From: Rhodothermales bacterium
Lineage (GTDB): Bacteria > Bacteroidota > Rhodothermia > Rhodothermales > Bin80
Assembly: GCA_958296045.1 (NCBI GenBank)
Contig: CATQHT010000001.1
Coordinates: 558,001-622,000, forward strand
Reading direction: 5' to 3'
DNA: 64,000 nt
Position 1 is the stretch's first letter, and every line of letters starts with the position of its first letter. The notes beneath the pieces are model-generated. The model made no database searches. It was not told the DNA's origin and saw only the letters and a program-made list of their open reading frames with translations. The translations under genes and the position numbers were made by a program. Positions 1 to 64,000 of this stretch are shown one piece after another.

Positions 1-1
1 A

Positions 2-472
2 AACTTCTTCTTGGGGAAGGAAGAGGTCACTCAAATGAAGCTGCACAAGCTGGTTTTCTACGCCCACGGCTGGCATTTGGGTCTCCTAGGCGAGCCTCTA
101 ATTGACGAGTCAATTGAAGCATGGCCGTACGGACCGGTTGTTAGGTCGCTGTACCTTGAATTCAGCGTTTTCGGAGCGCAGCCTATCACCCGTTTAGCCA
201 CCACAAACGAGCGCGAGATTCAGCAGCGTGATTCTGTAAGGCCCATTGAAGAGGCCGACGGGTACGCGTTCGGCCTGCTGAAAGGAGTCTGGAGGTTGTA
301 CGGGAAATACAGCGCTTATCAGCTGTCTGAATTGACGCATAGGAAGAATACTCCTTGGTCAGTGGTTAAGAAGAAGCATCCGAGGGAATTCAGCTCAGTG
401 ATTCCAGATGACACGATTCGGGAGCACTTCAAGCAGCGTGTCCAGAGAGTCAATGCCCGAGCCCAGGGGTGA
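2..472 (+). CDS. Panacea-domain antitoxin (DUF4065 / SocA-like), 5' end outside window
   Basis: The frame is already open at base 2, and its first codons (NFFLGKEEVTQMKLHKLVFY) match the part of Panacea proteins that normally follows about 20 residues in, so the true start lies upstream. Family hallmarks are QMKLHKLVFYAHGWH, a GEPL turn and EAWPYGPVV. Panacea (PanA) is known as a promiscuous neutralising domain paired with many different toxins. The next gene overlaps its 3' end (start at 453, stop here at 470-472), as in two-gene toxin-antitoxin operons. The family is clear; the antitoxin role is inferred from gene pairing. Confidence 0.85.
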   Translation, partial: NFFLGKEEVTQMKLHKLVFYAHGWHLGLLGEPLIDESIEAWPYGPVVRSLYLEFSVFGAQPITRLATTNEREIQQRDSVRPIEEADGYAFGLLKGVWRLYGKYSAYQLSELTHRKNTPWSVVKKKHPREFSSVIPDDTIREHFKQRVQRVNARAQG

Positions 473-896
473 CGATGCCTCGACCGATCTGGAAGCTTTC
501 TTTGATCGTGTTGAGGAACAGAGTGACGAAGCTGATCGGTCAAGGGACAAGAAGTGCCCTGGTGCGGCTGTTGATGACAAACGACTGTCTGAGAAGGCCT
601 TTAAGGAAGAGCTCCGTCTGCTAATAAGACAGGATCGAGCGCATCGGGAGGCCTCGCATCAAGAGGGTCTGGAGGGACGGAAGAGGTTTGGAGATCGGAT
701 CTTCTGGCTGACTGTCTTCTGGCTGACGATTATAATACTCCTCCTGATTGCGCAAGGGTTCAATCTTTGGGGATTTCGCCTCTCGACCGGCGTGTTAATT
801 GCCCTAATCACGACGACCACGCTTGGCGTGGCCGCTCTGCTTCACTCCGTATTGAAGTTCCTTTTTCCGTCAGCAACCGCCTCGCCTGACACGTAG
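453..896 (+). CDS. Small two-helix membrane protein, candidate toxin partner of the Panacea gene
   Basis: A 147-residue protein if started at ATG 453, which overlaps the upstream Panacea gene by 20 bases and follows a purine-rich AGAGAG. An in-frame ATG at 408 is possible but lies deep inside the Panacea gene. The N-terminal 80 residues are charged and probably helical. Two hydrophobic segments follow, at about residues 83-103 and 112-134, then a short tail. I do not recognise a named family. Small membrane proteins are among known Panacea-associated toxins, so a membrane-active toxin role is plausible but inferred from position only. Confidence 0.6.
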   Translation: MPEPRGDDASTDLEAFFDRVEEQSDEADRSRDKKCPGAAVDDKRLSEKAFKEELRLLIRQDRAHREASHQEGLEGRKRFGDRIFWLTVFWLTIIILLLIAQGFNLWGFRLSTGVLIALITTTTLGVAALLHSVLKFLFPSATASPDT

Positions 897-1378
897 AATT
901 CTGTAGAGTAATCCCTTCATGTCAGCGGCTCTCGCCTCAACACCAAGCCGGCAGTATGCAGGTGGGCACTGCCTGAATTCTAGGCTATTCGGACTCTCTT
1001 TCTGTGCTGCACCGCTGACCCTGCATGCTCGACTTCTGCGTCGAGAAAAAATATACAGTCCGAGCATGTCCGTTGCTGACCAGCCGCTGGGCGCAGATAT
1101 GGTACGGGAAAGGCAACGACCGGATCTATAGGTGACTTCACACCTACAAGGCGGCCCTCGGGGGCGCCAGTGCTGGAATCACCCGCAAGCGGGCAGCGGC
1201 GGGGTGGGAGCAAACGCAGCCAGGGACCTCGCCTTGATCCGCCGGTTCGGGACATGCGCCTGCACGTCACCCGGCACGGCTGCGGTTTGGCCACCCCGGA
1301 CTATCAGGTGTGCGCCGCAGTTACGGAGTACCCTTTCCGCTCGTCTGGCCCGGGTACCTTGGCATTCGACCGGTGTAG
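897..1378. other. Intergenic stretch without convincing gene
   Basis: About 480 bases between the Panacea pair and the ISNCY left end. Short open frames exist on both strands but show no recognisable motif. The last bases before the element (TGTAG at 1374-1378) recur at the far end of the element (6579-6583), so this stretch was probably contiguous with 6584 onward before the insertion and may hold the 5' part of the gene whose 3' end is at 6579-6822. The frame ending in the residues HSTGV here would join that fragment in phase, but its protein looks unconvincing. Confidence 0.4.
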
Positions 1379-1602
1379 CTAGTGCTTGTCAGAAAATAGG
1401 GCATTTTGGGCGTCTGCCTGGCTGGAGCAAGGTCGGGGGCACGCTTTGGGCCCGATAGGGACGCTAGTCTGAGTGATGGGGAGGGTAACAGGAGCGCTAC
1501 GCGGCCATTTCTGACCCTCAACCGGGCTTCGTTAGCTTCTGGCGGCGCAGAGTGGATACAGCTTACCCGTCGCGGGCTTGTCGGAGACAGAAAAAGAAGG
1601 GC

Positions 1603-2042
1603 TCAGCCGAAGCTGGAGCGGGCGAGCCTTAAGTGGCCTTCGCGCGAGCGGCGTGCCAGGCTCGTCGTTTCGCTTCTTTTTTTTCTGACCACTTTGCCTA
1701 GTCGGTGAGTGTTTGCCGCCAGCACCGCCAGCCCTACCGACCGATCGAAGCCCTCCTTTCCGTGGGTACGTATGAGCCCCATCCCCCGCTGTTGCAGGTT
1801 GTTGATGGCGGACTCGATCGCAGGATGCTGTAGACGCGCCTTGACAAAATCGGGCTGAGACTCCCGCTCGCGTTGTTTCGCATTGCGGTAACCAGGCTTG
1901 GGCATGACGTTCAAGTCCAGCAGCTCATCCAAGGCGTCGCGATTCTTCGCAGAGTAGAAGCCCTTATCCATGCTGCAGGACGTAAGCGACGGATAGCGCT
2001 TCTTTGCTTCGCCTATGAAACCCACGATCATGGCCTTATCGC
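1603..2042 (-). pseudogene. ISNCY transposase copy 1, C-terminal third
   Basis: Continuation of the transposase beyond the inserted unit: AMIVGFIGEAKKRYPSL, CSMDKGFYSAKNRDALDEL, AIESAINNLQQRGMG, and a C-terminus that runs further than in the copy at 12.3 kb because of a small length difference in a T-run near 1680. The SMDKGFYS segment is likely to carry one of the acidic DDE residues, with the acidic residues nearer the C-terminus completing the site; that is inferred from family layout. Not translatable with its N-terminal part. Confidence 0.75.
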
Positions 2043-2126
2043 ACGTTGCCGAATGCGAAGCAGCCGGAATCGTCGTTAGCCCACGCCAGCGGATCATCCT
2101 TACCGAATGCCGGTCGGCGACAGGGT

Positions 2127-2408
2127 ATGGCGGATTCTGGCTCGGATGACTGGGTAGAGGTCACGCATCCTTTCCATCCATGGTTTGGTCGCCGATTTCC
2201 GCGCCAATACTGCCTGACAATTGGCAATGTGCGGCTGGTACGCTGCATTGTGGATGAAAACACGCTACGGTGTTTGCCCAGGGCGTGGACAGACTTGCGC
2301 GTGGTAGACGACTTCGAGCGGGTTTCAGCGGGCCGTGCACTCTTTCGGGCAGACGATCTTGTGGCACTGAGGTCGCTGGTGGACACGCTTTTGGAGGAAC
2401 ACCATTAA
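2127..2408 (+). CDS. Small DUF5372-like protein of the serine-recombinase unit
   Basis: Start chosen at ATG 2127, preceded by CAGGG; 93 residues. An upstream in-frame ATG at 2046 would add poorly conserved sequence reaching the element boundary. The core EVTHPFHPWFGRRF followed by RAWTDL and a C-terminal helix rich in leucine resembles a family of about 90-residue proteins (DUF5372 as I recall it) found beside recombinase genes. Function unknown; the fixed association suggests an accessory recombination or regulatory role. The name is from memory and should be checked by a profile search. Confidence 0.6.
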   Translation: MADSGSDDWVEVTHPFHPWFGRRFPRQYCLTIGNVRLVRCIVDENTLRCLPRAWTDLRVVDDFERVSAGRALFRADDLVALRSLVDTLLEEHH

Positions 2409-2543
2409 TGCAACGCATAATCGCGTATTGCGCAACTTCGTGGAAAATGGGCTGTTTTTTGGCCGTAGTAGGTCGCTATTGTGTGCCGAGGTTGCATTCC
2501 GAAGCGACGTACATATTCCGTGGTGATCATTACTCCTGACGGC

Positions 2544-3257
2544 ATGTCCAGTGACAAGAGCGAGCGCCTGCAGAGGTCTATCAACCCGAACCCAGAGGCG
2601 GTCTCCGATCCCCTATTTGAGTGCAGCCCCTTCTTCGATCCGCGAGACCTCCTGCAAGTCCGCTACGAGATGATACGCTCTCATACGAAAGACACGACTC
2701 TTGCAGCGGTCGCGGCCCGGTACGGCATGTCTGTACCTACCTGTGTGCGCGTAAAGCGCGCTTTCCGGGCAGGCGGTCTGCAAGCCCTGATTCCGGAGCG
2801 GCGCGGGCCCCGGGGACCCCGCAAGATTACGCCCGAAATCTTAGAGTTTGCCGAGAATTGCCGCGCCTTACCTGACGCCGTCAGCGTCCGTAAACTCGCC
2901 GAGATGATACGCGAACGCTTCGATATAACCATCCACTACAGCAGCCTTCACCGAGCGCTGTTAAAAAAAACTCCTAAACGCGCTGATGACCCATTGCGTG
3001 ATAGCCAGGACACCCATCGCTATGACCGTTGGCGCCAGCGGTGGCTCAGTGGCCAGCACAGCCAGGCCATCTCCATCCTGTGCCACCATGGCCTGGCCCT
3101 CGCGCTGGTGCTTACTGCACCGATGCCCAGCACCTGTGCTCCGAGCGAGCCTGCACCCATCGCCCCATCTGCTCCACTGCTTAGGCAGGCCTCGTCCATG
3201 AGCTGCCATCTCATTCACTCATTGCGTATCGCCTATGCCCGGACCCTCATCCCATAA
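2544..3257 (+). CDS. Helix-turn-helix protein of the serine-recombinase unit
   Basis: Start ATG 2544 gives 237 residues. Residues about 35-130 form a helix-turn-helix/winged-helix block (LAAVAARYGMSVPTCVRVKR, then GLQALIPERRGPRGPRK and SVRKLAEMIRERFDI), much like the N-terminal DNA-binding region of IS630/ISXO-type transposases but with no catalytic domain attached. The part after about residue 150, beyond a run of eight A's at 2965-2972, has odd composition and may be out of frame relative to an ancestral protein. The 3' end overlaps the recombinase start by 23 bases, pointing to one transcript. Probable DNA-binding partner of the recombinase. Confidence 0.6.
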   Translation: MSSDKSERLQRSINPNPEAVSDPLFECSPFFDPRDLLQVRYEMIRSHTKDTTLAAVAARYGMSVPTCVRVKRAFRAGGLQALIPERRGPRGPRKITPEILEFAENCRALPDAVSVRKLAEMIRERFDITIHYSSLHRALLKKTPKRADDPLRDSQDTHRYDRWRQRWLSGQHSQAISILCHHGLALALVLTAPMPSTCAPSEPAPIAPSAPLLRQASSMSCHLIHSLRIAYARTLIP

Positions 3258-5295
3258 AATCACTGCCGACCATCTCAACCGCCGGGCCTGCCTGTACATC
3301 CGCCAGTCCTCGCTGCATCAGGTGCAGACCCACAAGGAGAGCCAGCACCGTCAGTACGACCTGCGCAGGCGTGCCATTGCCTTGGGCTGGCCCGAAGATC
3401 GGATTGACGTGATTGACGAGGACCAGGGCAAGTCTGGCGCCACCAGTACCCAACGTATGGGATTCCAGGATCTGCGTGCGCGTGTCGGTGCTGGAGAAGT
3501 GGGCATGGTGCTCAGTCTCGAAGTATCACGCCTGTGCCGGGACAATGCGGAATGGCATCAATTGCTTCGGATCGCAGCCGTGGCAAAGACCCTCATCCTG
3601 GACGAGCATGGCATTTACGACGTTGGCGACATCAACGACTGGATGCTGCTCGGGCTCAAGGGGCAGCTCTCGGAGTACGAACTGCGCGGCATACGCGCAC
3701 GCATGGTTGGGGGACAGCGCTCGAAGGCACTGCGTGGAGAGCTCAAGCTTCACTTACCGATCGGGCTGGCATACATCGAAGCAGACAGGGTTGTCTTGGA
3801 TCCAGATCAATCCATCACCGAAGCGATTGCCTTGGTATTCACGACCTTCCGGCGACTGGGGTCCGCCATGCAGGTCACCAAGTGGTTTTGGCGACAAGCG
3901 ATTCGCTTACCTTCGCGGCCCCACACGGGTAACAGTGAAGTGCACTGGGCAGTGCCCAATTACAGCCAGATTCAGCGCATCCTCCATAATCCCCGCTATG
4001 CCGGCTGCTACGCCTACGGCCGTACGGGCATGCGCACACGCCCAGATGGGTCCGTGCAGCGTACCTCCCTGCCCATAGACCAGTGGCTGGTGTGTATTCG
4101 GGATGCCCACAAGGGTTACATTGACTGGGAGGAATATTTACACAACCAAGAGACCATGCGCACGAACGCGGCGAGCTACCTTGGCGGGGCCGAGCGTACG
4201 CCGCCGCCACGCAAGGGGGTGGCCTTGCTTCAATCCCGCATCATTTGCGGCCTGTGTGGTCAGAGGATGCACGTGAACTACAACTATAATAACCGCGAAG
4301 ATGTTAGGTGGTACTATCTGTGCAAGGAGAACATCGTTCGCCGCGGCACGCGTACCTGCCAAAGCATGCGTGGAGACGTGCTGGATGCGGCGGTAGGTCG
4401 CTTTGTTGTCGCCGCGGTCAACCGGGAGAACCTGACGCTTTCGCTGACGGTGCGCGAGCAGCTGCGCAGCGACTTTGAGGCGGCAGATCGCCAGAGAATC
4501 AACCATATCGAAAGCTTACGATATCAGGTGGATCTGGCCCGCCGCAGGTACATGGAAGTGGACCCGTCGAATCGCCTCGTGTCTGCGACGCTGGAGGCCG
4601 AATGGGAAGCCCGTCTGAAGGCCCATGGTGAAGCCGTCAGAGAACAAGAGCGGTACAAGAAAGCCCAGCATAGCACACCCGATGCCGCGTTGGACCAGCG
4701 CATCCTTGCGTTGGCCAGCGACTTTGGCACCGTGTGGGAAGCGGCTCATACCACCAACAAGGACCGGAAGCGTCTCTTAGGATTGCTGATCGAGGACATC
4801 ACCCTGACCCGAAGGGGATACCAGGTGAATGTCGGATTGCGATTGCGTGGCGGACGAACCCACGAGCTGCCTCCAGTAGCGTTGCCCCTGCCTCGCGCTA
4901 CGGTCATCCGTCGCGATGCCTCCAAGCAGGCCCTGGCCGAACTGGAGGAGCTGCTTGAGGCAGGCTACGATGATTCCCAAGCCGCCGAGGAGCTGAACCT
5001 GCGCGAGCACCGCGACAGCTTGGGAGGACGGTTCAACGCAAAACGCATTCGCACCATTCGGGTGCGTCACAAGATGCCTGGAGGCATCGAGCGGCAACGC
5101 GAAAAGATGCGTGCGCAGGGCTACAAAACCGCCAAAGAACTCGCCGCCGAACTCGCAATAGATGTTTCCACGGTAGGATGGCGAGCCCGGGAGGGCAGAG
5201 GCATTGACGTGCACCAGATCCCTGCCAGCAAGCGTACCTTCGCAATGTATAGAATCAGCCCCAAAATACGAACCACAGCTACCGCCTCCTCATGA
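3235..5295 (+). CDS. Large serine recombinase with zinc ribbon
   Basis: A 686-residue recombinase. The resolvase catalytic domain begins with ACLYIRQSS (nucleophile Ser about residue 25) and continues with DEDQGKSGAT, VLSLEVSRLCRD and LKGQLSEYEL. A recombinase domain follows (PNYSQIQRILHNPRYAG). A zinc-ribbon CGLCGQRM lies near residue 338 with the partner cysteines in YYLCKEN and TRTCQSM. A coiled-coil stretch lies around residues 430-490, and a C-terminal extension contains two probable helix-turn-helix segments (DDSQAAEELNLRE; TAKELAAELAIDVSTVGWRA). All key residues are present, so it appears intact, unlike its host ISNCY transposase. It would cut and rejoin DNA through a phosphoserine intermediate. 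Confidence 0.9.
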   Translation: MPGPSSHKITADHLNRRACLYIRQSSLHQVQTHKESQHRQYDLRRRAIALGWPEDRIDVIDEDQGKSGATSTQRMGFQDLRARVGAGEVGMVLSLEVSRLCRDNAEWHQLLRIAAVAKTLILDEHGIYDVGDINDWMLLGLKGQLSEYELRGIRARMVGGQRSKALRGELKLHLPIGLAYIEADRVVLDPDQSITEAIALVFTTFRRLGSAMQVTKWFWRQAIRLPSRPHTGNSEVHWAVPNYSQIQRILHNPRYAGCYAYGRTGMRTRPDGSVQRTSLPIDQWLVCIRDAHKGYIDWEEYLHNQETMRTNAASYLGGAERTPPPRKGVALLQSRIICGLCGQRMHVNYNYNNREDVRWYYLCKENIVRRGTRTCQSMRGDVLDAAVGRFVVAAVNRENLTLSLTVREQLRSDFEAADRQRINHIESLRYQVDLARRRYMEVDPSNRLVSATLEAEWEARLKAHGEAVREQERYKKAQHSTPDAALDQRILALASDFGTVWEAAHTTNKDRKRLLGLLIEDITLTRRGYQVNVGLRLRGGRTHELPPVALPLPRATVIRRDASKQALAELEELLEAGYDDSQAAEELNLREHRDSLGGRFNAKRIRTIRVRHKMPGGIERQREKMRAQGYKTAKELAAELAIDVSTVGWRAREGRGIDVHQIPASKRTFAMYRISPKIRTTATASS

Positions 5296-5333
5296 ACCCT
5301 ACAGGTCGCATACAGACTCGAACGACTTATCGC

Positions 5334-6332
5334 CCCCGTCGTGCTGCATGTGGTGCATCAAGATGAATTGATGCTGATCCTCCAGCACGCAGACCGGAAT
5401 GCCGAGCTCAGCTAACACGCCGGCCTTTCCTTTCCTGACCCACTGCGTATGCGGCTCGAAAACAGAAAATATCTTCTCTTCGTGCTCAATATCTTCCTTT
5501 TTCAGCAAGCGACGGTCCACTTGGTCTACCAGTTTTTCGCTGGCTTCCAGGTACCACGCCATCTTGTCGGTCACTTCCTCCAGCGTCTTCACCGTCCCTA
5601 ACGCCTTTGTGATGATCTGGCGCGCAACCGCAAGGAACTGACGTACGCGGTCGAGGAAGCCATTCTTATGGGCCCTACGGCAACGGCGATAGGCTGTCGT
5701 TAATGTCTTCACCCACCAGCGGGCCTTGCGCCAGCCCTTCATTCCTATCGACCTGCAGTGTCCGTACAACTCGTTAACCAGACTGCGCAATGCATCACAG
5801 AGAAGTCGTACGTCCATGGGCCACTCCACGTTGGTACGCGCCACAGCCGAATCCGCGCGGCAGCGCAAAGCATCTTTAGCGCCATGCTTGAGCTCCTTTT
5901 GACTCTTTGCTACCACCACCTGGTTGATCTCGTCGAGCGCCTCCTTCGTCAGCAGGGACACATTATCGACCTGTGTTGCACAGAAAACCGCTTCTTACTG
6001 ACGTCGCTGATCATGAGCTCCTGACGCAGCGCCCTATGGTGGTTGGCCAGATCCTTCAGACGATCATAGTCGCAGTTGAGTGCGAACTTCACTACACCTA
6101 ACACAAAGATCTGCCAGAAATCCATGCCAGGTCGACCCTTCGTCCAATCTACGCTGGGAAGAATCCTGCGCGAAAGGACCTCCAGCACCTGTTCGCGCAC
6201 ATCCTTATCCGCATACAGGGACTGCAGGCCGCGCAACACCGCGGGGGTATCGTCCCTTGACTTGGGGTTCAGCTCAATCTGCTCAATCGGCGTGACCCAC
6301 AGATCCGACTAGGACTTAAGGACCGCTCTCAT
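5334..6332 (-). pseudogene. ISNCY transposase copy 1, N-terminal two thirds (broken)
   Basis: The sister-copy start codon corresponds to 6332, but the eighth codon here is TAG. Reading resumes through GRPGMDFWQIFVLGVVKFAL to LMISDVSKKRF, where one base is missing near 5970 and the frame shifts. The remainder (VSLLTKEALDEINQVVVAK to HHMQHDGGD) is open in another frame until the serine-recombinase unit begins at 5333. Three independent lesions (nonsense, frameshift, insertion) make this copy non-functional. Confidence 0.8.
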
Positions 6333-6578
6333 GTGTATGAATCGGGCGAATGTGGGCGGGTTCAGAGCTCAATATCGTGCTTTACGCTGAGAAAAGCTAA
6401 ATCTGAGCCAACATTCGCGGATTCAAGCTCTTGGCAGGAATGGGCCCAAATGGGTCCATTCTGGGTTGGACCGACCATTAGCCAGCAAAAACGCCTATTT
6501 CTGGCGTATCCCTCCCCCTGCTGACCCCAATGCAACCACCTACGCAAGGCAGACCCTGTTTTTCGGACAAGCACTAGC

Positions 6579-6822
6579 TGTAGATGCTCCGTTTTTTGAT
6601 TCGCTGGGCGGCCCGTCAAAAGACCCAGAGCGCGATCTCGGTACCGGTGAAGTCGTGTGGCTAGTTCGCGAATTGCGGGGTGGAACGCTCGTGCACGGAC
6701 ACTGGGAAGTGCTTACGCTGGAGGCCTCCTGCAACAAGCTGCTGGATGCCAGGCCCAGTACCCAAAGCAATTTTGAGCGTGCATTGCGTGAGCGGCTGCG
6801 GTCCGCGCAAGAGGGAGTATAG
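6579..6822 (+). pseudogene. 3' fragment of an unknown gene truncated by ISNCY copy 1
   Basis: The plus-strand frame runs out of the ISNCY right end into about 80 codons of flank ending at TAG 6820-6822, with segments GTGEVVWLVRELRGG and LVHGHWEVLTLEASCN. I recognise no family. It precedes the 63-residue membrane-protein gene (start 6851) by 28 bases in the same orientation, so the two were probably one operon before the insertions. The 5' part should lie before 1379 if the target-duplication reading is right. Confidence 0.4.
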
Positions 6823-7035
6823 CCTGAATAGCGATTTGGAGAGGCAGGTTATGTTTTCCCCAGACGTTCTCGATACCACAGGGTTGCCGCAAGATATCAG
6901 CTGCATATTCCACGAAAAAAAACCACTCGTTCCACGGCAAATCGACCAGTGATTCCACGGTTAATCGACCACCTGATCCACCGCGCTGAGTCCGCGCTGG
7001 GTGGTTCTGCATCGTAACTGTTCTGGGTATCATTT

Positions 7036-7815
7036 TCACGGCTGTCTGGCGTCAGTTACGCTTGTCTTCTCTGGAAGGTTCTGCCATTTTGGCAGACGCT
7101 GTCTCATGGACTCTCCCTTCAGCGCGATGTGGTGTGCATTGTGAATGAGGCGATCCAGGATAGCATCAGCGAGTGTTGGGTCTTCCATGCCTTCGTGCCA
7201 CACACTCACAGGCATCTGGCTGGTAACGACGATGGATCCCTTCTGATACCGATCATCGATTAGCTCAAGCAGATCCCGCTGGTGCAGCGCACTGATTCGT
7301 GACAACCCCCAGTCATCGAGAACCAGTAGGTGGAAGCGCGTCAACTGCTTCAGCAGTTTCAGGAAGCGTCCGTCCCCGTGCGCGAGTTGCAGATCTTCCA
7401 GAAGACGATGCAGTCGGTGGTAGCGTACGGTGAACCCCTCCATGCAGGCTTTATGCGCCAGCGCGCACGCCACGAAGCTCTTGCCGACACCGGTGGGTCC
7501 GGTAATGATCACATTGTGATGTTTGCCCACCCAGTCGCAGGTGGAAAGCGAGGCCATCAGGCGCCGATCCAGATTGCGACCGCGACGATAGTCCAGATCG
7601 GCCATGGAGGCCTCCTGGCGTAACCGGGCGCGGCGTAGGCGCGACCGCAGGCGATTGTTGTATCGCACGATCTCCTCGTGGTCAACCAATAGGCCCAGGC
7701 GGTCCATGAACGGGAGCTGCTCCATTTCCGGTTGGGTAAGCTGATCACGCAGCGCGCGCGCCATGCCATGCAGACGCATCTGCTCGAGCTTGTCAAGGGT
7801 AGGGTGTAGGAGCAT
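7036..7815 (-). CDS. istB: IstB transposition helper ATPase (IS21-A1)
   Basis: A 259-residue AAA+ ATPase. Walker A GPTGVGKS near residue 109, Walker B LLVLDDWGL near 170, sensor-like VVTSQMPVSVWHE, and the family C-terminus LADAILDRLIHNAHHI. IstB assists the IstA transposase in target capture and strand transfer. The ATG (7815-7813) overlaps the istA stop by one base. Intact, so it could act in trans for other IS21-A copies even though its own istA carries a stop codon. Confidence 0.92.
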   Translation of the reverse strand: MLLHPTLDKLEQMRLHGMARALRDQLTQPEMEQLPFMDRLGLLVDHEEIVRYNNRLRSRLRRARLRQEASMADLDYRRGRNLDRRLMASLSTCDWVGKHHNVIITGPTGVGKSFVACALAHKACMEGFTVRYHRLHRLLEDLQLAHGDGRFLKLLKQLTRFHLLVLDDWGLSRISALHQRDLLELIDDRYQKGSIVVTSQMPVSVWHEGMEDPTLADAILDRLIHNAHHIALKGESMRQRLPKWQNLPEKTSVTDARQP

Positions 7816-9377
7816 CAGTCCTTCGAGGTTTGGTGAGGAGAATCCGATTTGGTGTCGTAATAGCTTGGGCCCCGGATGTTGTCATGGTCTATGGGAGGCG
7901 GAGACTCCGAGTCCAGCGGATGCTTGTCGAGTCCATTCTTCAGGATGGACGCGATGCTCCTGTACGAGCGGGTGCCGATAGCGATTGCCCGCGTACACGC
8001 GTTTTCCATGCGGCTCTTACCGTAGATGCGAGCCAAGCGGAGCAGGCCCATGAGCGTGCGGTAGCGAATCAACGGGTGCCGTTCAGCATCGATGATCTGC
8101 TGCACGACCTTGTGTGTGTCCGGCCCGATACGTTCTGCCTCGGTTACGAAGCGGCTCATATCCTTCAGTTAGCGCTGGGAGTCCGGCATGTGTTCATCCT
8201 TGGTGGTGACCCCTTTCTGGTGGCTACGCGGGTGCGTCGCCACCCGTTTGTCGTCAAAAAATACCTCAAGGGTGGTATCTGTAAGGCGAACCTGTACCGA
8301 ACGACCTACATATCGATAAGGAACGCTATAACGGTGCCAGCGCACCTCGATGTGCGCATCTCTGTGCACCTTGGCTTTGCGCCACTCCGCGTGCTCGTAC
8401 GGCTCCGCCGGCAAGGGCTTCATCGCTGATCGCTCCCACGTGTCAATCCAGCTCTTACGACTGCCTTCCAGCTTCTGAAAAGGCCGCTCGTTAAGCTCCT
8501 TCAGATGGACACGAATGTGCCGGTTCACGTGCGCTAGACCGATGAAACGCTTATCGCTTAACGGAGCCAGAATGCGCCTCTCTGCATGCAACACGGCTTG
8601 CTCGACCTTGGCCTTGTCCCTGGGTTTCCCGGGACGCGTAGGCACAACCACGGTCTTGTAGTGCATCGCAAGGTCCTGATACGACGGATTGATCTCCAGA
8701 TCGTACCGGTGGGACTTGCGCACGCCACTCTTCAAATTGTCACAGACCACATAGGAAGGCACCGCCCCGAAATACTCGAACATGCGACGATGCGAGCCCA
8801 GCCAGTCCCCAAGACGCTGCGTCCACGTGGCCTCAACGTAGAGATAATTGGAGAATCCCAGCACGCCAACAAAGATCTCCACCCGACGCCGCTTACGCGT
8901 AAGCTGGTCTATCGCCTCCAGGCGCATGCCTGCATAGTCCACGAAGGCCGAATGACCCGCAGGATGATCCATCGGAACCGTCACCTGGCCGAATTCCTTC
9001 TTCCAGGCAGAGTAAAGAGCGCAGAACTTGCTGTAGCCGTAACCATCGCTGTGGTCCCGCCTGTACCGCTCCCACATCAGGTGTCGCGTGAACCCCTTGA
9101 GCTGAATATTACGATGCACCTCGGACCAGTCCGGTAACGGACGCGCCTCTCTGGCACTCTCCAGCGGACCATAAAGCAAAGCCTTCAACTTGGCCTTCGT
9201 CATACCCTCGGGCAAAGGCCAACGCACACCCGCTGCCTTAGCACGACGCAAATAACCAAGTACCGGGCTGTGCGATATTCCCAGCGCACGACCGATACCA
9301 CGTACGCTCAGATCAGACTCCGCAGACAACCGCAGAACGTCCCACAAGACACGCATCGCAACCCTCTTTTTTGGCAT
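7815..9377 (-). pseudogene. istA: IstA transposase (IS21-A1) with one in-frame nonsense codon
   Basis: Start taken at 9377 (MPKKRVAMRVLWDV), preceded by AGGGG at a good distance; a longer frame starting at 9503 would run through the terminal repeats. The N-terminal helix-turn-helix (VRGIGRALGISHSPVLGYL) is followed by the DDE core with FVDYAGMRLE and YVVCDNLKSG. A TAA at about 8169-8171 after HMPDSQR interrupts the frame. The same frame reopens at once (MSRFVTEAERIGPD...) to the natural end at 7815. Copy 2 has a glutamine codon at this position, so the lesion is a single C-to-T-type change removing about the last 117 residues. Confidence 0.85.
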
Positions 9378-9880
9378 AAGTACCCCTTGTCTGGTAAGTG
9401 AAGAGGGTACGATACCACCTGCGCTCGACCTGCCGCCATCACCCGCGACAGGCAACAATAACCCGTTACTAACTCTGCCAGACTGCCAATTTGGCAGTCC
9501 CATATGCCGCCCTCCTACACCCCGCCGCCACCGGGCGGCACGCGGCGGATCAGGTGGTCGATTACCCGTGGAATCACTGGTCGATTACCCGTGGAACCAC
9601 TGGTCGATTTGGAGCGGAATACGCAATCAGCCGGAACGGCGGTAGCTTCCTTGCCTTGGGTAGCGACCCGGAGGAGGCGGCAAAGGTACGGCGTTACGAC
9701 AGAATTTCCCTCGGAGCTATTTGCCTGCTTATTGTCGCCTTCGGGCTTCAAATAGCCGCGATTTGGCTATAACGCAGCGGAACTTGCGCAATGGCATCGT
9801 TGTACAAACGGGTAACGCAACATTGCTAAGCCAAACCGATGTGGAGACGCAGAAATGGCGGGGACCGCTTGAAGATGACT

Positions 9881-10684
9881 ATGTCGGCGTCAGAAATGCA
9901 AAGCCGTGGAGCGACTCGGCAGCAGATATACGTCCATGCCCGAGCTGGCCTGCCCCTTCCGTTGCAGACCAGTCCGGTCAAGTTCGCTGTCAGGCTCAAG
10001 GATGGCCGGCTGTCGAGCCTATGGACAGTTGAAGTGGGGCGGAAGGGGGATGTTTACATATGCTCTCGTGACCTCGAGGGACGCGTGAAGATAAGCCTTC
10101 ACAATTCGGGCCAGCAGCACGCCGTCATTCATCTGTCCAATAACGGGGTACGTCCAGAGAGAATGGAATGGAAAGAGCCACCGCTGGAATCACCTATGCC
10201 AGCCTCGGTGAAGCTGTTCTTTCCTGTGTGGTCGGCTGGTATGGGGCCGACCAGGGACTTAGACGCTAAAAGACGGGACAGGATGTTAGAGAAGAACCAT
10301 GTTCTGATAGAGGGAGAGTGTAGTGAGGACACGGTGATCGTAGTTAGTTTCTCGCTTACGCCTCCTAACGTCACCATCCTCTGGCCTCCCAAGCCTCCAA
10401 TGGGGCTGGTCGCGGTTCTGCCCGTGAGCGCGGAGAAGGAGCTGCATATAATAGCACGCAGAGAGCCTCGGCCACATTTGAGGGCCGGTTTGGAGGCGAA
10501 GATGAACGCAGGAACTCAACGCAGGGCAGTTTCGGGACGCGGGTCCATTGATACTCCCTACTTACGATTACTAGGTGGCCAAGACGAGGATGGTGTCCAC
10601 TATGTGGCGGCGGTGACCGTGATGCGGAATGCACAGGGCGTAGAACTTGTACAGTGCCAGCGGGCGTTCGTGGACGTAGGCTGA
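9881..10684 (+). CDS. Conserved hypothetical protein, upstream partner of the deoxyribosyltransferase/TIR-like gene
   Basis: Start set at ATG 9881 (ATG 9875 is equally possible), giving 267 residues. The N-terminal half has VYICSRDLEGRVKISLHNSG, a pattern I associate with uncharacterised proteins, followed by mixed beta-rich sequence; no catalytic motif, signal peptide or membrane helix is visible. The stop lies 58 bases before the next gene in the same direction, so a two-gene operon is likely. The frame also contains an ATG at 9839, but the extra residues are basic and low in information. No function can be assigned. Confidence 0.65.
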   Translation: MSASEMQSRGATRQQIYVHARAGLPLPLQTSPVKFAVRLKDGRLSSLWTVEVGRKGDVYICSRDLEGRVKISLHNSGQQHAVIHLSNNGVRPERMEWKEPPLESPMPASVKLFFPVWSAGMGPTRDLDAKRRDRMLEKNHVLIEGECSEDTVIVVSFSLTPPNVTILWPPKPPMGLVAVLPVSAEKELHIIARREPRPHLRAGLEAKMNAGTQRRAVSGRGSIDTPYLRLLGGQDEDGVHYVAAVTVMRNAQGVELVQCQRAFVDVG

Positions 10685-10742
10685 GTTTCATCATGCCCCG
10701 GGGATAAGGCATGGAAATTGGTGGACACACGTTTGCATCGGC

Positions 10743-11798
10743 ATGGATTCCGTACATTCCGAATGCCCAATTTGGGGGACGCCCGCCAGCGAGTTAACGC
10801 TAGGCCATAGGCATATCTATGGGATAGACTCCCCCCGAGCTGGCGGAGAGTATCTAATTGCCCATGGTCTAGCACAGGAGCTTCTAAAACACGCTCTCGA
10901 CGAGGCCACTAAAGCAAAACTCACGACTTGGCTGATAGATGAGCGATGGCTGGGGAACCAACGGCCGGAGGTAACCCGCAAGGCAATTGAGAACGCACGT
11001 GCCGCTCAACGCATATCTGTGCCTGATCGTGCTGATCGTGTTCTACGGTGCTTGGCACAGAAGCTGGAGAAAGAAGAGACCGGCACCTTGCTTGCGGTAG
11101 ACGGCTATTCTGACTATCCGCACTGGACGGGGGAGGATGCACCAGGCAAGGCGTACCTGGAATTGCTGGCCCACTTGGAAAGCCCACACCCGACCAAGGG
11201 CGGCCTGATGGCCTTGCTGTGGGAGCTGGAAAGGGAGGGCCTAATAGGGAGGATGGCCCTGCCTGGGGGGAGCCCAGGACAAACTCCATCGCCTCTAAAA
11301 ATCCCCGTAACGGTGCCCGGATTTAAGCGGGCAAAAGATCTCGCACAAGCAGTGAACACGGCAGATGACCGAGTATTCGTGGCTATGTGGTTTCACGAGT
11401 CAACCGAAGAAGTGTGGAAAAAAGGCATCGGACCCGCGATTAGGGCAGCCGGATACGAACCGGTGCTGGTGAAAGAGCAGCACTTCACCGGCCCGATAGT
11501 AGACCAGATCATCAGCGAGATCCGCAGATCGCGGTTTATTGTGGTAGACTACACACATGGGAAGGCTGGGGCGCGGGGGAGTGTCTATTACGAAGCAGGA
11601 TTTGCCTATGGGTTGGACAAGGAGGTTATTTCTACATGCAGAGACACGATCCTAGAGAAGGTGCATTTCGATACCCAGCAGCACAATCACATTGCGTGGG
11701 TGAAAGGCAAAGAGGAGGAGCTAAAAACAAAGCTCCGGGATCGCATAACGGCGGTCATGGGTGACGGCCCCCTCAAGGGACAGAAATCAGAGAGATAG
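10743..11798 (+). CDS. Two-domain protein with C-terminal nucleoside 2-deoxyribosyltransferase/TIR-like domain
   Basis: A 351-residue protein. Residues about 8-170 form an N-terminal domain with a zinc-ribbon-like CPIWGTPA (second cysteine replaced by Trp), IDSPRAGGEYLI and LTTWLIDERWLG. Residues 210-340 form the nucleotide-binding domain: VFVAMWFHES, IGPAIRAAGYEPVLV, SRFIVVDYT, VYYEAGFAYGL (Glu 284 matches the catalytic glutamate of nucleoside deoxyribosyltransferases) and a terminal amphipathic helix. Such domains cleave N-glycosidic bonds of nucleosides or NAD-like molecules, and related TIR-like proteins act as abortive-infection effectors. Domain call firm; defence role inferred from domain and from the island of other defence-like genes. 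Confidence 0.75.
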   Translation: MDSVHSECPIWGTPASELTLGHRHIYGIDSPRAGGEYLIAHGLAQELLKHALDEATKAKLTTWLIDERWLGNQRPEVTRKAIENARAAQRISVPDRADRVLRCLAQKLEKEETGTLLAVDGYSDYPHWTGEDAPGKAYLELLAHLESPHPTKGGLMALLWELEREGLIGRMALPGGSPGQTPSPLKIPVTVPGFKRAKDLAQAVNTADDRVFVAMWFHESTEEVWKKGIGPAIRAAGYEPVLVKEQHFTGPIVDQIISEIRRSRFIVVDYTHGKAGARGSVYYEAGFAYGLDKEVISTCRDTILEKVHFDTQQHNHIAWVKGKEEELKTKLRDRITAVMGDGPLKGQKSER

Positions 11799-11958
11799 GT
11801 CCGGCTGGGGCAACAGGGAGATCACCCCTCCCTAGCCCCCACCCTGGATACGGGAAAGCAGGTCACGTTAGGCGTGGCGACGCTTTCCGTTAATGGCACT
11901 TAACGGTAGCTCTGGACGTTCGTAGAGACCATGTGTTCGGGCTGGCCAGCCCCTTTTA

Positions 11959-11974
11959 TTTCGGCTTGCCGAAA
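11959..11974. other. Short perfect hairpin downstream of the deoxyribosyltransferase-like gene
   Basis: TTTCGGC, two-base loop TT, GCCGAAA. The stem is 7 bp but no T-run follows on either strand, so intrinsic termination is doubtful. The remaining non-coding DNA between 11799 and 12061 shows nothing else. Confidence 0.25.
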
Positions 11975-13602
11975 CCAGACCTGTGGTCGTGGAATCGGGG
12001 GCGGATTTCGCCCGCGCACGAGGCTTTTGTGTGACAAAAGCATATCTTGCGGGGTGATTAACTAGTGCTTGTCAGAAAATAGGGCATTTTGGGCGTCTGC
12101 CTGGCTGGAGCAAGGTCGGGGGCACGCTGGGGGCCCGATAGGGACGCTGGTCTGAGCGATGGGAAGGGTAACAGAAGCGCTGCGCGGCCATTTCTGACCC
12201 TCAACCGGGCTTCGTTAGCTCCTGGCGGCCCAGAGTGGATACAGCTTACCCGTCGCGGGCTTGTCGGAAACAGAAAAAGAAGGGCTCAGCCGAAGCTGGA
12301 GCGGGCGAGCCTTAAGTGGCCCTCGCGCGAGCGGCGTGTCAGGCTTGTCGCTTTGCTTCTTTTTTCCTGACCACTTTGCCTAGTCGGTGAATGTTTGCCG
12401 ACAGCACCGCCAGCCCTACCGACCGATCGAAGCCCTCCTTTCCGTGGGTACGTATGAGCCCCATCCCCCGCTGTTGCAGGTTGTTGATGGCGGACTCGAT
12501 CGCAGGATGCTGTAGACGCGCCTTGACAAAATCGGGGTGAGACTCCCGCTCGCGTTGTTTCGCATTGCGGTAACTAGGCTTGGGCATGACGTTCAAGTCC
12601 AGCAGCTCATCGGCGTCGCGATTCTTCGCAGAGTAGAAGCCCTTATCCATGCTGCAGGACGTAAGCGACGGATAGCGCTTCTTTGCTTCGCCTATGAAAC
12701 CCACGATCATGGCCATATCGCCCCCATCGTGCTGCACATGGTGCATCAAGATGAATTGATGCTGATCCTCCAGCACGCAGACCGGAATGCCGAGCTCAGC
12801 TAACACGCCGGCCTTTCCTTTCCTGACCCACTGCGTATGCGGCTCGAAAATAGAAAATATCTTCTCTTCGTGCTCAATATCTTCCTTTTTCAGCAAGCGA
12901 CGGTCCACTTGGTCTACCAGTTTTTCGCTGGCTTCCAGGTACCACGCCATCTTGTCGGTCACTTCCTTCAGCGTCTTCACCGTCCCTAACGCCTTTGTGA
13001 TGATCTGGCGCGCAACCGCAAGGAACTGACGTACGCGGTCGAGGAAGCCATTCTTATGGGCCCTACGGCAACGGCGATAGGCTGTCGTTAATGTCTTCAC
13101 CCACCAGCGGGCCTTGCGCCAGCCCTTCATTCCTATCGCCTTGCAGTGTCCGTACAACTCGTTAACCAGATTGCGCAATGCATCACAGAGAAGTCGTACG
13201 TCCGTGGGCCACTCCACGTTGGTACGCGCTACAGCCGAATCCGCGCGGCAGCGCAAGGCATCTGTGGCGCCATGCTTGAGCTCCTTATGACCCTTTGCTA
13301 CCACCACTTGGTTGATCTCGTCGAGCGCCTCCTTCGTCAGCAGGGACACATTGTCGACCAGAGTATGCACCGAAAACCGCTTCTTACTGACGTCGCTGAT
13401 CATGTGCATAATCCGATCCAAACTGGACGGGTAATCCGAGGTAAGCTGGACACTTGTGGAGGGCTGCTGGCGCCTGTCTCGGGGCTGAGTAAAGGCCTTT
13501 ACAGGTGTGTGGTTTTGGCTGGTGGCAGTGGAGCAGTGGCGGTATCGGAGGGGATCCGTCAGCCGCTTAATATCAGGGACTCAATCACCAACCGAGTTTC
13601 TG

Positions 13603-15133
13603 ATGTCAAACAAGCGAGTGTCTATGCGGGCGATTAGGGACGTGCTTCGGCTGCATTTCCGGGAGGGGTATAGCAATCGCAAGATTGCGAAGTGTCTGTC
13701 CGTTTCAGCCAGTACGGTGAGCGCGTATTTGGAGCGTGCAAAGCATGCGGGTCTGTCCTGGCCTCTGCCGGAGGATTTGGATGATCATGGTTTGGAGTCA
13801 CGCCTGTATGCGGAGGCTTCTGTGCGCCACAAGTCTGAGCCAAGGTGGGAGGAGGTGCATCGGAAGATGTCGCGGTCGAGCATGACGCTGAAGTTGGTTT
13901 GGCAGTCCTACCGTGCAACGTATCCAGACGGCTACGGCTACAGTCGTTTCTGTGACCTATATCGTGCTTGGCGCCACCGCACGCAGGTGACCATGCATCT
14001 GCACCACAAGGCGGGTGAGAAGCTCGGGACTTTGCGGGCATGACGATAAAGGTGCGTGATCAGCGGAAGCCAGCTCACGTCTTTGTGGCCACGATGGGTT
14101 TTTCCAGTTACACGTATGCGGAGGCCACCGGAGATGAGACGCTGAGGAGCTTTATTGGCGCACATCGTCGGGCCCTTGAGTTTTTCGGTACGGTACCGGC
14201 GGCGGTGGTGCCTGACAACTTGAAGGCGGCAGTCAAGAAGGCGCACCGTTACGATCTGGAAATCAATCCTACCTACCAGGAGATGTGCGAGCATTACGAT
14301 CTGGTAGCGCTGCCGGCTCGCGCGAGAAAACCAAGGGATAAGGCCAAAGTCGAATCTGCGGTCAAAGTAGTGGAGCAGTGGATTCTGGCCGCCTTGGGTA
14401 CTGTCCCTTACCTCACGCTGGATATGCTCAATGAGCGGATTGCGAAGGGGTTGGTTACCCTGAATGACACTCCTTTTCAGAAGCGCGAAGGGAGCCGTCG
14501 CAGTCAGTTTGAGGCGGTGGATTTGCCCGCGATGCGCCCTTTACCCTCGAAGCCCTTTGAGTATAGGGAGTGGAAAGTGGCCACGGTGAGCTTTGATTAT
14601 CACGTAGCGGTGAACAAGCGGTTCTACAGCGTCCCGTATCGGCATGTCCGGCGCAAGGTGAATGTATGCGTGGGGGATGCTACCGTGGAGATATACCTTA
14701 GCAACCAACGTATAGCATCCCACAGGTTGTGCCCCAAGGTCTACGGATGGAGCACACATCCAGAGCATATACCTTCGAATCATCAGGAGTACGCCCAGCA
14801 GCATCGCCTGCTTGAGCGTGCCGCGCAGATCGGTCCGAACACACGGAGAAGGTAGCGTTGACCATCATAGAGCGCCGCAGGCATCCTGAGCAGGGCTTTC
14901 GCTCGGTCAGGGGGCTCCTGGACCTTAAGCGCGCCTATCCAGGCGAGCACATCGAGGCGGCCTGTAAGTGGGCATTAGTGCACCAGATCTTCCGCACAAG
15001 CAGCATCGCTAATGTTCTCAAACGTGGCATTGAGCGGCTTACCCTGTACCAGGCAGAGGAGGACCCGCCCATCATGCACGACAACATCCGCGGTGCCCAG
15101 TACTACGCCGACCCCCCTGACAACAACGCTTAG
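13603..15133 (+). pseudogene. istA: IstA transposase (IS21-B), two frameshifts
   Basis: Start ATG 13603 (MSNKRVSMRAIRDVLRL). The first frame covers the helix-turn-helix (NRKIAKCLSVSASTVSAYL) to HHKAGEKLG and stops at 14041-14043. The second starts in the expected DFAGMTIKV near 14030, so several bases are missing around 14024, right at the first catalytic Asp. The second frame (YTYAEATGDE, VVPDNLKAAVKKAHRYDLEI, RDKAKVESAV) stops at 14855. A further shift near 14845 leads to the C-terminus (TIIERRRHPEQGFRSVRG...) ending at 15133. Assembly error is possible, but two separate shifts favour decay. Confidence 0.8.
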
Positions 15134-15137
15134 TTCC

Positions 15138-15902
15138 ATGTTGACACACCCAACGATAGAGCAGCTCGAGAAGCTTCGCTTCTATGGCATGGCCGACGCT
15201 TTGCGCGATCAGCTAAACCATCCTGGCATTGAGCAGGTGGCATTCATGGACCGCCTCGGTGAGATGGTGGATCGCGAAGCCAACCGGCGTGAAAGCATTC
15301 GATTGAAGTTACGGCTTCGCCGCGCTCGGCTACGGCAACAGGCGTGTATGCAGGACATAGACTATCGCATGCATCGCGGACTGGACCGTCGCCTCATGCT
15401 GTATTTGGCCGGATGCGACTGGATACGCCAAAAGCAGAACGTGATCATCACCGGCCCCACCGGCGTGGGTAAGAGTTATATTGCCTGTGCGCTGGCCCAC
15501 ACCGCCTGCCTGAAAGGCTTTAAAGTGCGCTATTTCCGGTTGCACCGAATGCTCGAAGACGTTGCACTGGCGCGAGCAGAGGGCCGGCTCCTGAAGCTGC
15601 TGCGTACGTTGTCGCGGCTTAGCGTGCTGGTTGTTGATGATTGGGGGCTGAAAAAACTCACCAGTGCACAGCAAGATGATCTGCTGGAAATCTTGGATGA
15701 CCGACACCAGGTCAGCTCCACCATTGCTACCAGCCAGCTCCCGGTGGAACGCTGGCATCAGGCCATGGAAAATCCTACGCTCGCCGATGCTATCCTGGAT
15801 CGCCTCGTCCACAACGCGCACCGCATCCAGCTGACCGGCGACTCGATGCGTAAGCAAATGGCTAACGTGCACATGCCGGAAAACCCGGAAGACTCATCTT
15901 GA
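15138..15902 (+). CDS. istB: IstB transposition helper ATPase (IS21-B)
   Basis: The 254-residue protein begins at ATG 15138 (MLTHPTIEQLEKLRFYGMAD), four bases after the istA stop. Walker A GPTGVGKS near residue 107, Walker B VLVVDDWGL, and C-terminal NPTLADAILDRLVHNAHRI define IstB. It is intact although its istA partner is frameshifted. An extended upstream frame from 15012 overlaps istA and is not credible as coding. Confidence 0.92.
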   Translation: MLTHPTIEQLEKLRFYGMADALRDQLNHPGIEQVAFMDRLGEMVDREANRRESIRLKLRLRRARLRQQACMQDIDYRMHRGLDRRLMLYLAGCDWIRQKQNVIITGPTGVGKSYIACALAHTACLKGFKVRYFRLHRMLEDVALARAEGRLLKLLRTLSRLSVLVVDDWGLKKLTSAQQDDLLEILDDRHQVSSTIATSQLPVERWHQAMENPTLADAILDRLVHNAHRIQLTGDSMRKQMANVHMPENPEDSS

Positions 15903-16720
15903 TTCTAACCAGAAACTCCCAGCAACCACAGGGCATGCCAGCTAACGTCACCATCAAAACACGGCTGAACAACCTCCAGCGCGGGTGTCCAGTTTGGATC
16001 GGATTCACTGTCCAGCTTACCTCGGATTACCCGTCCAGTTTGGATCGGATTGGGTGCGCGAATTCGTCGGATTACGCAATCATGAGCATCTGACGCAGCG
16101 CCCTATGGTGGTTGGCCAGATCCTCCAGACGATCATAGTCGCAGTTGAGTGCGAACTTCACTACACCTAACACAAGGATCTGCCAGAAATCCATGCCAGG
16201 GCGACCCTTCGTCCGATCTACGTCGGGAAGAATCCTGCGCGAAAGGACCTCCAGCACCTGTTCGCGCACATCCTTATCCGCATACAGGGACTGCAGACCG
16301 CGCAACACCGCGGGGGTATCGTCCCTTGACTTGGGGTTCAGCTCAATCTGCTCAATCGGCGTGACCCACGGATCCGACTGGGACTTAAGGACCGCTCTCA
16401 TGTGTATGAATCGGGCGAATGTGGGCGGGTTCAGAGCTCAAAATCGTGCTTTACGCTGAGAAAAGCCAGATCTGAGCCAACATTCGCGGATCTAAGTTCT
16501 TGGCAGGAATGGGCCTACCGTGGGTTCACATTGGGTAAGACCGACCATTAGCCAGCAAAAACGCCTATTTCTGGCGTATCTCTCCCCCTGCTGACCCCCA
16601 TGCAGCCATCTACGCAAGGCAGGCCCTGTTTTTCGGACAAGCACTTGCTAAGCCATAGCGCTGCCTGGTGGCGCGTGGCGCGCCGATCCGTCGGGCCGCT
16701 TGCCTGTAGGTACGGCCCCG

Positions 16721-17548
16721 TCACGGGTGCAGCGAGACGGTGGCCGCTACAGGTCGGTGGTCCGATGGGTAGCGGCCGTCTGACAGATCTTCAATGATAG
16801 CAAAGGAGTGCACAGGTATCCCACGCTCCACGAAGATGTGGTCGATGCGCACTTGGGAGCGGCGAGCCCCGGCCTCAAACCCGCTGAAGGTGCCCAACGA
16901 TGCTTGGGTTGTTGTGCCTGCCAGGCCCATGGCGTCCGCCAGGTGCCCTGCCGTCAAACGGCGGTACACCGCGGTGGTGTCGCCCGCATTGAAGTCGCCG
17001 GTGACCACAACCGGATCGCCGCCGCGCATCTGCTCTACCCGTTCGGTCAGGAGCGCAGCACTCTGGCGGCGTGCTTCACGGCCACGGTGATCAAAGTGCG
17101 CATTGAACACCCATAAAGATGCCCCGCTTGCCCGATGCCTGAGCTGTACCCAGGTGGCAATGCGCGCGAGGGCTGCATCCCAGCCGATACTTCCAGGGAT
17201 TTCGGGCTCCTCCGACAACCAGAAGGTCCCGCTGGTGACGGGCTCAAACGCGTCCCGACGAAAAAAGACGGGCGCAAACTCGCCGGCTTCTGCGCCGTCG
17301 TCCCGCCCTACCCCAACCCAGTCAAAGGCGGGAAGCATCTGCGCCAAGTCGCTCACCTGATGCGCAAGGGCCTCCTGAACGCCGATAACATCTGCACGCT
17401 CCACAATAGCTGCCACACGGGCTTTCCGGTGCACCCAGCTGTGAATGCCATCATCGGGGTTGTCATAACGTACGTTGAAGGTCATGACGCGGACCTCTTG
17501 AGAATCCGCCGCCGTCCCTACTCCCAACAAGAACAACAGAGCAACCAT
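16721..17548 (-). CDS. Secreted endonuclease/exonuclease/phosphatase-family hydrolase
   Basis: A 275-residue protein with an N-terminal hydrophobic signal segment (VALLFLLGVGTAADSQ; probable cleavage near residue 16) and the complete metal-dependent EEP fold signature: MTFNVRYDNPDDG, IGVQEALAHQ (metal-binding Glu), FNAHFDHRG, VVTGDFNAGD and the terminal SDHRPVAATV. It would act outside the cytoplasm on phosphodiester or phosphomonoester substrates; the substrate cannot be read from sequence. It follows moaA on the same strand with a 17-base gap, so it may share a transcript, although the functions look unrelated. Confidence 0.85.
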   Translation of the reverse strand: MVALLFLLGVGTAADSQEVRVMTFNVRYDNPDDGIHSWVHRKARVAAIVERADVIGVQEALAHQVSDLAQMLPAFDWVGVGRDDGAEAGEFAPVFFRRDAFEPVTSGTFWLSEEPEIPGSIGWDAALARIATWVQLRHRASGASLWVFNAHFDHRGREARRQSAALLTERVEQMRGGDPVVVTGDFNAGDTTAVYRRLTAGHLADAMGLAGTTTQASLGTFSGFEAGARRSQVRIDHIFVERGIPVHSFAIIEDLSDGRYPSDHRPVAATVSLHP

Positions 17549-17565
17549 AGCGCAGCGCGGTTTGG

Positions 17566-18654
17566 TTAGCCACCAATCATGATCATGGGACGGTTCGCCA
17601 TCGTGGCCAAGTTGTGCATCCCGGCATGCCGCGCACGTTTGCGCCCCACGGCCCGGCTGATAACCTGAAGCAGCGTCTCATCAGCAGCGCCACCGCGCAT
17701 CAGGTCCCGCAAGCTAACCTCCGCCGATCCGAATAAACACACCTTCAGATTCCCGTCCGCGGTGATGCGCAGCCGGTTGCAGCCCTCACAAAAGTTGTCG
17801 GTCATCGAAGTGATAAACCCCACGGTGCCCCGGAATCCGGGCACGCGATACGTCTTCGAAACCGCATCAGGCTGGTCAAGTAGCCGCTCAAGCGGGTAGA
17901 ATCGCCGCACCAGCGCCAGCATCTGCTGGTAAGATACCATGCGCCTGGCGTCCCACCGGTTGCCGTCAAACGGCATAAACTCCAGGAAGCGCACCTCTAC
18001 GGAGGCGTCCCTCGTCATGGCCACAAACTCGGCGAGCTCGTCCTCATTGAAGCCGCGCATTACTACGCAGTTGACTTTTGTAACCACGCCGGGGGTCCGC
18101 AGCGCTTGGCGTATGGCACCGAGCACCAGAGGTAATCCCCGGCGCCGGGTGACCTCCTCGAATCGGTCCGCGCGCAGCGTGTCCAGGCTGATGTTGTAGC
18201 CGCGCACGCCCGCGGCGCGCAAGCGGTCGAGCTTTTTGCCTAGGAGCAGTCCGTTGGTGGTTATCGCTAGCGTGCGAAGACCTGAAATACCACCCAGCGC
18301 CTGAGCTATCTCCACGATGTCGGCTCTTAGGAGCGGCTCTCCTCCCGTAAGCCTGATCTTCGTTACACCTTGGTTTACGAAAAGGCGCGCTAAGCGGATA
18401 ATTTCTGGCGCGGTAAGAAGACGGTCCTGAGGCGTCCAGTCCAGACCCTCTTCTGGCATGCAGTAGCGGCAGCGCAAATTGCAGCGCTCAACCAGCGCAA
18501 TGCGCAGATAGGTGTGTTGGCGCCCGAATCCGTCAGACAGCACATGGGCATGCGAGTGTGCGGAGTCGTAGCGTAGACCAAACCCATGGGGCACCTCTTT
18601 CGCCACAGCAGGCGCGCGGCGGGTCTGAGGCAACAACGTCAGCTCATGAATCAT
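17566..18654 (-). CDS. moaA: GTP 3',8-cyclase MoaA (molybdenum cofactor biosynthesis)
   Basis: Radical-SAM enzyme making 3',8-cyclo-GTP, the first step of molybdopterin synthesis. The N-terminal [4Fe-4S] motif CNLRCRYC is present, followed by RLTGGEPLLR and ITTNGLLL. The C-terminal second cluster site CEGCNRLRITADGNLKVC is intact, and the protein ends in GG as MoaA proteins do. Start placed at ATG 18654 (MIHELTLLPQ), giving about 362 residues; an ATG 18 bases upstream is possible. No other moa gene is in the window. It diverges from the arginine operon. Confidence 0.96.
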   Translation of the reverse strand: MIHELTLLPQTRRAPAVAKEVPHGFGLRYDSAHSHAHVLSDGFGRQHTYLRIALVERCNLRCRYCMPEEGLDWTPQDRLLTAPEIIRLARLFVNQGVTKIRLTGGEPLLRADIVEIAQALGGISGLRTLAITTNGLLLGKKLDRLRAAGVRGYNISLDTLRADRFEEVTRRRGLPLVLGAIRQALRTPGVVTKVNCVVMRGFNEDELAEFVAMTRDASVEVRFLEFMPFDGNRWDARRMVSYQQMLALVRRFYPLERLLDQPDAVSKTYRVPGFRGTVGFITSMTDNFCEGCNRLRITADGNLKVCLFGSAEVSLRDLMRGGAADETLLQVISRAVGRKRARHAGMHNLATMANRPMIMIGG

Positions 18655-18847
18655 GACAAGGCCTGATTCCAAACAGCTTTGTACCCGGCTTTAGTGCAAA
18701 GGTACCCACTACGAGCCCAGGTGTGATCCATTTGGACCGTGGCGGGTTTACTTCGCACGGCAGGTCGGAAGCACAGCCGGTCACCGTTGGCGCTGATTTG
18801 TGATGGGATCAGCGCCATTGTTATGCATGCAATGGCGGTGCGCGGCT
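18655..18847. promoter_or_regulatory. Divergent intergenic region between moaA and argG
   Basis: About 190 bases that must contain the promoters of moaA (minus) and the arginine operon (plus). On the minus strand TACCTTTG at 18705-18698 fits the Bacteroidota -7 pattern TAnnTTTG and lies 44 bases before the moaA start. No convincing -33 element, ARG box or leader structure was found. Weak evidence. Confidence 0.25.
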
Positions 18848-20050
18848 ATGGCTATCGTTCTGGCGTTCAGCGGAGGGTTGGATACGTCGTTCTGTGTTCC
18901 CTACCTGCGCGAGGAACACGGGGATCCCGTATACACGGTCACAGTGAATACGGGCGGAATCACAGAGGACGATGCGAAGCGCCTGGAAGCGCGATCCCTA
19001 GCCCTGGGCGCCAGGCAGCACTGCCTGGTGGACGGCAGGCAGCGCATGTTCGAAAATCACCTGCGCTACCTCATCATGGGTAACGTGCTCCGGGGCGGCG
19101 TGTACCCCCTCTGTGTAGGCGCAGAACGCGTAGTGCAGGCGTCGATGACGGCTCAGGTGGCCCAGACGCTGGGCGCATGGGCCATCGCGCATGGATCGAC
19201 CGGCGCAGGTAACGACCAAGTCCGGTTCGATGTGGCGCTGCAGCTTCTAGCGGGCAACCTCGACATATTGACGCCTGTGCGTGACCTGGGGCTGACGCGC
19301 GATGACACCACCACATTTCTTAAAGAGCGTGGTTACGATGTGCCAGCAGTGGTCACGCGCTACTCCGTTAACGCCGGGCTGTGGGGCACTACTATCGGAG
19401 GCGCCGAAACGCTCACCACGCATCATCCGCTGCCTGAAGAAGCCTACCCCGGGGCGGCCGTCGCTTCGCAGGAGTCGCGCCTCTACAAACAGGTGACGCT
19501 GACCTTTGAGCAAGGCATCCCGGTAGCCCTCGATGGCACTCCCCTGGATCCCGTGGCGCTTATCGAGCAGCTTAATGAGATCGGGTTGGCCTTCGGCGTC
19601 GGACGCGGCATCCATATGGGTGACACGATACTTGGCGTCAAAGGTCGCGTAGCCTTCGAAGCACCCGCGCCAATCATCCTGGTGCATGCCCACAGGGAGC
19701 TGGAAAAGGCGGTGCTCACCAAGTGGCAACGCTTTCAGAAAGACCGAATGGCGGATTTCTATGGCTTGCTGCTCCATGAGGGTCAGCACTTTGATCCGGT
19801 GATGCGCGACATAGAAGCATTCCTGCTCAGCTCTCAGACGGTGGTGACCGGAGAGGTTGGGATACGACTGACACCTGGCGCGGTGTCCGTGACTGGCTGC
19901 AAGAGTCCGTACTCCATGTTCGATACAGAAATCGCCACCTATGGCGAAAAAACAGCGTACTGGGACGGCCGCGACGCGCGCGGTTTCTGCCGCATCGCTG
20001 GGCTACAGGCCTACTTGGCACACCAGGCCAAAGCGCGCAGCACCCGATGA
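18848..20050 (+). CDS. argG: Argininosuccinate synthase
   Basis: Joins citrulline and aspartate with ATP to argininosuccinate. The start at ATG 18848 gives MAIVLAFSGGLDTSFC, the PP-loop nucleotide-binding motif at the usual distance from the N-terminus; upstream in-frame codons add non-homologous residues. Further family segments: NTGGITEDDAKRLEAR, HGSTGAGNDQVRFD, SVNAGLWGTTIGG and the C-terminal KSPYSMFD. About 400 residues, the shorter Bacteroidota type. First gene of a six-gene operon; its TGA overlaps the argC ATG (ATGA), indicating coupled translation. Confidence 0.93.
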   Translation: MAIVLAFSGGLDTSFCVPYLREEHGDPVYTVTVNTGGITEDDAKRLEARSLALGARQHCLVDGRQRMFENHLRYLIMGNVLRGGVYPLCVGAERVVQASMTAQVAQTLGAWAIAHGSTGAGNDQVRFDVALQLLAGNLDILTPVRDLGLTRDDTTTFLKERGYDVPAVVTRYSVNAGLWGTTIGGAETLTTHHPLPEEAYPGAAVASQESRLYKQVTLTFEQGIPVALDGTPLDPVALIEQLNEIGLAFGVGRGIHMGDTILGVKGRVAFEAPAPIILVHAHRELEKAVLTKWQRFQKDRMADFYGLLLHEGQHFDPVMRDIEAFLLSSQTVVTGEVGIRLTPGAVSVTGCKSPYSMFDTEIATYGEKTAYWDGRDARGFCRIAGLQAYLAHQAKARSTR

Positions 20051-21084
20051 GTGCGCACATGCCACGAGGATCAGCGCGCCCTTTGGCTGTAGCACTGGTA
20101 CACGGCGCGGGCTACGCCGGCCGTGAGCTGATCCGTATCCTCACAGCCCATCCGCGGGTCGAGCTCGTGGCCGTCACCAGCCGAACCTTTGCCAACAGGC
20201 CCATCCATGTGGCGCACCCCGAATTGCGGGGCGTGTCGGATCTTTGCTTTATCGATCCCGCAGCGTTGGACCCCAGTTCCTTGGACGGTATCCTCTTGGC
20301 TGCCGAACACGGCCAGGGTGCGCGCACAGCGGCGCAGCTTATAGGTAGCGGCTTTGAAGGCGCGCTAGTAGACCTGAGCGCTGATTTCCGGTTCAGCGAT
20401 GCGCGCCGTTACGCCCAATGGTACCGCATGGAGCATGCGGCTCCAGAGCTTCTGGGGACGTTCGACTACGGACTGACCGAAATCTGCGCGCCCTACCAGA
20501 AACAACGTATCGCCAACCCTGGGTGCTTCGCCACAGGGATCGCGCTGGCATTGCGTCCTCTGCAGGATCTAACCTCCTCGTACCATGCAGCGATCACCGC
20601 AGTCACCGGAGCATCCGGGTCGGGCACGCGTCCGAAGACGGTCACCCATTTCCCCACGCGCGATAGCAACATGCGCGCCTACAAGGTTCTCTGCCACCAG
20701 CACCTGCCTGAAGTAGCGCAGGTGCTCAGCGAGCATGTCACGCTTTCTCTTGTTCCCGTGTCGGGGCCATGGACGCGCGGCATCTGGGGCGCTATTCACG
20801 CGGCCGCTTCCGAAGACCTTCCGCCAGATGCTGTTGCGAGCGCCTATGCGTCCTGGTATGGCGACAAACCGCTGGTGCGCCTGTGGCCTGGGGCATTGCC
20901 GGAGCTTCGATTCGCGGCCGGCACCCCTTTTTGTGACATAGGCTGGGTGCAGCACGAGGATTCGCTGGTGGTGGGATTCGCGCTCGACAACCTGCTCAAA
21001 GGTGCTGCTTCGCAGGCCGTGCAGAATCTCAACATCGTCCTGGGCCTGCCTGAAGCTGCAGGACTATTGCCTGATGGTCGGTGA
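20047..21084 (+). CDS. argC: N-acetyl-gamma-glutamyl-phosphate reductase
   Basis: Reduces the acyl-glutamyl phosphate made by ArgB, using NADPH. The Rossmann motif reads VHGAGYAGRELIRILTAHP. The catalytic cysteine is in IANPGCFATGIAL, and KVLCHQHLPEV gives the active-site histidine region. 345 residues, normal for the family. Starts within the argG stop (ATGA) and ends one base into argD (TGATG). If the pathway uses succinylated intermediates, as in Bacteroides, the substrate would be the succinyl analogue; the sequence does not decide. Confidence 0.93.
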   Translation: MSAHMPRGSARPLAVALVHGAGYAGRELIRILTAHPRVELVAVTSRTFANRPIHVAHPELRGVSDLCFIDPAALDPSSLDGILLAAEHGQGARTAAQLIGSGFEGALVDLSADFRFSDARRYAQWYRMEHAAPELLGTFDYGLTEICAPYQKQRIANPGCFATGIALALRPLQDLTSSYHAAITAVTGASGSGTRPKTVTHFPTRDSNMRAYKVLCHQHLPEVAQVLSEHVTLSLVPVSGPWTRGIWGAIHAAASEDLPPDAVASAYASWYGDKPLVRLWPGALPELRFAAGTPFCDIGWVQHEDSLVVGFALDNLLKGAASQAVQNLNIVLGLPEAAGLLPDGR

Positions 21085-22259
21085 TGGATACCGATACGAC
21101 GTTGAACGTCCCCAAGGAGGATCTGTACCTCCTCCCCACCTATAGGAAGCTCCCGATCACGCTGGTGCGCGGCGACGGTGCCTACGTGTGGGACGTGAAC
21201 GGCAATCGGTATCTGGACTTCTATGGAGGGCATTGCGTCACGCTTTTGGGCCATTGTCCGCCACGCGTGGTGCGGGCGCTAAAGGAGCAGGCGTCGAGGC
21301 TTCTCTTCTATTCCAATGTGGTTTCCAGCGACGTGAGAGGCCGGGCCGCGCACCTATTGGCCCAGATGGCTCCGCGCGGGCTGGGTAACATCTTTTTCTG
21401 CAACTCCGGCTCCGAAGCCGTAGAAACGGCGCTAAAGATCGCGCGCAAAGCCACCGGGCGCGCGGGTGTCATTGCTTTGGAAGGGGACTTCCACGGGCGC
21501 ACGCTGGGCAGCCTCGCGACGACCTGGAATCCCGCCTACCGGGCGCCCTACCAGTCGGTGCTGCCGCCTACGCACTTTGTGCCGATGGGTGACGCTAACG
21601 CCGTAGATCGTGTACTAAGGTCCGATGGTGACGTAGCGGCGGTGATACTAGAGCCGATTCAGAGCATCGCTGGCATGGTGGAAGCACCGCCTTCGTTCTA
21701 CACCACGTTGCGCGCTCTGTGTGATCGCGCGGGCGTATGCCTCATCTTCGACGAGGTACAGACGGGGATAGGACGCACAGGAGGTTTCTCGGTCGGTGCC
21801 TACTACGGCGTGATTCCTGACATGATTACGCTTGCTAAGAGTCTGGGCTCGGGCGTGCCTGTCGGTGCCACGTTGGTCAGTGATGAGCTAAGTGCCAGCG
21901 TGGAGTACGGGGATCAGGGTTCGACCTTTGGCGGTGGTATGTTGGCGATGGCCGCCGTGGAAGCCACCCTGCAAACGATTATGGAGGATGACCTGATGGC
22001 GCGTGCGCACGACATCTTCCAGAAGGTCAGCGAGGCGGCGGCCCCCTACGTTGCTGCGGTGCGGGGACGGGGCTGTTTGATAGGTCTGCAACTTGGCCGC
22101 CCGTGCGCGCCGATCGCGCAGGCGCTCAGGCGGCGTGGCGTGCTGTGCGGGGGCTCTGCTGATCCCCACGTACTTCGTCTGATGCCTCCGCTCATCACCG
22201 GTGACGCGGAAATTGCACTGTTTGCCCAGGCCCTCCACGAAGCCGCATATAATGCGTAG
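21084..22259 (+). CDS. argD: Acetylornithine (or succinylornithine) aminotransferase
   Basis: Class III PLP-dependent aminotransferase converting N-acyl-glutamate semialdehyde to N-acyl-ornithine. Motifs: FYGGHCVTLLGHCPP, FFCNSGSEAVETALKIARKA (phosphate-binding), ALEGDFHGRTLGSLA, FDEVQTGIGRTG, and the PLP lysine in TLAKSLGSGVPVGA. ATG 21084 is used (391 residues); a GTG just before is in frame. It overlaps the following carbamoyltransferase by eight bases. Confidence 0.94.
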   Translation: MDTDTTLNVPKEDLYLLPTYRKLPITLVRGDGAYVWDVNGNRYLDFYGGHCVTLLGHCPPRVVRALKEQASRLLFYSNVVSSDVRGRAAHLLAQMAPRGLGNIFFCNSGSEAVETALKIARKATGRAGVIALEGDFHGRTLGSLATTWNPAYRAPYQSVLPPTHFVPMGDANAVDRVLRSDGDVAAVILEPIQSIAGMVEAPPSFYTTLRALCDRAGVCLIFDEVQTGIGRTGGFSVGAYYGVIPDMITLAKSLGSGVPVGATLVSDELSASVEYGDQGSTFGGGMLAMAAVEATLQTIMEDDLMARAHDIFQKVSEAAAPYVAAVRGRGCLIGLQLGRPCAPIAQALRRRGVLCGGSADPHVLRLMPPLITGDAEIALFAQALHEAAYNA

Positions 22260-23292
22260 CCAAAAGCCCGCGGACGTTTCAAGCCGCCACCTTCTTTCTT
22301 GGCGGGACCGTACCGACAAGGATTGGCACCAGATGGTGCATAGATCCGTGGAGGAATACGAAGACCGCGTGCATCCCCCAGGGATCCGAGGCCAGAGCAT
22401 CGGGCTGGTGTTTTTCAATCCGTCGCTCAGGACGCGTACCTCTATGGAGGCTGCTGCCGCACGGCTGGGCATGCACCCCGTGGTCATCGTCCCAGGCCAA
22501 GGCACCTGGGCGTTTGAGTGGCGCGACGGCGTCGTGATGGATGGCGATCGCCCAGAGCATATTCGGGAAGCGATCGGGGTGCTGTCGCGCTACTTTGCGG
22601 TGCTGGGGGTGCGTGCTTTTGCTTCCGGCACCGACTATCTGGCAGACCGCGATGAGGTGCACTTCCGGGCAATGCTGCAGGCTGCCACCGTACCGGTGAT
22701 CAGCATGGAGTCCGCCTTTTATCATCCGTGCCAGGCATTGGCGGACGCGGCGGCGCTCCACACGCATTTCAGGGGTGCCACCAAGGGCCGGCGCTTTGTG
22801 CTGTCCTGGACCTACCATCCAAAGGCGCTGCCGATGGCCGTTCCCAATTCGGCGCTGTTGATGGCGGCCCGCATGGGCATGCATGTCACCGTGGCCAGAC
22901 CAGACGGGTTCGGGTTAGATGTGGGCGTGATGGCGTGTGCCCGCGAGTACGCCCACGGGCATGGGCAGCGCGTAGAAGAGACGACCGACCTCAATGCGGC
23001 GGCTTACGGCGCGGACGTGATTTATGCCAAAGCCTGGGGAGCGGCGTGCCGGTATGAGGACCCCACGCGCGAGGCCGCGCTCCGCGCGCGTCACCAGCAG
23101 TGGCGTATCACTCAGGCTCTAATGGACCGTACGCACGACGGTGTATTTATGCATTGTCTCCCGGTCCGGCGCAACGTCGTAGTGGACGATGCAGTGATGG
23201 ATGGCCCGCAGGCGATCCACCTCCTTCAGGCGGAGTTTCGACTGCATGCCCAGGTGGCGATTCTGGCACAGGCATTGACGGACAAACGCTGA
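22252..23292 (+). CDS. argF': N-acyl-ornithine carbamoyltransferase (acetyl- or succinyl-ornithine type)
   Basis: Transfers carbamoyl phosphate to N-acetyl- or N-succinyl-ornithine, the variant route known from Xanthomonas and Bacteroides. Start ATG 22252 overlaps argD; 346 residues. Carbamoyl-phosphate site FFNPSLRTRTSME, FYHPCQALADAAAL and HCLPVRRNVVVDD are intact. The long loop with FEWRDGVVMDGD and the pathway context (ArgE after carbamoylation) separate it from ordinary ornithine transcarbamylase. The residue choosing acetyl over succinyl could not be placed reliably by eye. Confidence 0.88.
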   Translation: MRSQKPADVSSRHLLSWRDRTDKDWHQMVHRSVEEYEDRVHPPGIRGQSIGLVFFNPSLRTRTSMEAAAARLGMHPVVIVPGQGTWAFEWRDGVVMDGDRPEHIREAIGVLSRYFAVLGVRAFASGTDYLADRDEVHFRAMLQAATVPVISMESAFYHPCQALADAAALHTHFRGATKGRRFVLSWTYHPKALPMAVPNSALLMAARMGMHVTVARPDGFGLDVGVMACAREYAHGHGQRVEETTDLNAAAYGADVIYAKAWGAACRYEDPTREAALRARHQQWRITQALMDRTHDGVFMHCLPVRRNVVVDDAVMDGPQAIHLLQAEFRLHAQVAILAQALTDKR

Positions 23293-23296
23293 GCTG

Positions 23297-24109
23297 ATGT
23301 GTGCTGCAGAAGGCTTGCCATCGACATCAAGAGCGCCTATAGTGGTTAAGGTGGGCGGTGCTGCGCTCAAAAGGCACGCTGAACTCTGGCCCCAAGTTAA
23401 AGCGTTACATCAAGAAGCGCCGGTCGTTGTGGTGCATGGTGGAGGTGCCGCAGCCACGGCGCTGGCCAAGAAGCTGGGTCACCAGCCGCGCATAGTCCGA
23501 GGTCGTCGTGTAACGACGGCACTGGACCTCAGCATCATAGAGTGGACGCTGCGGGGCGGGGTCAGCCTGATGGTGGTCGGGCACGCACTGACGCACGGCC
23601 TGCGTGCGGTAGGCCTCAGCGGTGCCGACGGTGCCATGGTGCGCGTCACGCGCAGAAAGCCTTGGATCATCGATGGCGAAGAGGTGGATTTCGGATTTGT
23701 CGGCGACATCGGAGCGGTGCGCCCGGATCTAGTCACTACGCTCTTGACCGCTGGCTACCTGCCGGTCGTGGCGCCGGTAGGCATCGATGTCTACGGACAG
23801 CGTTACAACGTCAATGCCGACACGGTCGCTGGCGCGTTGGCGGTGGCGCTGGGTGCACAAGCGCTACTTCTGGTGACCGCCGCAGGCGGTATTCGGCGCC
23901 AAGCCGACGACCCCGCTACGCGTATTCAGACGCTGACGATAGCGGCTCTCAAGCAGGGCCAGGATGCGGGGTGGATCGCGGGCGGTATGCACGTTAAGGG
24001 CCAGGTGGCGGCCGATGTGCTGCGACGCGGCGTGCCGCACGTGTATGTCACAGGTCCGGGCTGCCTAGTGGAGCGGGCGTCGGCCACGCGTATCGTGCTT
24101 AAAGGATGA
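23297..24109 (+). CDS. argB: Acetylglutamate kinase
   Basis: Phosphorylates N-acyl-glutamate. Amino-acid-kinase fold: VVKVGGAALKR, VVVHGGGAAATALAK, GLSGADGAMVRV, and YNVNADTVAGALAVAL plus a GGMHVKGQVA segment near the C-terminus. 270 residues, starts four bases after argF' and overlaps argE by ATGA. No N-terminal helix typical of the hexameric, arginine-inhibited enzymes is apparent, so feedback control may differ; that is inferred from length. Confidence 0.9.
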   Translation: MCAAEGLPSTSRAPIVVKVGGAALKRHAELWPQVKALHQEAPVVVVHGGGAAATALAKKLGHQPRIVRGRRVTTALDLSIIEWTLRGGVSLMVVGHALTHGLRAVGLSGADGAMVRVTRRKPWIIDGEEVDFGFVGDIGAVRPDLVTTLLTAGYLPVVAPVGIDVYGQRYNVNADTVAGALAVALGAQALLLVTAAGGIRRQADDPATRIQTLTIAALKQGQDAGWIAGGMHVKGQVAADVLRRGVPHVYVTGPGCLVERASATRIVLKG

Positions 24110-25176
24110 TTGCTGCTGCGGACCTGCTCAAAGCGCTGGTGCGGTTTCCTTCTCTGAGCTATCAGGAGGACGCGATAGCCACGTACGTACAGTCTTTGGT
24201 GGAGGGATGTGGCCTGCCCTGCCGGCGTGTGAACAACAACGTTTTTTTCTGGATCGGGGACGGATCCCGCCGCCTTTTGCTCAACTCGCACTTGGATGTG
24301 GTGCCGCCGTCTTTGGAGCACCCGTATGACCCATTCGATCCCTACGAGGTGGATGGCAAGATTTGGGGTCGCGGCACGGTGGACGCGAAAGCTAGCGGCG
24401 CTGCCATGACCGCAGCGCTCTTGACGTTGGCGGTCAAGGGGTGGGAGCCCGAAGGATGTCAGGTGATTGTGGCGCTTACTGCCTGCGAGGAGGTAGGCGC
24501 TCGTGACAACGGGCTCCGCGAGCTACGGCCCCACCTGCCGGCTTTGCATGCTGCGCTCATCGGCGAGCCCACCTCGCTCCAGCCCGTCATTGCACAAAAG
24601 GGGCTGCTGGTCCTCAAGGTTACCGCTCGTGGTCGGAGCGCGCATGCGGCTCGGGCCGACTTGGGTATCAATGCCATCACGCAAGCGGCACACGATGTGG
24701 CCTGGTTGAGCGGCTACAGGTTTCCCACAGAGGATCCGCTCTTAGGTGCACCCACGCTGTGTATCACCACCATCCATGGCGGATCAGCGCGGAACGTAGT
24801 ACCAGAGGAATGCACCTTCTATGTCGATATCCGCACGGTGCCCGGATACGCACATAACGACATTGTCCAGGACCTGGACCGCCACTTGGCGTCTGAGGTT
24901 CGGGTACACAGTGGGCGCATCGTACCGGTCTCTACGCCACCGGATGCCTCCATCGTGCAAAGTTGCCTTGAGGCGTTGCCTGGGGCGAAGCCTCAGGGGT
25001 CCCCCACGGCCAGCGACTGGATTCATGTACACGATCTGCCAGCGGTGAAGATTGGCCCTGGTGCTAGCGCACTGTCGCACACGGCCCAGGAACATGTGGA
25101 GCGTGCCGAGGTGGAGCGCGCAGCGCGCGTCTATGGGTGCATCATTCGCTCTTATTGTGCTCGTACCCGTACGTGA
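24106..25176 (+). CDS. argE: M20-family deacylase, acetylornithine/acetylcitrulline deacetylase type
   Basis: Zinc-dependent M20 amidohydrolase, 356 residues. Metal-site motifs: NSHLDVVPPS (His/Asp), KIWGRGTVDAKASG (bridging Asp), ALTACEEVGARDNG (catalytic Glu-Glu) and IGEPTSLQP; the last metal ligand lies in ALSHTAQEHV. Given the ArgF-prime upstream it should remove the acyl group from N-acyl-citrulline. Last gene of the operon here: IS66 debris starts within about 30 bases of its stop and no argH follows. Confidence 0.88.
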   Translation: MIAAADLLKALVRFPSLSYQEDAIATYVQSLVEGCGLPCRRVNNNVFFWIGDGSRRLLLNSHLDVVPPSLEHPYDPFDPYEVDGKIWGRGTVDAKASGAAMTAALLTLAVKGWEPEGCQVIVALTACEEVGARDNGLRELRPHLPALHAALIGEPTSLQPVIAQKGLLVLKVTARGRSAHAARADLGINAITQAAHDVAWLSGYRFPTEDPLLGAPTLCITTIHGGSARNVVPEECTFYVDIRTVPGYAHNDIVQDLDRHLASEVRVHSGRIVPVSTPPDASIVQSCLEALPGAKPQGSPTASDWIHVHDLPAVKIGPGASALSHTAQEHVERAEVERAARVYGCIIRSYCARTRT

Positions 25177-25199
25177 GGGCTCAGGTGGCGGCTACCGAT

Positions 25200-25964
25200 G
25201 GCGTCGAAAAAGGCCATGTGCACGGTTGCGACCAGCCGTAAGAACTACTTCTTCTGTGGATCCTACTACGCAGCCAAGCAGGTGGCCACCTTTTGCACGC
25301 TCCTGGCAACGTGCCGATTGCACGCCGTCAATCCCGTAAGATGGCTCAAAGATGTGCTGCCACGCATTGCTGCGGGCCATTCGGCCAAGGAGATCCACCT
25401 GCTGCTACCCCACCAGTGGCAGCCACTCCATCCCGCAGCGCCTCCATAGAAGAATACGCGGAGCAAGACCATGAACCATTCTCCGCAACCGGCCATCCGT
25501 ATGTAATAGTGCACCGACGATCTGCCCCTGCATACGCGGGCAAACCTGCGTGATCACGCCGCCTACATGCCAAGAAAACGCACATCGATTCCAGTCCGCA
25601 CTGCAGCCACATGGCCGCTCGATCATTGACCAGGTGCGCCTTCAATAGAAGATCACCTGCACCCGCAATCAGGCTTCCAAAGAACGTCGGCGAATACCGA
25701 TACCTGCCAGAGCTACCAGTTATGGTGCTCTGCCGAGGTGAAAACACCTCAACCTGCCCAGAGCCCACCCACTGAACAAGGGGAAGAGCCCGATAAAGAG
25801 GGCGATGTGGTAAGGGAATTCAGACATCTCTCCCCCTCCCGTGAAGCCGCTTTCCAACTAATAAAGACTCACCTCCCCGAGGTTACCGCATAGCCATAGA
25901 AGACCGCACCCAAACGTAAGCAGGGCAGACCTCCCGGCTTAAATGCTCTCTGCGGGACGGTACC
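25200..25964 (+). mobile_element. IS66 remnant: 3' end of tnpC and right terminus
   Basis: From about 25200 the sequence matches the end of the TnpC gene of the intact copies (KNYFFCGSYYAAKQVATF, LLATCRLHAVNPVRWL, HLLLPHQWQPLHPAAPP, stop 25447-25449), then the 3' non-coding part and a right end reading CGGGACGGTAC near 25964. The left two thirds are gone. It directly follows argE, suggesting a deletion between the operon and the element. Confidence 0.85.
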
Positions 25965-26106
25965 TTGCTAGGAGCAGCGCCTCTCGCAGAACACTTAGCC
26001 GGGGGTATCTTATATCAAGCGGTCCTCCGCGATGTTGTGCCCCCCACCAACCACCTCTATCCAAACCGCGCCGTCCGCTTGGCCATCCGCCTTGGAATTG
26101 TCTGCT

Positions 26107-26745
26107 ATGGACTCGCTTGAGCATGTGTTGGTCTACCTGGTACCAGGAGTGATCATCATGGTCGTAAGGGCGCGCTTTATCTCGGGGCGGATGCCCATCA
26201 CATCGAATCAATACGTCTATTACGTGTGCGTATCGCTAATCTATCACGGCCTTGCATTCACCCTCCTGGGAGCGACAATTCTCGAAGAGCCATCACGCTG
26301 GTGGCTTCTGGGATACCTGATTGTTCTGCCAGCATTGTTCGGCGGGGTGTTAGGGGTGACAGTCCGGTGGAACGGTCCGCGGAAGTGGCTTAGCAAATTC
26401 GGAATCAATTTGGTACATCCAGTAGAGACGGCGTGGGACTGGAAGTTTGCGTCCGCCAACCCGCAGTGGATACTGGTAACCCTAAAGGATGGAACTAACT
26501 TTGGCGGATGGCTTGGCGAGGATTCATTTGTTTCGTCGCGCCCATTGGAGCGCGACCTGTATGTCGAGACTCTCTACACGCTCACCGACGGAGGTGGAAC
26601 CTGGACAAAGAAAGAGCATTCCATTTATGTGCCGCACGCCCAGATAAAGACAATCGAGTGTTGGCCAGCCAGCGACAGCATGTTTCCTGTATCACAGACA
26701 TCCGAGGTGCCCGATGCCACAGCGCAGCAAGCCATTGAGCAATAG
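26107..26745 (+). CDS. DUF6338-like membrane protein
   Basis: Start at ATG 26107 (MDSLEHVLVYLVPGVIIM), 212 residues; upstream in-frame codons give non-conserved sequence. Three hydrophobic helices lie in the first half: VLVYLVPGVIIMVV (about 7-20), a second around residues 40-60 (YYVCVSLIYHGLAFTLLGAT) and LLGYLIVLPALFGGVLGVTV (about 70-90). The cytoplasmic half has HPVETAWDWKF, VTLKDGTNFGGWLG, SFVSSRPLERDLYVE and IKTIEC, a layout I associate with DUF6338. Function unknown. It overlaps the next small gene and lies between IS66 remnants. Confidence 0.65.
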   Translation: MDSLEHVLVYLVPGVIIMVVRARFISGRMPITSNQYVYYVCVSLIYHGLAFTLLGATILEEPSRWWLLGYLIVLPALFGGVLGVTVRWNGPRKWLSKFGINLVHPVETAWDWKFASANPQWILVTLKDGTNFGGWLGEDSFVSSRPLERDLYVETLYTLTDGGGTWTKKEHSIYVPHAQIKTIECWPASDSMFPVSQTSEVPDATAQQAIEQ

Positions 26746-26917
26746 AACGGTCCCGCGCAGGATAACTAGGGGCTACCAACCTCGCCGAAGCACGTCACCT
26801 AGTGGCGGTCCAGGCCACGGGTTCCCATCGAAACCACCTCCAGGCCCTCCCCCCAACAAGCCTAGTGGCGTGACTGCACCAGCCGACCGGAAGGCGCCGC
26901 GCTCGGGCAGTGCCTGA
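26714..26917 (+). CDS. Small basic proline-rich protein after the DUF6338-like gene
   Basis: 67 residues, overlapping the DUF6338-like gene by 32 bases. RGYQPRRSTSPSGGPGHGF is followed by a proline/glycine/lysine-rich tail (KPPPGPPPNKPSG). Low complexity makes homology hard to judge; the overlap and orientation suggest a co-translated partner. It could be a chance frame. Confidence 0.4.
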   Translation: MPQRSKPLSNRTVPRRITRGYQPRRSTSPSGGPGHGFPSKPPPGPPPNKPSGVTAPADRKAPRSGSA

Positions 26918-27055
26918 ATAACGGGGGAGTCTGGGAAATCTAGAGGAAGTCTGCGCGCGCAGGGTGCCGACCCAGGCGCGCTGGACGGCTCGGGGAATTC
27001 CGCCGATAGCGCCGTCGTTTCTGTTGGCGCTGATTCATGGTGAGGGTGGCCGCCT

Positions 27056-27227
27056 ATGTTAGCGCTGGGGCCTTCTCACCGCTGTTGTCTGCACCACGGG
27101 CTGACGAACATGCGGAAGAGTTTGACGGGTTATGCGGTCTGCTTCGTTCCGGTATGAAGCAGGATCCGTTATCGGGAGATTGTCCAGCGTGGATCGGATT
27201 GGGTGCACGAATTCGTCGGATTATGCA
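27056..27227 (+). mobile_element. Chimeric IS debris: IS66 tnpB 5' fragment fused to an IS21-B end
   Basis: 27056-27180 matches the start of IS66 TnpB (MLALGPS..., REPT-like region, then FDGLCGLLRSGMKQDPL) with indels. From 27181 the sequence is the right terminus of IS21-B, ending TTATGCA at 27227. The junction means an IS21-B copy once landed in, or recombined with, an IS66 copy. Nothing here is translatable. Confidence 0.7.
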
Positions 27228-27265
27228 TCTGGATCGCATGTTCTGGATGGCCGGTTCCTTGGGTC

Positions 27266-30200
27266 TCAAGACTCGCCCTCCATGATTGACCAGACTCGAT
27301 GGTAGCTTGTCCCGCGCTCGCCCATCGCCTTCGTCCAATCGCTCACGTTGGCTGCTCTGAGCCGACCGCGAACTTGGTGGAGCGATTCTCCTGCATTGAC
27401 GGAAAGACCCTTCGCGAGCGCCGGCGCGGCCATCCTTGGCACCCCCAGAAGCCTGAGGGCCACAGCCTCGTCGCTGTTGACACCGTAGTACACCCGCGCC
27501 GGCAGATTCCGGAGGCTTCGTTGCTCGTCGGGAGACAACTCATCAAGAGTATTTCCCAGCGTGAGTGTCTGAAGCGCCGAGAGGCCCCACGATGCGGTTT
27601 GCGTTAACCTTCCGAACACGCCCTGGCAGCACTTGGTCATCGCCTTAACGGGATCGGTTGTAGCTTCATCCTCCTCGCCCGGTTGGCCGAAGAACTCGGT
27701 GGCTATCTCGTGGAGCGGACGGCCCTGCACCCAGGCGCAGATGATTCGGGCAAGCTTGTCTCCGCCCGCCCGTGTCCCGCCAGTGACTTCTCTGAGGGGA
27801 TCTCGCAATTCAGGGACCTCCAAGAGGAGTCCCATCATCTTGCGAAGGTCTTCCCTACGACCGGCAAACAACTCCGGCGACCATACGTCCTCGGGCAGAT
27901 TCTCCCGGCTTAGCCTTCCCAGCGTGGCACTGACCGACTCCCAGGAGAACCCAGTTGCATCGACGAAGCTCAGCGGTTTTCCTTTGATTCTCTCAGCATA
28001 CGCATAAACGCCTTCCACCAACCTGTCCGCCCATCCCGTGTGGCTCTTGCGCAGCGATTGGAAGCCAAGTGTGCCCCGGAGAACCTGCTCGACCTGCGCT
28101 GCAAACTGCTCGTGGTTCCCGATCTGACGGTACGTGTGAGCCAAGTACTGGACAAATGCGGACCAACCGGGCTGATGCGACAGCGACTCCAATCGCAGCA
28201 GGGAGCCGGCTTCCACTGCTGCCTGTACCATCTCGATGAGCGTCGAGTTGAGTTCGCCCACTGAAGCATCGATAAACTGCTCAAGGGCTTGCTGTCTAGC
28301 GTCATCCTTGGCGGCAAGAGCGACAACGCCAAGGTCTTCTTGATCCACACGGCCTGCTCGCCCGGCAATGTTCCAGAAATCTTCGGGAGGCATGTCTTTT
28401 CGGTGTGGCCACTGTCTGAACCGGTATTGGTGGCTGGCGAATACGACACCGGACACCGGAAAATTTACGCCTTGAGCGATTGTGGTCGTTGCAACCAAGA
28501 CCCCCAGCCGATCGTTCTCGGTCAGCCACTCCACGAGCGCGCGCGTGTCCTCGGACATTCCCGCATGGTGAACACCGACGCCATATTCAAGCAAGCTGGC
28601 TAGCGGAAAATCCTGTCCCATTTCGTCGTTGAGGAATCGCCGCACGTGGCCAAGCTCGTCACCTTCTAGCGTCCGCTTGTTCTCCTCCGTCTTCAGTGTA
28701 TTGGCGATACTCCAGGTTGCCGACGGAGTGTCAGCGAGCACAATGACAGTGCCACGCGTCTGAAGGATTTGTGCGGTTGTCGCCGCGATCTTGCCCGGCG
28801 AGTTCTTTACTTTAGACCAGGGTAGACCGAGAGGACGCGGCTCGCCGATGCCAATCTGTTCCGGGATATCGAGGGTGTTGCGTGTCGTGTGTCGAGTGTG
28901 CAGGGACAAGCTGAACTCGCCTCTACGACTGCCTCGGTCCACTCGGACGATCGCCACCACTCGGTCGTTCGGGGTCCAATCGACTCCCATGTCGATGCTC
29001 TTGTTACTGTCAGGGGAGAGCCAGCGGGCAATTTCTGCACCGTTGCGGATGAACGGCGTTAACAAGAGGAATTGCGCATAGCGGCACTCACGGTTGATGG
29101 TCGCCAGCAGGAGCTCCAGCTTGAGTCCACGAGTCTCAGAGGCCAGGCCGTGGGCCTCGTCGACGACGACCAGCGTGAGGGGACGGCCAATCTTGTTCTC
29201 CCATCCGCCGCGCAACATGAGATCCAGCTTCTCAGGGGTGGTCACGAGGATCCGGAACTGTTGCGCCCGGTCGGTCTCGGTCAGCATCCCTGCTTCGAGA
29301 CCATCCACCTCCAACGCCGGACTTACTTTTTCTACGACCGTCCCAAGGCGGGAAAAATCGCGGCGAAGGCGCGTGGTGAGCTGATTTACGAGTGCTCGCG
29401 TCGGGGCTAGGTAGGCAACCCACCCGTTCTCATTATCGAATTGGTTCAACGCTTGGAGGATTCGGAACTCGGCGATGAACGCCTTACCGCTTGAGGTTGG
29501 CAAGCTTACTACGATTGAGCGGTGGCCAGACCCAAGCAGGTCCTCTTCTCTAAGGGTCCGCCTCTGGGGCGGGAGCATCTCGAAGATCGGGCGGGCTCGC
29601 TCGCGAGCTGTAAGCGACTCAACGAATTGGGTGACCCTACTGTTCACGGCGCGCGTCAACGTCCAGATGCTGTTATTCACCATCAAGCGTGCAGTCCGGG
29701 CAAGGAGCCGTGACAGCGTCTCTAGCTCGATCAGCTGGCCACGAGCCGACACGCCAATTGCGCGGTCGAATTGTGCTTCGAGCTGCTGACGAACGTCATA
29801 GTGGCCATCGACTGAGCCCTGCCCGACGTAGGCGGCCAAGATCTCAGCAGCCTTCGCCAGATGGTATTGAGCCATAAGCTCCCACGCTGGCCGGGCATCC
29901 TGGCGAGCCTCTGCTTCTTTCAGGAACGCTGGTTCGACTGCTCGCTGTGCTTCGCGAATGGCGACGATGCGTTCCTGAACAGCATCTAGATCGTCCCATC
30001 CCCTTTTTCGCAGCAGGCGCAACCACACTTCCAATACGGATGACCAGACTCGGACTCCCCAGTAGCCGGTGTCATACGAGAGCGCCGGAAGCTCGGACTC
30101 CGTGACGATGCGCCGGAAATCGACCGAGCGATCACCGAGCACGGCGATGCACCCCAACCGTACGAGCCACTCCGCTGCTGCAATCGGCTCGTCCGGCCTT

Positions 30201-30448
30201 GCCAATGTTCTGGCAATCTGGAATGTCTTCTCAGCGACAGCGCGGAGCTCATCCACACGCCCCTCGTCATCCAGTGCATCGAACAGCTGCAACTCAAGCG
30301 CGTTCGCGACGAACTGGAGATCCTGATCGTCTGTTGGTGGAGCAGGCCCATTCAGAGCGTTACTGAGCCTGCGTCGACTCACCTCCGTCGCGGTCTGGCG
30401 CAGGCGTTCCTCGCCAACTGCAGTTCGAAGCCAGGTCGCGGCGGTCAT
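27266..30448 (-). CDS. Superfamily 2 DEAD/DEAH-box helicase, HamB-like, partner of a nuclease
   Basis: 1060 residues. Helicase core: Walker A region SLPTSSGKAFIAEF near residue 315 (GKA where GKT/GKS is expected), YLAPTRALVNQL, LVTTPEKLDL, VVVDEAHGL near 428, LLLTPFIRNGAEIARWL, VGVHHAGM, VLVATTTIAQGVNFP and WNIAGRAGRVDQED, an order typical of Ski2/Hel308-like helicases. Long helical regions flank the core. The ATG overlaps the stop of the upstream nuclease gene (ATGA). This nuclease-plus-helicase layout resembles Hachiman (HamA-HamB) anti-phage systems. The Walker A alanine may weaken ATP hydrolysis. Helicase call firm, system name tentative. Confidence 0.8.
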   Translation of the reverse strand: MTAATWLRTAVGEERLRQTATEVSRRRLSNALNGPAPPTDDQDLQFVANALELQLFDALDDEGRVDELRAVAEKTFQIARTLARPDEPIAAAEWLVRLGCIAVLGDRSVDFRRIVTESELPALSYDTGYWGVRVWSSVLEVWLRLLRKRGWDDLDAVQERIVAIREAQRAVEPAFLKEAEARQDARPAWELMAQYHLAKAAEILAAYVGQGSVDGHYDVRQQLEAQFDRAIGVSARGQLIELETLSRLLARTARLMVNNSIWTLTRAVNSRVTQFVESLTARERARPIFEMLPPQRRTLREEDLLGSGHRSIVVSLPTSSGKAFIAEFRILQALNQFDNENGWVAYLAPTRALVNQLTTRLRRDFSRLGTVVEKVSPALEVDGLEAGMLTETDRAQQFRILVTTPEKLDLMLRGGWENKIGRPLTLVVVDEAHGLASETRGLKLELLLATINRECRYAQFLLLTPFIRNGAEIARWLSPDSNKSIDMGVDWTPNDRVVAIVRVDRGSRRGEFSLSLHTRHTTRNTLDIPEQIGIGEPRPLGLPWSKVKNSPGKIAATTAQILQTRGTVIVLADTPSATWSIANTLKTEENKRTLEGDELGHVRRFLNDEMGQDFPLASLLEYGVGVHHAGMSEDTRALVEWLTENDRLGVLVATTTIAQGVNFPVSGVVFASHQYRFRQWPHRKDMPPEDFWNIAGRAGRVDQEDLGVVALAAKDDARQQALEQFIDASVGELNSTLIEMVQAAVEAGSLLRLESLSHQPGWSAFVQYLAHTYRQIGNHEQFAAQVEQVLRGTLGFQSLRKSHTGWADRLVEGVYAYAERIKGKPLSFVDATGFSWESVSATLGRLSRENLPEDVWSPELFAGRREDLRKMMGLLLEVPELRDPLREVTGGTRAGGDKLARIICAWVQGRPLHEIATEFFGQPGEEDEATTDPVKAMTKCCQGVFGRLTQTASWGLSALQTLTLGNTLDELSPDEQRSLRNLPARVYYGVNSDEAVALRLLGVPRMAAPALAKGLSVNAGESLHQVRGRLRAANVSDWTKAMGERGTSYHRVWSIMEGES

Positions 30449-31470
30449 GCCCCACCCGCAGCAAGCAAAGCCGGCCAGTGCTCAATAGGTATAGGCAGAT
30501 ACCAGGCGGTGATTTCGATGCGTGTCGGGCTGCCAAGACCCTCTGCGAGCGCCTTGGCCCGGGAAGTCACATCCAGTTCATGGGGCTCTGTATCGCGAAG
30601 AAGGATACCTACCAGAAGGATTTCCTTACCGCGCGACTGGACATAGCGCTGAACCGCCGCTAGATAGAGCGACCGGTGCTCGTCGGATTTGCATCGCGCG
30701 CGAAGCCACTTCAGCAATACACGCTGGATGTCGAGGCGAGTCGCCTCCTCCTTCAGCTGCCACGCCATCCCTCCACTTCCGTTCATCACGCGGGGAGGGG
30801 TTCTAGCATCGGAGGACGTCTTTACCTCCCCAAAAAGCAAGAAGACGTCTTCGCCTTCCTTACAGAAGCCAACTAGGTCCGCCCCCGGCAGACTGGCCCT
30901 TGGTGCCCGGCGGTCACGTACGAGATTCCAAGGCCAGCAGACCTCACGCGTCTCGTCGTCGGAAAGAACGCACTCTGCCAAGGCTTCTCCAATAGCCCAT
31001 GACTTCTCCTCCGCCACTGCTCGGAGGAGAATTTCCACAAACTCAGTCCTCATCCCCGTAGTGGCCATGGCGAGTAGCTCGGCTGCGAACGGGTCGTGGG
31101 TTTCGTCGTCCCCTACCCGCGCACTCACGCGGCCCGCCATGTACGACTTGAAGCGATCCTCATCCGAGACAGCGAAGCCGCGCCACTGAGCGGAGTCCTC
31201 CGATCCCGAGTAGCATAGCTCTGGCGAAAGCGCGGCGACCAAGGCTATGGGCCTCCAGCCAAGCTGGCGGCGGAATTCGGGGCCATAACCTTGGCGCGTA
31301 CGACGGGATATACCAGGGATTGCACCATTCCTAGTTGGCTGTCGGCGATTGCTGCCGAGATGGGACCGCAATATTGATGACTTTTGGCAATAGGAAACGC
31401 TGTTTGTGAAGTCTGGGTATTCAAAGTGGGCGGTGCGAGCCCACATTGGGTCAATAGCGTGCTCACGCAC
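30445..31470 (-). CDS. PD-(D/E)xK-type nuclease, HamA-like, upstream of the helicase
   Basis: 341 residues from the first ATG, but the first 100 look atypical and the true start may be internal; the well-structured part begins near FAVSDEDRFKSYM. The nuclease signature is GADLVGF ... LLFGEVKTSS: Asp 198, Glu 215 and Lys 217 form a D-X16-E-X-K site, with GEALAE at about 161-166 giving the extra upstream acid common in this fold. Coupled to the helicase by ATGA. Likely the effector that cuts DNA when the helicase senses foreign or damaged DNA, by analogy with HamA; similarity to the classic DUF1837 family was not obvious by eye. Confidence 0.65.
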   Translation of the reverse strand: MREHAIDPMWARTAHFEYPDFTNSVSYCQKSSILRSHLGSNRRQPTRNGAIPGISRRTRQGYGPEFRRQLGWRPIALVAALSPELCYSGSEDSAQWRGFAVSDEDRFKSYMAGRVSARVGDDETHDPFAAELLAMATTGMRTEFVEILLRAVAEEKSWAIGEALAECVLSDDETREVCWPWNLVRDRRAPRASLPGADLVGFCKEGEDVFLLFGEVKTSSDARTPPRVMNGSGGMAWQLKEEATRLDIQRVLLKWLRARCKSDEHRSLYLAAVQRYVQSRGKEILLVGILLRDTEPHELDVTSRAKALAEGLGSPTRIEITAWYLPIPIEHWPALLAAGGA

Positions 31471-31661
31471 ATGTTTCCAGACTTATGGCGACCCGTGGAG
31501 CGCTGTTTTGGGCACAATTACGCGTGGGTATCCGCTTAACGCTCTGTGAAGGGGCGATCCTGGCCCGGTGCACCGCCCGAGAATGCCCAGATAGCTGCCG
31601 GTTTTGGGCTAAGTCAACCTCAGCAGCGCTCTACTGCACTGGCAACGCCAGCGAGAGTTGC

Positions 31662-33269
31662 CTAAGCTACTTCGAGTGCGGAGGCCAGACGTACGGGATG
31701 GGTGTGCAGCAGGTAATAGCATATGCCGTCCGTAAGTGCCTGCCAGCTTGCGTCCAGGATGTTTTTGGATACCCCGACGGTATGCCAGCGCCGGTCTCCA
31801 CCGGCCTCATGGTGCTCGATAAGGACGCGTACGGTGGCTTCAGTAGCGCTCTCCGAACCCAACACGCGCACCTTGTAGTCGGCTAAGCGCACCGCGCCCA
31901 GGCGTGGATAAGAGCGACAGAGTGCGGTATGCAACGCGTTCGAAAGCGCATCGACCGGTCCGACGCCCTCTGCGACGGCCAGCTCCCGCTGGCCGCGGAC
32001 AAACACCGCGACGGTCGCTTCCGACCACTGAACGCCCCGCTGGCCCTGTGCGGTATGCACACGAAAGCGATCCAGCGTGAAAGGCACGCGAGCATTGCCA
32101 CGAATGCTTCTGAGCAGAAGCTCCAATGAGGCTTCCGCCCCCTGAAACTCATACCCGAGATGCTCTAGCTGCTTTATGCGCTGCACGGCTTCGCGCGTTT
32201 TGCGTTTACCGACCAGCTCAATGCCGAGCTCTTTGGCTTTGTAGCGTACGTTGGACTGACCCGACAGGTCGGACACGAGCACGCGTCGCTTGTTGCCCAC
32301 CACTGTGGGGTCTAGATGCTCGTATGCGCGCGGCTCTTTCATCACAGCCGACACATGAATGCCACCCTTGTGCGCAAAGGCGCTGCGTCCCACAAACGGC
32401 GCGCGGTCCAACGGCAGCATGTTGGCCACCTCGTCGACGAAGTGTGAGAGGTCTGCCAGCCCTTTGAGCGCCTTGGGCGATACGCACTGGAATCCCATCT
32501 TGGTCTGCAGGCAGGCCACGATGGCACACAGGTCTCCATTACCGACCCTTTCGCCAATGCCGTTGACGGTACCCTGCACATGGCGCGCGCCTGCCTCCAC
32601 CGCCGCCAGCGCGTTGGCCACGCCGCAGCCGCAGTCGTTGTGAGGATGGATGCCCAGCGCGTTAAACCGGCGACTTACCGCTCGAACGATCCGCGCCACT
32701 TCGCTAGGGAGCGTGCCGCCGTTGGTGTCGCACAGCACCAGCACGTCAGCGCCGGCGCTGGCGGCCGCATCCAGCGTCCTTAGCGCATAGGCGGGATCGT
32801 CCTTGTACCCGTCAAAGAAGTGCTCTGCATCGTAGATGACGCGCCGACCTTCGTCGGTCAGAAACCGGATTGTGGAGCCGATCATCTCCAGATTCTCCGC
32901 ACGGGTCACGCCCAGCGCCCGCTCTACATGGAGCGTCCAACTCTTGCCGAAGATGGATACCACGCCGGTGCCCGAAGCCAGAAGCGCCTTCAGGTTGGGG
33001 TCCGAGGCGGGCGTGTTGCCAGACCGCCGCGTAGACCCGAAAGCACAGATGTCCGCGTGCTTCCAGGAGGCCCGGGCGGCCTGCTCGAAAAACTCCTGAT
33101 CCTTAGGGTTGGAGCCCGGCCAGCCGCCTTCAATAACATGGATGCCGAAGGCATCAAGCCGGTGTGCGATGCGCATCTTGTCTGACACGGACAGCGTCAC
33201 ATGCTCGGCCTGCGAACCGTCACGGAGCGTGGTGTCAAACAGCTCTATCATTCCGTTGTTAAGACTCAT
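31662..33269 (-). CDS. cimA: (R)-citramalate synthase
   Basis: 535-residue member of the isopropylmalate/homocitrate synthase family: [70 protein letters not shown], and a C-terminal regulatory domain. The GGWPGSNPKD and LCDTNGG forms are those of CimA proteins rather than LeuA. Condenses pyruvate and acetyl-CoA to citramalate, feeding 2-oxobutyrate for isoleucine through LeuCD and LeuB encoded in the same operon. Starts inside the leuD stop (ATGA). Last gene of the operon. Confidence 0.88.
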   Translation of the reverse strand: MSLNNGMIELFDTTLRDGSQAEHVTLSVSDKMRIAHRLDAFGIHVIEGGWPGSNPKDQEFFEQAARASWKHADICAFGSTRRSGNTPASDPNLKALLASGTGVVSIFGKSWTLHVERALGVTRAENLEMIGSTIRFLTDEGRRVIYDAEHFFDGYKDDPAYALRTLDAAASAGADVLVLCDTNGGTLPSEVARIVRAVSRRFNALGIHPHNDCGCGVANALAAVEAGARHVQGTVNGIGERVGNGDLCAIVACLQTKMGFQCVSPKALKGLADLSHFVDEVANMLPLDRAPFVGRSAFAHKGGIHVSAVMKEPRAYEHLDPTVVGNKRRVLVSDLSGQSNVRYKAKELGIELVGKRKTREAVQRIKQLEHLGYEFQGAEASLELLLRSIRGNARVPFTLDRFRVHTAQGQRGVQWSEATVAVFVRGQRELAVAEGVGPVDALSNALHTALCRSYPRLGAVRLADYKVRVLGSESATEATVRVLIEHHEAGGDRRWHTVGVSKNILDASWQALTDGICYYLLHTHPVRLASALEVA

Positions 33270-33835
33270 GGCGCCATCGGGATTAGCCCCGCCTGGCGAG
33301 CATACGCGAACACGTCGCCCGCTTGGAGGATTCTGGCCACATCACCCAGCGGGCGCAGCGTGAATGAGTCGCCCCGGTCCTCATTGGTCAGGCGTGCCTG
33401 AACGGTGTCTAGCTCCAGCATGTCACCGGTCTGGATGCGAGAAATAAGGCGCTCGATGCATTCAAAAGGGATTAGGAAGCCGCCATCAACCGTGTTGCGG
33501 AAAAAGATGCGCGCATAGCTCTCTGCAATGACTGCCCGCGCGCCCGCCTCCGCCAGGGCAAACGGCGCATGCTCACGCGAGGAACCGCACCCGAAGTTGG
33601 TGCCAGCCACCACGAACGTAAAACGACTCCGAAAGGAGTCTAGCGCCGTGAACGGGACATGTCCCTGGGGCAGGCCCTGCCCGCTTGCTGGCACACCGCT
33701 CATGGCGTAACGGCCGTACAGGCGGCGCTCATCGGGCCGCTTCAGGCTGTACACTAGGTGTTCAGCCGGGATGATCTGGTCCGTATCGATGGCGTCGCCG
33801 ACGACATATGCCTCGCCTCGGATCACACTGTCCAT
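33266..33835 (-). CDS. leuD: 3-isopropylmalate dehydratase small subunit
   Basis: 189-residue swivelling domain of the LeuCD isomerase: DAIDTDQIIPAEHL near the N-terminus, TNFGCGSSREHAPFAL containing the substrate-binding loop, and YARIFFRNTVDGGFL. Acts with LeuC on isopropylmalate and probably also on citramalate made by CimA. The gap to leuC is 31 bases; it overlaps cimA by four. Confidence 0.93.
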   Translation of the reverse strand: MDSVIRGEAYVVGDAIDTDQIIPAEHLVYSLKRPDERRLYGRYAMSGVPASGQGLPQGHVPFTALDSFRSRFTFVVAGTNFGCGSSREHAPFALAEAGARAVIAESYARIFFRNTVDGGFLIPFECIERLISRIQTGDMLELDTVQARLTNEDRGDSFTLRPLGDVARILQAGDVFAYARQAGLIPMAP

Positions 33836-33866
33836 GATAATTTCTTTTGCTGAATTACTGATGTGC

Positions 33867-35159
33867 TTAGCAGAGCACGGTGCGCGGGTCCGTGATCACG
33901 CCCGATAGTGCCGAAGCGGCTACAGTGAGCGGAGATGCCAGATAAACCGAGGCTTGCTTGCTGCCCATGCGGCCTGGGAAGTTCCTGTTGGTCGTCGAGA
34001 TCACCACCTCGTGTCCCATGTTGCGGCCGAACGTGTCTTTGGGCCCCCCAAGGCAGGCGCCACAACTGGCCTGCCCCATCAGGCAGCCCGCGGACTCAAA
34101 GATGCCGTGTAAGGATTCGTCATCATGCATGGTGTGATGCAGTGCACGGCCTATCTCGGTGGTGGCTGGCACGATATAGGTGTCAATCACCACTTCGCGC
34201 CCCTTAAGGATGCGCGCCGCAGCCTCGAAGTCTTCCAGCTTCCCTCCAGTACAGCTGCCCACATAGGCCCGATCCAGGCGGGTGCCCGCCACCTCGCTTA
34301 CCTTGGCCTTGTTGTCGGGTCGGTGCGGTTTGGCGACTACCGGCTCCATCGTACGCACATCGTATCGGTGCTCTGAGTAGTAGCGCGCGCCTGCATCGCT
34401 GTAGACCTCTTCGAAAGGGGCATCGGTGCGCTCGCGCACATAGCGTACAGTCACCTCATCAGGAGCGATAACGCCATTCTTGCCTCCCGCCTCAATAGCC
34501 ATATTCGTGAGCGTCATACGCTCCTGCATAGACAGTGAGTAGACTGCTTCACCGACAAACTCCATGGCACGGTAGGTGGCGCCGTCGCACCCGATGTCGC
34601 CGATGACGGCCAAGATCAAGTCTTTGGCCATCAGGTACGGCGGCAGCGCTCCGTCGAAAATGAACCGCATCGTGTCTGGCACGCGCAGCCAGATCTTGCC
34701 CGTACCCATAATGAGCGCGGCATCGGTATTGCCCACCCCCGTGGAAAACATGCCGAATGCCCCAGAGGTGCAGGTATGGCTGTCGGTACCGATAAGGAGC
34801 GAGCCAGGACGGTTGAACCCCTCCTCAGCCAGCGCCACATGGCATACGCCCTTGTAACGGGGCGTGCCGACATCATAGAAGTGCGGCAGGGACTGCTCCT
34901 GGGCAAACGTGCGCAACAGCTGCACGTTACGATGCGCATGATGGTTGGCCGTAAAGATGTAATGGTCTGGCATCACTACCACACGGTTCGCATCCCATAC
35001 GCGAGCATCTTCCCCGAATTCGCGCTTGAAGATGTCCACCGTGGGCGGTCCACACACGTCGTGCGTCATAAGGATGTCGACATCCACCCAGATGTTTTCG
35101 CCTGGCGTGACGCGCTGGCGCCCAGCATGGCTGGCCAGAATCTTTTCTGTGATCGTCAT
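33867..35159 (-). CDS. leuC: 3-isopropylmalate dehydratase large subunit
   Basis: 430-residue aconitase-type subunit holding a [4Fe-4S] cluster: cluster cysteines in YVGSCTGGKLED and GQASCGACLGG; IGTDSHTCTSGAFGMF and NRNFPGRMGSKQASVYL bind substrate. Its length matches the shorter HACN-like LeuC class rather than the about 466-residue proteobacterial class. Six bases after leuA. Confidence 0.94.
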   Translation of the reverse strand: MTITEKILASHAGRQRVTPGENIWVDVDILMTHDVCGPPTVDIFKREFGEDARVWDANRVVVMPDHYIFTANHHAHRNVQLLRTFAQEQSLPHFYDVGTPRYKGVCHVALAEEGFNRPGSLLIGTDSHTCTSGAFGMFSTGVGNTDAALIMGTGKIWLRVPDTMRFIFDGALPPYLMAKDLILAVIGDIGCDGATYRAMEFVGEAVYSLSMQERMTLTNMAIEAGGKNGVIAPDEVTVRYVRERTDAPFEEVYSDAGARYYSEHRYDVRTMEPVVAKPHRPDNKAKVSEVAGTRLDRAYVGSCTGGKLEDFEAAARILKGREVVIDTYIVPATTEIGRALHHTMHDDESLHGIFESAGCLMGQASCGACLGGPKDTFGRNMGHEVVISTTNRNFPGRMGSKQASVYLASPLTVAASALSGVITDPRTVLC

Positions 35160-35165
35160 CGCCTG

Positions 35166-36785
35166 CTACTTTTCTTGGGGCGTGCCTTGAAACGACTGCA
35201 TGATGCCGTCGCCCACAAACTCCACATGTTTTTCGTCTGTCCTGAACGCTTCCAGCTGATTGAGTGCCCGAATGTAGCTGGTAGCCGAGGCTTGCAGGAC
35301 ATCCGTGCTGCGCGCGACTCCGCGAAAGAAGGAGCCGCTGGCTCCTACCAGCACCGTGACTTCTCCCATGGCGTCGGCGCCTTCGCCCACCGACCGTATC
35401 GCATAGTTGACCAGGTCGTGGTGGCTGCCTGTGGCCTGATCGATGGCTTTGTATATGGCGGCCACGGGTCCGTCGCCGTCGGCGGATTCGCGGCGCGTGG
35501 TGCCCGAGGCCAGGTGCGTCACCAGCACTTCGGCCCGTGGCTGCCGTCCGGTGCCAGCCGACACATGCATCTGGTCCAGCCGGAACCGTTCTGCTGACGG
35601 GCGCCCGGTGGCGCGCCGCGCGAGCTCTTTGAGGTCCTCGTCGTACACCTCTTTCTTCTTATCGGCCAGTGCCACAAACTGCCGGTACAGCACTTCCCGT
35701 TGCTCCTCCGCCACCGCGATGCCGAGCCCTTCGAGTCGACTGAAAAGTCCGTGCCGCCCAGAGTGTCGTCCCAGACGGATAGATTCGGCCCGCTGACCCA
35801 CCTCTTCGGCGCGCATTATCTCATACGTCTCGCGACTCTTGAGCACGCCGTGCTGGTGAATGCCAGCCTCGTGGCTAAAGGCGTTACCTCCCACGATGGC
35901 CTTGTTGGGCGGCACTGAAAAGCCGGTCGCGATAGAAACGAGCCGGCTGACAGGCGTCAACAGGCGTGTCTGGATGCCGGTCTGAGCTCCGAAGTTGTTG
36001 CGACGCACATTGAGCGCCATCACGACTTCTTCTAGAGCGGCGTTGCCCGCCCGCTCACCAATACCATTGATGGTGCACTCCACCTGCCGAGCACCAGCCA
36101 GCACTCCCGCCAGTGAGTTGGCGACCGCCAAGCCTAGATCGTCGTGGCAATGTGTAGATAGCGTGACACTATGGCTGTTGGCACAGCGTTGCCGAACAAG
36201 CTTGAAGAGCTCTGCATACTCGTGGGGCACACAGTAGCCCGTAGTGTCAGGGATGTTGACAGTTGTGGCGCCCGCATCTATCGCAGTGTCGATAACTTCG
36301 ATTAGGTATCCTGGGTCAGTACGTCCCGCGTCCTCGGCGCTGAATTCCACATCGGGCGTGATGGATCGCGCATGGGCCACGGCTTCTGAGGCCATCTGCA
36401 GGACGGTCCGCCGCTTATCCGCTAGCGTTTTGCCGTAACGTGTACTGTGGAACTTGGCCATCAAGTGGATATCGCTGGTAGCGATAAAGGTGTGGATGCG
36501 CCCGTCCACGACGCCCAGAAGAGCCTCGCCTGCGGCTTCAATGTCGGCTGGCAGGGTTCGAGCAAGCGCGCAGATTACCGGGCCTCGTACCTCGTGGGCG
36601 ATGCGCTGGACGGCATCAAACTGCGCCGGCGACGAGACCGGAAACCCTGCCTCGATAATATCCACGTTAAGTCGCGCCAGTTGCCGGGCGATGCGCAGCT
36701 TTTCACTGATTGTCATGGCTGCTCCGGGCGCCTGCTCCCCGTCACGCAGCGTGGTATCGAAAATCTTTACATGGTCAAATGACAT
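35166..36785 (-). CDS. leuA: 2-isopropylmalate synthase
   Basis: First committed step of leucine synthesis, 2-oxoisovalerate plus acetyl-CoA. Start at ATG 36785 ([18 protein letters not shown]), eight bases after the leuB stop; an upstream frame to 36833 would overlap leuB. Motifs: [71 protein letters not shown], and a C-terminal allosteric domain with [20 protein letters not shown]. 539 residues, full length, so leucine feedback inhibition is expected. Confidence 0.95.
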
Positions 36786-36792
36786 GACTCGC

Positions 36793-37881
36793 CTAGATAG
36801 CATGTGCAGGATGCCTGCCGAAGGCAACCTCACAGATGGCTTCGCCCACGGTGGTTGTGGAGGCTGTGCCTCCTAGGTCAGGCGTTACGATTCCCTGATC
36901 AAGCGTCAGATTCACCGCGCGCCGCACTTGTCGGGCGGCCGCCTCTTCGCTCAACGTTTCCAGCATCATTGCAGCGCTCAGTATGGCGCCGATGGGGTTG
37001 GCCCGTCCCTGCCCCACAATGTCGGGCGCGCTGCCGTGCACGGGCTCAAACAGTCCTACCGTCGCACCCACGCTGGCCGACGGCAACAGGCCCAGAGAGC
37101 CAGGCAAAGTCGCGGCGAGGTCCGAGAGGATGTCGCCGAACAGGTTGCCGGTAAGGATCACGTCAAACGCTCTTGGGTGCAGTACGAGCTGCATGGCGGC
37201 ATTGTCGACATAGAGGTGGCTGAGCGTCACGTCTGGAAATTCCTCGGCATGCACCTCACCGACGACGGTGCGCCAGAGTTGTGAGCATTCCAGCACATTC
37301 GCTTTGTCCACCGAGGTGACGTGGCCACTTCGCCGGCGAGCCCACGTAAATGCGACGCGCGCGATGCGCGCCACCTCCTCTTCGGTATACACCATCGTGT
37401 TCAGGCCCAGGCGCTTTGTGCCCTGGAGCCTTAGCGCACGTGGCGCGCCAAAGTATATGCCTCCGGTAAGCTCGCGCACGATAAGGATGTCGGCGCCGGC
37501 TACCCGGTCCTGGCCTAGAGGCGAGCGTGCGGCCAATGCGCTGTGCACGTACACGGGCCTGAGGTTGGCATAGACGCCGAGCAGCTTTCGGAGGCCAAGC
37601 AGCGCGGCTTCGCAGCGCAGGTCTCCGGTGTTGCTATCCCATTTGGGTCCGCCGATGGCGCCCAACAGCACTGCGTCTGCAGCCTGACATGCCTGCCGGG
37701 TCGCTTCGGGCAGCGGCACTCCATACCGGTCCAGCGCGTTGCCGCCCACTGCATAGGATGAGAGGTTCAGCTCACATTCGCGCCAGCGGGCCGCAGCGCG
37801 CAGCACGCGTAGCGCCTCCCGTGTCACCTCTGGACCGATCCCGTCGCCCGGAAGTACCGCCACATTCAGCGTCTGGCTCAT
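36793..37881 (-). CDS. leuB: 3-isopropylmalate dehydrogenase
   Basis: 362-residue NAD-dependent oxidative decarboxylase: VAVLPGDGIGPEVTREALRV, LLGAIGGPKWD, ADILIVRELTGGIYFG, TSVDKANVLECSQLWR, NLFGDILSDLAATLPGSLGL and VHGSAPDIVGQGRANPIGAIL. Placed ahead of leuA in this operon; also expected to act on the methylmalate intermediate of the citramalate route. The gap to ilvC is 22 bases. Confidence 0.95.
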   Translation of the reverse strand: MSQTLNVAVLPGDGIGPEVTREALRVLRAAARWRECELNLSSYAVGGNALDRYGVPLPEATRQACQAADAVLLGAIGGPKWDSNTGDLRCEAALLGLRKLLGVYANLRPVYVHSALAARSPLGQDRVAGADILIVRELTGGIYFGAPRALRLQGTKRLGLNTMVYTEEEVARIARVAFTWARRRSGHVTSVDKANVLECSQLWRTVVGEVHAEEFPDVTLSHLYVDNAAMQLVLHPRAFDVILTGNLFGDILSDLAATLPGSLGLLPSASVGATVGLFEPVHGSAPDIVGQGRANPIGAILSAAMMLETLSEEAAARQVRRAVNLTLDQGIVTPDLGGTASTTTVGEAICEVAFGRHPAHAI

Positions 37882-37903
37882 GGCATTTGTGCGCGCACCC
37901 GAG

Positions 37904-38893
37904 CTACCCTCTGGCTTGGAGCCAGCTCATCATTTGGCGCAGGCGCCGGCCCACAGCCTCAATTGGATGGGATGCGTTCGCAGCGCGCTGCGCCATAAAG
38001 CGCGCCCCCCCAGACTCGGACTCTGCGATCCACTCCTTAAAAAAGACTCCCGACTGGATCTCTTCAAGCACCGTCTTCATGCGTTCCTTGACCGACGCAT
38101 CAATCACGCGAGGTCCTCGAGAATAGTTTCCGTATTCGGCGGTGTCGCTAATGGAATAGTTCATGTATTCCAATCCCCCCTCATAGTAGAGGTCTACAAT
38201 GAGCTTGAGTTCATGTAATACCTCAAAGTAGGCCAGCTCCTGCGGGTACCCGGCTTCGATCAGTGTCTCAAATCCGGCCTGGATGAGTGCCTGGGATCCG
38301 CCGCACAGCACGGCCTGTTCGCCGAAGAGGTCTGTCTCTGTTTCGTCTTTGAACGTGGTTTCCAGGACGCCAGCGCGCGTTCCGCCGATGGCATCCGCGT
38401 AGCTGACGGCCAGCTCCAGGGCCTGCCCCGAATTGTCCTGAGCGACGGCCACCAGACAGGGCGTGCCCTTCCCTTCTTTATAGGTCCGGCGCACCAGGTG
38501 CCCAGGCGATTTGGGAGCGACCATAAAGACGTCCACAGCCGCCGCCGGCTTGATCTGCCCGTAGTGGATGTTGAATCCGTGCCCGAACGCCAGCGCGTTG
38601 CCTGGGTGGACATGCGGGGCGATGGAAGCCTCATAGACCGCCTTCTGGTGCTGGTCTGGGATGAGGATCATGATGACGTCGCCCCATTCGGAGGCATCTT
38701 CGACGCTCATCACCGGGAGGGAGCGGGCTTGGGCCGCTGCCGCGGACGACGATCCTTCCCGCAGGCCCACGGCCACGGAAACGCCGCTGTCTGCCAAGTT
38801 GAGTGCATGCGCATGTCCCTGGTTGCCATATCCGATGATGGCCACCTTCCGGGTGCGGATCACCCTCTGGTCTGCGCTGTAGTGAATCTTCAT
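37904..38893 (-). CDS. ilvC: Ketol-acid reductoisomerase, class I
   Basis: 329 residues. Rossmann motif [33 protein letters not shown] is the cofactor-specificity loop. [19 protein letters not shown] and [17 protein letters not shown] contain the Mg-binding Asp and Glu; [14 protein letters not shown] is in the knotted C-terminal domain. Converts acetolactate and acetohydroxybutyrate to dihydroxy acids for valine and isoleucine. Fifteen bases after ilvN. Confidence 0.96.
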
Positions 38894-38908
38894 AAGTGGT
38901 GTCTGATG

Positions 38909-39514
38909 CTACGAAGGAATCTGGTGACGCTGCATGGCGACGCGTCCGCTGCGAGCGACTTCTAGGATGTTGTGGTTACGCATCATGTCGATGAAGGCAT
39001 CGATCTTGGGTGTGGGCCCGGTAAGCTCGAAGGTGAATGTCCTCGGTGTGATGTCGACCACCTTGCCGCGAAACACCGTGTTAACATCCATAATTTCGGC
39101 GCGGGACCGCGCATCGTAGCGTACCTTGATGAGGCAGAGCTCGCGCTCCACATAGTTGGTTTCGGTCAGGTCACTCACCTCGATGGTGTCCACTAGGCGG
39201 CTGAGTTGCCGGAGGATCTGAGCGATGATGCGCTCATTGCCTGTGGTCACCACATGCATTCGGCTGATGGTCTCGTCAGCGGTAGGTCCCACCGTGATGC
39301 TGTCAACGTTGAAGCCGCGTGCGGCAAACATGTTGACCACCCGGATCAGCGAGCCGATGGAGTTCTCCACCAGCACCATGATGGTATGCTGGCGTATGAG
39401 CTCGCCCTCATTGGGCTCGATGGGTTCACCAGCCGCTTTCTTGCGCTTGATCTGCTGGGGCGTAAGAACCAGGGATGCACTCATAACAATGACAGGATTC
39501 GCTGGATGGCTCAA
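38909..39514 (-). CDS. ilvN: Acetolactate synthase regulatory subunit
   Basis: 201 residues if started at ATG 39514, which overlaps the ilvB stop (ATGA); an internal ATG at 39484 is possible. After a charged N-terminal extension (QQIKRKKAAGEPIEPNEGEL) comes the ACT domain: HTIMVLVENSIGSLIRVVNM and FAARGFNVDSITVGPT, then the second ACT-like domain with VERELCLIKVRYD. Confers valine-sensitive regulation on IlvB. Confidence 0.93.
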   Translation of the reverse strand: MSHPANPVIVMSASLVLTPQQIKRKKAAGEPIEPNEGELIRQHTIMVLVENSIGSLIRVVNMFAARGFNVDSITVGPTADETISRMHVVTTGNERIIAQILRQLSRLVDTIEVSDLTETNYVERELCLIKVRYDARSRAEIMDVNTVFRGKVVDITPRTFTFELTGPTPKIDAFIDMMRNHNILEVARSGRVAMQRHQIPS

Positions 39515-41313
39515 ACAAAGGAGTTGGGCACGATGCGCTGGGTGATCATGTCGCCGGTGGCGGCCCCGGCGGGCACCATCGGAAACACCATCTCCTCTTT
39601 GGCCACTTGAAACTCCATCAGCACAGGCCTATCGTGCACGGTCCATGCTTCATCGATGATGTCGATGGCCTGTTGGTTTGTTTTGGCGCATAGTCCCACG
39701 CAGTGGTGGGCTTCGGCCAGTTTCACGAAGTCGGGATTGGTGTCCGAGAGGTCGGTATGGCTGTAGCGTTCCGCATGAAAGAGCTCCTGCCACTGGCGCA
39801 CCATGCCAAGGAAGCGGTTGTTGATGACCGCCAATTTGATGGGCAGTTTGTGCGCTGCGGCCACGCTCATCTCTTGGGCGTTCATCACAAAGCCGCCATC
39901 GCCGCTGATACATACGACGGGCATGTCGCTGCCCATTTCACGCAGCCCGAAGGCGGCGCCCATTGATGCTGGCATACCGAAACCCATCGTTCCCAGACCG
40001 CCGGACGTGATATGTGTGCGCGGGTGCAGGAACCGAAAGTACTGGGCGGTCCACATCTGGTGCTGCCCCACGTCGGTAAGCACGACGGCGTTGCCGCGTG
40101 TCTTGTCGCGCAGCATCTCGATTACGCCCTGTGCGCGCAGCTTTTCGTCTTGCTCGTACTCTAGCGGACATTCCTGGCGCCACTCTTCGATCTGTGCCAG
40201 CCATGCATCCGTGTCTTTCCTTTTGAGCAGCGGGTCCAGCTGCTTGAGCACTAGGTGGGCATCACCCAGGATGGCGCAATCGGCAAAAACGTTCTTGGAG
40301 ATACAAGACTGGTCGATCTCGATATGAACGATGTTGGCGTGTGGTGCCCACGAATCCAGTTTGCCGGTGACGCGGTCGTCAAAGCGCGCGCCGACTGCGA
40401 CGATGAGGTCACTGTGCTGCACCGCCTGGTTGGCCCACCAAGTGCCGTGCATGCCCAGCATCCGCAAGGATAGCGGGTCTTCTTCGGGAAACGCACCCAG
40501 CCCATGAAGCGTAGTGGTGACAGGGATGCGTGTACGTTGCGCTATTGAGCGCAGCAAGGCGGTTGCATCGCAGCTGATGGCGCCACCGCCGACATAGAGT
40601 AGCGGGCGCTCTGATGCCATTATCATGCGGGCAGCCCGCTGAATCTTGTCTGGGCGTCCTGTGCCCGGCACCGTGTAGCCGCGAATGTCGACCGATGTGG
40701 GGTAGTGAAATGGCGCCTTGGCCAGCAGCACATCCTTCGGCAGGTCCACTAGCACCGGTCCCGGCCTGCCTGTCCGTGCTATGTGGTAGGCTTCTTTTAC
40801 CGTCCGTGCGAGATCCTTGACGTCTCGTACGAGGTAGCTGTGTTTGGTGATCGAGCGTGTGATGCCGACGGCGTCACATTCCTGAAATGCGTCGTTACCT
40901 ATCAGGCCGGTGGGTACCTGTCCGGTAAACACCACGATCGGTACCGAATCCATGTACGCATCCGCGATACCGGTGACAGTGTTGGTCGCACCGGGACCAC
41001 TGGTGACTAGTACGGTGCCGACCTTGCCGGTAGCTTTGGCGTAGCCTTCGGCGGCATGGGTGCCGCCCTGCTCATGGCGCACCAGGATATGCTGGAAGTC
41101 GGGGGTGGTGCGCGCCATCTCGTCGTAGATTTTGATGACGGCGCCGCCTGGATGTCCGAAGATTATTTTGACCCCTTCGGCTTGCAGTGAGCGCAGGAGG
41201 ATTTCCGCCCCTGAGAGGTGTTGCTGTGCCGTGAAGACTTCGGGACCCGGTTCTGGGATGGCATCTCCAGAGGGCACGACCGGATGAATCTTGGTGTGGG
41301 AATCGTATCGCAT
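39511..41313 (-). CDS. ilvB: Acetolactate synthase catalytic subunit
   Basis: 600-residue thiamin-diphosphate enzyme: GAEILLRSLQAEGVKIIFG, catalytic Glu in LVRHEQGGTHAAEGYAKATG, VTSGPGATNTVTGIADAYMD, the TPP/Mg motif GDGGFVMNAQEMSVAAAHKL followed by NNRFLGMVRQWQ. A roughly 25-residue N-terminal extension precedes the core. First gene of the eight-gene minus-strand operon ilvB-ilvN-ilvC-leuB-leuA-leuC-leuD-cimA, whose gaps are 31 bases or less with three ATGA overlaps. No ilvD or ilvA is adjacent. Confidence 0.96.
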   Translation of the reverse strand: MRYDSHTKIHPVVPSGDAIPEPGPEVFTAQQHLSGAEILLRSLQAEGVKIIFGHPGGAVIKIYDEMARTTPDFQHILVRHEQGGTHAAEGYAKATGKVGTVLVTSGPGATNTVTGIADAYMDSVPIVVFTGQVPTGLIGNDAFQECDAVGITRSITKHSYLVRDVKDLARTVKEAYHIARTGRPGPVLVDLPKDVLLAKAPFHYPTSVDIRGYTVPGTGRPDKIQRAARMIMASERPLLYVGGGAISCDATALLRSIAQRTRIPVTTTLHGLGAFPEEDPLSLRMLGMHGTWWANQAVQHSDLIVAVGARFDDRVTGKLDSWAPHANIVHIEIDQSCISKNVFADCAILGDAHLVLKQLDPLLKRKDTDAWLAQIEEWRQECPLEYEQDEKLRAQGVIEMLRDKTRGNAVVLTDVGQHQMWTAQYFRFLHPRTHITSGGLGTMGFGMPASMGAAFGLREMGSDMPVVCISGDGGFVMNAQEMSVAAAHKLPIKLAVINNRFLGMVRQWQELFHAERYSHTDLSDTNPDFVKLAEAHHCVGLCAKTNQQAIDIIDEAWTVHDRPVLMEFQVAKEEMVFPMVPAGAATGDMITQRIVPNSFV

Positions 41314-42149
41314 ATGCGGTAGGATTTCGGGGGCAACGGTTAGTGACGATGCCGGATCACGGTGTTATCCAGGTGTCTGGGCACAGATGGTGGTCACATG
41401 GATCGGCGTTCAGAACGGCATCAGCAGGAGGCATGGCCAACCCCATGCTTCGCCTGGCATTCTCGTGGCGCGTCAGGATTGACCGGAGGCGGTTATCCGG
41501 CAAATAGGAGAGGTCGGTTGACGCAGCGTGCTGACCGGGCCGACGCCCGCAGGCGGGCGGTGTTGGGAATCATTGCGGCCAGAGCTTGCTGATGCATGCC
41601 AAGAGGTTCAACGCACAAACTAACGAAAGTCCACGCTGGCAGTGAAGACGCACATACAAAGCTCAACGCATTTTTCAAGAAGAGGTTCTGACAGCCCCTG
41701 ATAGCGTCCTCATGTTGCGAGGTGGAGGCACCTGCGGAAGTGGGTCAAAATCAGTGGGAAGAGGGCTCGAAGGGGATTCTGGGGTTTGGTAGTCGGGTCC
41801 TGGCATCCATAAGCGCCTTTTGGAGCTTGGACAGGTGTTGGTGGTTGGGGATCGTCTTCAGTTTGGGTTGCGCAAACTTGAGAGCCAGCGTCATCCAGCG
41901 GTGGACCTGTGCCGAGTTTTCCAACCGCAGACATTGTGCGTCAATCTGCCGACCCGGTTACTCGCTACGCCTCCCGATTCACCCGTCTCCATTTCGCCTT
42001 GACCGCTTCCACCAAGTGCCGATCATCCAGCTCGTGTGCCCAGATCAAGACCCCGGTCACGGATGACTCGGTTGCCTTCTGAGCCCCACTTTTCCCTGAA
42101 ATGGGCCCCTATCTCTTTATGCCAGAATAAGGTGTAAGCAATTGAATGC
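41314..42149. other. Upstream region of ilvB and decayed coding remnant
   Basis: The 380 bases before ilvB should hold its promoter. A palindrome CGCCCGCAGGCGGGCG is present at about 41547-41562 without an adjoining T-run. No leader peptide rich in Leu, Ile or Val is convincing. From about 42060 down to 41740 on the minus strand there are disconnected protein-like stretches in different frames (LIWAHELDDRHLVEAVKAKW; LRLENSAQVHRWMTLALKFA), which look like a frameshifted, decayed gene of unknown identity. Confidence 0.4.
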
Positions 42150-43299
42150 TCACTTGATCCGAACGAAGCTCCCCGGGCGTATCATGGTTCCCGCCTGCCC
42201 ATCTAGCCGTAGCCGGTACAGGTACATGCCCGAGGGGATAGCAGCAGCAGCCCTTACGTCTATGCCTCGCTTCCATCCTGCAGACATATCTCGCGGTGGA
42301 ATGAAGAGCACGCGCCGTCCCAGCACATCCAACACCTCGACGCTCACGCTGGCGTGCCACGGAAGGTCGAAGACGATCCTGGTAGACTGCTGAAACGGAT
42401 TGGGGAAGCTGCCTTGCAAGGAGAAGATCGTCGGCAACTCCCCTTGCTCAGCATCTAAGCCAGACAATACCTCGATAGTAAACTGTAAGGAGTCTTTCTG
42501 AGCAATCGAATCCACTGCCGTATAGGTATACGTTGCCTGCGGCGTTGTTATGTCAGGCGTTCCGCTCAGCGTGCGCGTGTTGGCGTCGAAAGTAAGCCCA
42601 GAAGGAGGATCAGGGCTTAAAGCGTAGTTATAGGGCGGCGCGCCGCCCTGCGCCTCAGGAAACACCAAGGGTGTGATCGCTTCGCTTCCTCTGTACGTCT
42701 GCGCTGGTATCGAGTCAGGCAACGTCATCTGCGACACTATCTCGACAGTGAATTGCAAGGAATCAGCAAAAGTTGCTGCATCTATCGCCGTGTAGGTGTA
42801 GGTTGCTGGCGCCGTGACTGTGGTTGGCGTTCCGCTCAGCGTCCGGTTGTTTGCGTTATATGTCAGCCCTGCGGGAAGGGCTGGCATCAGCGTGTAGTTG
42901 ATTGGGGGTACGGAGGAGAATGCTTCCGGGAATTCAATCGTTACGGCTTGGTCCACGACATAGGTCTGATCGGTAATGCCTTCTTCGAAGTGAAGCCCCT
43001 GACAATCAGGGCCTACAACCGTATTGATGATATCTAGCCAAGCTTGGAAAGCGGGGTCCAAGGGGGCACACAGGTTATCCCCAGCGCCTCCGAAGTACAA
43101 GAAATATAGCGGACCGACAGGCCATGGGACCAGCTGTGTTAAGCTCAATGGTAAGGAACCCGCAAGGGCATTATTATCCACGTACAGCCCCATAAGCTTG
43201 GTAAGATTACCGAACTCGTCGGGTAGGTTTCCGCTGAGGTCGTTGTCTCTCAGGCTCAGCCATTCCATATTTTCTAGATTTCCCAGCTCTGAGGGAATC

Positions 43300-44360
43300 G
43301 GGCCCGTAAGGGCATTGTACTCTAAATACAGCAGCTTTAATCTTGCAAGGTTTCCTAGCTCGGAAGGAATTGTTCCCGTAAGGGCGTTGGCAGACAGAAC
43401 CAGAGTATCCAGCCTTGCAAGGTTTCCCAGTGCAGGGGGAATCGCGCCCGTAAGGGCGTTGCCTACAATAACAAGCGAGTTTAGCTCTGAGAGGTTTCCC
43501 AGCGTGGACGGTATGGCACCCGTGAGGGCATTGTGGTCCAGGCGAAGTACTACAAGATTAGAAAGGCTGCCCAGCTCAGGGGGAATGGGACCCGTAAGAG
43601 CGTTGTTCCTTAACATGAGGCCCCTCAATTTCGACAGATTGCCAAACTCAACGGGAATGGGCCCCGTGAGGTTGTTTCTGCTCAAGCGCAGCCATTCCAG
43701 ATTCCCCAGGTTTCCCAACTCTGAGGGGATCGGGCCCGTAAGGGCATTGGACCCTAAGTAGAGGATTGTCAATTTTGGAAGATTGCCGAATTCGCTCGGA
43801 ATCGCTCCAGAGAGATCATTTCCGTCCATACTTAGCCATCTCAAGTTTGCAAGGTTTCCTAGCTCGGAAGGAATTGTGCCCGTAAGGGCGTTGGCATCCA
43901 GAATCAGAGTGTCCAGCCTTGCAAGGCTGCCCAGCTCAGGGGGAATCGCGCCCGTAAGGGCGTTGCCCCCAATAACAAGCGAGTATAGCTCTGAGAGGTT
44001 TCCCAGCGTGGACGGTATGGTACCCGTGAGGGCATTGTGGTCCAGGCGAAGTAGTGCAAGATTAGAAAGGCTGCCCAGCTCAGGGGGAATGGGACCCGTA
44101 AGGGCATTGTCCGTGAACATGAGGCCCCTCAACTTCGACAGATTGCCAAACTCAACGGGAATGGGCCCCGTGAGGTTGTTTCTGCTCAGGCGCAACCATC
44201 CCAGATTCCCCAGGTTTCCCAACTCTGAGGGGATCGGGCCCGAAAGGGCATTGGACCCTAAGTAGAGGATCGTCAATTTTGCAAGATTGCCCAACTCGCT
44301 CGGAATCGTTCCAGTGAGGTTATTTCCGTCCATACTTAGCCATTTCAGGTTTGCAAGGTT
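43300..44360 (-). repeat. 504-bp higher-order repeat inside the LRR gene
   Basis: Seven consecutive 24-residue LRRs (72 bp each) recur as a block: the unit at 43410 reappears at 43914, 504 bases away, with high nucleotide identity. The same block appears again in the N-terminal part (47400-48130). Seven-LRR blocks duplicated at DNA level imply recent expansion by unequal recombination or slippage, and make the gene prone to length variation. Confidence 0.8.
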
Positions 44361-44655
44361 TCCTGTAACCGTCCCGTAGACTACATTGAATGCAGGCCGT
44401 GTGGCCATCTTATGTTTTGATGGGGTTCTATGTGGTTATGCCGTAGCCTCTGCTCCAGGCAGGTTGGGAGCATCCTCAGTCGTGACCTGACGGCTTGGAT
44501 TTGCGATACCGAGCAGGTCTCTATGGGATTGCTTCAGGCATGTAGTGGTCGTCACCGGCGGGGAATAAGTGTCCCGTAGTGTACATATTACGCTGAGGGG
44601 CTTGAGTTGCCGATATTGTTACATCGGTCAGTGAGCAGCTTAACTGGGGGATGCA

Positions 44656-44969
44656 ATGGCATCGTTACGTCGTAGTTCGGAGGACATGTTTCCGCTGGTG
44701 GCGCGTTTTTTGGTGGTGCGCAGAGTCTGAAGGCGTTGTGCCTTGGGCACGGCTTGTCGGAGCGTGGTTTTTACTACTGGCGCAAGAAGTACGCGGCATC
44801 TGTGTCTCGGGCTTCGGGCGCCTTGGTGGAGGTATCGTTACTGGAGGTACATGAGCCGGCGTTGATAAAGGTCGAGTTTCCAGGCGGCGCGCGTCTGCGC
44901 GGGTACACGCCCGTATTGGCGGACTTTCTCGGATCGGCGTTACAGCGTGAGCGGAGCCAGTCATGTTAG
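44656..44969 (+). CDS. tnpA: IS66 TnpA accessory protein, probably expressed by -1 frameshifting
   Basis: The ATG 44656 frame (MASLRRSSEDMFPLVARFL) stops at 44728-44730. The rest of TnpA (GGAQSLKALCLGHGLSERGF, YYWRKKY, LIKVEFPGGARLRGY) is in the -1 frame. The frames meet exactly at T TTT TTG (44706-44712), a classical slippery heptamer in the correct phase. A -1 shift there gives a continuous protein of about 104 residues, normal for IS66 TnpA. Both element copies carry the same arrangement. TnpA is a small helper of unknown function. The 3' end overlaps tnpB by seven bases. Confidence 0.7.
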
Positions 44970-45301
44970 CATTGGGGCCGTCGCACGTGTTTCATTTTTA
45001 CCGGGAGCCTACGGACATGCGCAAGGGCTTTGACGGGTTGTGCGGTCTGGTGCGCTCGGGCATGAAGCGTGATCCTTTCTTGGGCGATGTGTTCGTTTTC
45101 ATCAACCGCCGTCGGACATATATCACATTTCTGGTTTGGGACCGCAGCGGCTGGGTTTTGTACTACAAGCGCCTCGAGTCGCGGACGTTTGAGCTTCTAG
45201 AGACCGCGACGCCTTTATGGACGGAGCTCATGATGCCCTTGGACGGGGTGCAGCTTTCGACGGTACGCTATCGACGCCGGTTTCGGGGTTCCGATTCATA
45301 A
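44963..45301 (+). CDS. tnpB: IS66 TnpB accessory protein
   Basis: 112 residues: HVFHFYREPTDMRKGFDGL, CGLVRSGMKRDPFLGDVFVF, INRRRTYITFLVWDRSGW and YYKRLESRTFELLE define the IS66 Orf2 (TnpB) family. Required for efficient IS66 transposition, mechanism unknown. Overlaps the tnpA end; the tnpC start follows 55 bases downstream. Confidence 0.95.
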   Translation: MLALGPSHVFHFYREPTDMRKGFDGLCGLVRSGMKRDPFLGDVFVFINRRRTYITFLVWDRSGWVLYYKRLESRTFELLETATPLWTELMMPLDGVQLSTVRYRRRFRGSDS

Positions 45302-45356
45302 GTATCTTCACATAAAATTCTCGAAACTACTTGCAAATGCCGTGAGTTAATAGGGC

Positions 45357-46991
45357 GTGCCAAGTATCCCTGCCCAGGAGCACCCCTGTCCGCGTTGCGC
45401 GAGGCTCGAGCCGGACCATTGCGCGGTGGTCGAGCGACTTCGTTCGGAGCGTGACCATTGGCGGCGCCTGCATAGCGAGGAGCGTACGCAACGGCGGCGG
45501 TTGGAGGCAACGCGCGCAGGTCTGGCCGAGGATATGGCCAAGCTCAATGACCAGCTCAGTGAGCTCTCCCAAAAGCTCTTCGGCAGCACAAGCGAGCGCT
45601 TAAAGGCGCCTGTGAGCGACGACATCCGCGTGACAGCGGATCAGAAGCCGCCACCGTCAGCGACCGCAGATACGTCGGCCTCGCGTCCGGGTGTACAGGG
45701 CACACCGACTAAGGACCATCGCGCGAACGCCAAACCCAAGACGCGGCGCCAAGGGCAGCGTAGCAAACTGCCAGACGACCTGCCAAGTGAAGAGATCTTT
45801 CTTAACCCCGAAGGGGACCTGGAAGGCTGGAAACTGATTCGAATTGAGAGTACCAAGGTGGTAGCGTGGGTGCCAGGGTACCTGAAGGAGATCCACTATA
45901 GGCGCCGCGTATTTGCGCATAGCACCGATCCTTCGAAGGGGCTGCGTATCGCTCCACTCCCTGCGCGCACTATTCCCAGCGGGCGAGTACATGAATCGTT
46001 GCTGGCGCACCTTGTTACGTCCAAAGTCGAGGATGGTCTACCGCTTTACCGCCTAGCCAAGATAATAGAGCGCGGCTCGGGCTATAAGATCCCATCGTCC
46101 ACCATGGGAAACTGGATGGATAAGGTAGGCTTTGACCTGGAACAGCTCGCGCTTGCCGTGGCCGATCAGGTACGCAAGAGCGGATACCTGCAGGTGGACG
46201 AGACCACGATCCGCGTGCAGGATCGCAAGAAGAAAGGGTCCACTCATCGCGGATACTTCTGGGTCTACCATTGCCCTAAACAGAAGCTGCTGGTCTACCA
46301 ATACGCACCCGGACGCGGAAGCAAGGTGCCACGAGGATTCCTGCATGGGTTCCAGGGCGTGCTGCATACCGACGGATATGTCGCCTACGAGACCTTCATT
46401 CGGGATGTCGGCATCATACTGGCCAACTGCTGGGCCCATACGCGACGCAAATTTTACCAAGCCCTCCGTACCGATCCCGACAGAGCTGCCTTCGTGCTGA
46501 AGCAAATAGGAAAGCTCTACCGGATAGAAGCGCAGCTGCGCGAGAACCATGCCTCTGCAGAACAACGACGCATCGCGCGGCAGCAAAAGGCCAAACCCGT
46601 ATTGCGCCACCTTAAATCGTGGCTCCAGCAGCAGAATACGCTCCCAAAGGGATTACTGGGCAAGGCCAAGCACTACACGCTGGCGCGGTGGGACCGGCTG
46701 TGCCGATACATCGACGACGGACGCCTGGAAATTGATACCAACGCCGTCGAAAGGGCCATGCGCACGGTTGCGATCGGCCGCAAAAACTACCTCTTCTGCG
46801 GATCCCACCACGCAGCCAAGCAGATGGCCACCTTCTACACGCTCCTGGCAACGTGCCGGTTGCATGGCGTTAATCCCGTAAAATGGCTCGAAGATGTGCT
46901 GCCACGCATTGCAGCGGGACATCCAGCCAAAAAGATCCACCTGCTACTACCTCACCAGTGGCAGCCACTCCATCCCCCGGCACCTCCATAG
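45357..46991 (+). CDS. tnpC: IS66 TnpC DDE transposase
   Basis: 544 residues from a GTG start at 45357; no in-frame ATG is available before the conserved region. N-terminal coiled coil (VVERLRSERDHWRRLHSEE through LNDQLSELSQKLFGSTSERL), then YRRRVFAHSTDPSKGLRIAP, a helix-turn-helix block, catalytic DDE core with YLQVDETTIRVQDRK, GVLHTDGYVAYE, NCWAHTRRKFYQAL and DGRLEIDTNAVERAMR. C-terminal HHAAKQMATFYTLLATCRLH. Apparently intact. Confidence 0.95.
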   Translation: MPSIPAQEHPCPRCARLEPDHCAVVERLRSERDHWRRLHSEERTQRRRLEATRAGLAEDMAKLNDQLSELSQKLFGSTSERLKAPVSDDIRVTADQKPPPSATADTSASRPGVQGTPTKDHRANAKPKTRRQGQRSKLPDDLPSEEIFLNPEGDLEGWKLIRIESTKVVAWVPGYLKEIHYRRRVFAHSTDPSKGLRIAPLPARTIPSGRVHESLLAHLVTSKVEDGLPLYRLAKIIERGSGYKIPSSTMGNWMDKVGFDLEQLALAVADQVRKSGYLQVDETTIRVQDRKKKGSTHRGYFWVYHCPKQKLLVYQYAPGRGSKVPRGFLHGFQGVLHTDGYVAYETFIRDVGIILANCWAHTRRKFYQALRTDPDRAAFVLKQIGKLYRIEAQLRENHASAEQRRIARQQKAKPVLRHLKSWLQQQNTLPKGLLGKAKHYTLARWDRLCRYIDDGRLEIDTNAVERAMRTVAIGRKNYLFCGSHHAAKQMATFYTLLATCRLHGVNPVKWLEDVLPRIAAGHPAKKIHLLLPHQWQPLHPPAPP

Positions 46992-48498
46992 AAGGATGCG
47001 CGGAGCAAGACCATGAACCATACTCTGCTACCTCCATCCGTACGTAATACTGCACCTACGATCCGCCCTTGCATACGCGGCTATACCTGCGTGACTACGC
47101 CGCCTACATGCCAAAACAGCACTTCAATCCCAGTCCGCACTGCAGCCACATAGCCGCTCGATCATTGACTAGGTGCGCCCTCAATAGAAGATCACCCGCA
47201 CCCGCAACCAGACTCCCAAAGAACATCGGCGAATAGCGATACCTGTCAGAGCTACCAATCATGGCTGCTCTGCCGAGTTGAGGATACCTCAACCTGCCCG
47301 AAGCCGAGGCTACCGCATAGCCATAGAAGACCGCACCAAAATATAAGCAGGGCAAACCTCCCGGCTTAAATGCTCTCTACGGGACGGTTACGGTTTCCTA
47401 GCTCGGAAGGAATCGTTCCCGTAAGGGCGTTGGCATCCAGAATCAGAGTATCCAGCCTTGCAAGGCTGCCCAGTGCAGGGGGAATCGCGCCCGTAAGGGC
47501 GTTGCCCCCAATAATAAGCGAGTATAGCTCTGAGAGGTTTCCCAGCGTGGACGGTATGGTACCCGTGAGGGCATTGTAGTCCAGGTGAAGTAGTGCAAGA
47601 TTAGAAAGGCTGCCCAGCTCAGGGGGAATGGGACCGGTAAGGGCGTTGTGGCCTGACCTGAGGCCCTTCAACTTCGACAGATTGCCAAACTCAACGGGAA
47701 TGGGCCCCGTAAGGTTGTTTCTGCTCAAGTGCAGCGATTCCAGATTCCCCAGGTTTCCCAACTCTGAGGGGATCGGGCCCGAAAGGGCATTGGACCCTAA
47801 GTAGAGGATCGTCAATTTTGCAAGATTGCCCAACTCGCTCGGAATCGTTCCAGTGAGGTTATTTCCGTCCATACTTAGCCATTTCAGGTTTGCAAGGTTT
47901 CCTAGCTCGGAAGGAATCGTTCCCGTAAGGGCGTTGGCATCCAGAATCAGAGTATCCAGCCTTGCAAGGCTGCCCAGTGCAGGGGGAATCGCGCCCGTAA
48001 GGGCGTTGCCCCCAATAATAAGCGAGTATAGCTCTGAGAGGTTTCCCAGCGTGGACGGTATGGCACCCGTGAGGGCATTGTGGTCCAGGCGAAGTACTAC
48101 AAGATTAGAAAGGCTGCCCAGCTCAGGGGGAATGGGACCCCACAGGGCATTAGAATATAAGTCTACTTCAGTGACCCGCCCTTGTCGTACCGTAATCCCA
48201 TGAAAGTTACCTACAGCCTGTGCGGTAATCTGACCTCCCGTTAGCGTCATATCCCATCCCGCGTTGCTGGTCCAATTGTCCCCGTCGGTAGCGTTGTACA
48301 ACGCCTTTAGCGCAGCGTAATCTTGCTCAATTCCAGATTGGAGTGCTTGCGCGGCCGGGGCAGTGATGGCGGCGAGCATCAGGCAGCTCAGAAAGGGAAG
48401 TGCAATTCGCGAATGGCGCATGGTCACAGCGGTTTATGGTTTAACGTTTACCTCGTACGACTTTAGAAACCGCGAGTTTCGTACTTCTGGCACCTGCT

Positions 48499-49392
48499 TC
48501 ACGGGTTTATCCGGGTGCGGAAGAGCTGCGTGGCGGTCAGAAGCAGGATTGTGTCCCCTATTGCGCGGGCGTCCACTAGGTTCAGGTTAGGGCGGACATT
48601 TATACGGACCAGCGGGCGGCCTTGCAGATTGTAGGCTACGAGGTGTGAGGTATAGACCACCCATAGCCGGTCGCCTTCCATTGTCAGGGACTGTGCCAGT
48701 CCACCTTGCTGGGCAATGGTTCGCACATATCCACCAAAATGGTCGTACACCATTACGGCATCTGCCCCCTTATCTAGCACAAACAGCCATTTGGCGCCTG
48801 CGGCGAGGGCAGCGGGCCATGACAGGGCTCCTGGGCCAAGCGCACCGATGGTTCGCTCCAGGCGCCGGCTTGTGTCCCATTTGAGCACAGCCCCACCGTC
48901 GGCCTCTATCGCGAAAATGTCTCCATTCGGGCTTTGCGCGACCGCTACAGGTCTCCCGTGTTCGCCCGTTTCTTCGATCGATCGTTGCGTGCTGAACGCC
49001 TCAGCATCAAACTCTTGCGCGCGCGGTACGGTGACTGATTCCGTAAGTAGGAGGGATTGGGAGAACCGGTGGACTTTTCCACCATCGCCGTCTGCCACCA
49101 GCCAGGTCAGACCGACGCCGGGATCAATGTCGCACAGCTCTTCGAAGGGTCCACCAGGTCCTCCGAGCCTGGCCAGCTCCTGGCCTTCCAGGTCCATCTG
49201 CACCACCTCTTGCGTGCCTTGGTCCACGACATATACTCGGTCCAGCGCGTCGATTGCTAAGGAGCGGGCTTCCTCGAAGCTGGCTAGCTCCTCATACTCT
49301 GTCAGCACCTTGGTTCGCTCCTGCGCCAGGCTGGGAGGCGCTAGTGCCAGCATCAATGCGACCAGTGCCGTCAGTGCTGCGGGGGCACTCAC
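48499..49392 (-). CDS. Secreted beta-propeller (NHL/6-bladed-like) protein
   Basis: Start placed at GTG 49392, forming a GTGA overlap with the purD stop, which gives a signal peptide directly (SAPAALTALVALMLALAPPSLAQ); 297 residues. A longer frame from 49425 would bury the signal. Repeated blades follow the pattern xxDRVYVVDQGTQEVVQMDLEG, GDIFAIEADGGAVLKWD, KWLFVLDKGADAVMVYDHFG and LWVVYTSHLVAYNL, typical of NHL-like propellers. Probably periplasmic or surface-bound; ligand unknown. Coupled to purD only by position. Confidence 0.7.
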   Translation of the reverse strand: MSAPAALTALVALMLALAPPSLAQERTKVLTEYEELASFEEARSLAIDALDRVYVVDQGTQEVVQMDLEGQELARLGGPGGPFEELCDIDPGVGLTWLVADGDGGKVHRFSQSLLLTESVTVPRAQEFDAEAFSTQRSIEETGEHGRPVAVAQSPNGDIFAIEADGGAVLKWDTSRRLERTIGALGPGALSWPAALAAGAKWLFVLDKGADAVMVYDHFGGYVRTIAQQGGLAQSLTMEGDRLWVVYTSHLVAYNLQGRPLVRINVRPNLNLVDARAIGDTILLLTATQLFRTRINP

Positions 49393-50681
49393 CGCTTCTG
49401 CTGCATGTGGGCCAGCCCCCGCCAACCGATGTCGCTTCTGAGAGTCAGCCCGTCAAAACGGATCTCAGCGGCCGCGCTGTATGCCCCGTTCAGCGCGGAT
49501 TTCAGGTCACGTCCCTGGCCCGTTATTCCCAGCACGCGTCCGCCAGCCGTAACTACGTGCTCTGTATCGCTGCCGTCAGCCATCGCCGTACCCGCATGGA
49601 AGACCAGGGCTTGTTCACTGGCCTCTGTGAGTCCGGTTATCGGCAACCCTTTGCGATAGGATCCTGGGTATCCGCCGGAAGCCAGGACCACGCAGGCGGC
49701 GGCCCCGCTGGAGCATTTGACGCGCGTATTGCCCAGGCGCTCCTCGGCGACCGCCATCATCAGCTCTGTTGCATCGATGTCCAGAAGCGGCAGAACAACC
49801 TGGGCTTCAGGGTCTCCTAGGCGGCAGTTGAACTCCACGACCTGCGGGCCAGACGTCGTGATCATCAGGCCCACGTAGAGGCAGCCTTGGTACAGGCGTC
49901 CTTCTGTGGCCATCCCCTCGAGTGTGGGCTCAATTATTGTTTGGCGCACGCGTTCTAGGAGTGCGTCATCTACGACAGGCGCCGGAGCATAGGCTCCCAT
50001 CCCGCCGGTGTTCGGCCCAGTGTCGCCTTCCCCGATGCGTTTGTGGTCCTGCGCCAGCGGCAGGCAGATATAGTCGTCTCCGTCTGTGAGGACAAACACG
50101 CTGGCTTCTTCGCCTTCAAGAAAGTCTTCTATGATCACCTCAGATGCGGCATCTCCGAATGCATGTTGGCGCATCATCCGGTCGAGCGCGACGGTACCCT
50201 GCTCCAGCGTTTTGCAGACCAGCGCGCCTTTGCCAGCGGCCAGTCCACTGGCCTTGATGACTATGGGTGCGCCGTGGTGTTGCAGATAGTGCTGTGCCGC
50301 CTCATGCTGATCTGCTTCAAATACTTGGAACGACGCGGTCGGGATGCTGTGGCGCGCCATAAAGGCCTTAGCGAACGCTTTGCTGCCCTCTATGGTGGCC
50401 GCGGCCGCTACCGGGCCTACGATATGCAGGCCGGCTTCTTTAAACGTGTCGGCGATGCCCGCCACCAGCGGGATTTCGGGGCCTACAACGGTCAGGTCGA
50501 TGGCTTCATCGCGTGCCCACTGCACCAGCTGTCCGACATCATCGGACGGAATCGCAATGTTGAAACCGAGGTCTTTCGTGCCCGGGTTGCCAGGCGCGAA
50601 GTACAGCTCCGATCCGCCATGCGAGAGGGCCCATCCCAGGGCGTGTTCACGCCCACCGCTGCCAACTACCAGGATGCGCAT
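49389..50681 (-). CDS. purD: Phosphoribosylamine-glycine ligase
   Basis: 430-residue ATP-grasp enzyme of purine synthesis (phosphoribosylamine + glycine + ATP to GAR). N-terminal MRILVVGSGGREHALGWALS, VGPEIPLVAGIADTF, ATP-grasp IVIKASGLAAGKGALVC, QDHKRIGEGDTGPNTGGMGA, and VEFNCRLGDPEAQVVLPLL. The start ATG 50681 is the only one before the glycine-rich loop. Followed by a coupled secreted propeller gene. Confidence 0.97.
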   Translation of the reverse strand: MRILVVGSGGREHALGWALSHGGSELYFAPGNPGTKDLGFNIAIPSDDVGQLVQWARDEAIDLTVVGPEIPLVAGIADTFKEAGLHIVGPVAAAATIEGSKAFAKAFMARHSIPTASFQVFEADQHEAAQHYLQHHGAPIVIKASGLAAGKGALVCKTLEQGTVALDRMMRQHAFGDAASEVIIEDFLEGEEASVFVLTDGDDYICLPLAQDHKRIGEGDTGPNTGGMGAYAPAPVVDDALLERVRQTIIEPTLEGMATEGRLYQGCLYVGLMITTSGPQVVEFNCRLGDPEAQVVLPLLDIDATELMMAVAEERLGNTRVKCSSGAAACVVLASGGYPGSYRKGLPITGLTEASEQALVFHAGTAMADGSDTEHVVTAGGRVLGITGQGRDLKSALNGAYSAAAEIRFDGLTLRSDIGWRGLAHMQQKR

Positions 50682-51455
50682 TGGATAGAGACCGGCTCAG
50701 TGAGGCTCTAGCGTCCAAGTCCGCAGAGCGATGAAGGTAAGGGCTATCTTTATGCAACCGCAAGGCTGTGCCAAGGCCAGCCTTGCTTGGCCGACGAAAG
50801 GTACAAACGGGAGTCGGATTGCGCGGAGCGCTTTCTACGTATGGTACAAACGTATCCAATGGTCCGATGCAGGCAGCGCAATGCGGCTGCCTGATCGTTT
50901 GGCCTGGGCGCGTTAGCTTGGTTAAGCACTGACAGTGTCGCACAATTTGTTGGCACACAGGGGCAAGTATGCCAGACTGCCTTGGCCCGATGTGCTGGAT
51001 AACCCTTTCGGTGGTCTACTATTCCCGCCTGGGCGCCAGCACGGCAGGCACCACCTGCACAGATTGTTCAGCATGCACCCCCTTTTCGTTGAGGATCCGA
51101 CGTGGATTCATAGCATCGTGTGACTGGTCTCGTCTGACGCTGAGCTCTGCCATTGTGGCGGCCGAACTCTGGACGTTACGGTGCGGGGTCTCGATGGTCC
51201 AACAGTAGCGTGCAAACGGGGCGCAGAGACAATAGTGCAAGCCTTACCGAATCCGCTACGGGGGACCTTTCGAGGTTTTGCGCCGGTTACGAACGGTTCT
51301 GCACCTGATTAGCTGTCAGGCTGAGAACCAATTTTCCAGACGTTGGTAATATGTGGTCGTCGACGGTAGCGGGTTGGACAATCGCCTCAGGCTGTCGATT
51401 GCTGCACACCCTTCTGATTCGCGATGACTAGGTAATAGACAGCAAAAGCGTAGCA
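50682..51455. other. Intergenic stretch without recognisable gene
   Basis: About 770 bases between divergently transcribed purD and the second Panacea-like gene. Only short frames with no motif on either strand, no tRNA-like structure and no IS end recognised. It should contain both promoters; the rest may be decayed sequence. Confidence 0.4.
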
Positions 51456-52097
51456 ATGGTGCACAACCGCAGTGAATTTGTTGTCGCGGCGTTTGCAGCG
51501 GGTGGACGAGGTGTGGCGCTGGACCCGTTGCAGGCGCAGAAGCTCTTGTTCTTGATTAACCGTGAGGTGTCTAAGCGGATCGGGGGGCCGTTCTTCGATT
51601 TCCAGCCCTACTACAATGGCCCCTTTGACTGGGCGGTTTTCAATGAAATCGATAGCCTTGTGGCTGGTGGCGACATCACATCGGATCTGTCGGGACGTTA
51701 CCCCCGGTTCCTGCTCACCGAGGCAGGATATCAGCGCGGAGTGTCTGTACTTGGCCGGCTGCCAGATCCAACCGCCGGTTATTTTGGACGTGTGGGCGTG
51801 TGGGTACGTTTGGTGTCGGACCGGGAGACGCTGGCAGCGATCTATGCCGAATACCCTGATATGGCACCTGGTAATGGGGTCCAAGATTTGGCAGTAGTGC
51901 GACCCGCGTCGCAGCGGCGCGGGTTCTTGCAGGGCATGGCCAGTGTTTTCGACTTTACGTGGATGGAGCAGACTTGGTACACATCTGAAGAAGGATCTCT
52001 ACGCGACGCAGATGCGATCCGCGGAGACTGGCGCGCCGTGGGTGCGGATCTCGAAAATGCGATGGCCCGACTCGGCAACGCCGAGGGGCCGTGGTAA
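51456..52097 (+). CDS. Panacea-like (DUF4065-like) antitoxin, second module
   Basis: 213 residues from ATG 51456. LDPLQAQKLLFLINREVSKR, FFDFQPYYNGPFDWAVF and the following alternating helix-strand pattern (LVAGGDITSD, RFLLTEAGYQRG) resemble the Panacea core, where QKLLF and a Y-GPF turn are the key points; a winged-helix-like segment follows. It is divergent from the copy at the window start and longer at the C-terminus. Overlaps the membrane-protein gene by about 41 bases, repeating the architecture at 2-896. Family call moderate; antitoxin role inferred from pairing. Confidence 0.65.
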   Translation: MVHNRSEFVVAAFAAGGRGVALDPLQAQKLLFLINREVSKRIGGPFFDFQPYYNGPFDWAVFNEIDSLVAGGDITSDLSGRYPRFLLTEAGYQRGVSVLGRLPDPTAGYFGRVGVWVRLVSDRETLAAIYAEYPDMAPGNGVQDLAVVRPASQRRGFLQGMASVFDFTWMEQTWYTSEEGSLRDADAIRGDWRAVGADLENAMARLGNAEGPW

Positions 52098-52602
52098 GTC
52101 CGAGAAGCCTAGGCGCAAGCCGCCAGGAGCATCGAAGGGTGTTGGTTCAGATTCGTCCGTTGAAGCAATTCCTGCTCCCGGTGACGTGCCTGGTAATTTA
52201 GCTGATGCACCGGGAGCAGCATTGAATGACGGACAAGGATCAGGTCTTTTACGGGTAAAAACAGCCCGTCTCGAAGTCTCGTCAGGCCCACTACCCCACC
52301 CCCAGGATTTTCGAAACTATGAAACCACGTTGCCAGGGTCCGCGAATCGCATACTGATAATGGCCGAGAAGGAGCAGAAGAGCCGACTTTCGCGCTCAGT
52401 CATGGGACAATGGATGGCCTTTGTTGTTGTCTTGATCGGCTTGGTGGGCGGCATGGGGCTCGTCTATTATAACAAGCAGATAGAAGGTCTGGCCGTCATC
52501 CTTGGGTCTCTTGCCTTGCTTGCAGGCCCATTCCTTAGCTTGAAATGGCTGAGTCGAAAGCAGCCACCCGCCAAGAGCTCGATTCCAGCTCCCCCCGAGT
52601 GA
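52057..52602 (+). CDS. DUF2335-like two-helix membrane protein, candidate toxin partner
   Basis: Start set at ATG 52057 inside the Panacea-like gene (an earlier in-frame ATG exists at 52012), 181 residues. The N-terminal half is Pro/Ser-rich and disordered. Then HPQDFRNYETTLPGSANRIL and MAEKEQKSRLSRSVMGQW match the DUF2335 pattern of a Pro-Gly plus rIlxMaE-x-x-q segment before two helices (WMAFVVVLIGLVGGMGLVYY; LAVILGSLALLAGPFLSL). Membrane orientation not determined. Paired with a Panacea-like gene, so possibly a membrane-targeting toxin; that function is inference. Confidence 0.6.
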   Translation: MRWPDSATPRGRGKSEKPRRKPPGASKGVGSDSSVEAIPAPGDVPGNLADAPGAALNDGQGSGLLRVKTARLEVSSGPLPHPQDFRNYETTLPGSANRILIMAEKEQKSRLSRSVMGQWMAFVVVLIGLVGGMGLVYYNKQIEGLAVILGSLALLAGPFLSLKWLSRKQPPAKSSIPAPPE

Positions 52603-52689
52603 CAGGCAGCCTGTTGCAGTCCGTCGCCCCACGCGGCTGCGCTACCGGCGCCTCACGGTAGGAGCGAGGTCAACTGGCAGTCGAAAACA

Positions 52690-52935
52690 ATTGGGGCGGG
52701 TGACTGCCTCTACGTCAAGTGGGACATGAACTCGCATGACCTCGGGGCCAGTGGAGTTGGTGTATCTGGACCCACCTTTCAACTCGAAGGTTGGTTATGT
52801 GGCCCGATTGGGCAGCACGCCGCGGGCGCGACGGGTCCCATAAAGAGATAGTGTAGAGCTACGGTCTCGGTGGGCCTTCGCGACAGCACTATTCCATTAA
52901 GCACGGTACCATCCTGTTCTATCGTAGTGGTTCTG
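52690..52935 (+). pseudogene. Decayed N6-adenine DNA methyltransferase fragment
   Basis: DCLYVKWDMNSHD is read in one frame and VELVYLDPPFNSKVGYVARLG in another, together matching the motif IV region (DPPF) of type III-like Mod methyltransferases. Further on, YSIKHGTILFYRSG resembles a downstream Mod segment. At least one frameshift, a large internal deletion and truncation by the following IS fragment. No functional product. Confidence 0.5.
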
Positions 52936-52943
52936 TCCACATC

Positions 52944-53150
52944 TGCATATTCCGCGAAGAAAACCACTAGTTCGGTGGTATATCGACACCGTATCCACGT
53001 TAATCGACCACCTGTGGCGGCGGTTTGAGTCCGCGCTGGGTGGCTCTGCATCGTGATGTTTCTGGGTACCATTTTTGCGGCTGTTGGGAGTCGGTTAAGC
53101 TGGTTTTCTCTGGAAGGTTGTGCCATTTTGGCAGATGCTGTCTCATGGAT
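52944..53150 (-). mobile_element. IS21-A terminal fragment
   Basis: Begins TGCATATTCCGCGAAG and follows the istB-side end of IS21-A1 (6902-7110) up to the last codons of istB, including one degenerate 23-bp repeat. It stops abruptly at about 53150, where IS21-B end sequence takes over. Confidence 0.75.
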
Positions 53151-53158
53151 TCACCGTC

Positions 53159-53225
53159 AAGCTTGCCTTGGATTACCTGTCTAATTTGGATCGGAGTGGG
53201 CGCACGAATTCGTCTGAATATGCAA
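53159..53225. mobile_element. IS21-B right-end fragment
   Basis: TTGGATTACCTGTCTAATTT, GATCGGAGTGGGCGCACG and AATTCGTCTGAATATGCA match the right end of IS21-B (16017-16078) with substitutions. It is fused to an IS21-A piece on the left and to ISNCY sequence on the right. Confidence 0.7.
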
Positions 53226-54210
53226 TCGGGCGCGCAACCGCAAGGAAGTGTGTTCAGCGACAGTTAGAAGTGGCGTAAGCGGTCGAGGAAGGCATTCTTA
53301 TCGGCCCTACTGCACCGGCGATAGGCGGTCGTTAATGTCTTCACCCACCAGTGGGCCTTATGCCCACCCTGCATTTATATCGCCTTGCCGTGTCTGTACA
53401 ACTCGTTAACCAGACTGCACATCGCACCTAAGGGAAGCCGTACGTCCGTGGGCCACTCCACGTGAGTACGTGCCACGGCCGAATCCACGTGGCAGCACTA
53501 GGCATTCTTGATGCTATGCTTGAACCCCTTATGACCCTGTGCTACCACCACTTGATTGATCTCGTCGAGCGCCTCCTTCGTCAGCAGGGACACATTGTCC
53601 ACCAGTGTTTGCACAGAAAACAGCTTCTTACTGATATCGTTGATCATGAGCATCTGACGTAGCGCCGTATGGTTGTTGGCCAGATCCTCCAGACGATCAT
53701 AGTCGCAGTTGAGTGCGAACTTCACCGCACCTAACACTAAGATTTGCCAGACATCCAAGCCAGTGCGACCCTTAGTCTGATCTTCGATGGGAAGAATCCT
53801 GCGCGAAAGGACCCCCAGCACCTCGTCGCGCACATCCTTATCTGCAAACAGGGATTGCAGGCCGCGCAGCACTACGGGGATATCGTCCCTTGACTTGGGG
53901 TTCAGCTCAATCTTCTCAATCGGCGTGAGCCACGGATCCGACTGGGACTTAAGGACTGCTCTCATGTGTATGGATGGGCGAATATGGGAAGGTTCAGAGC
54001 TCAAGTATCGCGCTTATCGCTGAGAAAAGCCAGATCTGAACCAACATACGCGGTTTCAAGCTCTCGGCATGCATGGGCCCACTCTGGGTTCAGCATGGGT
54101 TCGACGGACCATAAGCCAGCAACAGCGCCTATTTCTGGCGTATCTTGCTCCCTGCTGACTACCGCGTAGCCGTTTATGCCAGGCAGGCCCTGTTTTTCTG
54201 ACAAGCACTA
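53226..54210 (-). mobile_element. ISNCY remnant with right end
   Basis: ISNCY sequence from the middle of the transposase to the right terminus (...CTGACAAGCACTAGC near 54210), diverged from the two larger copies. It contains the N-terminal transposase frame (start 53965, MRAVLKSQSDPWLTPIEKIE, LANNHTALRQMLMINDISKK, stop 53498). Beyond it the reading frame is lost through many changes. Its left part was replaced by the IS21-B end, so an IS21-B insertion probably split this copy too. Confidence 0.75.
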
Positions 54211-54248
54211 GCTTTGCGCCTTTATGTTGGCTCCGCTATTGACCGCGG

Positions 54249-56296
54249 TCACTGCCATTCGGGATCGGGCAGTGATGCCACGATCTGGAGTGTTTCCATG
54301 CTGACGCGGATAACGCGTGTTAGGAGCTGGAGCGGGTATGCGGAGTCTTGCATCGTTTCAGACGCATACTGGTTAGCGTCGTTTATGATGCCGCTGGCTT
54401 TGTGGCGTGTCACACACTGCCGGAGCATGACCCATGCGATGGCCGCTTTGCCATTGACGACGTACTGGTATGCTTCGGTTGGCACTTTTGCCACCGTGAT
54501 GTGCGGGTTATAGATGATCTGTGACAGATCCTTGTTGCGTGCGCGCGCGGGGTGTTTCATAGGTTTGCCGACGCGAAACCACGACATGGGTGCGATATCG
54601 GCTTCGGGCTGCCACCCGCCTTTTGCGAACTCGATAGGCCAGGGCTCGGCATTATCGTAGCCTACGTGAAGGTTACCCAGCTGCTTTCCGGCTTCGGCCA
54701 GGGCCCAAAAGCGTGCGGGGTCTTTCGGAACAGGTATGCGCGGCAGTTCTTTGGCAAGGTTCGCTGCAAATCGTTTGCGGTATTGGGGCAGGTGCAGTAC
54801 GCCGTACACGTAATGGAAGAGGTCGTCTGACGATGGTGGAGTCCGGCTGCCCAGCGTCTTGGCAAACGTATCCAGCGCCTGTTCGCTCAGCGCGCTTCTC
54901 CGCACATACCCGTGGGCATCTGCCAGGCGTTGGTCGCCGCCAAAGAGGTCGTCTCCCGGGGTGGCGCGAGGCTTTTCATACAGCCACCTCGGGAAGCACT
55001 GGCCACTGGCAATAGCGTGAAGGTTGGGGATTCTGTCTACCATCAGGCATGAGAATGCATCTGTTTCGCCCCTCCCCGTCACACAAATCACCCGATTCTC
55101 TGCCTCGGCGTGCGGAAACAGCTTCGGCATCTGGTAGACCATGTCGTTGAGCCGACGGCTGAAGTACAGGTACTGTCGCGTGAAGGGTCGGTATTGCGAC
55201 ACCGCAAACCACCCGTCCTCGATGCTCAATAGCTTGTTCCTGCGCAAGTCGTTCTTCAAGCCTCTCGACCAGCTGATTTTCTTGGGATCATTGTTGATGA
55301 GCCTCGTGATTTCCGCTTTCGTCGGCCTGCGTGCCCCGGTGAGCTGGGGCTGGAGCCGCTCGCGCTCCGCGTTATAGAAGCGAATCAGCGCTTCAACGTT
55401 GTTCCGCAGCTCCGTCTCAGAATAGTTGTAGCACCAGGCGTCGCGACTTGTTGCTATGCCCAGCGTATAGTTCCTAAGAATCGATGGACCTTTCCGCGCG
55501 CGTCGGGACTTATCCCCCATAGCCATGAAGGTCGTGAATCCTGGGTCTCGCTGATTCAACCAGTCGCAGTGCACATCCGGCTTAATTTCGGACCATCTTC
55601 CGTTGGCTTCCACGCCGCCTATCCCGCGGTATACTGCCACTTTTTCCAGCTTCTCCTCCCGGCTGAGGTAGTCCCCGATGTCATGAAACAATATCTTGCA
55701 CCCCTGGCGTTCTGGATTGCGCACGAGCAGCGTGATGGCGACGGGCGCACGGGAGCCGGCACCGAATACTTTGCCCCCTTCCTGGCGTGACCGTTTACCC
55801 TGCGTGCGCTGGTTCCCTCTCAGGTGCAGCACATAGATGACAGAGAACTCTTCTGCGAGGCACTGGCGCATGCCATCCATGGCGTTGCCTTCCAGCCACC
55901 CGGCGTTGGTCACAAAGCCAATGATGCCGCTCTCTCCGATACGGTCTGAAGCCCAGCGGATGGCCCGGACGTAGCTATCGTATAGATTGCGGACTGATGT
56001 GGCTGAGCCTTTTTCTGAGTAGGTCGCTCTTATCTTCTCATCGAGGGCGGGATACTCTTGGTTTTGGGCTGCATCATTCTGGCTTTTCTGCCCGGTACTC
56101 CACGGCGGATTGCTCACGACCACCCGGATACGTGCATCCTTCTGCTTCTTGCGCTGCTCGGAATTCTCCGGCAGGATGGCCGCAATCAGGTCCTCCGTGC
56201 TCTGCATCTCGAAAGTATCCGTCAGTACGATCCCGGGGAAGCGATGGTATTTTTCCGCGTCCACCGCCGCGTGATAGGCCGCCTCAATGTTTACTG
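54249..56296 (-). pseudogene. Type ISP-like restriction-modification enzyme, C-terminal part (methyltransferase motif IV and target recognition)
   Basis: Continues the gene interrupted by IS66-B: VNIEAAYHAAVDAEKYHRFP, GIVLTDTFEMQ, then methyltransferase motif IV RVVVSNPPWSTG, a long target-recognition region (YRPFTRQYLYFSRRLND) and the family C-terminus NGKAAIAWVMLRQCVTRHKA, GIINDANQYASETMQ, LLTRVIRVSMETLQIVASLP. Joined to 62224-59342 without the element and one duplication it gives 1641 codons. Alone it has neither nuclease nor SAM-binding motif I. Confidence 0.85.
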
Positions 56297-56696
56297 GTAA
56301 CCGTCCCGTAGACAGCATTTAAGCCGGGAGGTTTGCCCTGCTTATATTTTGGTGCGGTCTTCTATGGCTATGCGGTAGCCTCGGCTTCGGGCAGGTTGAG
56401 GTATCCTCAACTCGGCAGAGCAGCCATGATTGGTAGCTCTGACAGGTATCGCTATTCGCCGATGTTCTTTGGGAGTCTGGTTGCGGGTGCGGGTGATCTT
56501 CTATTGAGGGCGCACCTAGTCAATGATCGAGCGGCTATGTGGCTGCAGTGCGGACTGGGATTGAAGTGCTGTTTTGGCATGTAGGCGGCGTAGTCACGCA
56601 GGTATAGCCGCGTATGCAAGGGCGGATCGTAGGTGCAGTATTACGTACGGATGGAGGTAGCAGAGTATGGTTCATGGTCTTGCTCCGCGCATCCTT

Positions 56697-58349
56697 CTAT
56701 GGAGGTGCTGGGGGATGGAGTGGCTGCCACTGGTGAGGTAGTAGCAGGTGGATCTTTTTGGCTGGATGTCCCGCTGCAATGCGTGGCAGCACATCTTCGA
56801 GCCATTTTACGGGATTAACGCCATGCAACCGGCACGTTGCCAGGAGCGTGTAGAAGGTGGCCATCTGCTTGGCTGCGTGGTGGGATCCGCAGAAGAGGTA
56901 GTTCTTGCGGCCGATCGCAACCGTGCGCATGGCCCTTTCGACGGCGTTGGTATCAATTTCCAGGCGTCCGTCGTCGATGTATCGGCACAGCCGGTCCCAC
57001 CGCGCCAGCGTGTAGTGCTTGGCCTTGCCCAGTAATCCCTTTGGGAGCGTATTCTGCTGCTGGAGCCACGATTTAAGGTGGCGCAATACGGGTTTGGCCT
57101 TTTGCTGCCGCGCGATGCGTCGTTGTTCTGCAGAGGCATGGTTCTCGCGCAGCTGCGCTTCTATCCGGTAGAGCTTTCCTATTTCCTTCAGCACGAAGGC
57201 AGCTCTGTCGGGATCGGTACGGAGGGCTTGGTAAAATTTGCGTCGCGTATGGGCCCAGCAGTTGGCCAGTATGATGCCGACATCCCGAATGAAGGTCTCG
57301 TAGGCGACATATCCGTCGGTATGCAGCACGCCCTGGAACCCATGCAGGAATCCTCGTGGCACCTTGCTTCCGCGTCCGGGTGCGTATTGGTAGACCAGCA
57401 GCTTCTGTTTAGGGCAATGGTAGACCCAGAAGTATCCGCGATGAGTGGATCCTTTCTTCTTGCGATCCTGCACGCGGATCGTGGTCTCGTCCACCTGCAG
57501 GTATCCGCTCTTGCGTACCTGATCGGCCACGGCAAGCGCGAGCTGTTCCAGGTCAAAGCCTACCTTATCCATCCAGTTTCCCATGGTGGACGATGGGATC
57601 TTATAGCCCGAGCCGCGCTCTATTATCTTGGCTAGGCGGTAAAGCGGTAGACCATCCTCGACTTTGGACGTAACAAGGTGCGCCAGCAACGATTCATGTA
57701 CTCGCCCGCTGGGAATAGTGCGCGCAGGGAGTGGAGCGATACGCAGCCCCTTCGAAGGATCGGTGCTATGCGCAAATACGCGGCGCCTATAGTGGATCTC
57801 CTTCAGGTACCCTGGCTCCCACGCTACCACCTTGGTACTCTCAATTCGAATCGGTTTCCAGCCTTCCAGGTCTCCTTCGGGGTTAAGAAAGATCTCTTCA
57901 CTTGGCAGATCGTCTGGCAGTTTGCTACGCTGCCCTTGGCGCCGCGTCTTGGGTTTGGCGTTCGCGCGATGGTCCTTAGTCGGTGTGCCCTGTACACCCG
58001 GGCGCGAGGCCGACGTATCTGCGGTCGCTGACGGTGGCGGCTTCTGATCCGCTGTCGCGCGGATGTCGTCGCTCACAGGCGCCTTTGGCTTCACAGGCGC
58101 CTTTAAGCGCTCGCTTGTGCTGCCGAAGAGCTTTTGGGAGAGCTCACTGAGCTGGTCATTGAGCTTGGCCATATCCTCGGCCAGACCTGCGCGCGTTGCC
58201 TCCAACCGCCGCCGTTGCGTACGCTCCTCGCTATGCAGGCGCCGCCAATGGTCACGCTCCGAACGAAGTCGCTCGACCACCGCGCAATGGTCCGGCTCGA
58301 GCCTCGCGCAACGCGGACAGGGGTGCTCCTGGGCAGGGATACTTGGCAC
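56697..58349 (-). CDS. tnpC: IS66 TnpC DDE transposase (copy B)
   Basis: 550 residues from a GTG start, nearly identical to copy A. The main difference is a six-residue repeat in the linker after the coiled coil (KAPVKPKAPVSDD here, KAPVSDD in copy A). Catalytic motifs YLQVDETTIRVQDRK and DGRLEIDTNAVERAMR are intact. Confidence 0.95.
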   Translation of the reverse strand: MPSIPAQEHPCPRCARLEPDHCAVVERLRSERDHWRRLHSEERTQRRRLEATRAGLAEDMAKLNDQLSELSQKLFGSTSERLKAPVKPKAPVSDDIRATADQKPPPSATADTSASRPGVQGTPTKDHRANAKPKTRRQGQRSKLPDDLPSEEIFLNPEGDLEGWKPIRIESTKVVAWEPGYLKEIHYRRRVFAHSTDPSKGLRIAPLPARTIPSGRVHESLLAHLVTSKVEDGLPLYRLAKIIERGSGYKIPSSTMGNWMDKVGFDLEQLALAVADQVRKSGYLQVDETTIRVQDRKKKGSTHRGYFWVYHCPKQKLLVYQYAPGRGSKVPRGFLHGFQGVLHTDGYVAYETFIRDVGIILANCWAHTRRKFYQALRTDPDRAAFVLKEIGKLYRIEAQLRENHASAEQRRIARQQKAKPVLRHLKSWLQQQNTLPKGLLGKAKHYTLARWDRLCRYIDDGRLEIDTNAVERAMRTVAIGRKNYLFCGSHHAAKQMATFYTLLATCRLHGVNPVKWLEDVLPRIAAGHPAKKIHLLLPHQWQPLHPPAPP

Positions 58350-58404
58350 GCCCTATTAACTCACGGCATTTGCAAGTAGTTTCGAGAATTTTATGTGAAG
58401 ATAC

Positions 58405-58743
58405 TTATGAATCGGAACCCCGAAACCGGCGTCGATAGCGTACCGTCGAAAGCTGCACCCCGTCCAAGGGCATCATGAGCTCCGTCCATAAAGGCGTCGC
58501 GGTCTCTAGAAGCTCAAACGTCCGCGACTCGAGGCGCTTGTAGTACAAAACCCAGCCGCTGCGGTCCCAAACCAGAAATGTGATATATGTCCGACGGCGG
58601 TTGATGAAAACGAACACATCGCCCAAGAAAGGATCACGCTTCATGCCCGAGCGCACCAGACCGCACAACCCGTCAAAGCCCTTGCGCATGTCCGTAGGCT
58701 CCCGGTAAAAATGAAACACGTGCGACGGCCCCAATGCTAACAT
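58405..58743 (-). CDS. tnpB: IS66 TnpB accessory protein (copy B)
   Basis: 112 residues, identical in sequence to the TnpB of copy A as far as can be seen. Sits between tnpA (seven-base overlap) and tnpC (55-base gap). Confidence 0.95.
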   Translation of the reverse strand: MLALGPSHVFHFYREPTDMRKGFDGLCGLVRSGMKRDPFLGDVFVFINRRRTYITFLVWDRSGWVLYYKRLESRTFELLETATPLWTELMMPLDGVQLSTVRYRRRFRGSDS

Positions 58744-59050
58744 GACTGGCTCCGCTCACGCTGTAACGCCGATCCGAGAAAGTCCGCCAATACGGGCGTG
58801 TACCCGCGCAGACGCGCGCCGCCTGGAAACTCGACCTTTATCAACGCCGGCTCATGTACCTCCAGTGACGATACCTCCACCAAGGCGCCCGAAGCCCGAG
58901 ACACAGATGCCGCGTACTTCTTGCGCCAGTAGTAAAAACCACGCTCCGACAAGCCGTGCCCAAGGCACAACGCCTTCAGACTCTGCGCACCACCAAAAAA
59001 CGCGCCACCAGCGGAAACATGTCCTCCGAACTACGACGTAACGATGCCAT
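58737..59050 (-). CDS. tnpA: IS66 TnpA accessory protein (copy B), -1 frameshift candidate
   Basis: Same two-frame arrangement as copy A: start ATG at 59050, slippery T TTT TTG about 50 bases downstream, then the rest of TnpA in the -1 frame to 58737. One residue differs from copy A (VEVSSLEVHE instead of VEVSLLEVHE). That the element has transposed while keeping this arrangement argues for a functional frameshift. Confidence 0.7.
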
Positions 59051-59341
59051 TGCATCCCCCAGTTAAGCTGCTCACTGACCGATGTAACAATATCGGCAAC
59101 TCAAGCCCCTCAGCGTAATATGTACACTACGGGACACTTATTCCCCGCCGGTGACGACCACTACATGCCTGAAGCAATCCCATAGAGACCTGCTCGGTAT
59201 CGCAAATCCAAGCCGTCAGGTCACGACTGAGGATGCTCCCAACCTGCCTGGAGCAGAGGCTACGGCATAACCACGCAGAACCCCATCAAAACATAAGATG
59301 GCCACACGGCCTGCATTCAATGTAGGCTACGGGACGGTTAC

Positions 59342-62224
59342 GTTTACTGCCGCGATGTAGTACGCGAGCAGCATGATCTCGTTGGCGTGAATCTCTGAGG
59401 CATACTTATTGGCAATCATCTTAGGCCTGATCAGTCCATTCTGTATGATGCGCGTGATAAAGGTGCCCGTGCCGGTGAAGGGATCCAGAATCTGCACACC
59501 ACTGGACGAAAGTGACTGCCCGAACTCGGTGCGCAGCACCTCATCGACCGAATGCAGGATGAAGTCCACGATTTCTATGGGCGTATACACGATGCCGAGC
59601 TTCTCGGCCGTCTTCGGGAAGGCATTCCGGAAGAACTTGTCGTACAGCTCCGTGATGATCTTTTGCCGGGCCAGCGGCGTGTTCGCTGCTTTGGCGCGCC
59701 GGGCCACGCTCGCATAGAACTCGTCCAGGCTCTCGGCTTCGGACTCAATGCGGGCCGGTGCGAGCACATCCAAGACCAGCTGCATACCTTTGCTGACGGG
59801 GTTTTGATCGACGAAACGGGCATCGCCGTGCAACGCTTCGAATACGGGACGCGTGATCATGTGCTGGGCAAGCATCTCAATGGCATCCTGCTCGGTGATG
59901 CCCTCGTTCAGATCATCACGTAGCTCCGCCAGGAACTCTTGAAACACCTCCTGTGCCGCCTCGTCTGCGGTGACCATGGCCTCGATCCGGGCAATGTGCC
60001 GCCGGGCGATGTCCGCAACGTCCCCCGCCCACTCGTCCCAGTAGCGCCGGTTACCACATTTCTCCACAATTCTGGCACGTATCGCCGCCGGTAGATCAAA
60101 CTCAAGTCTTTGTTGCCGGTCGGCTTGGCTTTCAGGCGCGTTCGGATCGCGCGCGGCACGTTTACCAATGCCGGGCCCGGGCTTGAGTCTCCTTGGTTGC
60201 CAGTCCGACAGCGCAATGATGCCCAGGTGCTTGCCGGATTGTCCCTCCTCCAGGAGGTTAAGCATGGCTTCAAACCGCTCGTCGTGTGACCGAATGGCAT
60301 TGAGTACCTGCCAGACTACGCGAAACGTGTCAGAGCGGTTCAGGAACGCTGTCGCGCTGGCCAGCGGCGGAACAACCACCGGTAGTACCACATAGCCCAT
60401 GGCCTTGCCTTGGGCGCGGCGCATCACGCGGCCGACCGCCTGTACGACGTCGATCTGACTCTTGCGCGGGTGCATAAACAGGATGGCATCCAGCGACGGC
60501 ACGTCTACCCCTTCGGCCAAGCAGCGCACGTTGGTCAACACGCGACACTCGTCGTCGGCTGGGCGCGCATCCCCCAGCCACGCAAGCAGCTCCCCGCGCC
60601 GCGCCGCGTTAAACGTGCCATCGACGTGCTTCACCGACACGCCATAGTCGGGCACAGGACCATACGAAGCCGCCACCGAAGAACTGGAAAACTCGTTTAC
60701 CACCAGGCTGAAGGCCTCCTGCACCCGCTTGGACGCCTTAATGTCGCGGCAGTAGGCGATAGCGCGGCGCATCGGAAAGATGGCGTCACCGGCGAACTCC
60801 TCCTCGTCGGCCTTGGCCAGAGCGCGCCAGCACCCTATGAGCTTGCCCGCATCGTCCACCTTGAGCGCCTCGTGCTTGGCCAGCGTCTCGGCTACGCCTG
60901 CGGCGACCATATCCTCTGGCACCGTAAGCACGATCACCTTGTAATCCGACAACAGGCCGCGCTCTACCGCCTGGCCAAAGCCTATCTCGTACAGCACCGG
61001 GCCGAAGAGCCTTTTGTCCTCCATAGAACACAGCACTGCATTGACTTTGCCCGCCCTGTCGCGCGCAGTCTTGGCATACACCTTGGGCGTGGCCGTCATG
61101 TAGAGGCGCCGGTGCGCCCAGATCCGTTCCTCGTCGTGGATTTGCACGAAGTGGCTTTCCTCCTCGTCCTCAACCTTAGCGCCCGTCGTGCGGTGCGCCT
61201 CGTCGCATATAGCCAAGTCAAACGATGGCAGCCCGTGAGCGCGCTGCGCCTCCGCTACCACAGGGAGCGAGTGGTACGTCGCAAAGATCACCGTGAGGCG
61301 GTCCTCCGCGGTCGGTGTCGCTTCGCGCGCCAACTTTGCCGCATCCGTGGTGGCCGGGAATGCCAGATCCATCGCATCCATGTCGATGCGATCGTCCTGG
61401 CGACGGCGTCGCCTTCCCACCTGCGCATCCGAACACACCGCAAAGGCACGCATCGCCAGCCGCGTGTCGGCCGTCCACTCGCGAACCGTCTGCGACATCA
61501 ACGCTAAGCTTGGCACCAGGTAAAGGACGCGGCCACCCCCGCGGGCCAGTTCCTCGGCGATGCGCAACGACGCGAATGTCTTGCCCGTGCCACATGCCAT
61601 AATGAGCTTGCCACGCGAGCCCTCTTGCGCCAAGCCACTGGTGACCTTCCCGATCGCCTCCTTCTGATGCGGAAATGGCCTCTTCCGCTCTGCTAAGACA
61701 ACCTTGTCATGATTAACATATTGCGCCCAGTCTATCGGACTCTGGCGAAGCTCGTGAATCCCTATGCGGGTCACAGGCACCGCTTGGCTGCGTGCTATTG
61801 CCTCCGCCGGGCCGCTCCAAGGCTCACCCGTCGTATCGATAAACAGACGCCGCGTGAAGTCACGAGTCCCGGAAGCCGCCAGAAACGAATCCAGCGCTGC
61901 CTTTCTCAACGGCCGCCCTTCAGCCAATAACTTGCACTGAATGGCGCACCAACCTTCGCCATTACGCACCTTGGCCACCAGATCTATGCCCAGGTCGCTC
62001 TCCGCTAGGCCCCGCTGGCGCGCCCACGCGCCATAGGCCATAGGCGCGTCATACTGGGTCCGCTGCACAGGGTCGTGCGTCAGATATGCGATGCACAGAC
62101 GCTCAAACGCGCTGCCCTTGAGGCGCTCGTAGTTGGACTCGGCCGCGGCCGCCTGCTGGCGCCACTTGTCAAGAATCTGATCTATCGTAACGCTACTTCG
62201 GGAAGAAATCATCGCAGAAGACAA
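59342..62224 (-). pseudogene. Type ISP-like restriction-modification enzyme, N-terminal part (nuclease, helicase, methyltransferase motif I)
   Basis: About 961 native residues. Mrr-like nuclease domain around residues 75-96 (DLGIDLVAKVRNGEG, WCAIQCK). Superfamily 2 translocase: MACGTGKTFASLRIAEEL near 210, ICDEAHRTTG near 340, MTATPKVYAKTARD, RCLAEGVDVPSLDAILF, VQAVGRVMRRAQG. A helical coupler follows, then methyltransferase SAM site VQILDPFTGTGTFITRI near 911. IS66-B cuts just after YYIAAVN. Intact relatives (LlaGI/LlaBIII class) are single-chain enzymes that translocate and cut unmodified DNA. Here the truncated protein could retain nuclease and motor without methylation ability, or be non-functional. 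Confidence 0.88.
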
Positions 62225-62300
62225 TTCCAGGGAAAGGCGAGTATCGCTGAAAATAATGCATGCGTGGACATCGAACTATGAGACCTGCGTATTCCGCTTC

Positions 62301-62392
62301 AAATCGACCAGTGGTTCCACGGGAAATCGACCACCGATTCCACGGCAAATCGACCAGTGGCTCCACGGCAAATCGACCACCTGAGCTGGCGC
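62301..62392 (+). repeat. Four 23-bp tandem repeats at the IS21-A end
   Basis: Core AAATCGACCA begins at 62301, 62324, 62347 and 62370, exactly 23 bases apart, each followed by a variant of GTGGTTCCACGG. The corresponding end of copy 1 has three (9555, 9578, 9601). IS21 termini are known to carry multiple transposase-binding repeats, so these are probably IstA sites. Confidence 0.85.
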
Positions 62393-62563
62393 CCGCGCCC
62401 CCCCGACCGGTGGCGGCGGGGTGTAGGAGGTCGGTTAACGGGCCTGCCAAATTGGCAGTCTGGCGGAGTTAGAAACGGGTTATTGTTGCCTGTCGCGGGT
62501 GATGGCGGCAGGTCAAGCGCAGGTGGTATCGTACCCTCTTTACTTACCAAGAGAGGGGTACTT

Positions 62564-64000
62564 ATGCCAAACAAGAGGGTTGTTATGCGTGTTTTGTGGG
62601 ACGTTCTGCGGTTGTCTGCGGAGTCTGATTTGAGCGTACGTGGTATCGGTCGTGCGCTGGGAATATCGCACAGCACGGTACTTGGTTACTTGCGTCGTGC
62701 TAAGGCAGCGGGTGTGCATTGGCCTTTGCCCGAGGGTATGCCGGAGGCCAAGTTGAAGGCATTGCTTTATGGTCCGCCGGAGGTTGCCAAGGAGACGCGT
62801 CCGTTGCCGGACTGGTCCGAGGTGGAGCGTAAGATGCAGGTCAAGGGGTTCACGCGGCGCCTGATGTGGGAGCGGTACAGGCGGGACCACAGCGATGGTT
62901 ACGGCTACAGCAATTTCTGCGCTCTTTACTCTGCCTGGAAGAAGGAATTTGGCCAGGTGACGGTTCCGATGGATCATCCTGCGGGTCATTCGGCCTTCGT
63001 GGACTATGCAGGCATGCGCCTGGAGGCGATAGACCAGCTTACGCGTAAGCGGCGTCGGGTGGAGATCTTTGTTGGTGTGCTGGGATTCTCCAATTATCTC
63101 TACGTTGAGGCGACGTGGACGCAGCGTCTTGGGGACTGGCTGGGCTCGCATCGTCGCATGTTCGAGGCTTTCGGGGCGGTGCCTTCCTATGTGGTCTGTG
63201 ACAATTTGAAGAGTGGCGTGCGCAAGGCCCACCGATACGATCCAGAGATCAATCCGTCGTATCAGGACCTTGCGATGCACTACAAGACCGTGGTTGTGCC
63301 TACGCGTCCCGGGAAGCCCAGGGACAAGGCCAAGGTCGAGCAAGCCGTGTTGCATGCAGAGAGGCGCATTCTGGCTCCGTTAAGCGATAAGCGTTTCATC
63401 GGTCTAGCGCACGTGAACCGGCACATTCGTGTCCATCTGAAGGAGCTTAACGAGCGGCCTTTTCAGAAGCTGGAAGGCAGTCGTAAGAGCTGGATTGACA
63501 CGTGGGAGCGATCAGCGATGAAGCCCTTGCCGGCGGAGCCGTACGAGCACGCGGAGTGGCGCAAAGCCAAGGTGCACAGAGATGCGCACATCGAGGTGCG
63601 CTGGCACCGTTATAGCGTTCCTTATCGATAGGTAGGTCGTTCGGTACAGGTTCGCCTTACAGATACCACCCTGGAGGTATTTTTTGACGACAAACGGGTG
63701 GCGACGCACCCGCGTAGCCACCAGAAAGGGGTCACCACCAAGGATGAACACATGCCGGACGCCCAACGCCAAATGAACGATATGAGCCGCTTCGTAACCG
63801 AGGCAGAACGCATCGGGCCGGACACACACAATATCGTGCGGCAGATCATCGATGCTGAGCGGCACCCGCTGATTCGTTACCGCACGCTCATGGGCCTGCT
63901 CCGCTTGGCTCGCATCTACGGTAAGAGCCGCATGGAAAACGCGTGTACGCGGGCAATCGCTATCGGCACCCGCTCGTACAGGAGCATCGCGTCCATCCTG
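62564..64000 (+). pseudogene. istA: IstA transposase (IS21-A2) with a nonsense codon, 3' end outside window
   Basis: Start ATG 62564 (MPNKRVVMRVLWDV) after GAGAGGGG. The protein follows copy 1 closely: FVDYAGMRLEAIDQ, YVVCDNLKSGVRKAHRYD, PRDKAKVEQAVLHAE. A TAG at 63629-63631 replaces the tyrosine codon that follows SVPYR in copy 1. The frame continues open after it (VGRSVQVRLTDTTLEVFF, HMPDAQRQMNDMSRF) to the window end. The nonsense site differs from that in copy 1. Confidence 0.85.

Follow-up and report, generated by a model that had tools for sequence, protein, structure and literature searches.

A unit of about 3.3 kb at positions 2036 to 5328 (forward strand) of the window, by which we mean the whole 64,000-nucleotide stretch of DNA analyzed here, is most probably (at about 85%, in our estimate) an autonomous, cargo-free transposable element that is moved by a large serine recombinase (LSR) and inserts at fixed motifs in the genes of other mobile elements. 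Judged from sequence comparisons, its insertion is precise around a TT dinucleotide, it is multicopy, its gene triad recurs across phyla, and the motif positions that it and its relatives occupy are fixed and differ by LSR clade. The main new point looks like the target: these elements appear to reside nearly exclusively in the conserved motifs of other mobile elements, with one fixed position per lineage.

Organization and boundaries of the element

The unit carries three genes, all on the forward strand. The first (2127 to 2408) codes for a DUF5372 protein (PF17342) of 93 amino acids from the ATG at 2127, the second (orf2; 2544 to 3257) for a helix-turn-helix (HTH) protein with HTH_32 and HTH_28 matches, and the third (3235 to 5295) for an LSR of 686 amino acids with the Resolvase, Recombinase, and Zn_ribbon_recom domains. 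Neither the list of open reading frames nor Pfam revealed any gene for phage structural proteins or for conjugation in the 3.3 kb. The interrupted gene, on the reverse strand, is an ISNCY_1 transposase gene, with its upstream part at 5329 to 5961 (positions 104-323 of NF033593, degenerate further upstream) and its C-terminal part at 1603 to 2035 (positions 325-443). The repeat positions, the Pfam matches, and the alignment to a sister ISNCY copy confirm the proposal, first made in a sequence-only reading, of a 3.3-kb unit of three genes inside this transposase gene.

That reading had taken as its edge reference the uninterrupted sister ISNCY copy at 12084 to 13404, which does align to both flanks but is not the best empty site, as its site at 12715-12716 has AT instead of TT, with A at the first core base. 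Nine other empty ISNCY copies in the source genome read GGCCTTATCGCC, the sister being the exception (A for T). Together with an alignment of seven element copies from five target sites, all in the source genome, these nine sites place the edges, giving a length of 3,291 bp plus the core. The left core TT lies at 2036 to 2037, with TTATCG CACGTTGCCGAATG as the left end, and the right core TT lies at 5327 to 5328, with CAGACTCGAACGACTT as the right end. Across the seven copies, the consensus left end is TT(A/G)TCG(T/C)ACGTTGCCGAATG and the right end CAGACTC(C/G)AANGACTT. The edges proposed earlier (2043-5333) are one of several equivalent registers, and it is the seven copies that fix the core. 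Other, diverged or partial ISNCY copies, kin of the interrupted one, lie at 16079-16649 and 53267-54213 of the window.

A two-base-pair core, empty sites, and hybrid sites

The same 8 bases, CTTATCGC, do stand on both sides of the unit on the forward strand (2035 to 2042 and 5326 to 5333), as had been reported, but they are not a target duplication, nor do they form a constant core. When their constancy was checked, both junctions of every one of the seven copies had TT alone in common, with the adjoining bases varying, and we therefore consider the core to be 2 bp and the 8-bp repeat to be TT plus a chance likeness of the left end of the element to the target. Both 8-bp readings, as a core and as a target duplication, were accordingly rejected. 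The identical dinucleotide at both junctions, found singly in the empty site, is as expected of an LSR, and a TT core is also seen in the Sinorhizobium and Burkholderia types. A DDE-type IS would show terminal inverted repeats and a target duplication whose fixed length exceeds 2 bp; here the two ends differ (TTATCGTACGTTGCC versus CAACGACTT) and the repeat is only 2 bp.

The source genome, of 4.78 Mb, belongs to the family of the Rhodothermaceae MAG MPNB01 and contains five intact copies of the LSR in addition to broken ones. Three near-identical copies share one ISNCY position but differ in their surroundings, which would fit an element whose LSR no longer transposes and that spreads passively with its host IS. 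Indeed, these three copies and several S-type sites, likewise near-identical, may be IS-borne duplicates rather than separate insertions. As an account of the whole family, passive spread is nevertheless quite improbable, for the same genome has further copies in an IS21, in a group II intron, and at two more sites (L015 and L018), and those on Sinorhizobium, Microvirga, and Burkholderia plasmids occupy differing target families. The group II intron copy (L016; C3:333000-352500) is a broken one that is itself interrupted by additional introns and by a transposase gene, resulting in several layers of nesting.

Two element-free loci in the source genome are hybrids of two different sequences. 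In one (L050; C3:2548406-2548507 and downstream), the left half of an ISNCY is joined through TT to the latter half of domain V from a group II intron (identified by Rfam), which is the right flank of the element copy L016. In the other (L046; C1:539050), a foreign left flank, for which we found no identity, is joined at TT to an ISNCY right flank. Such sites are what recombination of attL with attR between two copies would leave. In Sinorhizobium, two element copies (L063 and L110) have their two flanks from different targets.

The recombinase and its relatives

The LSR has an N-terminal resolvase domain (PF00239) followed by Recombinase (PF07508) and zinc-ribbon (PF13408) domains, all above cutoff, and has no DUF4368 match at an E value of 0.1. 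Its best curated NCBIfam match is XisF of the fdxN element (E = 6.5e-22), which at 78 bits against a cutoff of 375 is well under threshold, and whose role, the developmental excision of one large element, is unlike that proposed here. No match to PDB chains was obtained by phmmer at an E value of 0.001. With tblastn, the LSR matched 509 plasmid records, none at 60% identity or more; the relatives, on hundreds of plasmids, are mostly annotated as "recombinase family protein."

The DUF5372-HTH-LSR trio is annotated adjacently in Sinorhizobium fredii NGR234, Aromatoleum aromaticum, Rhodococcus opacus, and S. medicae, and is also present in Burkholderia, Caballeronia, and Rhizobium. The predicted co-occurrence is thus borne out across the Rhizobiales, Burkholderiales, Aromatoleum, and Rhodococcus. 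DNA searches gave lengths of 3.2 to 3.4 kb for the three-gene type across genomes and delimited a unit of 3.32 kb in Sinorhizobium; in CCBAU 25509, the ISNCY gene is intact at the site of the NGR234 insertion. The genes therefore do travel together, the edges elsewhere do not reach far beyond them, and the earlier suggestion of a minimal LSR-driven transposable unit holds: the unit is multicopy, free of phage and conjugation genes, and has edges reproduced in other genomes.

Characterized LSRs mostly serve phages and large integrative elements, and the unit could on that ground be the degenerate remnant of such an element that retained its recombinase end. We regard this as very improbable and have rejected it, since the compact size and gene set recur in many genomes, in multiple copies with intact genes; no relative was found in viral contigs at the search sensitivity used; and identity to phage proteins is about 25% or less.

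Conserved motifs of mobile-element genes as targets

To reopen the interrupted reading frames, the left flank, core, and right flank were joined in silico. Both flanks derive from mobile elements, cut in conserved motifs, in 38 of 41 junction pairs, a count of distinct flank pairs that does not imply independence of events and comes from a sample leaning to IS-rich plasmids. Insertion within an IS, as first noted for the window, is thus real but not peculiar to that case, and appears to be the general rule. Pfam matches on the joined or flanking proteins include rve, rve_3, IstB_IS21, Resolvase, TnpB_IS66, RVT_1, and DDE_Tnp_IS66; the NGR234 ISNCY_2-like identity and the IS701-like identity come from annotation and inspection instead.

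The three-gene type, with its TT core, cuts IS21 IstA at PRD^KAKVE, PQD^KAIAEK, AKT^KGKVERP, or ART^KGKDERG (^ marking the junction), IS3 at PQS^NGMAEAF, ISNCY_2 at QA^KGRVER, and ISNCY_1 at GGD^KAM, and one copy lies within domain V of a group II intron. The IstA, IS3, and ISNCY junctions fall around the DDE glutamate; for IstA and IS3, this follows from what is established for these families and is supported by the end position of the rve profile match. Within this type, another subclade, whose core lies within TGTA, cuts IS66 TnpB at CLF^YKILERG. The two-gene 2.6-kb type, with a TA core, cuts IS3 at ^YN..RPH (e.g., ^YNEERPHGAIG), the 2.5-kb type lies within other LSR genes at DGI^YDPR, and the 2.58-kb type cuts the Walker A motif of IstB at GP^SGTGKT. 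In the last of these the base beside the junction varies, and hence no single dinucleotide core can be assigned to it.

Several individual loci deserve mention. On a Mesorhizobium sp. AR07 plasmid (NZ_CP080528), four copies (L172, L173, L174, and L177) are nested in the LSR genes of other members of their own family at DGIYDP. A related LSR subfamily has inserted precisely at the Walker A motif of istB in IS21 on Sinorhizobium medicae ml49 plasmids (L116-L120) and at two other loci (L130 and L134). A further LSR clade (L022, L023, L128, and L133) cuts group II intron reverse transcriptase (RT) genes at motif A (D..SFFD).

The flanks of 16 more loci fit this pattern and extend the targets to the group II intron RT, IS66 TnpC, and IS701. 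By flank inspection, the target is IstA in Aromatoleum and Caballeronia; the IstB Walker A motif in Azospirillum and Bradyrhizobium; RT motif A in Mycetohabitans, Mesorhizobium, Syntrophaceae, and Desulfobulbaceae; IS66 TnpC in Acidobacteria and Burkholderia; IS66 TnpB in Rhizobium tumorigenes; IstA and IS66 TnpB in Rhodothermaceae relatives; IS3 in Acidiphilium; and an IS701-like gene, recognized by eye, in Streptomyces. The flanks of L021, L024, L026, L029, L124, L129, L175, and L178 did not yield the exact motif.

Recombinase clade and target choice

In a FastTree phylogeny of 35 LSRs, a single, well-supported clade unites the three-gene elements of Rhodothermaceae and Proteobacteria, and the targeters of the IS3 YN motif, IstB, RT, and TnpC each form clades of their own. 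For the loci sampled in this tree, LSR clade is predictive of the target motif.

It might be countered that the LSR inserts rather freely and that the only insertions to persist are those in DNA that the host can spare, IS copies among it. On the sampled replicons, genes of mobile elements are both frequent and dispensable, insertions that disrupt useful genes would be lost to selection, and two of the five sites in the source genome (L015 and L018), whose joined flanks gave no Pfam match, are exceptions to the mobile-element rule. Purging leaves unexplained, however, why each clade has its own motif and why one codon position is reused by divergent LSRs: the IstA D^K position is occupied in Rhodothermaceae (L014), Sinorhizobium, Burkholderia, and Aromatoleum by LSRs that are about 43% identical and come from different phyla, which speaks against simple survivorship. 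Nor does it account for IstA sites being predicted without training on IstA. A 50-bp weight matrix built from 16 distinct three-gene sites and scored on 127,900 window positions ranked the unoccupied IstA sites at 63326, 8614, and 14340 first, second, and third. When every IstA site was removed from the matrix, they still came sixth, 15th, and eighth, respectively, and the empty ISNCY sister came fifth; the rank of the sister is not independent, as the ISNCY_1 target is in the training set, whereas the IstA ranks are. Survivorship as the sole cause is consequently improbable, and we favor target recognition by the LSR. The second-ranked site (8613 to 8614, good to a base) is a predicted unoccupied target within IS21 istA at PRD^KAKVE. 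The IS21 copies with such high-scoring unoccupied sites lie at 7036-9503, at 13507-15902, and around 63326 of the window.

The partner proteins

DUF5372-like ORFs stand beside nearly every LSR inspected, but the HTH gene is restricted to one LSR clade, and related elements of 2.5 to 2.6 kb consist of a DUF5372-like ORF and an LSR only. Of the two small fixed partners originally described, only the first is therefore near-constant, and a fixed triad was rejected. The PF17342 match has an E value of 2e-14; a structure prediction from four sequences reached a pLDDT of 54, a profile search against the PDB gave chance-level matches only, and we found no mention of DUF5372 in the open-access literature searched. 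The product of orf2 matches, besides HTH_32 and HTH_28, the HTH region of transpos_IS630, and its HTH is related to the HTH part of IS630 and IS481 transposases.

In the window copy, orf2 is a fused frame of 237 amino acids in which the HTH domain continues into a C-terminal domain across an A8 run at their boundary (2963 to 2970, forward strand), whereas most copies have A9 and are split there. In Rhodothermaceae, Rhizobiales, and Aromatoleum alike, the A9 run sits at one and the same place, where the HTH domain ends; a stop follows 1 to 6 codons beyond it, and the +1 frame is open for at least 84 codons in canonical copies. This conservation suggests programmed slippage at the run. The variation could instead reflect homopolymer error or decay: lengths of A7 (one Sinorhizobium copy), A8, and A9 among otherwise near-identical copies are a classic assembly error, to which any run length read from a single copy may be due, and shortened runs occur in broken copies. 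We hold this to be the less likely account, as three distant lineages have the run at an identical codon, in each case near a stop and with one shared alternative frame open, and as a Rhodococcus member has the C-terminal part of orf2 as a separate overlapping ORF.

Proposed mechanism and implications

Taking these findings together, we propose that cleavage by the LSR at the TT core frees a circle by recombination of attL with attR, thereby restoring or recombining the targets. The circle would join the right end to the left, with CAGACTCGAACGACTT-ATCGCACGTTGCC as the expected junction, and would reinsert at attB-like DNA overlapping conserved transposase codons, the insertion presumably inactivating the host IS copy. 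We propose that the targets overlap conserved codons because such DNA is common to many elements; being multicopy, widespread, dispensable, and mobile, these targets would provide both safe sites and carriage by the host IS. The DUF5372 protein probably works alongside the LSR and could be a factor for directionality or targeting. The HTH protein might bind the ends or have a regulatory role, with short and long forms arising by slippage at the A8/A9 run.

On a wider scale, it is likely that minimal LSR transposons, comprising a DUF5372-like gene and an LSR with or without the HTH gene, make up a superfamily that spans phyla and whose members are dedicated hyperparasites of other mobile elements. 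Within it, each LSR clade would have evolved recognition of the DNA for one conserved motif, such as the DDE glutamate, Walker A, RT motif A, the serine-recombinase motif, or others. If true, this would be a systematic bacterial case of transposons living inside transposons by way of the DNA of conserved machinery motifs. It would then explain naturally how a wide host range is possible without harm to the host, and would act as a natural check on IS activity. The family would also supply compact LSRs whose att sites are related but whose target motifs differ and can be predicted, useful for studying the evolution of LSR specificity and for genome-engineering tools. The role of these LSR genes appears to be unremarked in the open literature searched; we found no paper on LSRs that target transposase motifs in the open-access literature, and priority is uncertain.

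Comparison with known systems

Among LSR-driven elements, Tn4451 (TnpX) and Tn5397 (TndX) move via a circular intermediate with a 2-bp core. The window element resembles them in its LSR-type recombinase and 2-bp core, the circle here being only postulated; they differ in being larger, in carrying cargo or conjugation genes, and in their choice of target, and we know of no DUF5372/HTH set in either. The multitargeting clade of TndX-like LSRs (Durrant et al. 2022, PMC10083194) likewise uses many sites around a TT core and has a transposon-like lifestyle. DUF4368 is found in 63% of that clade and thus is not universal, but the window LSR has no match to it and has a DUF5372 partner. We found no report of transposase-motif targeting in the main text of PMC10083194, which mentions competence genes as enriched among the targets of site-specific LSRs.

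IS607 is, according to PMC6188088 and PMC4058570, an element with a TnpA that has an N-terminal DNA-binding domain, and with TnpB as partner. Like it, the window element is small and couples a serine recombinase to a second gene, but its recombinase is a 686-amino-acid LSR with an N-terminal resolvase domain, it has no TnpB, and it lacks the pairing of a small serine recombinase with TnpB that defines IS607 membership.

Other elements are also specialized for other mobile elements, namely, the Tn5053-type res-site hunters and the group II intron RmInt1, which resides in ISRm2011-2. They share with the present elements the use of other mobile DNA as target; they do so with different enzymes and for one kind of site each, whereas the LSR family appears to have diversified over many conserved protein motifs.
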